DNA of 64,000 nucleotides from Hirudo medicinalis (Eukaryota > Annelida > Clitellata > Hirudinida > Hirudinidae): assembly GCA_011800805.1 (NCBI GenBank), contig MPNW01000081.1, forward strand, positions 209,945 through 273,944, read 5' to 3'. The position numbers were made by a program, and so were the translations under genes. The notes under the pieces were generated by a model. The model searched no databases. It was not told the origin of the DNA and saw only the letters and a list, made by a program, of their open reading frames with translations. This document shows positions 1-64,000 of this stretch, in pieces. How positions within the stretch are numbered: the stretch's first letter is position 1; each line of letters starts with the position of its first letter.

Positions 1-37
1 GGGTGATCAAAATTTAACAAAAGATTGCTAATTTTAG

Positions 38-641
38 GGTTTGACAACGTATCTTTCTGTACCTTCAAAGAATTATATCTATGTGGTCAACCAGCACTTT
101 ATGCCTACAATAGTGACTTATCTGGAGGCGCCAGAGATTGCAACTGTCCACCACAATGTTACAGCAACACATACGTCCTTACCATCTCACAAAACCTTTT
201 CTCTAACAGATTCATAGCATTATTTGCCAATTACTCTCTTGCCCATAATATAAGCTTGCCCGTGGACGCTAGCAGAGATGCCCTCGCTCAAAATTATGCG
301 GCGGTACAGGTAAATATATTCTAGTTTTTTAAATTCATTACATTTTGTAAATAAGTAATACATTTTTCCAGGTGTACTTTTCGACCTTACAGTACATTTC
401 CATTAAAAGTAATCCTGCTTATTCCTTTATGGCGCTTTTAAGTGATGTCGGCGGGGCCCTAGGCTTATTATTGGGAGCAACTATATTGACGTTCGTAGAA
501 ATTGCTGAATTCGGTTGGGAAATTATGAAATTTTGGTATGTGACAAGAATATACAAGCCACACAGGAAGGAAGAAAAACCAAGAAAGAATACTTATGCAA
601 GAAATAGAAAAAAACCAGCTGTAGTACCAGTTATAATTTGA
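38..641 (+). CDS. DEG/ENaC-type sodium channel, 3' end (last two exons)
   Basis: C-terminal part of an amiloride-sensitive/acid-sensing channel subunit in the plasma membrane; the 5' part lies outside the window. Exon 38-309 follows an acceptor (attttag) and ends CAG|gta; exon 372-641 follows ccag and ends TGA at 639-641. The junction is in phase. Exon 1 carries the Cys-rich end of the extracellular domain, including CNCPPQC followed by YVLTIS, a family hallmark. Exon 2 holds the end of the palm domain and the second membrane helix, SDVGGALGLLLGATILTFVE, then a short basic tail rich in Lys/Arg. The pore-filter tripeptide reads GAT, where most family members have G/S-x-S. About 179 residues are visible. 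Subfamily (ASIC, pickpocket, FaNaC) cannot be settled from this part. Confidence 0.9.
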
Positions 642-1484
642 AAGTTAATTAACGTAATTAGTTAATCGTCTGATTTAGCATGAAGTTAACAACTTGACCA
701 TATTAATTATGTGTTAACTGTAATGGATACTTTAATAATTTTAATTTAATTTTATTAGTATTTCCGCTATATTGCAATATTAATGAAGCTTTTAGGATTA
801 TTGGTCGTTTCTGAACCTAATATTGCACAAAGTGAGCAACAAACCTTTTAACGCACGTTACAAGTTGCATCCAAAGCATGTTCTGCTTAACATATGCGCA
901 CCAAACTTTGTTACCAATCACATCTTTAATTGTCTATAATTTTTGGCAACGCATTTCGACGCGAGTTTGATTTTTATTATCCGTACATGGACGACTGATC
1001 CGTTGCAGCCATCGTCAAGGTTTTCATGGATGATTATGAACATTTTCAGATTTGGTGATCTTGTGTAATCGTTTATTTTCGGTAATATAGGCTAGGAAAC
1101 GATCTCCGTATTAAAAACATTATCCTTGAAGGGGGGAATCATCCACCATCCACCAAGAGGGGCCTCCCATCAATATAGGCTTTCGATAAAATGACTGACA
1201 CAAATAAGTAGTCATAACTAGGAAGTAACTGGTTATGCTTCTCTCATTCTTTAATTAATGTGTTTACTGCTTCACATTGAAGATTGATGCAGATTGATGT
1301 GTTTAAATAAAGCAAAATCTGAGTCTTCTCAGCTTTCGTCTATTGGATTCTGTGATTGGAAACATTCACAAGAACATCTACATAGTCATGAGCAGTCAAC
1401 TGGACATTGAAGGCTACGATTGCTTTCAACAGGAGGTTAAAAGCAATTGGGCGAAATGATACGAAGCTGACACAACAGGTTAGC
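642..1484. other. Intergenic, AT-rich
   Basis: No coding sequence seen. It contains the presumed 3' UTR of the channel gene and unrecognised, moderately GC-balanced sequence around 950-1160. Confidence 0.5.
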
Positions 1485-2590
1485 GTCTAGAGCAGTACTG
1501 GAGACCAGTGTTGAAACGAGTAGTCAGTGTTATTAAATTTATTGCCGAGCATGACTTAGCATTTAGAGGAGACAACGAATTGGTTGGATCACCTAGAAAT
1601 GGAAACTTTCTGGGTGTTCTTGAACTCATCGCCCAGTACGCCACTTTCTTGCACAGCATATCGAAACTCAAGCCAGTTGCGGCAAGGGACACACATACTA
1701 TCTGCCATCTACAATAATGAAAGAGCTTGTCAGTGTAATGGGTGAAAAAGTCCTCGGAGCAATCATTTCTCGAGTTAGGAAATCAAAGTACTACTCCATC
1801 TCTTTGGATTCTACACCCGATGCTCATTGTCCAACTGGCCCTTGTATTGAGGTACATGGAAAAGGATGGTCCAGCGAAACACTTTGTAATATTCATGGCA
1901 AACAAAGGCCATGGCGCTCAAGAGATGTTCAATGCCTTGATGGAATTTTTGAAGATACATGACTTAGTTCTGGGAAACTGCCGCGGACAAAGCTACGACA
2001 ATGCATCTGCAATCTGCATCTGGTAAGTGCAATGGTCTACAAGCCAAAGTGAGAGAGAAGAACAGTCTTTCATCCTGGATCCCTTGTACAACACATTCTT
2101 TAAACTTGGTTTGGAAAAATATTGTAGAATGCTGCTCGAATGCTGTGCATTTTTTTACTTCCTTGAAAAACTGTTCGACTTCTTCACACTTTCAACGCAT
2201 CGGCATCAACTTTTGACCGAGGCTTTGAAACATTCATCATTGATTCGTCATTGACTCTCAAATGTGTCACACCAACGCGTTGGTCATGCAGAGCTGATGC
2301 AAAGAAGGCACTTAAGCATGACTACCAGCAGATTAAGTATGTACTGAAATAAATTGATGATGACATTGAAGAAAAAGGGGGTGTGCGCTGTGAAGCAAAA
2401 GGACTGTTAAGACAGGTAAATCATCTTGAAAAAGGTATTTACAACATCTTCTGGAATGATATCCTGCAAAGAACAGATGCTACTAATAAAAATCTACAAC
2501 ACGCAAAACTCGATCTAAATACTGCTTTAGCGTCACTGACCAGCTTGAAAAACCATGCAGAATGTGGAAGTCCACAAAAAACGCAGTAAT
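1485..2590 (+). pseudogene. hAT-like transposase remnant (DUF4371/ZMYM1-type)
   Basis: Decayed transposase open in pieces across all three frames. The order of the pieces matches the family: an N-terminal block with WRPVLKRV and the GNFLGVLEL segment (about 1495-1716), a block with ISLDSTPD at about 1717-1850, then VLRYMEKDG and RGQSYDNASA (about 1830-2015), then SGKCNGLQAKVREKN and TTHSLNLVW (about 2015-2215). Family knowledge: this is the catalytic RNase H-like region of hAT-derived zinc-finger MYM-type 1-like proteins, with the conserved LDST, RYVDKDG and RGQGYD motifs. At least three frameshifts and several stops separate the blocks, so it is not functional. The last open stretch (2383-2589) is the degraded C-terminal helical part. 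No terminal inverted repeats or target duplication were identified. Confidence 0.8.
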
Positions 2591-3718
2591 AAACAATAAA
2601 CGCAGTAAAAATTTAGTAAAATAAAGCTACTTTTTTTTTTAACAAATTGCAAATAACTTATAAATTAAATAAAATTATAAATAACTTATAAATTTTAAAC
2701 CTAGATGTCGTGAGGGGCCTCACTCTCAGCTTGCGTTGTCTTGTCGTGGACTCGAGATACCCGCATGGAGGGTCATTGTACAGGCCTTTAAATTAGGGAG
2801 ATAGATGTGCACTTTATATAGCCAGTGTGTGGACGTCCACAAAGGGAGTAACCTGATGTGGATGCTTGTGGATAGGGGGAGGGAAGGTGTAAAAATCCAG
2901 TTTTACTATGGACGTCATATATATGGATGGCCCCTAAAGGGGAGTTAGAAAGGGGGCTTGCCTTCCAAGCGGGCCCCAGGCCTCCCACACGTTTAATCCG
3001 GCTTAATAGTGTCATGAATTGGAAAAGTAGCGAATTAGTGTGGTGCATATTATCTGTCACTCAATGTAAAAAAAACCGGTTTATGTGATACTCCACAATT
3101 CCATGAAAAAAAATTATGCATCGGTGACCTTTCTATATGTATTTCTGGTTCTCCCGTATCTCGTGTTGGCTTTTGTAGGTTCCTTGGGCTTATTATGGAT
3201 GAACATCTCTCTTTCAAATTGCATATTCATCACTAAATCATTAAGATTTCCAGAGATATTGGTATCATTTCACGCATACGCCGATAGATTAATACAAAAA
3301 CAGCTAGCATTTCAAGCTATTAAATAGTACAAACATAGGAAATGCTGAAGATAGAAAAAAATGAATTTTTTTATCTAGAGAAACTAGTATTTCTTCAACA
3401 AATAGAATGGACATTTTGATTAGAATAGCTTTAAGTTCGCGTTAAATTTTTTTGTCGATATTCATTTAAAACCACTTTAAATATTAAGGATTTAAGATTT
3501 ATTGAACATTTGTTACTAATTAAATTAAATTTTAATTTATATAAAATCTTAAGTTAATTATAGAAATGTTAACATAAAAAACATAAATGTTAACTATAAT
3601 GTTAAATTTTAATTTACAAAACTTTAAGTTAATTGCACGAATGTTAATTAAGAAATAACTGGTTTATTATTCTGTCTCCCGCGTCACTTATTGTGCTCCC
3701 GGTGCTTTCTTGTCTAGG
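2591..3718. other. Intergenic / transgelin upstream region
   Basis: Nothing convincing. 2700-3060 is more GC-rich and may be repeat-derived. A short hydrophobic ORF at 3085-3327 has no recognisable similarity and is not called. 3400-3660 is very AT-rich and leads to the transgelin first exon. Confidence 0.4.
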
Positions 3719-6239
3719 ATGAGTTACAGAGCTGGAAAATCTGGAATTGCTGCAGAAACTCAGCAGAAGGTTTTTAAATTAGCCCTATTTTTGAAATGGG
3801 TTTGGTTATCATGCAGTGGCAGCTAAAAGCGATATAGTGGTGAACGTCCAACCGCTTTGAATGTTGCTTTTTTTCTATAACTTCGCTTCATTTCTTTCAA
3901 TAATTTTTCTTAGTCATCTACATCATTGATTAGTAGAGTAGAAGTATTTAAAGGAATGCGGAATTTTTGTGCAACCAAAATAGTTACAGCGCCAGATTAG
4001 CATACTTTTATTTTTAAATTTAAAGCCACTGAACTTGAGTGGTGCCAGCCATTGCAAGGTTTGGCCAGTTGTGATTTTATTTTCTCTTCAGAAACCTCAA
4101 ATTCTACAGGAGGGCTATATGATTTACATAGGTGAACAAGTGTCCACATCATATTTTGAAAATTACTTAGCTTAAATTTGGTGGCAGTTGACAATTTTGA
4201 ATTATTATATTTATGGCACTAAGTTTGGATTTAAAATTATTGTGGTTTATAATCTTGAGTCAAGATGTATAAGTTCATTGAGAATAATATATTTGTAAAT
4301 TAAATTTGATTATGAGAAACAATTTTAAAAATGTTCAGCTTGGATAAATTTAGGTTATTGAAAATTTATTAGGAATGCCTATCTTATGTTGTATCACTAT
4401 AATGGATATTTGGGAGATAAATAACTTTGTTTACATAAACACCTTACCCTTTTGGTGTAAATTTTAACTCTGTAATACATTGAAATTGATGAAAATGATT
4501 TTTATTGAATATAATCACCTATCTTTTTTCACAGTTTCTTGGATTGTGTTGCAAAAGCTTAATAAATAGTAATTATATTGCCACTCATAGTTTCATAGGA
4601 TATGATATTTCTTATGTATAACTTGTTTAAGGATCTGATTAAGTCTATTTTAATCTATTTTAGTTTACATTAACTATTTTATTTTAAATCTATATAAATA
4701 AAAATGAACATTTGTCTACTTTTTTTGTTGAGTATTTTCCATATAACCAGCTCTTGAAAGATTCTCAATTTAAAAAGCAATTAAATTAATTTATAAAAAT
4801 TTATATTTCAAATCTATAAAAATAAAATCGTATGTTTGTGAGTTCGATTGTTTTGATTGTGAAATTAAACTTATTAGAAACGTGTGTTTTCTCTTTTCTT
4901 GTGTTTCCATTTAACCAGACTGAGCCACAGCAACGTGTGGCTGGGTACACCAGTTATTAATAAATGAAGTGTTGCAGTGGAAAAAACATCTTTTTTGAAA
5001 CTTTGGTGTTGTGCATTCTGTTGTGAAAAAACCCAAACCCCTTAGATAATGATTTCTTTGAAGCTGTGCAGCAACTATGGCAATAACAAACGTTATGAAA
5101 TTAAAGTGTCTATGTGAATGGACATCATACATTCTAGACATCTCTGATCTAAAATGTTAATTGAAGCACTTTAATTTGCCACTGATTGATATTTTGTCAT
5201 TTTGTGAAATGTTTTAGTTTTTGAGTTATTTAAATTGTTGCAGATTGAGGCCAATTTTGATCCAGAGGAAGCGGCAAAATGTTTGCACTGGATCCAGATT
5301 CTAACCGGTATCGATGAAATACCTGGAGATCTTGCATCGATCGATGCAGCTCACGACAAATTTTACGACCTCTTATCCGACGGCATCATTCTCCTCAAGT
5401 ACGATGCCGCTCGGCACGTTTCACGTTCCTGCTTTATTTTGTTGGAATTAACTTCCGATAAATTCGTGTGAGAAGTAAATTTTAATAAAATTCTTCAGAA
5501 TGATAGACAAGTTATATCCCAACCACATAAATTGGAATGACAAGATGTTTCAACCGGCTAAAATCGAGGCCATGAGAGTCATGCGCGAAAGAGAAAGAAT
5601 TGCAACTTTTACAAGACTTGCACAAGAATTCGGGGTTTCCGACATGTACTCATTCCCTACTGAATCCCTCCACGAGAGAGGTGCTTTGAACTTGGCTCAA
5701 GTCTGTGTTTGTATTCGAGCACTTGGAATAGAGGTGTGATTTTGTTATTGATTTTGATTTTTATTACTTCCCTTTCTAATAAAAATCTTTATAATAATAA
5801 TAATAACTATGTCAGTATAGTGATATAAGCGTAATCATCAGGGGTACTTGGACCATTTATGTAACATCGTTACCCGGAGTGGCTTTGCGGTGGTGCGAGC
5901 CGGGTTGCGAACGAGACAAGTGACGACCGTTGCTTTTACCATCGTTCGCAGAAACGCAACCTTCTGAATCAACTTGTGTCCCTTCGATGGCCTTGATGGT
6001 CCAACGTTTTGAACTGCTTATGAGTTTGATTACATTATTTCTTTTTTTAGGCTCAGAGCAAAAATGGATATTTTGGCCCTGAAGGTTATTGGCCTAAGAA
6101 AAGTGAGAAAAATGTGAGGGAATTCACAGAGGAGCAGTTGAGAGCAGGTCAGAATATCATCAGCTTACAGTATGGAAGCAACAAAGGAGCTTCTCAGGCC
6201 GGCATGAACATAGGAAAGCCTCGTCACATAGTCGAGTAA
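3719..6239 (+). CDS. Transgelin / calponin-family actin-binding protein
   Basis: Four exons, all in phase: 3719-3769, 5244-5398, 5499-5733 and 6051-6239 (TAA 6237-6239), giving 209 residues, close to the roughly 200 of transgelins. The short first exon encodes MSYRAGKSGIAAETQQK, a typical transgelin N-terminus; the start is the only Met that joins in phase. Exons 2-3 form one calponin-homology domain (about residues 20-147). Exon 4 ends in a single calponin repeat, NIISLQYGSNKGASQAGMNI, with a short tail. In the family the protein binds and bundles actin filaments in muscle and other contractile cells. The first intron is long (1.47 kb) for this window and intron 3 contains a SINE copy. Whether it is the muscle-protein-20 or vertebrate SM22 branch is not decided here. 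Confidence 0.95.
5765..5998 (-). repeat. Degenerate tRNA-derived SINE in transgelin intron 3
   Basis: Matches the copy at 20840-21030 over most of its length, including the stretches gtggtgcgagccgggttgcg, gacgaccgttgcttttacc and cgttcgcagaaacgcaacc. Read on the minus strand it has a B-box-like gttcgcaaccc and a decayed A box. It is preceded on the + strand by a run of ataat repeats. Confidence 0.7.
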
Positions 6240-6773
6240 CTTTGCCTGAAATCTAAGTATTAATGAGTTATATTCGTTTAGAGTTCCCTCTTTTATTTGA
6301 TTGCTGGAATCAGTTCCATTCCATTTTATCAAACTTGACTTTGTTTTAATTCTGTTCAATACTCATTCTATTCCATTATAAACTTATGGTTTGTTAACAT
6401 TTCCTAGATGATCATGATGTAAGTGGTCAATTGTTTAGGGTATTTGGCTAACTAGTCACATTTTGAAAAGTTCTAGTTTTTCATTTGCATTTTGCAGATA
6501 TTAGTTTTCTTTGTTGCATATAAAGTACATTATTTGGAACCATTCGAATTGTTTGTCTAAGCACATTTCTGGTCAAACAAAGTAAACTTCACATAATTCA
6601 TATCGTTTTATTAAACTGCTTTATCTTTACTTTGCAGCAATTGACTAGCACTTGGCTTGAATAATAAACATTGTTTCCTGGCTTTTCAACAGTATTAATA
6701 ACATTTCTCAATATGGTTTATTGAGATGTACTGCCCAGAGTAGTGTTTTTTAATTATAGGATGCAGAAAATGT

Positions 6774-8212
6774 TCACTTGGTCTTGACATGGACTGAATA
6801 GCACCTTTTCCTATTATGGGCTAGTCTCCTTGGTGCCTGCAAGCAGTTGTAGGCTTGGTTGATCTTTGTGGGAGGGGGTGCATCTAGGATTAAGCTCCTC
6901 CTATCTGCATAAGATGCCCGAGTTTCCGGGGTTTGCGTGAAAGTGCTCGAAAGTGGCACGTGCCGTGGCTCCTCCGGTTCTGTCTTGATTTTGTATGCAA
7001 TAGTCGGTGGTGTTGGGGAAGATGGGCTTGATTCTGGTGGTTGAAGTTCTTGTAGTGGAATGGGCCCTCCTACTCTTATGAAAAGAGAAGTCAATGACTT
7101 GGTTGGGACTATGTGCTTCAGTTTCCTGCACTGAAGCCTGAGATAGTTTGTGCGGTTTTGCTTCTGTTGGCATGGTTTGAATGTTGGTATCTTTTTTCGA
7201 GTCGCCACGTATTAAAACTGGGATAGGGATTGGAACAGGTATAGGAATAAGGAAAGGGCATGAAGAGGCTGGAAGGGAGAGGGGTCTTGGATATTTGGGG
7301 ATAGGAAAGTTGAGGTTTTGACCATGTGGACTTGAAAGAAAAAAGGGAGGCAAATTGGAGGCGGATGGTGGATTGATCCAAGGGGGCGAGAAAAATAATG
7401 GAAGATTTGGGGGATTAGTCATATATTGCCTGAGATCTAGTTTTCTTGGAGAGCTCTGTGAGGTGACATGTGGATTTAACTCTGATAATTTAGTTGTCTT
7501 TGAGCTCAAAAAGCTCTTAGGGTGATCATGGTTGATATCTTTTGTGCTCTTTCCAACATTTTCGTGAATTGAATCAACTTTTTGTCTCTTCTTTGATTGA
7601 ATGGAATGCCTGACGGGTGCATCACTTCTAATGAACTCAGATTTATGATCAGATTCCAACTTCTCAGCAGAATATGATTTGCCCTGCGAGTCTTTGACCT
7701 TTTGGCATTTCATGATTCCGTGAGGTCCGTGGTCACTAGAATTTCCATCTGACAACCAGAGTTCAGGAGTTATCAACAGTTTCTTGTCTGCTGAGATGTA
7801 ATTCAATTGAGTTGCCATCTCTTTCTGGAAGGTAGTAAATATCAAATTAATTAATAGATAATATCGTTGCAATATTGAATAGTATTTCACTAAAAGGCGC
7901 AAATAAAACTGTAATACAATTAATTCGAAACACATTTAATGTGAGAGGTTAAAATGCTTTATATTCGTAAAAGAAATCATAAGGGTTGACTATTTGATAA
8001 AATTGCATGTGAATATTTGGTACCTGGAATTGGGGAAGGTGTTGCTGTGCCTCCATGCAAAAGAGGTTCATTTTATATTTGTTGAGGCAGAGAAAACCAC
8101 AAAACTTTAGAGAACCAGAGATGTCTGTCACCGAGGTGGTGGCTGGGATGTTTTCATGGCACCAATCACACATGGCCAACCTAAGAAAATTCACCTTACC
8201 AGTTACGTAACC
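6774..8212 (-). CDS. Sine oculis-binding protein homolog (SOBP)-like, 3' exons
   Basis: Minus-strand gene with two exons visible. The upstream exon (about 8212-8024) encodes an FCS-type zinc finger: CDWCHENIP, then LKFCGFLCLNKYKMNLF and EAQQHLPQ, very like the second FCS finger of SOBP. It splices in phase (CAG|gtacc at 8024) to a long exon starting at 7824. That exon is rich in Pro and Ser and carries LIPIPVPIPIPV, matching the proline-rich tract of SOBP, then an acidic KIKTEPEEP segment. SOBP is a nuclear cofactor linked to sine oculis/Six signalling. The original frame stops at 6901, but the SOBP-like C-terminal text continues in another frame to a stop at 6774, so there is a frameshift or tiny intron near 7050-7100. 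The first FCS finger and the start were not found upstream. Confidence 0.8.
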
Positions 8213-11200
8213 TGACAAACTTAGAGAATGCTCAGCTTAGAGAATTCTAGAGAATCTATAGAAAGTTGTTAATTAGATTTTGACAATTTTCTTATAGGAA
8301 ATCTGCCAATATTGTAACTTTTAAATATGTCATAATTTGTTAGATCCTGTGTTATACATACTCTACCACCCATGTCAGAACAATTTTAACATTCCCACAT
8401 TTTTAACCAACTAGAGATGAATAATTTGCAGAATTCTTTTGGGTTTTTCAAAACTTCCCTTTCAGTGACAAGAGATCATTAAAAGAATTTATGTAAAATA
8501 GCTATAATTGGATTATCATTAATGGAGCTCTGTTGCAATAACATTTATAATCAGGCATTTATTATCAATGACACCATTAGGTCTTGTAATTGAATTGTCT
8601 AACTGTAATGATGTCCAAATTTGATTTAGCTATCAAGGCATCTTGGAGCATGATTTTGTTCTGCTTCATCCTTACGTAGGGCCTAATGCTTTATTAGCTT
8701 AGGTTTATTTTCTAATGCAAGTATTTTGCTGAGATATGCTCTTGAAATATTTGAAATAGGGTTAATGGGTTAATCATTATCTCAGTTTAGCTCGGATTTG
8801 CTATTAACCTTCCCCATCCTACACTAATCACCAAGTTCATTTGTGTGTTCTTCGGATAGGCATGCTAGGATAGGAGTTAGTTATAAGCTATGTTTTCTAT
8901 TATTATCCAACAATTGCTATCACAACTCTTGGAAATGTACTTTCAATAAATAATTTCTAAATATGTACTAAACTAAAAGGCAATTCAAAAATGCTTTGCT
9001 TTTCAAATCAGCACATACACATCATCGTGCATGTTTGCTTTTAACTTGAAAATTCTTCAAAATGTTGAATCTTTGAAACAATTCTCTACTATGTGAACTG
9101 GAATAAAAACTTAAGTTTGCACAACATCTAAATATCAAAGAAATTATAAGTATATTTAATGATTATTGTTTGAAAAAGCTTTGTTTCGTTTGAACAGAAG
9201 CGCAATAAGTCAGTTGAAACACATGGACAAAATATTATCAACTAAATAATTTAAAGCAAAATGTAAAAAAGACGGCAAACAGAATGAAGAGATCCCAGCT
9301 TTGGAAAAGATATACATCACACAAAACCCTCTTACACCTCTGCGCGATGCTTGAGTCGAATTAAACTGCGCCCTCTTGTGTGAACTTAGCCAAAATTCGT
9401 TTCCGACGGGTAAGGATTAAAGCTGTTAAAATAATGGACGGGATCTATGAACTACAACATCAAAATGGATTCCAGATTTTAAAACGAATCACGATACGCA
9501 TGCTTCTGCTTTCTAAAAATGTGATGGGATATGTTCTCAATTCGACGCCGCACATTTGAGACGAGTGATCGAGTTTCTTACTTAATGGCAGCAGCACCAG
9601 AAGGCAGGTATCGTAGAGGTTTCTCACGTTTCAAGAATTTCTGCCTCATGCCAAACTATTTTTCTTTTTTCTCGCTGCATGCTTCTGCTCGAAGGTACAG
9701 GCATGAACCCCTACTTCCAACCTGAGATTCGAGTTTATTATTTTTAAAATAAATCTTGTGGAAGTCATGAAAAAATTGTTTCGCGGTGGAAGGAAGCGAA
9801 AATTCTTTGAAGTTGTTGGTGGAAAATATCAAAGCGTAGGAGCTAGGAGAAGATAAAACAAATAAGAAACAAACAAACTTCGGAGACACGTGATCTTCGT
9901 GGGTGGAAGACGATATGGTTGGACGAGCGTCCGATTACATTCCTGCATAATGAGGGTGCTCATGGAGAGGGAATCGACGTGCTATCATGTTCTTCTAATC
10001 ATTAGTTTCTCCTTGCTTTCCCGCCATTGTTGTTAAACATAAACAAATTAAACCTTGCGGTTACTAAACTTAAGACATCATTTCTGAGTGAGGGAATATG
10101 TTTTGCTTGCTCACATCTGTTTGTATTTGTTTAGTTTGGAATATTGGACATTCGATGCAAACTGGAAATCTCCTCTTTCGACGATCCAACTTCTCCTCAC
10201 GTATCATTTTCGTCTCAACGTATCATGTGCCGGTAACCTGACCATATCATTACTCGGCAATCACATGCATCCAACTTTCTTCTGTGCTCTCCTCCCTAAT
10301 AAAGACTTGCCAGCAATAATTACTATCTAATTATGGCCAAGATTTTATTAATCACTAACAATGGATACATTCGCTTAAACACTTTTCAAAGAGCGTCAAA
10401 TTGATTTATAATTAAAATCACATACAACGAACCAAATAAACTTTCAGTGACTCATGAGAAAATGCGTTTATTGACTTAATTGAGTTTCAAGGGTTGTGCT
10501 AGGTTTTAGCAGATGAGTTGTTTTTTGAAAAAATTCTCAAGGCAGTTACATCGGTTGGGTGATTTAATAAATAAATAATTCTTAATGTACCACAAGAATT
10601 AATAAAACGTGATTCCTTTGTGTACATGCGAAGGTAATAATTGATTGGATTAAATCTCATTGATTAATCGAATTAACTAAACACGATTAGTATTTAGTTG
10701 CTATGGAAATAAACAAACTCACCTTCTTAGTCGAGAACCAAAACATGCGAGCAACAAAACTCTCTCGCAATTAGCTCCACATGGATTCCTTTTATAGCTC
10801 ATCCTCTGAGCGCCGTCTTGTTATCGTGCCATTGATTGGTGCAAAATAAGCTTACAGGTCAATCACTGATCGTAAACTTCACAATTTGTCATCGACTCTC
10901 AGTGATTTCAGTGGAAAGATGATTAAATAAATTCTTTGTTCATGCTACATCAACACAATCTATTGGAGCTACCACCAGGACTTCTCCAACTTTAAATCAT
11001 TAAAACCAAAGTAATCGCTATAATTATCAAGGATCATCGCAAGTAGGTATTTTAAAATGTTGGCTTTATAATATATTACCATGGAATGCAATAATAGTGA
11101 GTGGCTAAAATACATCACATGTGATAACAAGATGCTGATAGGCTACTGGTGGGAATGCTAAGCAGCTAGGTCATCAAGGACCGATGAGGATTGAATCATT

Positions 11201-13288
11201 TCATATTCAAGTAATTACATCATAAATTTTAATCCGGTTTTTTTTTAGCTAGAAAAGTAAAATTAAAAATTATTATTAAAACATAATTATCCATTCCAGC
11301 ATCATCGGAAAATTTGAATTTGGTGAATTTGGAAAATTGTTTAATTTGCGGAGCAAAAACAAATTTATACATTTTTTCATTGATATCATACGTCCAATGT
11401 CTATTTGAGTAATTAACTCGTTTTTACAGTATTAAGTACATTTTACTAACTTGTATAATGTAACAGTAAAATGTCATAAGTATTATGGAAAATCAATCAA
11501 TAGTTTTGCGTTCATTCAACTGTTGGTATCATTTCCGCCATAATCGATGTTAATAACCTTGGAACCATCAACGGCAAAGAATGGATTAAAGACCCCAATT
11601 TTTCCAATTGTTTGGATTGGCTTTTTTCTTTTCCAACTGAAAAATCAAGTGATTCGTGAAAACTCGGATGGACTTTTGTTGACAAACGAACCTTTTGTGG
11701 CATGCGATGTAGCCTATGAAAAAGAGTATTAAGAGGCAGCACAGGAGGCTAAGGGTTAATCCTATGGCTGAAAAGAATTGGAAAAAGATATCTTAATTAC
11801 ATATTATTTACAACACCAATTAAATAATTTTCTTCTGCAATTTCATTTTTTTATGTCAGCGGAGGCGTGGCCTGTCTAAAGTAATATAAAAACCTCATAA
11901 TTGTTAAAACTTATTAATCCAATTAAAGGTTATTTGGCTACTACGCTGTGAAGATAATAATCTCTTTTTTAATGAAATATTAAACAGAATACCTCCGAGA
12001 ACAAGTGCAGAACGTTCGTCGCCATTATTGTTTTTGTTGTAATCTGGTGTAATTCCGTCTGATGATTTGATTTGAAATTGATTTGCATTCCCCGTGAAGA
12101 CAAACTAACATTCATTAATTCACTCACTAGTCATGATGACCTTGGCTAATATCTGTTTCTTATGTGAGTATTTCCAGTCGAAAAATAAAACTCGCGTCGT
12201 GCTTTAGGTTTGAATGATAAACAATTTATAGAATTTACGATATGCATCACTGAACACTGGTGATTGTTGCGCAGAAAATCGCCCGCACAGTTTGTCAAAA
12301 TCATAATAAACCTTTGCCTTGAAATGTTGATTCAAAGGGTGATGATTTTTTTCCTATTTTTATTTACTTTATTACTTTATTACAAGAATTGAAAACTGGG
12401 CTTTTGCTTTATTATTTTTATTCAGATTACAAATATTTCGCGGAGCACTTGAAATCAGCCTGGAGACTCTCAAAGTGCATGCTTGGTTAGCGAGTGCTGA
12501 GGCGAACAGATCAATTGTTACCTTCCACTACTTCGTTACTGGAACTGATAATAGATGAGTTGGACCAGCGGCGTTATTTGGCTGTGTTGTCCCCATGACT
12601 TTTGGCGGGAAGCAAAATAAAAAGATCATCTCTTCAAGTTGTTCGAAGGTTTGCACCGCCACCCTCTCCGGAAAAAAGCTGAAATAACGTCCCTGGTCGG
12701 ATTCGTTTAGGATAACCTGGTCTTTGAGATATCGTAGCAGCGATTGGCAATTTGTAGAATTTGATAATTTCTTTCCAAAGTCTTGGCTGCCTTGCAAACG
12801 CTTACAAAAAAAACCTCTTTGGAAATCAGAAAACTTCGAACCTTTTGATGTCTGCTTCCAGTTTGCATAGTCGTGAATTTACTATTTTGAAAAACACTCT
12901 TTTGTGTCCAAAGGCCGCACTATGTTATAGCAGCAAACCAAGTTCACTGACATAATTAATATAAATAACGCATAGGCTTCCGTACCGAATATTGGAAATC
13001 TTAAAAAAATAGACCTTTCTAAATCCATTACCAATTGAAGACATTAAGACAATGTATTATTATGATTTCACGACAACTTTGATGGCCACAACGACGTGAT
13101 TTTATTGATGAAAAGTAATTTTGATTTCTTCAATTAGTTCCAATTCCATGTTCAGACGTTGGAACTTCCGTGCATGATGGTTTTCCAGGAAAATGTGTCG
13201 AACATGTCATTCCCATTGTTACTGTTGGAATGAATAATTAGTTGTAACTAATATAATAATCTTTAAAAATGTTCTGTGATTGCATCCA
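8213..13288. other. Gene-poor interval between the SOBP-like and PAN/lectin genes
   Basis: No gene recognised. 8.2-9.3 kb and 10.3-12.4 kb are AT-rich. A minus-strand ORF at 12528-12797 (89 residues, ordinary amino-acid composition, no Met needed) is the only candidate exon and matches nothing I know. The missing 5' exons of the SOBP-like gene should lie in the first part of this interval. Confidence 0.4.
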
Positions 13289-16095
13289 TCAGTTTACTAA
13301 CTGTAAATTTCTGCAAAGAAGGACAACAAGTAAAACTAGTAATAGCAGACTGAATAATCCAAACGACGTGCCGAGAGCTAAAAGTAAAAATTTGCTTCGT
13401 TATGTAAAACTTCATTTAGTGAAGTTGTAAGCAATTGTTAAAACCTCCAAGAATCAAGGCCGTTCTATCCTTATTTTCTTTTTTTGTGGCAGTGGCAGGT
13501 GAATTCGTTGAAGGAACAGTAAATGTTTCAGGCGATGTTGACGTTGTTGCATTCTTCGGAGGCAAAGAAATTGGAGGCGAAATTGTCATATTGAAAGCCG
13601 GATATGCGGTGGGAGACATAGAAAAATTTTCTGGAGAATTGGAAGGCGTGACATCATATTTCATTGATGTCGTACTTATTGAAGGCGACGATGATGGTGA
13701 TAATGAACTTGGCATGGTATTTGATATAATGAAAGGAGATGAAGTTGAGGAGGGTGAAGAAAGAGCATCCGTTGGTAATGGAAATGTCGAGGTAGGTGAA
13801 GGTGAGAAAGTCACATTCTGAGGAAGGTTGTCAGTAGATGTCGTTGAAGTCGCATCTGTCGATGGCGATAATGATGATGATGGTGACAATGAATTTGATA
13901 TGGCATTTGATAATGTGACTCTAGATGAAGTAGAGGAGGGTGAAGAAAGATCCGTTGGTAATGGAAATGTCGAGCTAGGTGAAGGTGAGAAAGTCTCATT
14001 CTTAGGAAGATTGTCAGTAGATGTCGTTGGCGATGATGGTGATGGTGATAACGAATTTGTTATGGCATTTGATGAGGTAGATGAGGGTGAAGAAAGAGAA
14101 TTTGTTAATGAAACAGAATGTTGTGGAAAGATTCTTGATGGCTGGGTAAGAATGGGAAAAGTTGTTTCTGGTAGAACTTTTGGATCAAAGGTATAAACAG
14201 GAAATGAAGCAGAAGGTAACAAAGAAGTTGAAGTGGACAGATTGGTTGTCGCATCTATTTGGAGTTCTAAAACATGAAATAACATTATAAAATCAAATTT
14301 ACCATAAAAGTTTTAATTTAAGCAACTTACTTGAACAAGTGAATGATATCGATACTGAGTTTGGACCCTTTTCATCAGTTAAACAAACGCTTTTTGAAAC
14401 GAAAAATTTATTAATTTCTGCTCTCAAAAGGCACGATCTGTTCAAAGTACAATTTCTAATGGAGTCACTGTAGTTGTTATTAAAGAAATCCAAGTTGAAG
14501 GTAGCCAATTGGCCATTGTCGAGTGGATAAATGTTTCGTTGGAGAACATCCTTGCAACAGAAAGGATTGTCCCTGTAATTCAGAGAAGTAATGGCCACGT
14601 TAGAACCTTCGGGGCACCACTGAGAAATTTGTGGAAATGTTTGTCCTATGCATCGAGCGTAGGATTTATTGTTGGGATTTCCTGACAATTTCAATTATAT
14701 TTTACTCGATTCAGACATGCATTATTATATAATCAAGATGCTTACCTATACATTCCTTTTTATCGAATAAATAAATTGTCGATGAAGGATTTTCGATAAG
14801 ATTGAGTGGATCAGCAAAATCAAAACTTGAGAAAACTTTGCAAAAAGGCCAGGAAGTACTATCGAAGGCGATCCCATTGCAGGAGTCAGTGAATCTGCAA
14901 TAAGAGAAACACGAAGAAATGTTTGCGAGACCAAGTTCTGTGTAATTGGAACTGCTCGATTTATTTGTCGATGTATGCCACGATGAGGGACATTCTGCAA
15001 TAAAAATTAAAATCTCCAAACAGATCCAGATGATTATGAGTTCAATCGAAATTCTTTGGATAATAAAATTGTTGGAAACAGTATAAATTCAATTAGCGCA
15101 GCACCACGAATAACAACCCAACAAAATAATCTTATAGAAGATTAGCAATGATACATAATTTATTGTAATTACAACTTAATTGTCTTTGGTTTAAAAAATT
15201 ACTTATGAACCTTCTTTGGAAACGTTAATTGATGCACAATTATCCAGTGAGTACTGACTCACTGCGGGATCATCATCATATACACTGAAAGTAATTATTT
15301 AAAATCGATTAAATTTAGAATGATTTGTTAATTAAATTAAAATATTTATTTTGCATTCAAGCCCTAATCTTTAAACTACAAGGTGGCATTCAAAAGCAGC
15401 ACAAGCAGAAGTTATGTCCACGTAAATAAAACTTTTACCACATTGGACTCTATTCCATAAAATACTGTAAATCTCAATATTAAATTAAATGAGGTAATGA
15501 CCATATTAAGTGCTTGTGTAATAGGTTATTATATTTTTAATATTTAAATGTACGCAGTCCTAATTTTTATTGTGTCATGTATTTGCTTTCTTTAGAATCT
15601 GCAATATTTCGAAGTCTTACCTATCTGACGAATTGTAGGCAGGGTCAGAATGCATCCAGCATGAATTAGTAAGATGATTGAAATCAACTGCGAGGCAATC
15701 CACTGTTGACTGACAGTAAATCAAACATTTCGTCAAAGAGATCACATTCTTGGGATCTATGACTCCGGTGACGTCAATGGCTCCGATGGAATGAACACCC
15801 TCCCTTTTCCTCCATGTTGCCAGACAAACCTCGTCTGAATCTATCTTCCAAGAAGCATTGTAAATAATCTTTAATTAATGTAATGTTAATATAAATATGA
15901 ATAACTACATTTGCTATGAGCTCTTATATAAATACATCTATATCTTAGTTACTTTATTAATTAGTCTAAATTGTATTAAATTGTGATGTGTTTAAAATAA
16001 CAATTCTTTTACACCCATATTACTAACTTACCGCTGCCCTGGATAGTCAAAGCAAAAGCAGCCTGAATGACGACAATAGATACAAACTTAAACAT
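13289..16095 (-). CDS. Type I membrane protein: signal peptide, two PAN-like domains, SUEL-type lectin, mucin stalk, TM
   Basis: Seven exons on the minus strand, all in phase: 16095-16032, 15840-15621, 15284-15211, 14994-14746, 14681-14331, 14266-13445 and 13377-13289 (622 residues). Exon 1 is a signal peptide (MFKFVSIVVIQAAFALTI). Exons 2-3 form a PAN/apple-like domain with CLIYCQSTVDCLAVDF, and exon 4 a second one (CFSYCRFTDSCNGIAF). Exon 5 resembles a galactose-binding SUEL lectin domain, ending in FVSKSVCLTDEKG and SISFTC. Exon 6 is a 274-residue Ser/Thr/Pro mucin-like stalk with internal repeats. Exon 7 gives a membrane helix (LFSLLLLVLLVVLLC) and a tail of about eight residues. Nearly all introns are phase 1, typical of shuffled extracellular modules. 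Two donors (15211, 13445) are weak. Likely a cell-surface glycan- or protein-binding receptor or mucin; ligand unknown. Confidence 0.85.
13445..14266 (-). repeat. Intragenic mucin-type repeat (exon 6)
   Basis: The stalk exon is built from about three diverged copies of a 50-65-residue unit containing SLSPSSS, TSTDNLP.N.TFSPSP and STFPLPTD..SSPSSTSS. The repetition is visible in the DNA at 13750-13830, 13915-14000 and 14010-14100. Expected to be heavily O-glycosylated and length-polymorphic. Confidence 0.85.
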
Positions 16096-16485
16096 TTTCC
16101 CGGAATTAATGGTCAAAACTTGACAAAATGATGGAGCTTAATTTTCTTTGAAGAAATGAACTGGTTGTTTCTTAGTCTCGCTTGAAATATTCGATAAGTG
16201 AGTTGGCGTTTGAGTTGAAAAGACACAAAACAATATTTGTAGCAGCACATAAGAACCATTGAAGCTATTATTTACATCTCCCACAAATAGGTCTTGTCTA
16301 TAAAAAGAACAAAATCATGACTTAAATTTGAATGCGCGAGCAGTCACAATATCGGTTTGATTTAGCAGTTGTTGGGTCGCTATGTAAAACATTCATTGAC
16401 TTTTAAGTTTAAGCATTCATTCTTATTAAAAGTTGAGTCTTCGTAAATCGAATTCTCTCAATAGATAAAAAGAACACGATAAACC

Positions 16486-19400
16486 CTAGTCTGATAAGGT
16501 GACGTTTTTGATCCAGCTCATGTAGAAAGCCACCCTGGAAGCAAAACTGATTTGACATTCTGATCCACGTTTTAAATCTCTGGAGCCCATGACATAACTG
16601 TTCACTCCAATGATCACCCACATATTCATAGGGTCCAAGCACATAACAGGACCTCCACTATCTCCCTAAAATATGTTGCAATATTTTTATTAACCAAAGG
16701 TGTTTAAACATCTTTCGATCAATGATGCTGCTAATATCACGTTATTGATAATCTGTAGAATTCTATTAAATAATTTGGCTTTCATTAACAAACATAAACA
16801 CGAACAAACTTGGCATATGTTACTCGAAGACAATTTCCTTGTGCCACTGCCTAAGCAAACCTGTCTGCCGTAGGGTCTAATATTGCGAAAGACATGAACA
16901 ATCGCCTCGCATTCAATTGGATCGTACACTCCTATACGTGCTTGTAACAAGGAGTTTGAGGTTCTTTCTAAGAAAGATTATTAATATTCAAAGTACAATT
17001 CATTGTCAATAGTAAATGTTTATTATGCTAAGTGTAACTTATTATAGTAATGATACTAGCATAAGAATTGATGAAAATTTGAGCTGAATTGTTTACAAAA
17101 CCTTTCAAAGTGGTTCCATGGCCCACTATGACACAGATTTTGTAGAAACTCTCAACGTAACCAGAAGGTAGACATATTGGTTGAACTTTTTCAGTGAATT
17201 TAACTGGATTCATGAGTTTCAACAACGCAATATCATCCGTCGGGTTCGCATGGTCAGGGGTGAAGGAAACGATTCTGGAGACTGCCACCAGTTGATATCC
17301 AGGCTCCCCGCTTAGGTGCATCCCTCCCACCCCCACCATGAAATTACTAGCTGTCTGGCTATGGAATTAGACGAGTTGATTTTAACTTGTTAACAAATCC
17401 TGATATTATAAAATATAATATAATCCATTTAAACCTTCCTAAAAGGCAGTGGGCAGCTGTTATCACCCATGCATCTTCAATGATTGCACCAGCACAATGA
17501 AATCGGCCTTTGTAATAGAGAGTTGCAAACCATGGCCAAGCTCCCGGTTCAACTTGCACTCCGTTGATGATGTAAAAGTTGATGGAATCACTTTTTACCT
17601 TTCGTTTTCCACAGTCTAATCCAGTTTTCCAAAATTTAATCAAATTAATGAACTAGGTCACATTTATTATCGTCGTTATTATTATTAGGTGCCTCTGACG
17701 TTACGCAAGCGACGCCAAATTAACTATTATCATTAATATTAATTATCGTCTATCTTACTACGTTTGTAAAAAAAACTCGGACTTCCTGAAGAAACATATA
17801 TTATAATTAAGCTTTTATAGTGGAATATACTAAGCTAGTCTGTTTAATGTAGCCATTGATAACCAAAATATTTGATAACATTTCAAAATCAGATGGGAAA
17901 AAGCTGGGACGTAATTTAAAGGAGAGGAGCTCATTTTTGGCGCCACAAATCTTTTCACTATGGTTAAAATAAAAATAATCCAAAACTTGCAATGAAACTT
18001 ACTATTTTCACTACATTCTAGAAATACCACTTCTCCTGAACAATTTCTAAAATTCAATATTTAATTACAACACTTAAGTAACATTTCAATTTTATTTATA
18101 GAAATTCAGGAGATCAAATACTAAAAGTAAAATAAAATAAATACTTATAAGATACATATTATAATACACATATTTCTGTTGTGCTGAGAAAGAATTAGTG
18201 ACGAAATATCAGACCATTTATTAATACGATTAATTGACCTTTAATTTATATTATTGTTTTAATAAATAATGTGTCGATGCTTATAGCAAACAACTTATGT
18301 TTGCTTAAATCCATGTGTGAAATGATCAAGTTGACTCACTCAATTATATTAAAACTGAAGAATTGATGGTCTTGATTCCAAGATCCCTTAGCGAAATGCG
18401 TGATGTTGGCTTGCTTCACCCTGGAATTGGATGTGGGCAACCTGTAAAAGTTCGTTCGAAATATTCTTTTATTATTTGTGTATTTGTAAGTGATTGTAAG
18501 TGATAAATACATTTATCTTCAGATTATCTTGTTGTAATCTTTAACGCAACAACATGTCTCGAGGCAGACGTGGGAGTTTATTTGACATGTGTTCTCCAAC
18601 AAATGAAGAAGTGCAATTACTTTTAATTATGGGCACACATTTATTCCGTTAAATCATCTTTCAAAAATCTTTTGGAAATATTTATGGAAAACGACAACAA
18701 ATAAAATAAAAAAATTAAAAGAACTTTGTGCTTATAATCTTTTTTTTTAATCCAACACGTTCAAATTAAATTTATTAATTAATATTTGCCTTTTCCAAGA
18801 GTTTTCTTTGCTAGTTATATTTTATATCAAGAATTATATTTTTCACGCCTTACTATAATGATTTATGTTACATTTAACTTAAGTTATTTATTTCACCTTT
18901 ATTAAAATTATCATCTTCACTAATATGCTATTATTTTATTAAATATAATTTTATCTTTCTCGATTTTTATGTTTCCTTTCATCTCCTCAAGTTTTGTTCA
19001 TATTAGTCATCAACCTTGCCATAATTTTTGTAATTTTCCTGATTGAAATTGTTTTTAACAAATTTAGAAGGAAGTCTCGGCTTTTTCAATACATACCATC
19101 TCTCCGACCTTATTTAACCTCGATGCTAAGATTGTAAAATAGCTTGAAAATTAATTTCTGAGGTCATTTGTTTGTTATTTCTCACATTACTCAACTGATA
19201 CTTTTACCTCCTTGAAAATAATACTGTCTGAGAATTAAACTTCTGGCTTGTAAGTTTCGACATATGAGTTTAAATTACATAGCATCTTAACGTCGTTGTT
19301 ATACCACTCATTCCAATGGTTTTCAAATTGTCCCAAATTTTGAAAACGATTGTTCAACAATTAGTCGACAAAATAGGGAACGATTTTATATTATTAAAAT

Positions 19401-22400
19401 ACAAAAAAGTCATGCATCAACCCTTGTCCAGTGTACAAGCAAAGAAGATGGTTCCACTCTAAAGGCCATTCGTCAGCGCACAAACTGTATTTCATTCCAT
19501 TCAATGTCACCGAAATTACCCCACCAGTGGTAACTGCATAAAAATGTAAATTATAATCCTCAGCAACAAGCAAGAATATGTCAGAAAATATAAGAAATTA
19601 AGTTTTATGTTTATATCTTGCAAGAAGGTTTGAAATATTTTTAAATAGATAAAACTTTACGTAAATATGCAGTGCTTCATATTAAGGTCAGTTTGCATTT
19701 ACTAACTTAAATTTAAGTTATTATTGACGAACATTTAATTTTTTGTAATTTTCGTAAATCTGTTTAATTGTACCACAATCTATTTCATCCTGAAATCCAT
19801 AGTAACAATCCATAACTCCATCACACAATTTTATCCTCGGAATGCACTTGTTTTCTTTGTAACAGAACCATTCATCATCAGCACAGACATCTTTGAAATA
19901 GACATTATACATTTTTAATTTCAATTGGAAGTAATGTATTTCAAATAAATACAATGCTTAGCATCGATGCTGTCACAAGGGTTAGCAATAAGCAATACTA
20001 ATATGCTATTTATTTCATGCATTTAAATTGAGAGACCCAATTTGAAGATGCGACGGCAAGTATTGCCAAAATTGACAGTTTAAAAGTAAAGGTTTGACTT
20101 AAAATCAAGCTACCACTTCACTCATTGAATGAATGCAGCAGGATAGCCCTTGAATGATAAAAAAAACTTTTAATGAAAATATTAGATCTGACCATCTCAA
20201 ATGGTTCCATTTCATAAAAATAAATTATGGGCAGAGTTTGATTAAACAATATTAATATTTAGAGGTCGCTCAAAGCCATCAAAGTTTTCTCATGTCCTCA
20301 GCCAAAGTCAATCCACAGTCTCACAGGTTTCATAAAGAAAATTAATTCTTACAACCAAACTAATCCTTATTTATAGAAACAAAAAAAATCATCTATGATA
20401 CACATATTTAAACATCATGACTACTTTCCCAGATCAATTAAAGCAATTAGGTGGAATTTTTTTGCATTCGGAAAAGTTGCCCGATTCTGTTCGATAACAT
20501 GCCAAGCATATTGCAGCTGTACTTCGCTCTTGAACCGGCCAGACTTTGTGACAGCTTGAATCAAGGCCATCTCTCGTTCTGCATGAACATTCGTTACTGT
20601 GAAGTTAAGATTGCCTCTGCCTCTGTCATACTCTGTCATATTATTTATTAATAAAACAAGGCAACACAATAATTATAAATTTAACTAAATATACCGAAAA
20701 TTCTTAGTTTCTGTGCGTGTAATTACATATATATATGTATATACATATATATATTGAAAAGCTGCATTTGTTTAAAATATTAAACATTTTGACGAGTCTT
20801 GGTTCTTCCGCTAAATCTGAATTTTTCAAGAAACTAAAACTTCAGTAAGTAAGTAAGTTTATTTATATAGCGCCATAAGCGTGAGCAGGGGCGCTTAGAC
20901 TATTTATATAGCGCCGGCTCCCAGGGGCGCTTTGTGGTGGTGCAAGCCGGGTTTCGAACACGACACGTAACGACTGTTGCTTTTACCGTCGTTCGCAGGA
21001 ACGCTACCCTCTGAGCCAACTTGCACCCCAAAGTGGAGCAATTCAATGAGCGACCTCCAAATATTGTCTTATAAATATTAATAATATACCTCTAAATATT
21101 GTCATATTTGGCCTGAATTAATTTGTTATATATTTGAACTCATTTGGGGGTCAGACAATGAAATTTTAAAACTTCAAAACTAAGGACCACCCTAAAATAC
21201 AGCTTACGAATATTAATAAATAATGTAATAATAAATAATATATTAATAAATGTTAAATTTTTTGGGCATAATTATGAGACCTAAATAGCTTTTTTACTAA
21301 CTACAGTTTGGCTGCATCTCGTCATCTCCTTTAGGGCAGTCCTTCACTCCATCACAAAGAAATATCTCCTCAATGCACCTTCCTTGAGCACAAGAATATT
21401 CTCCTTTCGGACATTCTGCACATTGTCGTTGTTATTATCACCGTTACGACATAAATACCATTTTTAATATTATTATTCATTAAATTCATTATAAATTCAT
21501 TATCATCTTAAATCATGTAGATTCGCGAAAAGTGGCGCACACTGTAAAGGCTAAGGAAATAAAAATTTGGCTAGATAATTTTGTGTTGTTTTGAATATAT
21601 TGATAGTAAGTGTTAGGAAACAAGTCCTTCAATGATCTTCTACTCCTAAACTTTGAGCATCTTAGGGAATCAAACGTTTTCTGACATCCAGAGGTGAGGC
21701 ATGATAAATGATACATGTATGTGAAAATGTCACTTTGCGATGAAATGAACATTTGAAAAAGAAGGGGAAAGTTCAAAAAGGTGACACTTACTGACGTAAC
21801 CAATATCGAAACAAAAACAAAATTTCACAGTTTGATGTGGATTAATAATTAACAAAATATTTATTCGTCATTTATTAAGAAAAATTAACAAATATTATCA
21901 TCATTAAATATTTGTTGAATTTGCACTGGTAATTCGATAAAATATAGAAATAATGCAATAATTTAAAATAACGTAAATATTAACTGCAGTTAATTTCATC
22001 CAAATCATTTGGGCAATCTTGAAATCTGTCACACATCTGAGATTTTATTATGCATTGGTTGGTTTCTTTGCAATAAAAGATGTAATTCGACCAGCATGCT
22101 AAAAAAATTTAGTTTTTATTATTAATTCAATTAAAGTTTTATAAAAATTAAAATTGATTAAGATTGTGCATTTTATAATATATATTATATATATTCCCAT
22201 TACATTACCGAGGTTTAACTGCATTTTCGGAGTGTCTTCCACGATAAAATAAGCTCTTAATGATACATTTTGCTGCAGGGGTTGGAAAGAACTTGATCCA
22301 TGATAACGTCAAGAATTCAAGAACAAAACATAGTAACAATAATTAATATTTTAGCGCATGAGCTATGAAGATTCAGAATAAAATTACTAAAGTGGGATTT

Positions 22401-22745
22401 TAGATAAATATTTAGGTTTAAAAATGAAAAGGCTTGGGCTTCCCACCGTGCAATGAAGAACTATTGAGAGGCAAAACAGAGAATCAAAACATAAAACGCG
22501 AGCAAACTCTTACAAAATTTGTTGGTTTGATCTGACAATTAAATTTCAACTAGGCACTTGTATGAAATGAATGCCATTGAATGTTAATTATTAAATTAAT
22601 ATTGAGTAATAAATAATAATTAACATTAATTTAATCGATACCAACGATTTAAGCGAGTGGCTACTCTCCAAGCGACGAATCCAAGTGGAAATATGAGCAG
22701 AAGAAGAACATAAACTTTGTTGTCCTCTTCGTCACTGGAGTCCAT
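16486..22745 (-). CDS. Type II transmembrane serine protease with LDLa and SRCR domains
   Basis: Exons (minus): 22745-about 22642 (start, acidic MDSSDEEDNK then helix VYVLLLLIFPLGFVAW), 22272-22209, 22098-21985 (LDLa), 21415-21302 (LDLa), 19890-19774 (LDLa), 19533-19422, 18441-18340 and 18046-18003 (SRCR-like), then 17615-17435, 17358-17102, 16967-16810 and 16665-16486 (peptidase S1). All junctions from 22272 onward are in phase if the exon at 20632-20425 is skipped. The triad is complete: His in ITAAHC, Asp in DDIALLKL, Ser in GDSGGP. Architecture resembles enteropeptidase/corin-type proteases anchored by an N-terminal signal anchor. Odd points: the S1-site residue 189 equivalent is Asn (SNICQGDSGGP), and the residue before IING is Tyr, not Arg/Lys. 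The first junction after the TM exon is unsure, and further exons may be missed. Confidence 0.88.
20425..20632 (-). CDS. Candidate exon inside the protease gene (possible vWA-like segment)
   Basis: Open, acceptor-flanked (atatgacag) 208-nt exon whose product includes NFTVTNVHAEREMALIQAV, then FKSEVQLQYAWHVIE and NAKKFHLIALIDLG. The pattern of a helix followed by a strand LIALIDLG loosely recalls the second half of a von Willebrand factor A domain; the first half with the metal-binding DxSxS was not found. Entry phase fits the preceding LDLa exon, but its only donor leaves phase 2 while the next LDLa exon needs phase 1, so either another exon lies at 19.9-20.4 kb or this exon is not part of the main transcript. 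Confidence 0.45.
20840..21030 (-). repeat. tRNA-derived SINE
   Basis: On the minus strand the element starts near 21030 with ggggtgcaagttggctcaga: TGGCTCAGAGGG fits an RNA polymerase III A box, and gtgttcgaaaccc about 55 nt downstream fits a B box. The body repeats gcgcc motifs and ends in tatataaataaactta followed by short taagt repeats. Related pieces lie at 5765-5998, 36630-36710, 41190-41285, 59440-59502 and 59570-59630. Confidence 0.8.
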
Positions 22746-23916
22746 AGTGCATTTTCTGGTGTTTAAGAAAACATTGTTTTAGCAATCAAATAACTAATTG
22801 TAAAAGTTTTGCTTTCAGATCGTGCTGTTTCTTGTTTCTGCTTAGTGTGTACACTGACGTAAGCATTGAACTATTTGACTAAACTGCAAGTAATTTTGAT
22901 AAATATTATAATAATTACATTTATTATATTTATAATTATTGTAGTAACAATAATAGTAAAGACTTACCTCGAGCATTTAATTACTTCATTCATTTAACGC
23001 TTCGCTCCATGACAAGCTTATTTCTGCTGGTTATCAATGAACATGCACCCATTTATCATTAATAATAATAATAATAATTTATTATTAATAGCTATTTTAT
23101 CGAATTTATATAGCAACTGTAACTGTACAAGTTAAAAGTGAAAATAAGTGCATTTTTGTCTCATCACAATCTTTAATTCCAAGCTATAGACGTTAACGAT
23201 AAAAGTACAAACAAAGGTTATTTAGCTGCAAATTATTTGTTAAACATAGCATAATTTAATAAAAATAATGTATTAAAGTTCCCTGCAATCTCTATTTAAA
23301 ATTCCCATTAACTATGAAACAAACTTTCCAAGACACTTTTATGCATTTTCTTTACAAAAGTGTTTTAGACTATTTGAATATAAAAACCAAAAGCTAATAA
23401 AATAATTGTTTGAAGAGAACTTATAATATCATTTCTATGGGGTTTTGCCTGTTTCAGACTTTTAGTTCTGGGATTCCGAGTTTGAGTTTTTCAGGTCGGC
23501 GTTTTTCCATTGAGGTTGAGGATAGATTTAGCTTGTTATTGGAAGTTGAGGTTTAATTTTAAAATATGACTTTGTGTATTTTTGTTCATTAACTTACCTC
23601 GCGTCTGATAGAAGCGCATTTCACGTGTTTTCTGCAATTTGTTCTGCCTGTAATTTGCGCTTTCATAAACTCCAGGCATTCTGCAAATGGGTTCAGTGGC
23701 TCAACCATCGGGAAAAATAAACATGAAAGAAAGGTTGTTGCTTATCAATAAAATACGGTTTTGATATTACAAACTTCTTGAGTTATTTTTTGTTATTTAA
23801 GCATATTTTATTGAGTGTAGTCCATGTGCTTTTATTTATACTTAAACACAGAATTGATAAAGAAGGTAAATAGGAGACTCGACATAACTGTATTGCTTTT
23901 GTCATTGTTAATTAAT
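22746..23916. other. Intergenic, divergent promoter region
   Basis: Lies between the minus-strand protease start and the plus-strand IGF2BP start, so it should hold both promoters. AT-rich with short (aat)n runs near 23060; no coding sequence seen. A first RRM exon for IGF2BP was looked for here and not found. Confidence 0.5.
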
Positions 23917-26590
23917 ATGCCATTCTCAATGGAAATGTACAATGTTGCACCCAGGACACTTAGAATAAAAGGCTTGCCTGATGACTTTGTAAGTGAGGAA
24001 CTAAATGATATAGCTTCCCATTATGGAATTGTTGAGAAGTACTTTCTTAGTGAGTAAGATTCACATTCACATTCAGCTTACTGTCAGAATGTTATTGCAA
24101 TTTTTATATTATCATTTAGATGATGATAAAACAGCAGTTGTTACATTTTCTTCTCAACAGTCTGCAAAAGAGTGGGTAGTCTAAGAATTCATTTTGAAAT
24201 AAATGCTTACTGCCATCACCTAAATTTAAGCTGACTAAAACCAACTTGCAGAGCCCTTGCAAAGTTAAACTCACTTGAAATTCGCAATTCAAAGCTTCAG
24301 GTGACTCTTACAATTGGATAGATTTTATTTAAATTTGAATTGGACTATTCAGTGCAACTTTTTTGACAAATTGTTTTGCTAAATGTGACTAAAATGAAAT
24401 TTGATATGGTTGAATTATTAGAACTTTTATAAACACTATTAGTTGAGGGACACCTTAGTTTGTTTTATTTATAATTCTGAGCAACAACAAGCAGTCAAAG
24501 TTGCTACAAAGGGAATCGCAACTGCTAGAAGAGTTGCAGATAAATAGAAAAGGCAAATGTGACCTAAGAAATAAAAGTTGATTGGTTCATGAGGTTGCTT
24601 CTCTTAGGATCTTGAATGTGAAGCTATCATCTGCATTCCTCTAAGATATTGTTGCTTATTCTTTAAATTGATATTTGCTCCAGGCTGAGATAGCGTTCAG
24701 TTTGAAAACGAACGGACCTTCCAACAGGTTTTCTGCTCTTCAAAACAATCGCAATAAAACAAATTGTCCTGTGAAGTAAGCTTTATTCTCTACCTCCTCC
24801 TTCTGAAACTTTATTGGCATTGTTTGTCTTTAGAATATTAGTTGCCAGTGAGTTGGTTGGAGCAATTATTGGCAAGAAGGGTGCAACCATCAAGAACATA
24901 ACGACGCAGCACAAGGCCAGGTATCTTATATTGTAATTATATTAGATATGCAGTTAATTATTCTCAATTAAATAATCATCATTTGTAGAGTGGATGTGCA
25001 TGGAAAGGAAAATTCGGGATTGGCCGAAAAGGTCGTGTGACTCGAAGCATGTTTAGGCAACTTAATAATTGGAATATTCTTAAAATTCAGATTATTTCCA
25101 TCTACGGCCAGCCTGAGAACTGCTCCAATGCTCTTAGAGAGATCCTGAAGGTTGTGGAGAGTGAATCAATTGACCACGAGCACGGGTTGGCATTCATTCA
25201 TTGTATCGTATTTATTCATTGTTTGCATACATTTAAGCATTTGCTTAGTTGGAATGTGATTTGTTGTGCAGGACTTCGTTGCTCAAGATGTTGGTTGAGG
25301 ACAGATATTGCGGAAGGATCATAGGGAAGGAAGGAAAGATCATCAAAAAGTTGAAGGAGGAGACAGACACTAAAATAAGTGTCTCAAAGTGAGTGGAATA
25401 AGTCTTATAAAGTTGCTTTGCTATTGCAACACCTCCCGCTCTTTGTGTGCAGCATGCAAGACATGATGTCCATTTATCCTGACCGGGTTATCGCCATCAG
25501 GGGTGCCATAGACAACATTATCAGGCTCAGTCTTCAATTTCTCAGAAGTTGAATGAGTTCATGGATCGCGATGTTGCCTCTAATGCTCTTCTTTGCAACG
25601 TTCGTTTCTCAACCTAAACAAAAATTAAGTTTTAGTCATTATTCTAATGCCTTGGTATGCATCAGATGGCAGTGCCTGGAGGAATTGTCTCCAACTCTCT
25701 TCGTCGCCCTCTCGGTTCTGATTTTGTGAGTGGATCCCGAGTCTAAATGATGCCACGAAATTTGGTTGAACTCCTGCTTATTCCAGGTAAATAACCTCCA
25801 GGGAGACCAACGTTCGGTGCAGTCGGAAATGTGTCAAATTGTCGTTCCGAACTCTATCGTCGGATCCATTATAGGCACGGGAGGTTCTATCATCAAGCAG
25901 ATCATGCAAGACTCAAACGCTCATGTTGTGGTATGATTAGCATTTTGTTTACGTAGTTTATCTTCATCGTTTTAGTCTCAGGCTGATAAATCTGCAAAAC
26001 AAAGATGTGATCTGATTTGTCCTTTCCAACAGGTGGAGCCAAAAAATGAAAAAGATGAGAACATGGAGAGGATTGTCACCATCAAAGGAACAGCTGATGC
26101 TTGCTGGAAGGTCGCCATCGATTGTGTTTCATTGTCTTGGAGGAAAAGATGTGCTTAACTGACTTAAGTGTTTGTTGCCATCAGGCCAGCTATTTCATCT
26201 TTGAGAAGGTCAAGGGGGAGGGCATGGTAGGGAGCGATGACAGACTCAAGACGGGGTTGATGGTCCCCGCAGCTCTGATCGGGCGAGTGATTGGAAAGAA
26301 CGGAAAGAATGTGCGAGAGGTTCAGAGAATGACAGGAGCAATGATCAAGCTGTGTGACAACCAGAAGGATCAGTCAGATGAAGTGCTGGTGGAGGTGTTT
26401 GGGAATTTCATGGCCACTCAGGTGGGTGGCAGTCACCATGTGACTGATAATCATTGATGGTAATTGTTTCATTATTAATTAATTGTTTACTTTGGGATGA
26501 CAGGGAGCCCATAACCGCATCAGGGCTCTCATCAGTCAGCCCGTGCAGGGTCCCCCAAGATCCCAGAGAGGTGACCGCAACCACGTCTGA
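23917..26590 (+). CDS. IGF2 mRNA-binding protein (Imp/IGF2BP/VICKZ family)
   Basis: Fourteen exons; starts at MPFSMEMYNV (23917; 23935 is an alternative Met) and ends TGA 26588-26590. Exons: 23917-24049, 24120-24171, 24252-24300, 24684-24775, 24834-24920, 24989-25031, 25091-25185, 25272-25388, 25453-25599, 25666-25725, 25787-25930, 26033-26110, 26185-26421, 26504-26590. The protein, about 473 residues, has one RRM (PRTLRIKGLPDDF; DDKTAVVTF) resembling RRM2 of vertebrate IGF2BPs, then four KH domains with GXXG loops: IIGKKGATIK, IIGKEGKIIK, IIGTGGSIIK and VIGKNGKNVR. It ends in a short Arg-rich tail. The family binds mRNAs in cytoplasmic granules and controls their stability, transport and translation. 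Exon 25453-25599 is one nucleotide short of phase, implying a frameshift near 25505-25545 in the linker after KH2. RRM1 appears absent. Confidence 0.93.
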
Positions 26591-29500
26591 TTTCTCCGTG
26601 CTTGTGTTGTGCATAATTTTGTAGAGTCTATTTATTAACACAGTTTCGTACCACTAGCATACCTTTTTAAGCCTGTGCAGCATTAGAAGGTTGTACACGT
26701 TTGTTATTGTTATTATGTTCATTTTGTTTATCACCATTTTTGTTATTAAACATTGTTATTTTTGACAAGCGATGAATTAGAAGGTGATTGCAAATTTGTT
26801 TCAAGCAAAAAAGATTTGTCTCTGATCTATGTTCATTACCGTTTCAGTTTGCATTCTAGATTTATTTTCGAGAGTGAGATTATCTGATAATGTCTCTTGT
26901 TTTCTGAGTGAAGGAATGCTGCTTGTTACAATTTCGTTTGCAAATGACTGGCTGAGCGGCATCTTTATTGTTTTTCTGATTTCTTCAAAAATGGCTGAGA
27001 TGAATTTTGGTAATGGCAGAAGTTTTCAGTTAATTCTTAAGAATTGAGGGGTATTCCAGAAGAATATCAAGCAAAAGTCTTTTTCATCTTGATGGTTTAG
27101 TTCAAATGTGCATAAGTTTGAGGGAAACGTAGAATATCTTTACATGATCGAAGAGCTGGTGTTATAAAGTCTTGAGTGGGCACGATTGGGGGCATCAGCA
27201 AATTATGATATCGGGTGGGTGGGCTTTAGAAACTAGCCTAAATTTGAGCTAATTTAAGTGAGTGGGAGTCTTATATTAGATTTGGAAGAGCCCGGAAGGT
27301 CATGTAGCAAATCTCTGCCAACCGTCTAAAGAGTGTCCTTTTTGGTTGCACGCGGTTTGTGTGACGTCTTTAATTCGACTCCCTCCCGTCGTAAAAAAAG
27401 TTTTTGAGTCACAAATTATAAAGTCATCAACTATCATTTATGACGGCTCATAAAAATATCTAGCTGTTCTATCGTACTCTTTACGTGCATTACAACTCTC
27501 TATTTCTGCACTCGGTTAACTGTGAAAAGTGATGGTTCGTTTTATCAGCATATGGCGGTTTAAAACTTGCAACATTAATAGAGAGCATTGTTTTATTCGA
27601 CAATATCGTATTATGTGCTGTAGCAGAGTTGATGAGCTTCGAAGATCGATGTCTAATTTAATAGTTGGCGATGATTTACTGCAGCAGATGATGCATCCTA
27701 AATGTTGAACCTGTTTAATAATTAATTACTAGTAACATTATAAATAAAGCTATACATTAAATCCACATGACATCGAAATCGTTGGCCTACAACCACTGGT
27801 TTATAAGGAGCGACTCGTCTTGAGCATCAGGATTTGCCGGTTGTGTGTTGGATAAGTTTCAGTTGTGAGGTAATGCATTCATTGTTGGTTGTAGGTCTTT
27901 TATCCAATAATTGTTAAACTATTAAAATATGCGCTAATAACGTATGGAGGAAACGTATACAATAATTCCTTTATTTATATTAAATGCTTGTAACTCAACG
28001 GTTATAATTAGTTCAGTGTCATTTAAAGCGAATTAATATTTGTATTTAATGATGTTGCACCCGTGAGATTGACAACTTCAATGAGTGTCACCAATACATG
28101 ACATTCGATGATAAGAGAAGCAATGAAATTATCAGTAGAAATGATTGTTGATCGAGGGCAGGTGGCATTGTCTTGAGTGCAAATAAGGCAGAAGAAAACA
28201 TTGAGTGCTTTTCCTCTGTCAATATTATCGATAATGATAGCGAAGTAAAGGCAAATTGTTGTCGAATCCGGGACAATGAAACAATGAAACAGTTTACATG
28301 AAATTTGCGTTTTTAATAACGATGTTGGATCATGGAAATACAAAATTGTTTTGTATGGTTAAAAATAATAATTGTTGAAAAATGCATTTCGTAACTTTAA
28401 TATTAACTATTAACTTAATATAACTTAAATAATCAGTTTCTGTAATAATAGAGTAGAACTTAATTGATCGTTTGTAAGTTTGCATGGAAATTAGTATTAA
28501 ATGATAATCATGGATTAAAATAAAGACTCCAATGCTAAATATGAATATTAAATATTATTAAATATTCAGTTAATTGCATTTAACAACAGAAATAATAATG
28601 ATTAGAAATGGAATTGAAAGTTCAATAAAATCCACAATTCCACCAAAATAATTTCCATGAAATTAAAATATTCAATATTTCATATGTATATTCGCTATTA
28701 TTTTTCCAATGATTCATGATATGAAAGTGTTTTATTAGGAATAGAAACTACTTTGGTCAATTCGTTAATTCATCGTCCGACTTATTTTATCTGTGATGAT
28801 AATTTTGCTTAAATTGAAACATTAATTGGGCTACTAAATGTCATTACTGCATTATTAACATATCGTTACTTCATACTTTGAGATGAATTTAACAACACGA
28901 TATGTCATGCATTGCAAGCTTTCCACCCGTGGATGTTCTACTTCAAGTTAAAAGTAGTCCACGAATATTCTGCTAAGGGGAGTTTAAATACTGTGTTTTT
29001 AATTGCGAGTAGCACTCTGCATATCCAGTATGTGCCTAAATACAATGGTGTTACATTTTAAGACAATGTTTATCGTTTGAAATACAATGTAAATACAATG
29101 GTGTTACATTTTAAGACAATGTTTATCGTTTGAAATACAATGTAATCACCACAATTCATTCAACGCTTTTACAGTTTTACCTCTGAAAAATCTTTCATAT
29201 ATTTGATTTTATCTCAGTTTCAATTTATGCTTCTGTTCCTACAATTTCTCGTTAGAATTTTATGTACGAATTAAGCTGGTCTTTCTTGAAAATGAAGTAA
29301 TCAGTGCCGCGCGAATGCTAGTGACGGTGTATGTTGTTAAATTCTTTCCGAATAAGATTGTCATAATAACAATACCAATGGTTCATACTGAGGCACTTTA
29401 GTTGTAATGATATAATTATATTGAGGCATTTTAGTGGTAATAATAATAATAATAATAATTTATTCTAAGGCAGTTTGTCCGATGTATCTGCACTTAAACT

Positions 29501-31763
29501 TCCCCATTTGTTTCGATTACAAATTGCATAGAAGCAGATGGGAAACATTCGTGGATTTGCATTTAAAACCGTGGATTTTTTTCCAATTTTGAAACACGAC
29601 TGAACAAAAGCATGCGTGCCTAGAAACGCACTCGAATGACCCCATTGAACTTCTGCCCATTGCATCCATTAGTCATCCCTTAGAGGCGAACTCTTTCATG
29701 GTTCTAAGCATATTTTTAATATAGTCTTGATTTGTTTATATTAAAATTAAATTTGTGTAATATCCAAAATATATCTAAAATATGTAATAATTACAAAAAT
29801 AAACAGATCAAAGATTTCTTCAAAATGTTTGTGGATGCCCATTCTTCTATGGTTTAAATATCTGTCATTCAGATTATACCGAATTATTGAGAAATATCGC
29901 TATGAAATCCGTTTGTGGACTTCAATTTGATCTCCGTTTTGGAAAATAAATCTGTGTTCTTGAATTAAATCTATCAGACCATGGTCTTCAACTTCATGAA
30001 ATACTTAAACGCTTTTGAACACGTCAGCCTATATTCTACAGCTGAACTTTTCAATCAAATTCTCCATTTATTCGGTTAAACCAAATTTGACCAAAGTCAA
30101 ATCCCTCGTGGCAACACTTGGTTCTTTCGCTGTCAATGTTTATCTGTTTTTATCGTTTTATAGTTTTATCGGTTTTGGCTTTTTTTGTAATGTAAAACTA
30201 TATGTGTTAGTTACTAGTTAATTAATTAGTTAACTGATCAAGCGTTAAAAAAATTATGAAAAATGTAAAAATATCAAATAAATGGTAATATCTAGTCGGT
30301 ACAAGTTGAGAGTGAATCACGTTCCACTAAACACCTGTACGGGACTTTCAATGGTTCAATGATTTTCATTGAGTATTACAAATGACCAATGATTATTTTT
30401 GTAATGCTGCAGGATAACACAAACATCATCTTTTATGAATCTAATTTATTTTTGCTGCTTAAAACCTAACAATTGGAGTTGGATGCGGTTCAATAAATAA
30501 GTACACACTTTATTGCTTATTGACTTTCATGGTGTTCATGCGATCGTCATGTAAGGACCTTCGTATTCTTCACATTTCATCAGCATCTATAAAGCGGCAA
30601 AATGTCCATAAAATCGATCGCAAACTTTGCTATTGGGACTTTTGGAAATGAATTTTCAATAAAATTTTCAAATATCTGCATAATTAAATTGAATTATATT
30701 AGACTGTAAATAATGTATAAATAATATAACATGTTTTCAATCGCAAATTGTTCGAGGTCTTTCAATTTGGAGGCAATATTTTTTCTTGGACATTTCATCC
30801 ACACAGCAGTTGTTTGGTTGTCGCGGGATGATTATCGTTTAAACATTTTTTTTCTTTTGATAAAGCATCAAGATATTTACTTTTTGACAAAAATCATTTA
30901 ATTCAGAGCAAAAATTTTTCAATCATAAATTTCGCATTCGCCAACAAACTTTATATGCTTTATTGTGGTTCGAATGTAGCAATGAGAACGAAAAACAGCT
31001 AAACATTAATATTCACTTTGTTTATTGACAGAACTTCGAAAGAACGGATGAAATAAACTCGCATTTAAAACTGTTAAACAAGATTTTGCTATTGCTAATG
31101 GTTTACTCAGTGTTAGATAAGGAATACAAAAACGTTTAAATCCATTTTTCACTTTTCACATTGATTGAACATCACTAAATAGACTGTTGTCATATAAACT
31201 TGTAATTGCGGCTCAAGTGAAATTCCAAACTGAATCCCAATTCTTATCGCGTTTTTGTTTGAAGAAAACATTTAATCTCATTAAAATTAATACGTTCTTC
31301 TGCTGAAGATTAGCTTTCTTTTATCAAGATGTACCAAGGAAACAAGATCTTCTTGGTCCCACTACATCGTAGCAGTCATCCGCTTATCATTTCAGCACCC
31401 AATAAGAGGGATTTCATGTCTTATATTAATTATAATCCATGTTAATCCAATTTAATCATTTTCCGTTTTACCAGAAAATCTGATTTTTCAGTTCCATAAA
31501 GAATTAAAAGTTGCAGGAAGCAGTCACGCACGATTAAAAAATATAGATTTATATGAGCACACCAGTTTACATTTCTGCCGAACATTAACAGATTATTTGG
31601 CATTCAAATAAAATGCTAAAAAATCTATAACCTTATTTGAAAACTTAAACGTGAAATTCACTTTCATAACTAATGAGGATTGAAATAATATTTGTTATTT
31701 TTGAATAACTATTAAAATTGTTTTATTTGTTAAATAAAATGTGTTAAATCTTCAGCATCCGAA
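26591..31763. other. Gene-poor interval
   Basis: No gene recognised in 5.2 kb. Early part is the IGF2BP 3' UTR. Open frames here (for example 28023-28343 minus and 30015-30221 plus) lack family motifs and look like chance. Contains the 53-bp duplication at 29038-29143 and a short (aat)n run near 29445. Confidence 0.5.
29038..29143. repeat. Perfect 53-bp tandem duplication
   Basis: The unit starting aaatacaatggtgttacatt occurs at 29038 and again at 29091 with no visible mismatch. Either a very recent duplication or an assembly artefact. Confidence 0.9.
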
Positions 31764-33267
31764 ATGGCAAGTCAATGGAGTTTATCAGATAAAGTTGCAG
31801 TCGTAACAGGAGCTAACAGTGGCATAGGACTGGAAACGGTAAAGATGCTCCTTAATGCAGGTGAAAAAAATAATTATAATAATTATTTATTATAATAATT
31901 ATTTTATAATTTTCCGAATTAACCTGTTCATACAAATGAACTAACAATGTAATCAATAAAATTAATGTGCAAGTCCAAATAGATTTATGTTGCAATTAAT
32001 TTAAGCTCTGATTATTAATTAATTTAAGCTCTGATTATTAATTTATTTAAGCTCTGATTATTAATTAATTTAAGCTCTGATTATTAATTTATTTAAGCTC
32101 TGATTATTAATTAATTTAAGCTCTGATTATTAATTAATTTAAGCTCTGATTATTAATTAATTTAAGCTCTGATTATTAATTTATTTAAGCTCTGATTATT
32201 AATTAATTTAAGCTCTGATTATTAATTTATTTAAGCTCTGATTATTAATTTATTTAAGCTCTGATTATTAATTAATTTAAGCTCTGATTATTAATTAATT
32301 TAAGCTCTGATTATTAATTTATTTAAGCGACGTTTTTAATGTGCCTTATTAGAGTTATTAATATTTAAAAAAAAATTTTTTCCATTATTTTTTATTTTCT
32401 CAGCCAAACAAACGAACAAATATAATTACGGATCAAGAACCTCACCAAATATTTAAAGTCCCCCTTCTCTACAATCATCACTACAAGCCAACTCTTTTCC
32501 GCCATCGCTTTTGCGTTTTTCGCTTGTGATGTTTCCACATGCGGTAGGTGCCAGAGAGAACTTTCGTTGACAAATTCATCAACATGCTTCTGGAGAAGCC
32601 GAGGCCGCGCCAAGAAGAGTACGATTTCGATGAGATCACTCCTCTCCAGTTGCAAACGAATGCAGTCACATAAACCTTCGATGGTGACATCGCAGACTAT
32701 GGACTGATCCTTCTCCCATGCTACGAGAGTCTGGAATTCTCCGATTCCATCAATACTTATTCTCGGCTCAACTTTTGTGATGTATCCTTTCTTGGTCAGC
32801 CTCTCCTCCAACCGGCGGACATGCCACTCTCTTCTCTCTGCGTCCATACCTGGGCAAACCTGGAAGATATGGTCCAGGCACTCAAAGGTACCACACCCGG
32901 AATCACAATAAGTGTTTATCTCTGGATGATACCTGGAGATCCTGAGATTGTTTGGGAGGACGGTCGCTCTGACTTTGATGCATTGTATGTATTCGCTTGG
33001 TGGCATCCTGGAACGACCGTCCACTATCCAATCACTAATTCCTGCCCCCTGCGAAAAAGACTGAAGTCCGTATCCATCAACTGAGTCATATAACTCTGCG
33101 GTTTCTTGTTTCAGTTGTTTCTTGGCTGCGGGTCCTTTTGACTTTCCAAACTTATCTGTCGCAGATAATAATAATAAATATTGTTATTGATATCATTATC
33201 ATGATCAATATCATTATCATTATTGTTATTGTTACTGTTACTGTTGTTGTCGTAATCGTCATCGTCG

Positions 33268-33305
<38 letters not shown>

Positions 33306-35349
33306 GTCATCATCATCATCAGCATCATCATCATCATCATTATAATTATTATTATTATTATTATTTAAACAAATCAAAGAACGCATGGTTATTTCGTTAA
33401 ATCTTGCAAAAATAATGAATAAACAATTTCCTGAAATGAATCAATGTCATATTCTGGAATAAAATCCGAATCCTCTGTGCATGGATTTTCGGAAGGTCAA
33501 TCAACGAGGAAAGTTAGATTGAATCACAACGCGGAATTTAGGGCATCATCATCATCATCTTCATAAAAAATCGAGACGATTTCCAAAGTTTGTCTCAAAA
33601 ACAAAAAATCTCTAAAATAGGTCGAATGAAATTTATCAGATTATAAATAGAATCTGTCAACTGATTCTAACAAGAAATATATTTACATTTTTCAGAACAT
33701 TTGCTGAATTTCACGCGCTATATAAATGGATTTTATCGACAGGATGTTATGTCATCATGGCCTGTCGTGACACCGAGAAGGGAAAGATGTGCGGACTTTT
33801 GGATGAGAAAAGATGTTCTGTCATGAAATTGGATCTCTCATCTTTCGACTCCATTCATGAGTTTGCCGAAAAGATCATCAATAGTAATTTATTTGTCATT
33901 TAGTCAAACCGGAACTTCACGCTTAAAATAAAATAAAAATAATCGTGCGAATCTCTCTTCAATGATTTATAAAAGATGACAATAGCTTATTTTCTTATAA
34001 TAATTTACAGTTAATTTAATTTTTGAAGAATTCGATAAAATTCACGTACTAGTCAACAATGCTGGAGTATTTCATTCCGAAAGAATTGCGACAGAAGATG
34101 GTTTTGAAATTCATTTTGGAGTCAATCATCTCGGTAGACTTGTAACAAATTGAGTTGTTAATGGAAGAAGTATGGTCTTATTAGTTATCAATTTATTACA
34201 TCAGGACATTTTCTGCTAACCCGGCTCCTCCTCAGTAAGATCATTTCTTCTGCTCCAAGCCGCATTCTCAATGTTTCTTCAAAAGCCCATGAATATTCAC
34301 CTCTAAATTTCGCTGACCTGGAGGTGAGACATCATTGGTCTCCTCTGAAAGCCTACAGCAGGAGCAAAACTGCGAACATCCTTTTCACTGCACATTTGGC
34401 TTCTTTACTCAAAGGTATGTTAATTTTGAGTAGTTACACGGTAAATTATTGTTTAAGAACGGTTTGCAGATTAAAGTGCAATCACAATTTCCCAGTCAAA
34501 CGATTATTACTGTTATTCGGAAAATCTGGTACGAACGATCGTCTTTAAAAAAAAAGTCAAAAAATGTTAAAACATTCAAGTTCATTCATATATATTAATA
34601 TATGAAAATATATAATATATATTTTTCTATAATCACCCAATGATAATTTAAACTATTTAATTGTCGATCTTAAATTTCTACTCTTTTGTTAAGATTACTT
34701 AATCTTCTAATTAACCTTCTAGGACCAACTTCTGAAAAATAATTTACAACTCTATTGACGCCACTTTCAGCCTAAATCTGTCTTCTGATTGTATTACACA
34801 TTTTTTTATAACACATCAATAACAAATTGTTTGCTTAGACGTTGCACAACTCCGAGCTCTGTAGGAAAAATGTCTTGCCGTATACATATCGAGAGAATGG
34901 TTTTTTAAGGCACTGGAGTGACAACGTATAGTCTTCATCCTGGTGTTGTCGAAACAAATCTCGGTCGACATTTGGAAGGATCGTGTTTCATGCGCTTCTT
35001 CCATTGCATCATGTTCTTAGCCAGGAAAAAGATGCTAGACCCCGCATCAGGGGCCAGCACGACTTTCTACTGCTGTTCAGAGGAACAGCTGTGCATCCAG
35101 CGAGGACTTTATTACTCGTGAGTACAAAGCAAATTATTCCATTTAATTATTTTAATATTTAATTTGCATATTTAAGATTATGAGTATTATGAGTACACTC
35201 TATTTTCAAAATAAAACAAAGTTATTTGTTTTAATAGGGATTGCAAACTCAGACTCCCCAAGAAACATGCCACAGACCCCCAAAAGGCAGAACAACTCTG
35301 GAGAATGAGCAGCACAATGTGTGGACTCTCACCTTCTATAAATTCTTGA
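31764..35349 (+). CDS. Short-chain dehydrogenase/reductase, retinol dehydrogenase-like
   Basis: Six exons, all in phase: 31764-31860, 33743-33883, 34029-34133, 34205-34414, 34910-35117 and 35238-35349 (TGA), giving 290 residues, normal for RDH11-14-type SDRs. Motifs: cofactor-binding TGANSGIG (residues 15-22), IMACRD after the first intron, NNAG (89-92), catalytic Ser in ILNVSS (139/140) and the catalytic pair in YSRSK (Tyr165, Lys169), followed by HPGVVETNLGRH. The family reduces or oxidises retinoids and other lipophilic carbonyls with NADP(H), usually on ER membranes; here no N-terminal membrane helix is present. Intron 1 (1.9 kb) is bloated by a tandem array, an R2-like fragment and a microsatellite. 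A polyadenylation-type aataaa lies at 35482. The exact substrate cannot be inferred. Confidence 0.95.
31997..32336. repeat. 23-bp tandem array in SDR intron 1
   Basis: Fourteen copies, plus a partial fifteenth, of a 23-bp unit containing atttaagctctgattattaa. Units differ almost only at one position, the last base of attaatt(a/t), so the array is a string of two variants. Very high identity suggests recent expansion. Confidence 0.95.
32392..33165 (-). mobile_element. 5'-truncated R2-like non-LTR retrotransposon (C-terminal fragment)
   Basis: Minus-strand open frame of about 255 codons. It reads ELYDSVDGYGLQSF, then SEYIQCIKVRATVLPNNLR, then a zinc-knuckle pattern C-x3-C-x8-H-x5-C (DSGCGTFECLDHIFQVC), then EKDQSIVCDVTIEG. 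In R2/NeSL/Dong-type elements the CCHC knuckle follows the reverse transcriptase and precedes a restriction-like endonuclease; the ...CDVT segment fits that nuclease core. The reverse transcriptase itself is missing: the 5' end stops at a microsatellite. The frame is open from about 33165 to 32392, so the copy may be fairly young. It lies antisense within SDR intron 1. Confidence 0.8.
33166..33366. repeat. Compound trinucleotide microsatellite
   Basis: Runs of aat, att, (tgt/tac), then a long (atc)n with g/a interruptions, then (att)n. It produces spurious poly-Asp, poly-Met and poly-Ile ORFs in several frames, which are not genes. It sits exactly at the 5' truncation point of the R2-like fragment. 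Confidence 0.95.
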
Positions 35350-36259
35350 ACTTTGTAACATTGTAACATTGCATTCAATTCAAAACTTATGAAAATAGCA
35401 CATTTTTAATATGTCGTAATCGATAAATGTATTCAGTTATAAAAAAAAAATTATCACATACGTCATTACTACTTGAACTTGAATAAATGTGGCTCGATAT
35501 GATTAAATATGAGTGCAATAAAATAGCTTAAACCGATGTCACAATTCATTCCAAAAAATTTATTTATTATTTCACGGATAATATAATCATAAAAATTTCC
35601 GAAACAGAGTACAGAAACAACTACCAGAAGTCCATTCCTATTGACTAACTAGCTTCGAGGTTTACTGACTTGTAAAGCATGGCGAACAACAATGTCCTTT
35701 TTTTGTCAGAGATTCTGGTGTCGTGGTGTGCGTTATCATCATTAGTAATTTATTTGTCATTTAGGCAAATCAGAACTTTACGCTTAAAATAAAATTAAAT
35801 CAACATTACGAATTTTCTTCTCAACGGTTTATAAAAGTTGTCAATAACTTATTTTCTTGTAATAATTTACTGTTAATTTAATTCTTGAAGTCGATAAAAT
35901 TAAATTTTAATTTCATTAATTCAATTGTCATTTCTTGAACTCATCAATCCCGAAGTGTCATTGCGGTCGGTATAAGAAAGTTACGACAATAACACATTTT
36001 GCATAAATCAGAGATATTGTGTTATAAATGTATTCAGCTCAAAGAGAAAATAAAATAAAATTAGGTAAAACCTATCATCTATCTAATATATCTAATAGAA
36101 TCTGCCGTAATCAATATTCATAACAAAATGAACTCCTCCCACCAAATTAATGAATTAATAAAGTAAATAATATAATATAAGTAAAATAATATAATTATTT
36201 ATTGTAATAGTTTCTTACAACTGTTATAAATAATAATTTAATAGTAGTTATTCCACCAA
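35350..36259. other. Intergenic downstream of SDR
   Basis: AT-rich. A stretch at 35743-35880 (gtaatttatttgtcatttag and following) is a diverged copy of the SDR intron sequence at 33883-34025, showing a small local duplication of SDR intron 2. No coding sequence seen. Confidence 0.6.
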
Positions 36260-36610
36260 ATGATTAAAAGCAAAATTAAAGGCATTCACACAAATGATGT
36301 TGAGAACTTGTGGAGATGTACGATGGACAAGTTCAAAGGAATGAGGGGGACTTCTGACAAATTGCTTCTTACCTGGATGAGTTTCTTTGGCATAGGATGG
36401 TTGGAGACATGCATTCATGCTTCAAGCGTGCATTGGAACTCATCCGGGAATATTATCCAGTATGAATCAGTCCTTTTAAGGGCTCAAAACAGCCCTTATA
36501 AGGGCTATCCCAATTACCAATACAAGCACTGTTCGCACATCACGTATTTGTATTTATCCGATCTTTCGAGTGCCTTATGCGTCGGAACTGGATGTGAAAG
36601 CAATTTTTAA
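36260..36610 (+). pseudogene. Merlin/ISXO2-like transposase fragment
   Basis: Open stretch with KIKGIHTNDVENLWRCTMDK then GTSDKLLLTWMSFFGI. This matches the end of the DDE domain of ISXO2-like (Merlin) transposases, in which HTN..E..W is followed after about 30 residues by a hydrophobic WR-type helix. Only this C-terminal piece is seen; after about residue 50 the text is not transposase-like. Non-functional fragment. Confidence 0.6.
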
Positions 36611-36629
36611 TCGATCTACCATAAATATA

Positions 36630-36710
36630 GAGCACCCCTATCCGAGGACGCTTCCTGGCGGTACAGACTGGGTTGCGAACACGACACAATACTGTTGCTA
36701 ATACTATTTA
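36630..36710 (-). repeat. SINE fragment
   Basis: Shares gactgggttgcgaacacgac and the following actgttgct with the SINE at 20840-21030. Body and tail are mostly lost. Confidence 0.6.
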
Positions 36711-37519
36711 TTACTATTATTATTTTCTTTTGTTTTATTTGTTTATTTATTTATAAACTGGAAAAATTTACTTTTAATCATTTAGTGGGTGGAGTTTATT
36801 TTGATGGGAGGAGTTCATTTCGTTATGAATAATGATTACTGCAGATTCGGCGGTTTTACCATAAAATTATTTATAATTTATAGCAGTAATCTTAACATTA
36901 TAAACAATAATTTATTCTGAAATTTTCAGAATTAAATTTGTAAAATTTTAACCATTTAATATATATTTTGTTATATATATACATTATTACAATATGTGGG
37001 CGTGGATCACTCCATCTACCGTAACCCATTACATCTCGTAGCTCATGTCGACGGTGAGTCGTCGGCTGGTCTGCTAATAATGCAATGTTTCTCAATGTTG
37101 TTAATGCTGCAATGTTAGTGTTGTTTCTCGGTTTGACATTGTCGCACATAGGAATAAAAAACACGAATAATTCGGTTATTGAATGATTGTAAGTGTATTA
37201 CTTCGTTGTCGAGCTCTCTGGGATCATGAGATTATTACATCGATACGCGATAAACAACAAGGTACGTGATAACATTCGTTCTCGCGATCGTTAGGTGTTT
37301 TGGTAGCTTGATGATTCGACGGATGTCAACAACACTGTCATCTCGCATCCGGCTGGTCAGGATATCTATCTGTTGATCTATAATTTGTAACCCACGCCAA
37401 GTTCGTTCCAATGCTTACAATGAGTTCAACAGCAACAAAGACCAGGTCATTCGGCGCCAAGTCTCTGTGAAACTCCTATTAAATGGACGCTTTACTGTTT
37501 ACGAGGCCGCTCCTATCCA

Positions 37520-37625
37520 GGACAGCCTGCGACTTTTTTTTCGTAACCTAAACGAATAACTCATGAATAATTAATATCAACGCTGAAACATGATTGGTCG
37601 AAGGGGGAAATTCCATTGTTGAGGT
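37520..37625. repeat. Left arm of an inverted repeat around the assembly gap
   Basis: The segment with ttttcgtaacctaaacgaat, ataattaatatcaacgctga and aacatgattggtcgaag is repeated in reverse complement at 39165-39275 with few mismatches. The two arms enclose about 1.5 kb including the gap, as in a foldback or TIR element. Confidence 0.8.
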
Positions 37626-37830
37626 AATGAGAAACTCCTACCACGGAGCGTACCGACAGGGAATCGTCAGGAGTGCCCCCGAACGTTTCGGCCCAAACTC
37701 CTTACGTTCTCGGGGGGTGGGCCACACCCGCTGATCAGGCGGGTGTCCCTGTCGATTGTTACCCTACTTAAACCAACACTACATCTACATCTACTACACT
37801 CATTTCATTATATGGTTATCGACTAAAGAC

Positions 37831-38010
37831 GGCGACCTTTGCACATCGATACCATATAATGCAACCTGAGCGTTATAATTTCTTTGAAGCGGCCGCCTTC
37901 ACTTTGAAAATTACGCTCACCGGCAGCGCGCATATATCGCAATAAACACTCATTCGCGTTTCACGTCATTTTGCGAATGCGCGCGCCATCTCTTCAACCA
38001 AAACGCAATC
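37831..38010. repeat. Interspersed repeat, second copy at 41076-41345
   Basis: Text such as cctttgcacatcgataccat, ttctttgaagcggccgcctt and aaaattacgctcaccggc recurs at 41076-41165 as a diverged copy, and the part with cactcattcgcgttt recurs near 41290. It lies just downstream (minus sense) of the retroelement coding tail at 38020-38239, so it is probably that element's 3' UTR. Confidence 0.7.
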
Positions 38011-38019
38011 TCTCCTTTC

Positions 38020-38239
38020 TTAGCAACGCTTACGGCCTCTCATCTCCCAAATCCAGCACGATGACGCCTCCACGGCCTCCGACATTTTTGTCATAGCCTT
38101 AGTTCTCTCCCTGCTCGACAAACCGATTTGAGTGAGGAACGTGTAGGCCGACTTTCCAACTAAACCCCTCACGCCAACTTCAACGGGCATTAACTTTACC
38201 CGAAAGCCGCTATCCTCCAGATCTTTCGCTAAACCAGAG
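38020..38239 (-). mobile_element. C-terminal tail of a retroelement polyprotein
   Basis: Minus-strand frame running from the gap to TAA at 38022-38020. It reads FRVKLMPVEVGVRGLVGKSA, then GLSSRERTKAMTKMSEAVEA and WIWEMRGRKR. This VEVG.RG...S...L..LGL.....KA....SEA.E.AS.W.W..R pattern is typical of the extreme C-terminus of non-LTR retrotransposon proteins of lower animals with a restriction-like nuclease. The rest is in the gap or lost. Confidence 0.6.
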
Positions 38240-38908
38240 NNNNNNNNNNNNNNNNNNNNNNNNNNNNNNNNNNNNNNNNNNNNNNNNNNNNNNNNNNNNN
38301 NNNNNNNNNNNNNNNNNNNNNNNNNNNNNNNNNNNNNNNNNNNNNNNNNNNNNNNNNNNNNNNNNNNNNNNNNNNNNNNNNNNNNNNNNNNNNNNNNNNN
38401 NNNNNNNNNNNNNNNNNNNNNNNNNNNNNNNNNNNNNNNNNNNNNNNNNNNNNNNNNNNNNNNNNNNNNNNNNNNNNNNNNNNNNNNNNNNNNNNNNNNN
38501 NNNNNNNNNNNNNNNNNNNNNNNNNNNNNNNNNNNNNNNNNNNNNNNNNNNNNNNNNNNNNNNNNNNNNNNNNNNNNNNNNNNNNNNNNNNNNNNNNNNN
38601 NNNNNNNNNNNNNNNNNNNNNNNNNNNNNNNNNNNNNNNNNNNNNNNNNNNNNNNNNNNNNNNNNNNNNNNNNNNNNNNNNNNNNNNNNNNNNNNNNNNN
38701 NNNNNNNNNNNNNNNNNNNNNNNNNNNNNNNNNNNNNNNNNNNNNNNNNNNNNNNNNNNNNNNNNNNNNNNNNNNNNNNNNNNNNNNNNNNNNNNNNNNN
38801 NNNNNNNNNNNNNNNNNNNNNNNNNNNNNNNNNNNNNNNNNNNNNNNNNNNNNNNNNNNNNNNNNNNNNNNNNNNNNNNNNNNNNNNNNNNNNNNNNNNN
38901 NNNNNNNN
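38240..38908. other. Assembly gap (N x 669)
   Basis: Unsequenced or unassembled bases inside a transposon-rich, inverted-repeat-flanked region; true length unknown. The open frame translating through the Ns is not meaningful. Confidence 1.
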
Positions 38909-39164
38909 GCTTTCAGTTATTGCAATAAAGTTTTCATCTGTGCTTTCTTGACAACTTAGTGAAGCCACTATGGATTGCATTTCAGTGTTCAATGTCTCTA
39001 CATGCTGTTTTATTGCTGGAAACTGAACTTCCACTAGACCATAAGCTTTGTGGAAAAGCTGGTAGTACAGCCTGAAAGCAAAACATTATATGCTGAAAAT
39101 ATGCTTAAGAGTTTTGCCGCGTCTCCTCTTCGACCAATCATGTTTCAGCACTCTACTCTTGCGT

Positions 39165-39275
39165 CTCAACAATGGAATTTCTCCCTTCCGACCAATCATG
39201 TTTCAGCGTTGATATTAATTATTCATGAGTTATTCGTTCAGGTTACGAAAAAAAAGTGGCGGACAGCCTATGCGA
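39165..39275. repeat. Right arm of the inverted repeat
   Basis: Reverse complement of 37520-37625 (shared ataattaatatcaacgctga and cgtaacct-aacgaataact on the minus strand). A partial extra copy of the aatcatgtttcagc block lies at 39135-39150. Confidence 0.8.
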
Positions 39276-39284
39276 TGGAGCCCC

Positions 39285-39694
39285 AGACATTTTTGTCTTG
39301 ACCAAAACTTGGATAACTTTTGGTGGTCCTAGCTGAATCACAAACACCCTCGCTCCAGATGGCTTTATCAACATCGAGGCTTCTCCACCAACAAGCGAGG
39401 GGTCAGCAACGCGGTCATCCATGGGCAGGAGATAAACTCAAAATAGAGTGGTTTCTTGTTCAGCATGTCACCTCCCCAACTCACTCCCATGGTCATATGT
39501 TTGATCTCATCACATCATCATCCTACAATCTCTTCTCCAACATAATCATAAATAAAGTGACTTACTCCGATCATCTCATATCATCCAACATCTCAGCAGA
39601 GGTACCTCAATCTGGGTCATTCATCACCGTTGCCTCAGCAGCATCAACTGGGACATCTTCAACGACTATGCTACTCTCCTCAATAGAAAGCTAG
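39285..39694 (+). pseudogene. LINE apurinic-endonuclease domain remnant
   Basis: Two frames give pieces in family order: LTKTWITFG and NTLAPDGFINIEASPP (about 39295-39395), then LVQHVTSPTHSHGHMFDLI and YSDHLISSN (about 39450-39590). LTETW, LAPPGF, QHV..PTHSHGH.LDLI and SDH are signatures of the endonuclease/exonuclease/phosphatase domain of jockey/CR1/RTE-type LINEs. Frameshifts and stops show it is dead. Confidence 0.75.
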
Positions 39695-40377
39695 AGATCC
39701 TCCCCTACAGACACATACCCATCAAGAATATATTTACTTTATCAATTATTTTGAATTTCCGAAAAAAATTTCCGAACAATCAGTTTTATTCAAGTTTGGA
39801 AATAGTTTTGTTCCAAACTTTCGAAAACCGATCTTTCGAGTATGTACATAAGGGAACGGAAGAAAGTCCCATGCTTAGTGTCTTGTACCGGTCTGGTACT
39901 CGCTGTTCTTTGCTCCTTCCTTGTTCTCAGTCAATCTGGGTTAGGTAAATATGATTTATTAAGATAATATATAAAATAAAATTGTGAAATTCATTGACAT
40001 TAATGAACTAGAGATCCGGGAGCTATAGGCTCACACTTTGAGCTCATCCATTTGTATTCATGCTCTTCCTTGGTTTTCAAATCAGTGGCAAATATGATAA
40101 TTGGAGACTTTGTGACTGCTTATGAAACCAAGTGAAGCAGCCATCACGTAGTATCATAGCTTCTCCTTCATCTTCAGCTTTTCCCATGTAATTCAATCTG
40201 CACACCAACTCCAAATGTAAGTATCTGTGGTCTATTTGAGCTTCTCCTGATCTGGACTCAGCAATAGATACGTCCCTCCATAAATAAACTGACACTCTCC
40301 TGTTTTAATTTATTGAGAATATATTATCACCGCCTGAGCAGAGGGTTTACATGAAAGCAATAGCCATTGGTCTGCAA

Positions 40378-40614
40378 TCATTCCCCTCTCTGTTGCACAG
40401 CCTTTCTGGCAATCCTCAGAACCAAGCTATCAACAAAATTCAGAGTCGTATAGGTGAATGACTTCAGAGCCTTGTTGTTAAGGCTGTCATAAACGTTGAT
40501 GTTGTTTGTTTCTGCCCCCATGCTGGATATAGTGATCAAGTGATTTCTATTTAATATTTGCACAAAATCTTTCATTGGGGCTTCTGCATGAAATTCATGA
40601 GGCAGATGATCCAA
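40378..40614 (-). pseudogene. Transposon-associated protease-like fragment (weak)
   Basis: Frame reads FVQILNRNHLITISSMG then NNINVYDSLNNKAL. This recalls the ...QIL...HW.T.S......V.VYDSL pattern found in mobile-element proteins with a C48-like cysteine protease fold; the usual NHW is NHL here. No start, no partner domain. Calling it a gene fragment is an inference. Confidence 0.35.
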
Positions 40615-41751
40615 ACTAATTATATCACAGCTGTAATCAGCTAATTATATCAACATCGTAAAAATTGAAGGATATTTTAACTTAAGCAGATTTTCAAGCC
40701 CTGTTTACATAACTGGAGGCAAACCACTCTGACCATATTTGCCAATGGTGATGTCTAAAAAATTAAATGTTTATAGAATACAAAGTAGGTTTAAAAAAAT
40801 AGTTTCACAGGTATCACAAACCTTCCTTTTCAAGCTGTTTACTAGCTCTTTTCATCTTTTTAGCTTACCTTTTTTTGCCTTTCGAATTTCCCCATGTTAA
40901 CAAGTAATGAGTACATGCATTATACTGTTGCCACCTTCTCAATTTCCTTTACAATCTTTTTCCTTGTCACATAGTGACCCTAGTTGGTTTTTATTTTGTC
41001 CTGTGCAAGTTTACTGCAAATTATGGGCATATTTGAATTTAAAGAAAATGCCTTTTAACATGGAATGTCTGGTGACATTTGCACATTGATGCCACACAAT
41101 GCAAACTGAGCATTATGTTTTCTTTGAAGCAGTCGCCTTCGCTTTAAAAATTACGCTCACCAGCTGCAAGCAGCTATTGCATTATTAATTATAACAATAA
41201 TATTTCATTTGTATGGTGCCATAAGCATAGCATCAGAGGTGCCTTGGTTCTCGGTTTAGTGCCATCTCGAATAGATGGATTTTCAACTGACACTCACTCA
41301 TGTTTTATCATTTGCGACTGCCTGCGCCATAACTTCAAACCGCACGTCTTTCTATCATTACCTTGATTTTAGGTTATGGAGGGTCTTCCGCGAGGCCGGA
41401 AACTTGAACACACTCAGAACTGTGGTATTGATTCCAGTCTGGTAAAGCTGTTTCTCCACCTTCCCCTCGCATTTTAGCCTGAAACTCTACCACACTTACA
41501 CCTGCTCACTGGTATGCCATTATCAAATCCTACTCCAGAAATTGTATGTCCATTGGAATGCTGGTCATTTAACATTGGTGGGTTCATTATTCTCCCCCTC
41601 TTTTTGGCAGGGACTCAAGGGGAATATTCCTTTTGTAGTCGTGGCAATAGAAGTACATTGCGACGGGTTGCTAGCCCGATCGCGAAACTCATCTCTCCAT
41701 GCCTTCACCCACATATATTTCAACAAAATGAAGGTCACAAATGACCACTAA

Positions 41752-44700
41752 CACAAATTGTAGTGATATAGGCTATTGTTAGATGTAGAGTGATGCAATG
41801 AGTAAAGTTGAAATCATTTAATTGTAAGATATTTGCTAAGATTGGTGGAAGCTAGGCAACATTGGAATCATGCTAGAGTTGTGGAGCTGATGATTTTGGG
41901 GGGGAAGTTCCAGGGTTTGACAATTCTATGAATTAAGAATTACCTTTGAAAATTTCTTTTTCCAATTGGTTTTGCCATATGGAAACTATCTCATCTTATT
42001 GATTTTCAGCCATTTGTTTATTGCCTTTATACTCTTTATGAGATAACAAAAAAGAGTAGTGTATAATAAGATATTCATTTTATGTGTGAAAGCTGTATAA
42101 TTCAAGTCAAACATGCAATTTTATCTAATTATTCACTGTTTATTACTATGATGTAAGAGGGATGATAAAAAAATAAGACAAATTAACCTAAAGGTAAAAT
42201 TTTAGGAATATCATTCCTTTCAAAATATAGAAATTCCCTGAAGGACGGTAAAAACATTCAAAGACCCCAATGTTATTTGTGCCGGTTGTATTGTGCATAA
42301 CATTCAACTGGCTTTAAAAACTGGAATTTCTCACAGAAACCAGTTGTCAGTGCATGTGTCATTTAAAGTGGTTTGCCATTTTAAGTATTCTTCTGCAATT
42401 GACAGATTTATTGACATATAAAAAGAGTTACCAAGCACATATGTTTATTCAAGATGGAACTGAACATTCAATATTCAATATGCTGAAAATATTGGTGGAA
42501 CAAAAATGGGCAATTATTGTCTATGCCTCTGAGTCAGAGGAACTTCACTTACAATCAGTTAAACAGTGGAAAATATCTTAATTCTATATACTTGAGTCTA
42601 TTCACTTTTGATTATTCTATGCTATGAGAAGGATGATAAAAGTGGGGCAGATTAACCTACTACGTCAAATCACCATCATTTAAAATAAAACAAACCTATT
42701 TTGAGATCATGAAGTTTCTGAATTTGCACATCAATTATTGTGATTAGTTAATATTTATTGCAAAAACTTTTTAATTTATGGATAGTTGTTAAAAAATCAA
42801 CCAAGTATCATCATATTATCACCTATCATGAGAACAATGACATAAATGACAGTAGAGATATGATTTTGGAGTTGGCAGCTGGGTCTTTCTGTTTGGATAT
42901 GATGATGGTTATTATTATAAATATTGAATATTCAATTATTTGACCACTTAATTGAACTTAATTAGGCCTTTACAATGCTTATATTGATCAAATGTATCAA
43001 TTGATATTTGATTGTACTAATAGATTAAACTTTCATTACAAATTAAACATAAGTCTAATAAAGCTTCGTTATTAGGTAAAGTATAATAATCATAATCACA
43101 ATTAGTAAGTAATGTTAATGTGTTAATTCTTGATCAATTAGCTACCAAAAATTGATTTTATTGTAATCTTAACTGCCTTTAAATACTTAGGCCATCATCA
43201 CTTTTCAAGAACAGGGCAGTGATGTTGAAGATAATGTCACCAAGTTCTCTTGGGGTTTGTGACAAGTTCATGGAATTTGTTGTTGTAGAATATTGAGGAT
43301 AAGTCATAAGGAATTATGGGAGAGAAATAAGCCACTTATTATCGTAGTCATCATTACTGTCGACAATTTTTTTATCATATTAATGATACTATCAATAGGT
43401 AGGATACATTTATTTTTTATGCATTGAAAGGAGAATGGCAATGATAAAATCAAATCTGTTTCTAATTCATTATTCACCTTTTTCAGCTTCTGCCTGACAT
43501 ACTTGATTCCATTAACAAGGGTGTTGCTTCCAATGAGGAATGAAAAATAATCTTATGGCTCCTTGTCGGACATCTCTGAAGATCAAATATGGTCAACGTG
43601 GATTAAATTATCATAGCTTGCATTGGCATTGTTTGATAATGCTAATTGAATGCCATGTTTAGCCACTTGTAATTGCAGTGCCCATAAAAAGCTACTAGGT
43701 AAATATCTGCATATTAACATTTTACCATTGTTGCACCATCCTCATGTTTCAGTCCTAATTGGAGTAGTTCCACTTTTGAGCAGAGCTTAGTGGCCATCAG
43801 TAATTGTTCCTTCTTTCCTTGACTTTTCCTCCAGTGCACTGATGCACTTTTCGACAGAAATTATTTTTACGTGCTGTGTGTGCATCTTGCGAATATAAAG
43901 TTGGTTTTGATTCTGTTATTACATTTTCAGAACTGAAGTTTTATTTATTGTTGTCATTATCAATCACAATAACATGAGTTGTAAATGTGTCGCTTTGTTG
44001 CATATTGAGATGTTGCATGGTAAATATTTTTCACATTGAAACTTTCAATTCCAGTTTTGAAGTGATTTTTGAATTCATTTGAAGTTCAATGAGACAATTG
44101 ATTGATAATAAATCATTTGTTTTATTTTCAGTAGAAATATTTCATTTTATCATACGCTGGTTCATGCCATCAGAAAAAGGTGTAATGTATGCCAGCGAGA
44201 CAGACTAATATCTTCCATTTTTGAAAATTTTGGGAAGGATTAGGTCAATTTCTATCGTTTGTTGCAGGAATGTGATCTTGCGTAAACAAAGCCAGTTGGC
44301 CAATGTCGGAGGTGGAATTAGCAGAAGTGATTAGTGAGCATTGAGTTAAAATAATTTTAACATAATGATGTTATTTAAAATAATTTCAATTATTTATTGA
44401 GATACTTTTAAATGATGTGTAATTAAAATTATATGATAAGATTAATAATAGTAGATCAAATTAATAGCCATAGTAAAGTGCTACAAAATGTTTTTGCCAC
44501 ATTGATGAAACTCCGGTCGCGTTATGTAAACAAAACCAGCTGATAATGATTCAGAGTTTGATTAGAGTGGCTTAAGTTCAAACAGAACGTTCACTTTAAT
44601 GTTGAAGACAGCTTTCTTTTAGAGAAAAGTTGAAGGCAGAGTGAAACCCGGCTGGAGCAGTGTTGGTCGAAGGAGGAATCCGTTGCAGATATGCGGACCA

Positions 44701-45581
44701 ACAACGTCTATGTGCCTGCTATCGCACTTTAGGCAGATAATTTGACGAGGGAGACTCTAGCTGCCAGAGACGTGGTTAGGGGTTTCGGCACCCTAAGCAA
44801 AACTGAATTTGGCGCCCTCCTCCCGCTCAACATTGATTTGGCCAGCCCCTCAAGCACAGCACCACACAAGCATTAAATAATTACCTTGTTGCTAAGACAT
44901 ATCCCACATTTCTCCAATTACAAACATTTATTGAAAAGTTGTTGCACATCACCAACATGACTTGGTTTAATGTGTTTATTTGTTTAGCCAATCTTTAGTC
45001 TCCATAAGCCACTATAAATAAATGTTAAGTTAACTTTGTGCAGTAATGACTACCAAATGCATTGATCCAGCATGGCCTTCTACAAATATTCATGAAATTA
45101 AATTCCTAAAAAAATTCTAAAATGATTTAATTTATTAGCTACAATTTAATACTGAACATAAATTAACTGGGTTAGGGTGATGAATTGTACTTTAGAAGAA
45201 TCAAAAGTTTGATGATTCCTAGTTCAGGTGTATTAGTCGAGCCCATATGTAAGGCCCAAAGTTGCAAAATTTATAGCAACATAACCAACTTAACATTAAA
45301 TGTTCTACAAATGCATGAAGACAAGATTGGAAATGCTTGTTAGGAAATGATACGAGTAATGCTGAGAATGTCATGTAGATTGGCTGCTACCTACGAAGGT
45401 ATTAAATAGCAGCTTGCTAAATGAAAATCACAAACATATCACACCAAAATGCTGGTATCAGCCATGATGAGCCAGAATAATATTCCAATGTCATAGTTAA
45501 ATCATAATATACAGATACTAATGAGCATTTGTTGCAGCATTTATTTATGGATACAAAAATCACATGAGCAGAATATCTATT
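41752..45581. other. Gene-poor interval
   Basis: No gene recognised. AT-rich with short chance ORFs (for example 42354-42581 plus). 44.6-44.85 kb is more GC-rich with no coding match. Confidence 0.5.
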
Positions 45582-46299
45582 TCAGTTGTCTTCATCACCA
45601 TGATGATGACTGCTGTACCTGAAAAAAGAATCATGAACCCATACTAAATGATAAAGTATTCTGAGTAAAGCTTTAAACAAATTTTATTTAAATTAAAGAT
45701 TTTACCTTGAGTCATTCTGGATGTTTTGCAGCTTAGAAGCAAGGGCCTCACTGAAAGACACTCGATACAAGGGGCTGATATCATTAAGAAGAGCATATAT
45801 TGTTTCATAATATGTAGAGCTTTCATTGGTGGATGTCATGTCATCAAATTTATTGCCAACAACCTGTAAATAAAATTGAAGTAAAAACTTTTAATCACAA
45901 AACATTTCAGCCAAACAAAATTCATGTTAATTTTAGATGCTAAAATGGACATAAAAAATTAACAATTTTATGTATTAAACAACTTATAAACATAAAATTT
46001 GTAATTAAGTAATCTAGCTTATTACATCTGTCCACATACACACTGAATTTCACTTTATAAATAAAAAGTGTACAAATATAACTTATTCACACCCTGAATC
46101 CTAGACCACTGAGTTCAATGCAGTAGTTAGCCTCCTCCTTAGTAGTCAAATTGAGGTAAACATTATGATCTGTCGAAGGAAGAACTGAGGAAAGACCCGC
46201 GTGGACAACTGCGAAAGCAATTTCTTTCACAGCTTCCTGGCCCTCAAACAACATGCCGGATTGCTCCTCATCTTCGAACCGGTGAATCGCACGAGACAT
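45582..46299 (-). CDS. GSKIP: GSK3-beta interaction protein
   Basis: Three exons, all in phase: 46299-46093, 45863-45706 and 45618-45582, giving 133 residues against about 139 in mammals. The N-terminal half has EAVKEIAFAVVHAGL, then NVYLNLTTKEEANYCIELS, the conserved DUF727 core. Exon 2 begins VVGNKFDDM and continues with YYETIYALLNDISPLYRVSF, then ALASKLQNIQ, which in mammals is the GSK3-binding helix. GSKIP is a small cytosolic scaffold that binds and inhibits GSK3-beta and, through an N-terminal helix, anchors PKA regulatory subunit II. The tail ends in HHHGDEDN. The start is the first Met of the exon, with stops upstream. Confidence 0.95.
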
Positions 46300-49076
46300 C
46301 TCCTAACGCGAACACCTTTGTTTATTTCTGGTACTGGTCGATCAATGCATCATTACTTATTTCCAGTTAATTTTGATATATAACATTCAAATCATTTCGA
46401 TTGTTGAGAATAAAATAAATTAAGTTTAATAGATCACTTCAAAACCAGAGTAAAGTTTGTTCAGTCTTAAAAATCGTACTTAAACGTTTTTGACTGATTA
46501 CTTTACCATATAGACCGATCAAGTTTTACAATGCATTCCCCAAAAATCTGAAATTTACAACTTCCTTGCGCTGAAGGTTTTTTAAACTTTCCTCTTCTAG
46601 ATGCCAGGATCGGACGGACGGACAACACCTGTTATGGAAACGTCACCGGTGAGTCGGAGATGAGACATCAGTGAAATTTCAACATAACGCTATCAATAAA
46701 CAAAGTCGCTGACCGGAAACTAAGAGCAGAAACCAACTTAATGACAGATCTTGACCCTTGAAAATCTATGTTCAAGGGCCTCGATAAGGCTGGGCAATAT
46801 GTATATCACACCAGCAGATGATACCAATTAGCAATTGTTACCTTGTCATTATGACTCGTTCCAATTTAGATCTGCCTTTTGTTGAAAGTTCAGAAAAATG
46901 CGAACTCAAGTTCTATAAGAGGCTCACAAGATGATGTGACGCTTACTACTCAATTAATAATGGATATAATTCCATAATTATAATTATATAATAATAACAA
47001 TTACAGTAATAATTATATAATAATATATTCCATGATATATTTATGGTGAAAGGCACAAATGAACCTAGCTCTTCACCAAACATAACGAGGCAGCCCTTCT
47101 TTGATTGCCCTTGCTGAGAGGATCAACTGCCGATCTGCCAATCATACCTACCTCAATTCATTTCGATATGCATCTTTAGGAGTACCATGTATAAGTATGC
47201 AGTCTCATCACATTTTATTTTTCCACATTCTTATATTAACATCACAATCATTCTCCACTTTTGGAGACCATGATTGTAGAATAAGAGAATAAATTTATAT
47301 TTATAAGTATATTTAGTTTTTCAAAGCACCAGGAAATTTTCAAATATTATCAATTAATGAAACATAATTCAAGTTGAGAAAAAAAAACCTTCTAAAAAAT
47401 TTCATATGCAGGTATGGAGTTTTAACAAATAAATATAATAAGCAGAAACAACAACAAAATGTTAATCATAAGTTATATGTACACTCCTAACCTCATGTAG
47501 AATATTTGCTTACATTCAAAAGCAAAGTAATTAGCAAAATAAATCCATTCCAATTTGCATAAAGTAATGTGTTAAGGTGATCATATAAGCACATAACGAT
47601 TTGATTCAACACAGGGTAATGAAGAGGACTTCTCATTGGGGCTATCAGAGCAACATGAGTGTAACACACAGCATAAAATATACAAGTCACCATCCAGCTC
47701 AAACTATAATTTTCCTAAATTCTTCAACTCGAACGACAACTAGCTAACAAGTTGAACACCGGCGAATTTGAAAGAAAATAAAACGGCTCTAATCGAAATG
47801 ACATCTGCAAAGTTCTACCAATAAAATTCAAGTAAATCGAACTGTCAAAAGACAGCATCAAGCAGAAAAACGAACATGCGGCCGCACATTACTGCCAGAA
47901 TCTACATACCTGGAAATAAAAAAAATACAAAACAACAATAAAAACTACAATGATAAACAGATGTTGAAGTGATGTTACTCACCGTGTGGATGATAATGAG
48001 GTGAATATAAGCACAGTCCGACACAGTCACTGAGGACAACACCAACCCTTCTTCTCAAGCACACACAAACCTTGCAACGCACTCACATAATTCCTCGACA
48101 ATCAGAATATGGTGAGATTCACTTTAATTACTTTAAAGCAACGTTTCAAATTAGCAGAAGCTTTCTAAATAATTAAACCAAAAACAATGAGGGATAGGCA
48201 GACCATTATATATATGTATATCATAAGTTTCCAATTAGCAATCGAATGAAAATCAATGAATGGGATATATATGCACATAATAATGTGGCTCACAAATTTC
48301 AACAATATGTAATTTTAAGTTACAATTTTCTCCGTGATTGAAAAGCAATTTCAAAATGAGAACGAAAAATCAACAGGGCTCTTTCACGGCCAAACGTTGG
48401 TTGTCTCCTGGTGCTTTCCTAATTCAGCGACGTGCTGGGCTCCACTGAGGAGCATTTGTCAAGTTTCGACCACTCCACTGCTGGCTGTAAACTGCAGGAG
48501 GCCACAGTGGAAAGTGCCCTGAAATGCATTCATTTGGGATTTTGAGGCATTGCTAAACTTGACGTGAACAACATTGTCGAACATTCAATTCTCGATAGAA
48601 ACAATGCAGAATGCAAAAGAGCTGTAAGTAATGCTTTGTGAGAACCCAAATGATTCAATGATAAATCAAGCACTAAGAATTAATTTAGTAAAATAATTCA
48701 CTATTAATAAACATATTACAATATTAAGGTGCTGTATAATAATTTCCTTTTAATAATTTATTGCACCATTAACACGGTCAAGTTTTAACAAACGTGAGCA
48801 GTGAAGGTTCTACTTTTGACTTATTTGTGCAATGTTTACAACCAAGGCTTGCATCACCACCTTTGGAAATTGATGCATGTAAATGTTCAGCCTCTGATGC
48901 CAATGGCTTCAAACACATTAAATTATATGGCCACTTTCTCACTCACTTCACCATGTAATAACAGTTGAATAAATAAACTAAATTCCAGTGCTCAACCAAA
49001 GTAACGGTTTGTTTATTTAAATAAGCTAAATTGCTATTATTAATGTTAAACTTTGTCATTTTCGATGACAAGAATG
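46300..49076. other. Intergenic
   Basis: Between GSKIP and hnRNP Q/R. No coding sequence recognised; AT-rich, with AT dinucleotide-type tracts near 46970-47030 and 48210-48260. Confidence 0.5.
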
Positions 49077-51817
49077 TCAACCTCTGAGAGGCGGGACGTG
49101 AGGACCAGCATGAGAAATGCTTCCCGTTCCTCTGACGAGAGCTCTTCCCCTTGCATCAGAGAAAGCGGAAGGATAGTTGAGGTAGTCCTCGTGTTCGTAC
49201 CCCGTGAAGTAGTCGTCCGTGTAGCTTCCTCCCCTGAAGTCACGTCCGTAATACTCTATCGGATAACCTACGAGGACGTTTGTTCTTACTACAACTTTTG
49301 GAACTTCCTTCAATTTCTCCAATTCAATTCAAAGTCCGTTAAGGAACCATTAATTACTGTTGGTTGTTCGTAAGAGTTTAAACTTGATTAAAATAGTTAG
49401 TAAAAGTTAGTATTATTAAAAGAATACTTTGCACACATCAAATTATGCAAAAATTATGGACATCAATAAACATTTAGATGTCCAAAAACCTGGCATGTGA
49501 GACCTGAATCCTCCTCTAAATGCAAACGGAGGACGACCGGGTCTCCCCACGCCCCTGATGGGGATGAGTCCGTGACCCCCATACATGGGAGGAAGGAACG
49601 AGTCATCGTATCTGCAAAATTAGACTCAAATTATTCCACAATAACCTCCTGTGCTTCAGACAGTCAAACTTACGCCCCCCGACCATATAAGTGCTTGAAT
49701 TGCTGTCTTCTTTTCTCCTTTTGTTTGTTTTCTGATGGAGCTTTGCAAGGGATATCTGCATCTCTGAGTCGCCAAGTTTCTGAATGAAACATCATTTTTA
49801 AATTTTTTGTCTGAATATTAACTGTACTTGCTTAGAGAACATTACAATTAAAAAGAAAAGGGTAATCATAACAAATGACAAATCTCCATCACAAGAACAA
49901 GCTGGAGAGTGCAGGTAAAGCTCGAATCGAACTGCTTACTTTTCCTTGAAGTTCCTGCATAGCTTGCAGAGCTTGTTCTCTGTCCTCAAAGTGCACAAAG
50001 CTGTAGTCCTTGACTTTCTTTACTCGTTCTACCTTTCCATACTGTTCGAAGGCAGCTCTCAGCTGCTCATCGGTGACACTGGACTTCAAGTTACGGACGT
50101 AGAGGACTTTAACCTGAAGCCGTAAAACAATTAAAGAATAATTGAATTAATAGTAACAAAACGTCTGTCTTATTAGTTCAACATAATCAAATACACTACT
50201 ATTATTGTCATCCTTTAACCAAGGCAGACCTTGGACATCGTCTCTTCGTCGGGTTCTTCGAGCGGGTCTGCCCAGTCCACGATGATGTCGCACCCCCACA
50301 CCCTCATGTAACCACTGCCAATCTTGTGTTTGGCCAGTGAGGCACTCTTGTGGCTGTCGTACTCGAGAAATGAAAATCCCCGATTCTTTTTCTTCGTATC
50401 GTCAGGAGAGCTGTATATTATTACATCTACCAGGCCATCTGCAATCGATCATTAACATCACCACCGACCATCGACATCTTAAGTTAATATCTCAAACATC
50501 TGTGGCACCTGTGTGCTTTCGAAACTCTTCGAGAATATCTTCTCTGCTTTTATTCTTAGGTATATTGCCAACAAATAATCTGACATTGGCCACTGATATG
50601 TTAACCTTCAAAAACTTTCCAGGGATTATTTCGTGTCCATTGTACTGAATGAAGACATCAAATGTGTCACAAATCTAACAATAAGAAGTACTAAACACAA
50701 CAATTAAGTTCACTTTTTTGACTGCTTCTTGAGCTCCTTCTTTACATGAGAATGTAACAAAGCAAAAACCCCTGCTATATCCGGTAATGGGGTCTATCAT
50801 CAGTCTTAGGTTCCAAATAGTTCCGCACTGCTCAAACAACGGTATTAACATGTCTTCAAAAATATCTCTCGGTATTCTGCCACAAAAAATCTATGGAATT
50901 AAAAAAACTATCTGTGAGCAAAGCAGGACAGATGAGGAATCACCAATGGGGAAAGTACTTCGTGCCCGGGTCCCGGTGGATTTCCCTCCCAGTTTGGTGG
51001 AGGGCCACCATATTTCCTCTGTCCGGACGTTACATCCAGGCTGTATCCAGTTCGGTCAAGAATTTCCTGAAGAAAAATTTAAAGTTGCATTTGTTTGTAA
51101 TTTCTTGACATAAACTTATCAAAAGTTGAACTAAAAAGCCTTAATTCTTTAAATTCATTTGAGCAATAAATGAATCATGCAACAATAGCAGAGTCAACAA
51201 CATAAACAAATGAAGAAATGCTTTTAAAGCAAAGTTTTGTTTACATTTAAAACCAGATCATCAGAAAGCAATCAAAAACAAAACAAAAATTTCTCAAATT
51301 ATTCAAAAATGTTTTTTGCATCCCATAATATTTAAAAAAATAGCTAAATAGTTCTGGAACCACCCGACAGATATGATAAATGTCATGCAAAAAGGGATGC
51401 AAATAAAATCATATGAACAAACTTTTAATTTTGTTTCATCAGGACCAGGTCGTTTGAAGGGAAAGTTGTCAGAACCAGCTCTTAGCTTCTGCCTGTAAGT
51501 CTTAATTATACTACACAGTAAGGCACTCTTATTGGAGACGTGTTCAATGTTGGGGGTCTGTTTGAGCTCGGACAATACGGACAGAGCATCCTGTGATGAC
51601 AGTTCCTTCAATGCCTCCCTGGCCCTTTCATCTGGGTCCCCATCTGAAAACAACCCTGGAAAGAAGCGACTGTTAAGTGATCTGCAAAGGATGAAAGGGA
51701 AAGATGGACGAACGCACCCGAAGTATGGAGGGCATCAATTTCTTCGGCCACTTGTTCCTCGAAACCACTGTTGACAAGAGATTTGTAGAATTCACTCTTC
51801 CCTGTATCTGACTCCAT
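49077..51817 (-). CDS. hnRNP Q/R (SYNCRIP family) RNA-binding protein
   Basis: Ten exons: 51817-51718, 51643-51423, 51066-50959, 50890-50714, 50644-50509, 50438-50230, 50113-49940, 49779-49674, 49611-49490 and 49267-49077 (stop). About 514 residues. Order: acidic N-unit (SDGDPDERAREALKEL; NKSALLCSIIKTYRQK), linker with TGYSLDVTSGQRKYGGPPP, RRM1 (IFCGRIPRDIFEDM), RRM2 (RLFVGNIPKNKSREDILEEF), RRM3 (VKVLYVRNLKSSVTDEQL; DYSFVHFEDRE), then a Tyr/Gly/Arg-rich tail (YPIEYYGRDFRGGSY). Family role: pre-mRNA splicing, mRNA stability and transport. Start at MESDTGKSEF; an acceptor just upstream suggests a 5' UTR exon. Exon 49779-49674 is one base short: its first part and the next exon are in different frames, and one extra C at about 49740 would join ISLAK to a normal lysine/glutamine-rich linker. 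Confidence 0.95.
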
Positions 51818-54800
51818 ACTTTTAATTCTTAATTTTGTGAGGCCTGCAAGAAACCACAACATTAACACCTGCTCATTTGAACATGTCAAAGCAGTTCTTT
51901 GTGGCACTATTAATACTATTAACAATAATTAGTATTAATAATAAGTAATTAACTCATTCCTCGTCAACTTTACGATCAACTCAAGCAATTGGCAAAAAAG
52001 TGGCAACCAGAAAAAAAATCGAAATCAACTATAACTGCTTGAGCTTCCATAAAACTTCTATTGAGCTTTCTTCCATAAAGTTCGATAAATAATGTAACTA
52101 GAAATCACCTTTATTTAATAAAAATACAGAGACAAAATAAATGATTATTGCCATAGTTGAACCCAAAAAATAGACTCATCCGATACAAATTTACTAAATT
52201 TGGCACAACAAAAGAATAAAATAATAAATATTACTTATAATAATTTGCAGACTTCAACAACTTTTAGCCTTATTTGTTCCACTCTCGTTTGTGACATGGC
52301 GCAACAAATATATCAATAAGACGTAAGAATTTTAGACAAATTTGACTCGGTTTACAACTGAACTTTAATTATTTAAAAAATGTGAATGTTGGATTAGCTG
52401 AGTAAATTTGTTTGAGTGGCACTTAACAACTACTATTAGCTTTTTTTAATCAGAATAAAGAAATTATAATGAGATATTTACCATCAACAATTTACTTATG
52501 TTACTATAATTTTATGACTTAAAAAACTTAAGCTCAAGTGTTAATCATCCTGGATTATGGCAAGAAAGACCTATAAACAAGATCATCTATAGCTACATAT
52601 ATAGGGCCTGTAAACAATATGATCTGTAGCTGAGTTAAAACAGAATTTGTTTGTGAAATATATGGCATTTCTTTTAAAACGCTTTTAAAGTTAATCTCCG
52701 AACAGTCAAATCATGCTGGCTGCACGAAATTCTTTAGTGGTGAACCAAATGTGGTAATCAGATGTTCCTGAATTTTATGTTAACACTTATGTTATGACCC
52801 CTTTAACGCGAACGTACATCTGTAGGCATTACAAACAACCCTCTTTGCTTCTGAACATTTAAACAAATGAAAAGCTAGTTAAGAAAGAACGAATTAACTT
52901 CCATATATGCCATCAATATGGCATTCGATATCATTATTTACGTGGCATTGCAATTTATCCATAAAAATAAAAAAACACATACATACTTAACTTTTTAACA
53001 GATTGTAACTACAACAATTTTAAAATAGTTGTTCTTGTCAGGCTTTCGAACTTTCTTTGTATTTAGTTTATATTACAAAAGAAACCCATATAAAAATAAA
53101 CAAAATGGCAGATACCACGTGATTGCAGAAAAATCCTCGACATGAACTTGCTTGAACTTATTTAAAGCCCTGCTAATGACTATAATTTTGACTGTTTATG
53201 AAAGAATGAGTTGACTTTATTAAAAAGAATAGGAACTTGTGATAGTCTTCTGGCCTAATAAACTTGTTTTGTCCAATTAAATATACAGTTGCCAAGATGT
53301 TTCATGAATATTAATTGTTATATGCACAGACTCTTTATATGGTTCATAATGGTTAATAAACCATTAATAAATATAATTTTAGAAAAATTGATAATCAATT
53401 GCTGTCAAGGCTCATAACACTTCTTTAGTAAAGACAATTTGAAAAGATTTCCAAAAATTTCGAAATATGTTCCATCCTCACTTCGTCATGAAATGCTTTT
53501 GGTGACGTTGTTCCTCCTGATTTCATATCAATAGGACAAAATGACTATAGTGAGTACATAAGTGAAAGTTTGAAAGAAACAACTTTTTTTTTGTTGACTG
53601 GTTTTGTGGGAATCTAAATCTTGTTTTCTTCACGAGTTTTCAAATCAAATTTTTTTCTTTGCAGCAATAAAATGTTAATTGAGATGTAAAAAACACTAAT
53701 CGTGCCAATTTAGACATGGTTTGACATAAATTCAAAATATGGTGTAACTTGAATGACACGATTATCTGGTAAGAAAAGTTATATTTGTTCATTGAAGTAA
53801 GGAGCTGTCTACAAATAACGTTATGTGTAACTACCTGCGTGGTATTTCGTCGCAAATCTAAAGTCTAAAAAAAACGGATGGCTCCAATAGCTTTACCTAA
53901 CGATGACTTTTATTCATGCAATAAATCTGTTTGATGAGCATTCATCTAATAATAAATTTATTAATACTTCCTTTGACTGTTTAATAATGCAATAAAAACA
54001 ACTGAAAATGTATTAAAATTAACGTCCATTCTTGAAATGTCGTGTCCAGCAAGGACATCACTTCAGTTATTTTTAAGCACATGCAATGGGTTGGAGAAAA
54101 GCCCAGCTTAGGTAAAGCGTTAATGAAACTGATTGGAATCATTAAAATTGTTTGCACTATTGTACATTATATACCTTATTATACAACGTCTAAATCCACG
54201 GCTTCTAAGCTACGCTGGGCATTTTTGATCGCCACTACAAAATTTAGTGAAATTTAAAACAAATTGCTTCCTTTAACAGGTATAATCTAACAAGCGTTAG
54301 GCAACAAAGTTTTATAATTCAAAAAAGCTTGTTGCCTATTATTCTAATAGAGCGTTCGAAATTTAACAAACGAAAAGTGCGAGCCTATGCCGAATAAAAC
54401 TAATGTGATTATTTAACTACGTAGAAATAATTCACCGAATAAACATTAATACAAAGTTGTATTTATTGGAGATAATTGCGATAAAGCCAATCAAAACAAT
54501 ATTTTTGGTTTAACGTGTTGCTATCTCCATTTATATAATAACTAGCTGTTCTAGGCTGTAGCAGAATATTTTATGTGAGAACTTATTTGTCATACTAATT
54601 ACGTTAGGTTAGTCTGTTTCGTGATGAGGTTTGGCAACTTTTAAATAGATTTAATTTTTTAAATTAATAAAATTTAAATTATATATTATAATATACAAAG
54701 GCACAAAGGCTATATATGAAACCATTTTTAAATGTATCTTTGTTTCTACATTCACACTAAAACAATTTTTAAAAACTCTTCTTAATTCAATTTTTTGTAA

Positions 54801-55760
54801 TTAATTTAATATCTCAAGCCATTTGGGAGTCGTTTACTCCCCTGAATTTCTCAATGTTTGTCAAAGCATAGCATCTCCTTTACTCCCCAACTCACGAAAG
54901 TGACAATAAAAAAGTTCGACTAATTTAAAAACAAAATAGCAAAAGATTGTAGAAGTTTGAACTAAAGTTTGTCCTTCTGAAATGATGTCCCTACTTGCAA
55001 GTTATTCCACTTAAACTACAAACTTATACAGCTTTCTCTTGAGCTTTCTCTGTTTCCTTATGTGAGGTTTCGTAGTGAATTACGGACTGAATTTAACAGC
55101 ATAACACCATCTATCATTTGCATTTTAATATCATCTGCTTTTTAATCTCGAGAAGAAACTTGATAGTTTATTTTTACGATAGCGACACTTGCTAACTATT
55201 TGAAATCACTAAAGTCGTCTGTACATATCGCAATGTAATATTATAAAGCATCAAGTCTCTCTTGCTCGTGTTGCCTCTAAGCTTGTTGTTCTGCGGAGAG
55301 AATTTTCTAAGAGCATGATCAGCTCATGATGCAACACTGAAGAAGATATTACAGGAATGCACGCATAAATTTTCACGTAGTTCGGTCGCTATTTTAGAGA
55401 TTTTTACTAATTTGTAAAATTGTGTCCAAGAAAATAACAAATAAAGGCAAACCATGGCTTTGAAAGATTTAAGGGTTTTAAACACTTCAGTGACTAAATA
55501 GTTGTATACCTAATAGCAATGGCGCGCTTGAACGCCTACCTGTTTGCAACTGCTGGATAGTTGCTTTCCGTTAAAGTTTTCTTTCTGAGCTGACGTGGGT
55601 GGAATGTTTTTGAGTTTGAAATAATTCTTTAAAAATTAACATAATAACTTATTTTCTTAATTTAAATTGTTTCAGACAATAACTTTCGATAACCCATATA
55701 TGCGTTGTCTCAATTAGTAGTGATATAAAGGTCAGTTTCACGCGCAGTCCGTGATGAAGG
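51818..55760. other. Intergenic, gene-poor
   Basis: Includes the likely promoter and 5' UTR of hnRNP Q/R (first few hundred bases) and the ABRA upstream region. No coding sequence recognised; very AT-rich at 52.0-52.6 and 54.6-54.8 kb. Confidence 0.5.
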
Positions 55761-57757
55761 ATGGATATTAGACTCTCAACGTATGACTTCAGTTCTGTTA
55801 AAAATTCCTGGGAAAATTGGGCAGATGTGCATCAGAAGAGGCAGAAAATAAATCCATTCTCCGGGAGTTGGTGCCCTGAAGCCGTAAATGTGCCTCCCGT
55901 TGGTGACAAATTGTATGGCAGACCGCTCCCCGGATCAAAAACAGAGTACAGAGGAAAACTAGCGGACATCCACATAAACGAAGAAGTTGTTGAAATGTGC
56001 AACACAATCAAATTCCTGGGCACTCCGCTCAGCGACGGCACAAGCGCTGTGAGGTTTGGACGCCTCTTCCAGTTTTACGGGAAAATTTCTCATAACGTAA
56101 GCCTTTACTTGGAGTTTTATGTTTTTAATTAAGTTTATTTGTGAGTATTGGTTCTTCCTCGATATCGGCCTCGGGGATTTATTTTCCCCTACGGGGATGC
56201 ACCACCAATATTTTGAATACACCCCTTCACATTCGAAGGGGAGTACACCTCCAAGCAACCAGAAGATAAGGCTTTAGCGTGGATAAATTCCAAGCATTAC
56301 GTCCTCGGCACGTAGATTTATGATTTATTTCGACTCCCTATTGCCAGCCCCTGACTTTTGTAAATATTTGCAATGAAGAGGTTAGATTTAATTTTGGCCT
56401 TAATACAACAAAAAGTCACATCCGGAGGAGTTGAGCGAAAGGGGACGAGCAACACCGGTTCTTGGTGAACCCGTGCCAAAATACTGTGTAATTCCTTAAT
56501 CGACCTGACGCAATCGCAGACAAGCAGGCTCCAAACATCACACCGTGCGCGAAAGGATGTAAATAATTAAGAAAAGTTTAATTTCACCGACAAAAATAGT
56601 CTTCCGGGCTATCTTATTGAACAAATAAAAAAATGTATTCATTGAGATAAAGCATAATATCATTAAACTTGAACTGGGAGGGAAGGGAGGGGAACATAAA
56701 TAGATTCTTGCCAAAGCTCATTCTGACCTTAAAGAATGAGAGTCATCTAAAACACGTATGCGCTTCTTATACATGATAATTATTATCAATAATAGGTGTC
56801 TATAAGTGACCGCCTGGCTACTATCTAGCTATCATGAGTTAGTCACCAATTTCTAGTCTATTTCGAGGATATTGATGTAAAACTAATTTCTGGGTCGTCC
56901 GGCGCGTTGACTGTGTACTGCAGTACAACCGGGAACGGCTTTAAAATTGCCGGTAGACTGCTCCGTCAAAATAATCTTGTTATTCAATGGTCCTTAATAG
57001 TACATATGCATGCACGCACATTTTGCCTTTTTCCTGTCATTCTCCTCTTAGTCATTTAAGACTGGATCCTGAACGTAATAGGGAGGCTTCAAAGGATAGA
57101 GTAATTTCAGCTGAACAATTTCATTCATCAGTGAAATTGCAAGTGTCAATGGTGTAAAAATAGCAAAGCATTAAAATATCAATGCAGCGGGAGGTTTTAT
57201 CTCTATGACATTTCTCTCCCCTCCCATTCGGCTAAAAAAAAAACATGACAAAATTCCCCTACTCGGAAAGAAAGTGTTGTCATGTTCAGCTGTTTTCTGT
57301 GGGGACAACTTACGATCTTGTTTTTGGTTCTCAATCTCTACGGCTCTCAGGGGCTTTCCTTAATTCTAAATTCAAGGGTTTGACAACGGAAACATTGAGA
57401 GGGGGTCAGGGTAAGTGAAGTTTTCTCAGTTTTCAGTTAAGGAGCAAAATTCCTAACATTCCCAAAATTAGAAATGCCAATGTTCGAAAAAATTTTAAAA
57501 ACAACATGACGTTATTTAAGGGCTGGTCACCACTCTAAAGAATTTAACATAAATTATATTATTCGCAGCTCGTTGGTCTGCTGATCCGGGCACGAAAGAA
57601 AGGATTAGTGCACTTTGAAGGGGAAATGCTGTACCAGAGCCAAGATGAAGATGAGGTTATAGTCCTTCTCAAGAAGCCTGATGAATTGCTTACAGAAATT
57701 GAGCAACAGAAAGCATCTCTCAACAAACACTCCTCAATAGGAAAAAAATATACATAG
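55761..57757 (+). CDS. Actin-binding Rho-activating protein (ABRA/STARS), costars domain
   Basis: Two exons in phase: 55761-56096 and 57569-57757 (TAG), 174 residues. The start MDIRLSTYDF is the first Met of the frame. The N-terminal part has ENWADVHQKRQKINPFSG, the ABRA motif just before its C-terminal domain. The costars domain follows: YGRPLPGSKTEYRG, HINEEVVEMC, VRFGRLFQFYGKISHN, then after the intron LVGLLIRARKKGLVHFEGEM and LYQSQDEDEVIVLLKKP. In vertebrates ABRA binds actin and promotes Rho/MRTF/SRF signalling in muscle; the costars domain is its conserved helical actin-linked module. The protein is much shorter than the 380-residue mammalian ABRA, keeping only the linker and C-terminal module. 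A short charged tail follows the domain. Confidence 0.93.
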
Positions 57758-57764
57758 ATTCTGA

Positions 57765-58300
57765 ACCACTTTAGTTGAATTAGAAACCTTTGAAATCTAA
57801 TTTTAAGACAACTCTTAATTTATGGCATGAATTTTTTTCAAGACAATCTAATAATAACAAATAACTTACTTTTACCTACCAATGAAAAAACTTATATAAA
57901 AAATGTTATGCTTCCATTTATCAGTAAAAAAATCTTTGCATGGCATAAAATCTTTGTAGAAATCAATCCTTGCCAAACGTTCATCTAAAGCCTTGAGCAG
58001 TGAAGTCATGCTGAATGCCAGTGATATGCACAGGACTGGAACTTCTAAAATAGTATATCTGTCAAAAGGAAATCACCTAATACGTTTTTTGACTCAAAAG
58101 ATAAACCAAGCATCAGCAACATTTTGTTGACCACTAGTAAAGTTTGATAATGGAAGCCTAGACAAGTATGTTTGGTGACCTCTATAGGATCGCACATCCC
58201 TACGCAGGAGAGTGGTTGCATAAAATGACATCCATAGGCAGACGATTAGTGGCATACGGACTTCTGGGGTGGTTTTATCTGGAATATATGAAAAATTATT
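57765..58300 (-). pseudogene. Duplicated, decayed end of FBXW4
   Basis: A diverged copy of 62300-62760. Shared text (plus sense) includes gaaatcaatccttgccaaac, cacaggactggaacttctaa and tatatctgtcaa, plus the region downstream. On the minus strand it corresponds to the last FBXW4 exon (SSSPVY...IDFYK) and its 3' flank, with a one-base insertion (CCTGTGCATATCACTGGC against CCTGTGTATTCTCTGGC) that breaks the frame. Matches weaken beyond about 58210, where the copy of the preceding exon is heavily diverged. It lies 8 bp past the ABRA stop, so ABRA's 3' UTR may read into it in antisense. Confidence 0.8.
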
Positions 58301-59375
58301 CTTTAATTAATTCAAGCTATTTAAACCCCTGATATTTTGTTATTTTGAGTTTCCGGTTGAGTCGAGATTTTCAATAAAAAATATTTTCTATTCTTGTTTC
58401 TTAAAATCGTTGTGAAATAAAGTCTGCAACAATTTGGTGATCCCGTGACTCGTGACTCGTCAAAATAGCCCAAAAAAATTATCTTAAAAACTTATTTAAC
58501 TAAATTAAAATGTAAATTAGTCATATTAAATTGTAAGATTATAAGCAATTCCACGTAGATATTCGAGAGTTTCTGTGTTGCCGTAAGTTGGAACATGAGT
58601 ACGAAGACGTCGACTCAGTTGCACGTACTTAAACTTCGATGCTTCTGGTCTGTCACCTGCCTGAAAACATGTGATGTCGATCTCCACTTTATCTTGTCCA
58701 TTTTGAAACTGGCCAATGAGTTTGAAGAATGATGGATGATGACAATCGATTGTTTGTTGAAAACTGCGATGCCATGCTTCCACTGAATTATTTGTTCTAG
58801 GCAAACCATCAGTGACGCGATCATGGACGTTCCATAGTGGGATGGAAAACCGAGGTTCTGCTCTGCGGTTCCGACTTTGTCTTCCAATGCAGTTGTCTTC
58901 CCAGCAATCGAGCACCTGGATGAATTTCCCTCGGACAACTTTCCACCAAAATTTCTAATGCATTTGTAACGATTGGAACAAAACTTATAGCCAAAAGCAT
59001 CTTAACATGGACATGGATGTTTTCATCATCACGATAGCGGTCTGCCAGATGAAGTTCCTGCACTTTCCTCCATAAACATTGGCCAAGATGGAAAAGGCAT
59101 CCAACCAGTTGAAAGTTTGGGAAAACATGCCTAACAGCATTTTGAATGGCTGTTTCAAAGTCTGCCATCATACTTAACGCGTTAAGTAAAGGCTTTATCT
59201 GACGGACCTTTTCAAAAACCCGAATGTTTGACGCTTCTGTCTTATCTTGTAGAAGGATATACATTAAAGGAACAGCTGATTCATCGACCAATGCGTGAAT
59301 GGTAAAGACTTGAAAAATTTCTGGAGCCACTTTGAAAGTGCTGCAGAATATCCAGATTTTGTCCAGTTCCGAACA

Positions 59376-59630
59376 TCAGTGTCACGTCTCGGTCTTTCGA
59401 GTCCGTAACTGGTGTAATACCGCTGCCACCACTAGTTCTACAACTAATAGTAATAATAATAGTTAATTTATAATGCGCCATTTGCATAGCGTCAGAGGCG
59501 CCNTCAGTGTCACGTCTCGGTCTTTCGAGTCCGTAACTGGTGTAATACCGCTGCCACCACTAGTTCTACAACTAATAGTAATAATAATAGTTAATTTATA
59601 ATGCGCCATTTGCATAGCGTCAGAGGCGCC
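59376..59630. repeat. Perfect 127-bp tandem duplication with an N between copies
   Basis: 59376-59502 and 59504-59630 are identical, starting tcagtgtcacgtctcggtct and ending gcgtcagaggcgcc, separated by one N at 59503. This is the mark of a zero-length gap closed by overlapping contig ends, so probably an assembly artefact. Confidence 0.9.
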
Positions 59631-59882
59631 AAAACTAGAATGTTGAACAACTTTATTGATGATCGAACAACTGCACAAACTAAAGGCGATTAGAAAACAA
59701 GCTAGTTAACGATAACAGAGCTTCACGACTACAGGAAGAATAACTGAATTCCCTCCGAATGTCTCGCTTTCACGTATTTATATACGTGGTCCCTACTTGC
59801 CATTGACAGTCACATGATAAACATCAATGTTCAATAACATTCCGTACGATAATCGTCATTCGTTTAACTCCGCCCGACTGTC
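59631..59882 (-). mobile_element. LTR-like segment inserted in the MULE
   Basis: On the minus strand it has a TATA-like tatataaatacgtg (about 59785-59770), then about 120 nt downstream an aataaa-type polyadenylation signal (catcaataaag at about 59660), then ends in tctagtttt followed by ggcgcc. A tggtggcagcgg stretch farther downstream (about 59560/59430) resembles gypsy-type leader sequence. It interrupts the transposase reading frame. No coding region; a solo or truncated LTR is the likeliest reading. Confidence 0.45.
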
Positions 59883-60457
59883 CTTGTGATTTTTAGTGCA
59901 TCGCGCGAATCTACATATCATGGGAAACCAATGTTTGAGAAAATATCTGGATGGGTGTTCACACCAACCGTGACAATCAGTATTCGATTGACATCGTCTT
60001 CTCCAGAGTCCCACAGAATGAAATTCGAATTTCTCGTTGTAATTCCGAAAGCATCTGGATGTTAACTTCTGCGACGGTGGCTGGATTTGGGTACGGCTGC
60101 TGACTCTTCTTTTTCGTTCGATTGTCCGCTGACATGCTGTGAATGTTGGTAGTTGTCGTTCTGTCTCCAGTGAAATCCCTCCAATGCTGTGTTGAATAAT
60201 CTGACGAGGTTTTTCTAGGCCTTCAGAAGCGCGCTTCCGCATTTTCGCAACTGACTTGGCAACTTCGTTCTTCGAAAGATCATCTGGATGTGATTAGTGA
60301 TCATTGTTGCATCATCAACTATCAACTTCAATCTTCCCTTATAATTGACCTCGATGCATCTCCACGATGTACTTCCATCAGCATTGAATCTTGCTTGATA
60401 GCGAAATCCTTCACTCAGTAGCAACTCTTTACCTTTCTGAGATTCTATTTTCTCCAT

Positions 60458-62509
60458 ATTTTAGTTATTTGTCGTACACAAAATTCTTAGGAGAGAAAAT
60501 AAATTGTTATATATAGAGACGATGGCCCCTTCCAAAAGGTTTTCCAACAAAAGTACTTTCGGAGTAGTTCCATATATACTTTTCGGATGAGAAGAAATCA
60601 TTAGACGATCTGAGGAACCGGCGTGACTTGATGAGGGTCTGGTAAGGTGATTCTCTTTGTGTGGCTCGCATAAGTTGCACATCAATCGATAAGTTATATT
60701 AAATGTTAACCTGAAAGTCCAGGGAGGGGGGCAACAGAAACTCAAGAAAGGCAAGATGTAACTCTAAGAATTTTTTAGACGATGAAATTTATCGCGAGAA
60801 ATTTTCCGGATACCAATTAAACTCCAAACATAAAGCATAAGTCATAAAGCATTCAACCCACTGATTTTGGAATTAAATTTGGAATTAGTTTCAGTTAATG
60901 TGATCAATTCATAAAAATTAACTTTTATTCTAAACGAGTTGTGGCGTTTATAATGGGGCTGTTTTGCCTTGTGTTATTTTGCGGGCAGGCTATTTTGACG
61001 GGGTGCCGGTGATCACCACATGTGATTACTGCAAGGTAAGCATAATGCAACACGTAGAAATGTTTTTTGAAGAATTAGTAAAGGACGTAAGATGGTGGAG
61101 TAATTGGATGCCCAGATTAGGTTGCAGTAATTTAGATATGGATATAGTAGGGAATAGTAAAAAGTGATAACTGTTTTTAATTAATTAATATAATATAATT
61201 GTATTAATACAGCGGCTTATGCCAATTATGCCAATATTACTGAAAATCTTACTGATAAACAAGTTCAGTTCGTAAAATTAATCTCGCGTCGAAAAGAAAG
61301 GAGCAACAACTACATTGGTGACTCGACACATCTGCACAAGCGCAGCATGCAGAAGTGCCAGAATCTACAATCCTTCCACCAAGTTCTCGACCATCCGTCG
61401 TCATAAGGTCTGGACGTATAATCAAGATTCCTGCTCGATATAGAGACTGATTTAGAAATGAGGATGTGACGATATTTTACGCCATGTTAAATTAGAGCTT
61501 GGTCTTGTAATGTTTTTTGACGTTTGACAATAAGCTTTACAAGTAGGTGGTACCTTTGACGGATCCGGTGACGTTACCGCCATTCATCGCCAAAAGCAGT
61601 GGTTCCGATTTGTTACTGTTTTCGGACCCCTTTGACGAGCGATCCTAGCCTATGGTTGAGATTCATAGTTTGCCCCAACAGTCTAGACTTGCAGTAGACT
61701 GTGCCCTGAGTTCTGCCTCGGTGAAGATGCGATCTGAATCCTCTCCAGGAACTTGTGGAGGGAAGGCGGCACTTTGTAGAAATGTCTTCTGCGAGATGGA
61801 CTGAGAGACTAATTGCCTCCGAAAAGTTCTGAAAAGGCAATATGTATCGCATTGTCGATTTCGATTGTTCGCTCGGCTTACGGCGGCGCTAGAGCTACAT
61901 TTCATATTATTTAAAATAAATCGCACTTCTAACCTTTTGACATCTATTGTATGTCTTTAAAAACTTGTTAGGTAATCGTTGTATTGAGCGCTTTTACAAG
62001 ACCAAACTTATTAAGTTTAAAAATTATGGAATATACGACATTCTTATAATAAGCTATTATCACTTCAAAGACTAATTTTCGTATGTAACTCGTATGTAAT
62101 AGGCCTACCCGATCGCTCATGAACATGTGCTTCAAAGGCAAACCTCACGCAGTATTCGGGCGATTTTATAGCACAAGGTTGATTTCTTTTATAAGTAAGA
62201 TAGAGTTTATGCAAATGCAATGTATCTGAATTATTATGACCTCGCTATGTGAAATTTATTTGAAACAAATTTATGTTCATGAACTGACTGAGCTGATACA
62301 TCAACAAGGGTCAAATATAATTCTCAATCCTTTTAGTCGAACTAAATACCTTTGACACCTTAATTTATGGAAATTTCTTCGACATTAATTTTTTTTACGA
62401 CAATAACGAATAACTTACTTTTACATATCATTGAAAAACCTATCTTATCCACAAAATATTATTCATTCATTTATCACAGTCTAAAAAAAAACCCTTGCGC
62501 AGCATACAA
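60458..62509. other. Intergenic, repeat-rich
   Basis: No gene recognised. 61270-61330 has acaactacattggtgactcg, like the end of a 5' LTR and primer site of gypsy-type elements, and 61600-61930 has open stretches on the minus strand without recognised motifs; both may be retroelement debris. 62300-62509 is the FBXW4 3' flank that is duplicated at 57.8 kb. Confidence 0.4.
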
Positions 62510-63646
62510 TCATTTGTAGAAATCAATCTTTGCCAAACATTCATCTAGAGCCATGAACAGTGAAGTCGGACTGAATGCCAGAGAATACACAGGACTGGAA
62601 CTTCTAAAATGGTATATCTGTCAAGAGGAAAACCCCAATATGTTTTTAACTTAAAAGATCAACCAAGCATTTTCAAGCATCAGCAAAATACATTTTGTTA
62701 AAAATCTTCTGATAAATGTTGACAAAAGAAACCTGGACAGGTCTGTTCGGTGACCTCAAATCCCACAACACTGATTGAGAAGAACGAGCTGACCCCGAAA
62801 TGACTGAGTGTCTGTAGTCGAGTGCCATGCAGTAAATGGCAGAGTCGCTTGGATCTTCGAATGATAACACACTACAAAGTAGCAATTTGCATCCTCAAAA
62901 ACGGATCTAATACGCTCCACAAGTATTAGAAAATGCTTGAATGAACAATGTGGATGAAATACCAAAACAAAATTCATGCAATTAAGATTTTAGAGAGGGC
63001 TTAAAACACACAATGATTAACTCAGAATTAAATAATTATATAAATAAAAAATGCAAAAGTTGAAAACATGTCAAACCTCAATGATGTTGGAATCCTCAAG
63101 TCCCAAACCTTGACGTAGCTGTCGTAATCAGATGTCAGAAGAATGTTTGCATCCAACTCCTTCATATCCAGAATTCCTGCTCCGTGCTTAAAATTGCGAC
63201 CAACGTAGGAAATTTGGATTGCTCTGTTGAAAAAATATCAGCCTTTGTTTAATTGCTGAAATATTGTTTGAGGAAATTATGTTGACCATGACATTCCACG
63301 ATAATAAAGATGTAGAAAATTTAAATCATAAATAGGTTTTTGATTTTAAACTTTGCTCAGAGCACAAAAATAAAGTGATGAAAGAAAACTACAAAATGGA
63401 AAATATCAAACCTCTGCATGTCCCAGATGGTGATTGGAGACCTGAAGTGTTTTACACCAGCTGTACCCACTGCCAGCCTAATTAAAATTATTACTATTTA
63501 TTTACTATTAATCTTATGATGGGGACTTGGTAAATGAAACAAGATTTGAGCCTTTACTTGCAATGACCAAAAGAAACAAGAGAGAGAACCCTGTCACCAA
63601 GTGGTAAAGTGACAACTTCTTTCTGTCCTGAGTGTTTATTGAAGAT
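62510..63646 (-). CDS. FBXW4: F-box/WD repeat protein 4, 3' exons
   Basis: Five in-phase exons: 63646-63558, 63477-63412, 63223-63077, 62871-62733 and 62617-62510 (TGA 62512-62510). They encode the last WD40 blades: LPLGDRVLSL, RSPITIWDMQR, FKHGAGILDMKELDANILL with YDSYVKVWDLR, EDPSDSAIYCMALDYRHSVI with VLWDLRSP, and finally SSSPVYSLAF ending IDFYK. The GAGILD...SYVKVWDLR...DS.IYC order matches the C-terminal half of FBXW4 (dactylin). FBXW4 is a substrate-recognition subunit of SCF ubiquitin ligases; its F-box is N-terminal and lies outside the window, as no earlier exon was found at 63650-64000. About 182 residues are visible. A decayed duplicate of the last exon lies at 57.8-58.3 kb. Confidence 0.9.
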
Positions 63647-64000
63647 CTGAAAAGTTAGCCAATTAAATAAAATCAATACAGTGCTAGAAAAAAGGTTACG
63701 ACAGTCCTTATATTTTCCAATAACTTAAGTTTAAAACAGCGTACAAAGCTCAAATTTAGAAGAAATGTATAATATCCTTATAGAATATAGCTCGTAAGTT
63801 TTTATTCATTTTGATTAAGAATTAAGCGTAAATTCCACAAATAACCAATTTTTTGCATAGAAATATTATTACAACAGTCTTCAAACAAATGCATAAATTT
63901 CAGTGGTTTGGCAAAAAAAATTTATTAAAACCAAATAAAATAATATTTCAATAGGATGTTATCCCTCCTTTCTTGGAAATAACATCTATGCACCTATTTT
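63647..64000. other. FBXW4 intron
   Basis: AT-rich sequence upstream of the first visible FBXW4 exon; no exon recognised before the window ends. Confidence 0.6.

What the first reader, a model, noticed from the sequence alone, without database searches (positions are those of the whole stretch)
13289..16095. Unusual composite surface protein: PAN-PAN-SUEL lectin-mucin-TM
All seven exons join in phase into a 622-residue protein with a signal peptide and a single TM helix. The mix of two PAN-like modules, a sea-urchin-egg-lectin-like module and a mucin stalk is not an arrangement I know from a named family. Phase-1 introns around each module fit exon shuffling. Could be an epithelial, gamete or immune recognition receptor.
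Basis: partly seen in the sequence, partly recalled or inferred. Interest (0 to 1): 0.75.

Follow-up and report, generated by a model that had tools for sequence, protein, structure and literature searches.

The report
Mucin-stalked two-PAN cell-surface protein gene
This is a gene of an animal for what looks like a membrane-anchored, mucin-like surface protein that carries two PAN modules and one cysteine-rich module whose supposed lectin identity could not be established.

Summary
The gene model holds. Seven minus-strand exons (16095..13289) join by GT-AG introns into 622 residues: signal-like leader, two six-cysteine PAN modules, an eight-cysteine module, a 57% Ser/Thr/Pro stalk without cysteine, one hydrophobic helix and a seven-residue tail. 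PAN_1 passes Pfam's cut-off. Exons 4 and 5 have orthologues at 72 of 83 and 94 of 116 identical residues, all cysteines kept, each on one contig of 5558 bases, so probably side by side.

The lectin claim is not established. Pfam lists no SUEL match; HMMER ranks the module 11th or 13th of 1867 ORFs; only profile-profile comparison with an extended profile is suggestive (14 of 600 cysteine-fixed shuffles score as high). The YGR motif of this genome's SUEL domains is missing. Structure models were too poor to decide.

Best reading: an apical glycocalyx or matrix protein displaying PAN modules on a mucin stalk, comparable in plan to nematode LET-653 but membrane-anchored and without ZP-C. A new arrangement of largely known parts; moderate interest. 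Two weak splice donors (introns 3 and 6) leave isoforms open.

The parts
16032..16095 (-). exon 1, start codon and signal-like leader, residues 1-21
   Evidence: leader judged by eye
15621..15840 (-). exon 2, most of PAN module 1 (residues 22-94)
   Evidence: Pfam PAN_1 over cut-off
15211..15284 (-). exon 3, end of PAN module 1 with its sixth cysteine C111 (residues 95-119); weak donor GTTCAT, in-frame TAA just inside the intron
14746..14994 (-). exon 4, PAN module 2 (residues 120-202), phase 1-1
   Evidence: orthologue P0002, 72 of 83 identical, 6 of 6 Cys kept
14331..14681 (-). exon 5, eight-cysteine module (residues 203-319), phase 1-1; SUEL-like at best
   Evidence: orthologue P0001, 94 of 116 identical, 8 of 8 Cys kept
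13445..14266 (-). exon 6, mucin-like stalk (residues 320-593), phase 1-1; weak donor GTTTTA
   Evidence: 57% S/T/P, no Cys
13690..14029 (-). 183-base (61-residue) tandem repeat inside the stalk, 1.8 copies, 87% matches
13289..13377 (-). exon 7, membrane helix, seven-residue tail and stop codon
13101..13106 (-). AATAAA, the only A[AT]TAAA in the 588 bases below the stop; possible polyadenylation signal

Best explanation
A single gene encodes a type I membrane glycoprotein. After removal of the leader, two PAN modules and an eight-cysteine module stand at the tip of a stalk of about 270 residues, probably O-glycosylated, that holds them away from an epithelial (apical) surface; a single helix anchors it, and the seven-residue tail is too short for a usual signalling motif. 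It most likely works as a glycocalyx or apical-matrix component: the PAN modules bind matrix proteins or sugars, the stalk spaces and hydrates. Shown: exons that join in frame, PAN identity, stalk composition, hydrophobic helix, conservation of exons 4 and 5 in a second source. Inferred: that all seven exons are spliced together, glycosylation, surface location, apical matrix role, binding by PAN.
For: Exon model, phases, stalk and helix; PAN_1 over Pfam's cut-off and PAN2's kinship with PAN-like ORFs of the genome; orthologous exons with all cysteines kept. In C. elegans LET-653 the PAN domains bind a luminal matrix and a mucin-like linker is present (PMC4970718: abstract, section 6 and passages read). 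The nearest PAN locus of this genome also mixes PAN exons with Thr-rich linkers (L026).
Against: No expression data. Donors of introns 3 and 6 are weak, so the full-length message is not certain. No homologue of the long query at E <= 0.001 in the protein collection; the collection seems to hold this gene only as single-exon frames, so this says little. [quoted passage not shown] A haemocyte, gamete or signalling-partner protein would look the same.
Confidence: 0.5

Rival explanations
1. The third module is a strongly diverged SUEL/rhamnose-binding-lectin domain and the protein is a carbohydrate-recognition receptor of epithelium, gametes or immune cells.
For: Eight cysteines; five residues between the fifth and sixth of them, as between the corresponding pair of latrophilin 1; CIGETF...CP at the start of the orthologue, where 16 of the 20 SUEL domains looked at have CxxE and 7 of 20 CxxETF. 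hhalign against the extended profile of 20 SUEL domains: score 18.2 for the two-sequence profile, reached by 14 of 600 cysteine-fixed shuffles and by 0 of 72 PAN-like ORFs (best 18.08); orthologue alone 19.75, also 0 of 72.
Against: No Pfam SUEL match. HMMER rank 11 and 13 of 1867 ORFs, E about 5. With the core profile 24 of 200 and 7 of 150 shuffles do as well; global scores are no better than shuffles (34 of 200; 35 and 117 of 150). The extended profile was tried only after the core profile had failed. The window sequence alone (13.83) is reached by 16 of 72 PAN-like ORFs. G16 and R17 of YGR, invariant in 20 of 20 SUEL domains, read R and D here; the YL pair before the last cysteine (90% or more) is missing.
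Confidence: 0.2
2. The locus makes two products: a short soluble PAN1 protein that ends at the TAA just inside intron 3 (unspliced) and the long form, or two separate genes.
For: The intron 3 donor (GTTCAT) is poor, and the frame read on past it meets TAA within three codons.
Against: Exon 3 ends in phase 1, eight residues after the sixth PAN cysteine, and exon 4 begins in the fitting phase after a good acceptor. I did not look for a start or leader of a separate second gene.
Confidence: 0.13
3. The third module is a ZP-N-like domain, so that the protein is a relative of LET-653 (PAN-PAN-ZP-N-mucin) in which a membrane helix has replaced ZP-C.
For: Same order of parts as LET-653 up to the mucin linker (PMC4970718); the single-sequence model is all-beta.
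Confidence: 0.07

Closest known systems
LET-653 of C. elegans (PAN-PAN-ZP-N-mucin-ZP-C, apical matrix)
   Same: leader, two PAN modules, a cysteine-containing module, then a Pro/Ser/Thr-rich linker (PMC4970718, section 6)
   Different: no ZP domain recognised here; a membrane helix in place of ZP-C, where LET-653 has no membrane helix; sequences not compared
Multi-PAN loci of the same genome, such as C6:163346-167442 (L026)
   Same: a PAN exon related to PAN1 (34% over query 3-90, E 3.8e-6); Thr-rich linkers
   Different: seven PAN-like ORFs in a row at E < 0.02 and an eighth weaker one; no match to exon 5 there
SUEL/rhamnose-binding lectin domains (latrophilin, CSL3, the 68 matches in this genome)
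   Same: eight cysteines if the upstream one is counted, CxxE start in the orthologue, spacing of the fifth and sixth cysteine
   Different: no YGR, no YL before the last cysteine, third and fourth cysteine adjacent, 34 residues before the fifth, below every sequence threshold

Membership tests
PAN_1 (PF00024) | score over Pfam's gathering cut-off (21.4 bits) | tested here: met
   28.7 bits for residues 1-320, 24.8 for the whole protein; PAN1 alone 27.8; PAN2 alone only 15.9
PAN_1 (PF00024) | six-cysteine pattern | tested here: met
   spacing 32-3-5-11-28 and 26-3-5-12-29; that PAN modules have four to six core cysteines is in the abstract start of PMC9249922 (listing)
SUEL_Lectin (PF02140) | score over Pfam's cut-off (31.4 bits) | tested here: not met
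   not listed at E up to 10 (HMMER's filters apply); not among the 68 matches of the genome
SUEL_Lectin (PF02140) | YGR motif, G and R invariant in the 20 of 68 domains of this genome that were aligned | tested here: not met
   against the exon 5 sequence (NYRDNP)
SUEL_Lectin (PF02140) | remote homology by profile comparison | tested here: inconclusive
SUEL_Lectin (PF02140) | SUEL fold | tested here: inconclusive
SUEL_Lectin (PF02140) | binding of galactose or rhamnose | not testable with these tools
   needs protein
LET-653-like PAN/ZP proteins | ZP-C subdomain after the mucin linker | tested here: not met
   no cysteine in residues 319-614, while ZP-C of LET-653 has eight; no Pfam ZP match
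LET-653-like PAN/ZP proteins | ZP-N subdomain | tested here: inconclusive
   no Pfam match, but models too poor and no ZP-N profile was compared
Membrane mucin-like proteins | long Ser/Thr/Pro-rich stalk without cysteine next to a membrane helix | tested here: met
   O-glycosylation itself not testable

The most novel reading that the evidence does not exclude
Exon 5 is a module of its own, neither SUEL nor ZP-N, restricted to a narrow animal lineage, which was shuffled as a phase 1-1 exon into a PAN-PAN-mucin membrane protein; the architecture and the module are both undescribed.
Probability: 0.3. Interest if true: 0.45.

Novelty: new variant of a known kind. Interest (0 to 1): 0.32.

Why it matters
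It is a clean example of what exon shuffling predicts (five phase-1 introns bordering four modules) in a surface protein built from PAN, mucin and a cysteine-rich module that has no clear relative elsewhere in the genome. If the module proves to be a degenerate SUEL domain, it would show how a lectin fold loses its sugar site inside a matrix protein; if not, it is a new module. It would also carry the PAN-mucin apical-matrix plan known from nematodes over to a membrane-anchored form.

Tried and rejected

DUF282 (PF03380): E 0.001, 19.4 bits for exon 5 and for the orthologue, under the cut-off of 22.8; E 0.18 on the whole genome; a 23-residue stretch; not adopted. ZP families PF00100 and PF23344 and CUT_N PF25057 gave no match in the genome and none in the control genomes either, so these searches say nothing.

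Paralogues: for exon 5 the only other match in the genome is at E 0.18, 21% identity. No contig with one of the 68 SUEL matches is among those with the 63 PAN_1 matches, by my comparison of the two printed lists; but this gene itself is in neither list, so diverged or split copies would be missed. PAN1 against PAN2 directly: no meaningful alignment. The best hit of exon 5 in the fetched loci (L037, E 0.032) fell on a serine-rich frame outside the SUEL match and was rejected.

Literature: (Daphnia + lectin + PAN domain; PAN_1 + Gal_Lectin; Daphnia + PAN domain + mucin) gave no paper; (15 of 40 papers listed; 20 of 82; 1; 3) I saw titles and abstract starts, and no PAN-SUEL-mucin protein in them. 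Only PMC4970718 was opened (abstract, section 6, passages).

Full report
What is there. On the minus strand of the window, exons at 16095-16032, 15840-15621, 15284-15211, 14994-14746, 14681-14331, 14266-13445 and 13377-13289 join without a stop into 622 residues. The introns are 191, 336, 216, 64, 64 and 67 bases long by these coordinates, all GT-AG, in phases 1, 2, 1, 1, 1, 1. An AATAAA stands at 13106-13101 on the minus strand, about 180 bases below the stop.

PAN modules. Residues 22-119 and 120-202 each hold six cysteines with spacing 32-3-5-11-28 and 26-3-5-12-29. Pfam PAN_1 scores 28.7 bits over residues 1-320 and 24.8 over the whole protein, cut-off 21.4. PAN1 alone scores 27.8, PAN2 alone 15.9, below the cut-off, and the PAN2 orthologue 13.5. 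Against six-frame ORFs of 20 loci of the same genome, PAN1 reaches E 5.5e-10 and PAN2 E 2.2e-6 with PAN-like ORFs. So both are PAN, the second diverged. The genome holds many PAN exons: 63 matches at E <= 0.01, a lower bound.

Third module. Exon 5 (residues 203-319) holds eight cysteines. Pfam does not list SUEL_Lectin for it at E up to 10, nor for the orthologue, whereas the same model finds 68 matches in the genome. I built a profile from 20 of these 68 and, after it had given no clear answer, extended it upstream to the first cysteine. HMMER puts exon 5 at rank 11 (core) and 13 (extended) among 1867 ORFs of the window and 13 loci, E about 5. hhalign with the core profile: 24 of 200 cysteine-fixed shuffles do as well for the window sequence, 7 of 150 for the pair with the orthologue; the tool's own comparison of the pair with the 20 gives probability 1.4% and E 0.036. 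With the extended profile the pair scores 18.2; 2 of 150 and, in a larger run, 14 of 600 shuffles reach it, and 0 of 72 PAN-like ORFs do, though the best of these has 18.08. The window sequence alone scores 13.83, reached by 16 of 72 PAN-like ORFs; the orthologue alone 19.75, reached by 0 of 72. Global alignment gives nothing (34 of 200; 35 and 117 of 150 shuffles as good). Part of the signal is the start, CIG[QE]TF...CPEGSNV.IT; 16 of the 20 SUEL domains have CxxE there, 7 of 20 CxxETF. The YGR motif (G and R invariant in 20 of 20) reads YRD, and the YL before the last cysteine is missing. I conclude: a degenerate SUEL domain is possible, a working lectin is not supported.

Conservation. In a collection of 5.8 billion proteins the 622-residue query (residues 20-320 scored) found none at E <= 0.001 among 548 candidates. 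The exon 5 frame found one protein, P0001, the only candidate, and exon 4+5 found P0001 and P0002 only, among 739 candidates. P0002 is exon 4 (72 of 83 identical, 6 of 6 Cys), P0001 exon 5 (94 of 116, 8 of 8 Cys). Each lies on one contig, 5558 bases long; that it is the same contig is an inference from the equal length. Beyond the exon edges the match is mixed: upstream of exon 4 only five residues resemble each other, but nine residues past its end stay similar, so the comparison does not mark the edges sharply. Exons 4 and 5 are thus conserved and probably adjacent in a second, unnamed source.

Stalk and anchor. Residues 321-594 are 155 of 274 Ser/Thr/Pro, without cysteine, with a 61-residue repeat of 1.8 copies. 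The intron 6 junction falls at the start of the membrane helix, and the joined sequence there is a plausible helix (Kyte-Doolittle 2.75 over 597-615), which supports the join in spite of the weak donor. Seven residues follow C615.

Setting. The genome is an unnamed one of 133 Mb in 1557 contigs, the window C81:209945-273944. Upstream on the same strand lies a trypsin-like gene, 17652-16486, with three exon frames matching Trypsin; no functional link is claimed.

Comparison. LET-653 of C. elegans has a leader, two PAN modules, ZP-N, a Pro/Ser/Thr-rich linker and ZP-C, no membrane helix, and acts in a luminal apical matrix, where its PAN domains bind the luminal core (PMC4970718; abstract, section 6 and passages read). 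[quoted passage not shown] The protein here has the same plan up to the linker and then a membrane helix. Without a ZP-C domain it is not filed as a member of that group. The mechanism I favour, an apical glycocalyx or matrix protein whose PAN modules bind matrix partners at the tip of a mucin stalk, is by analogy.

Verdict.

Noticed in passing
window 16486-17652, minus strand: Trypsin-like serine protease gene upstream on the same strand; three of its exon frames match Pfam Trypsin (45.1, 36.3 and 24.0 bits), with AAHC, DDIALLKL and GDSGGP present.
   Followed up: partly
window 58821-59375, minus strand: MULE transposase domain (38.4 bits), a trace of a transposon.
   Followed up: no
window 26098-26457 (plus) and 51303-51734 (minus): KH_1 domain (45.9 bits) and hnRNP Q acidic domain (46.8 bits): probably exons of RNA-binding protein genes.
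   Followed up: no
G000 contig C498, about 15-63 kb, and C1460, about 4-16 kb: Clusters of SUEL lectin matches, mostly a few kb apart, apparently tandem arrays.
   Followed up: no
L026:3346-7442 (C6:163346-167442): Row of PAN-like exons, some separated by Thr-rich linkers, with a thrombospondin-like WSPWQQCSSWCGGG frame at L026:8381-8599 (motif recalled).
   Followed up: partly
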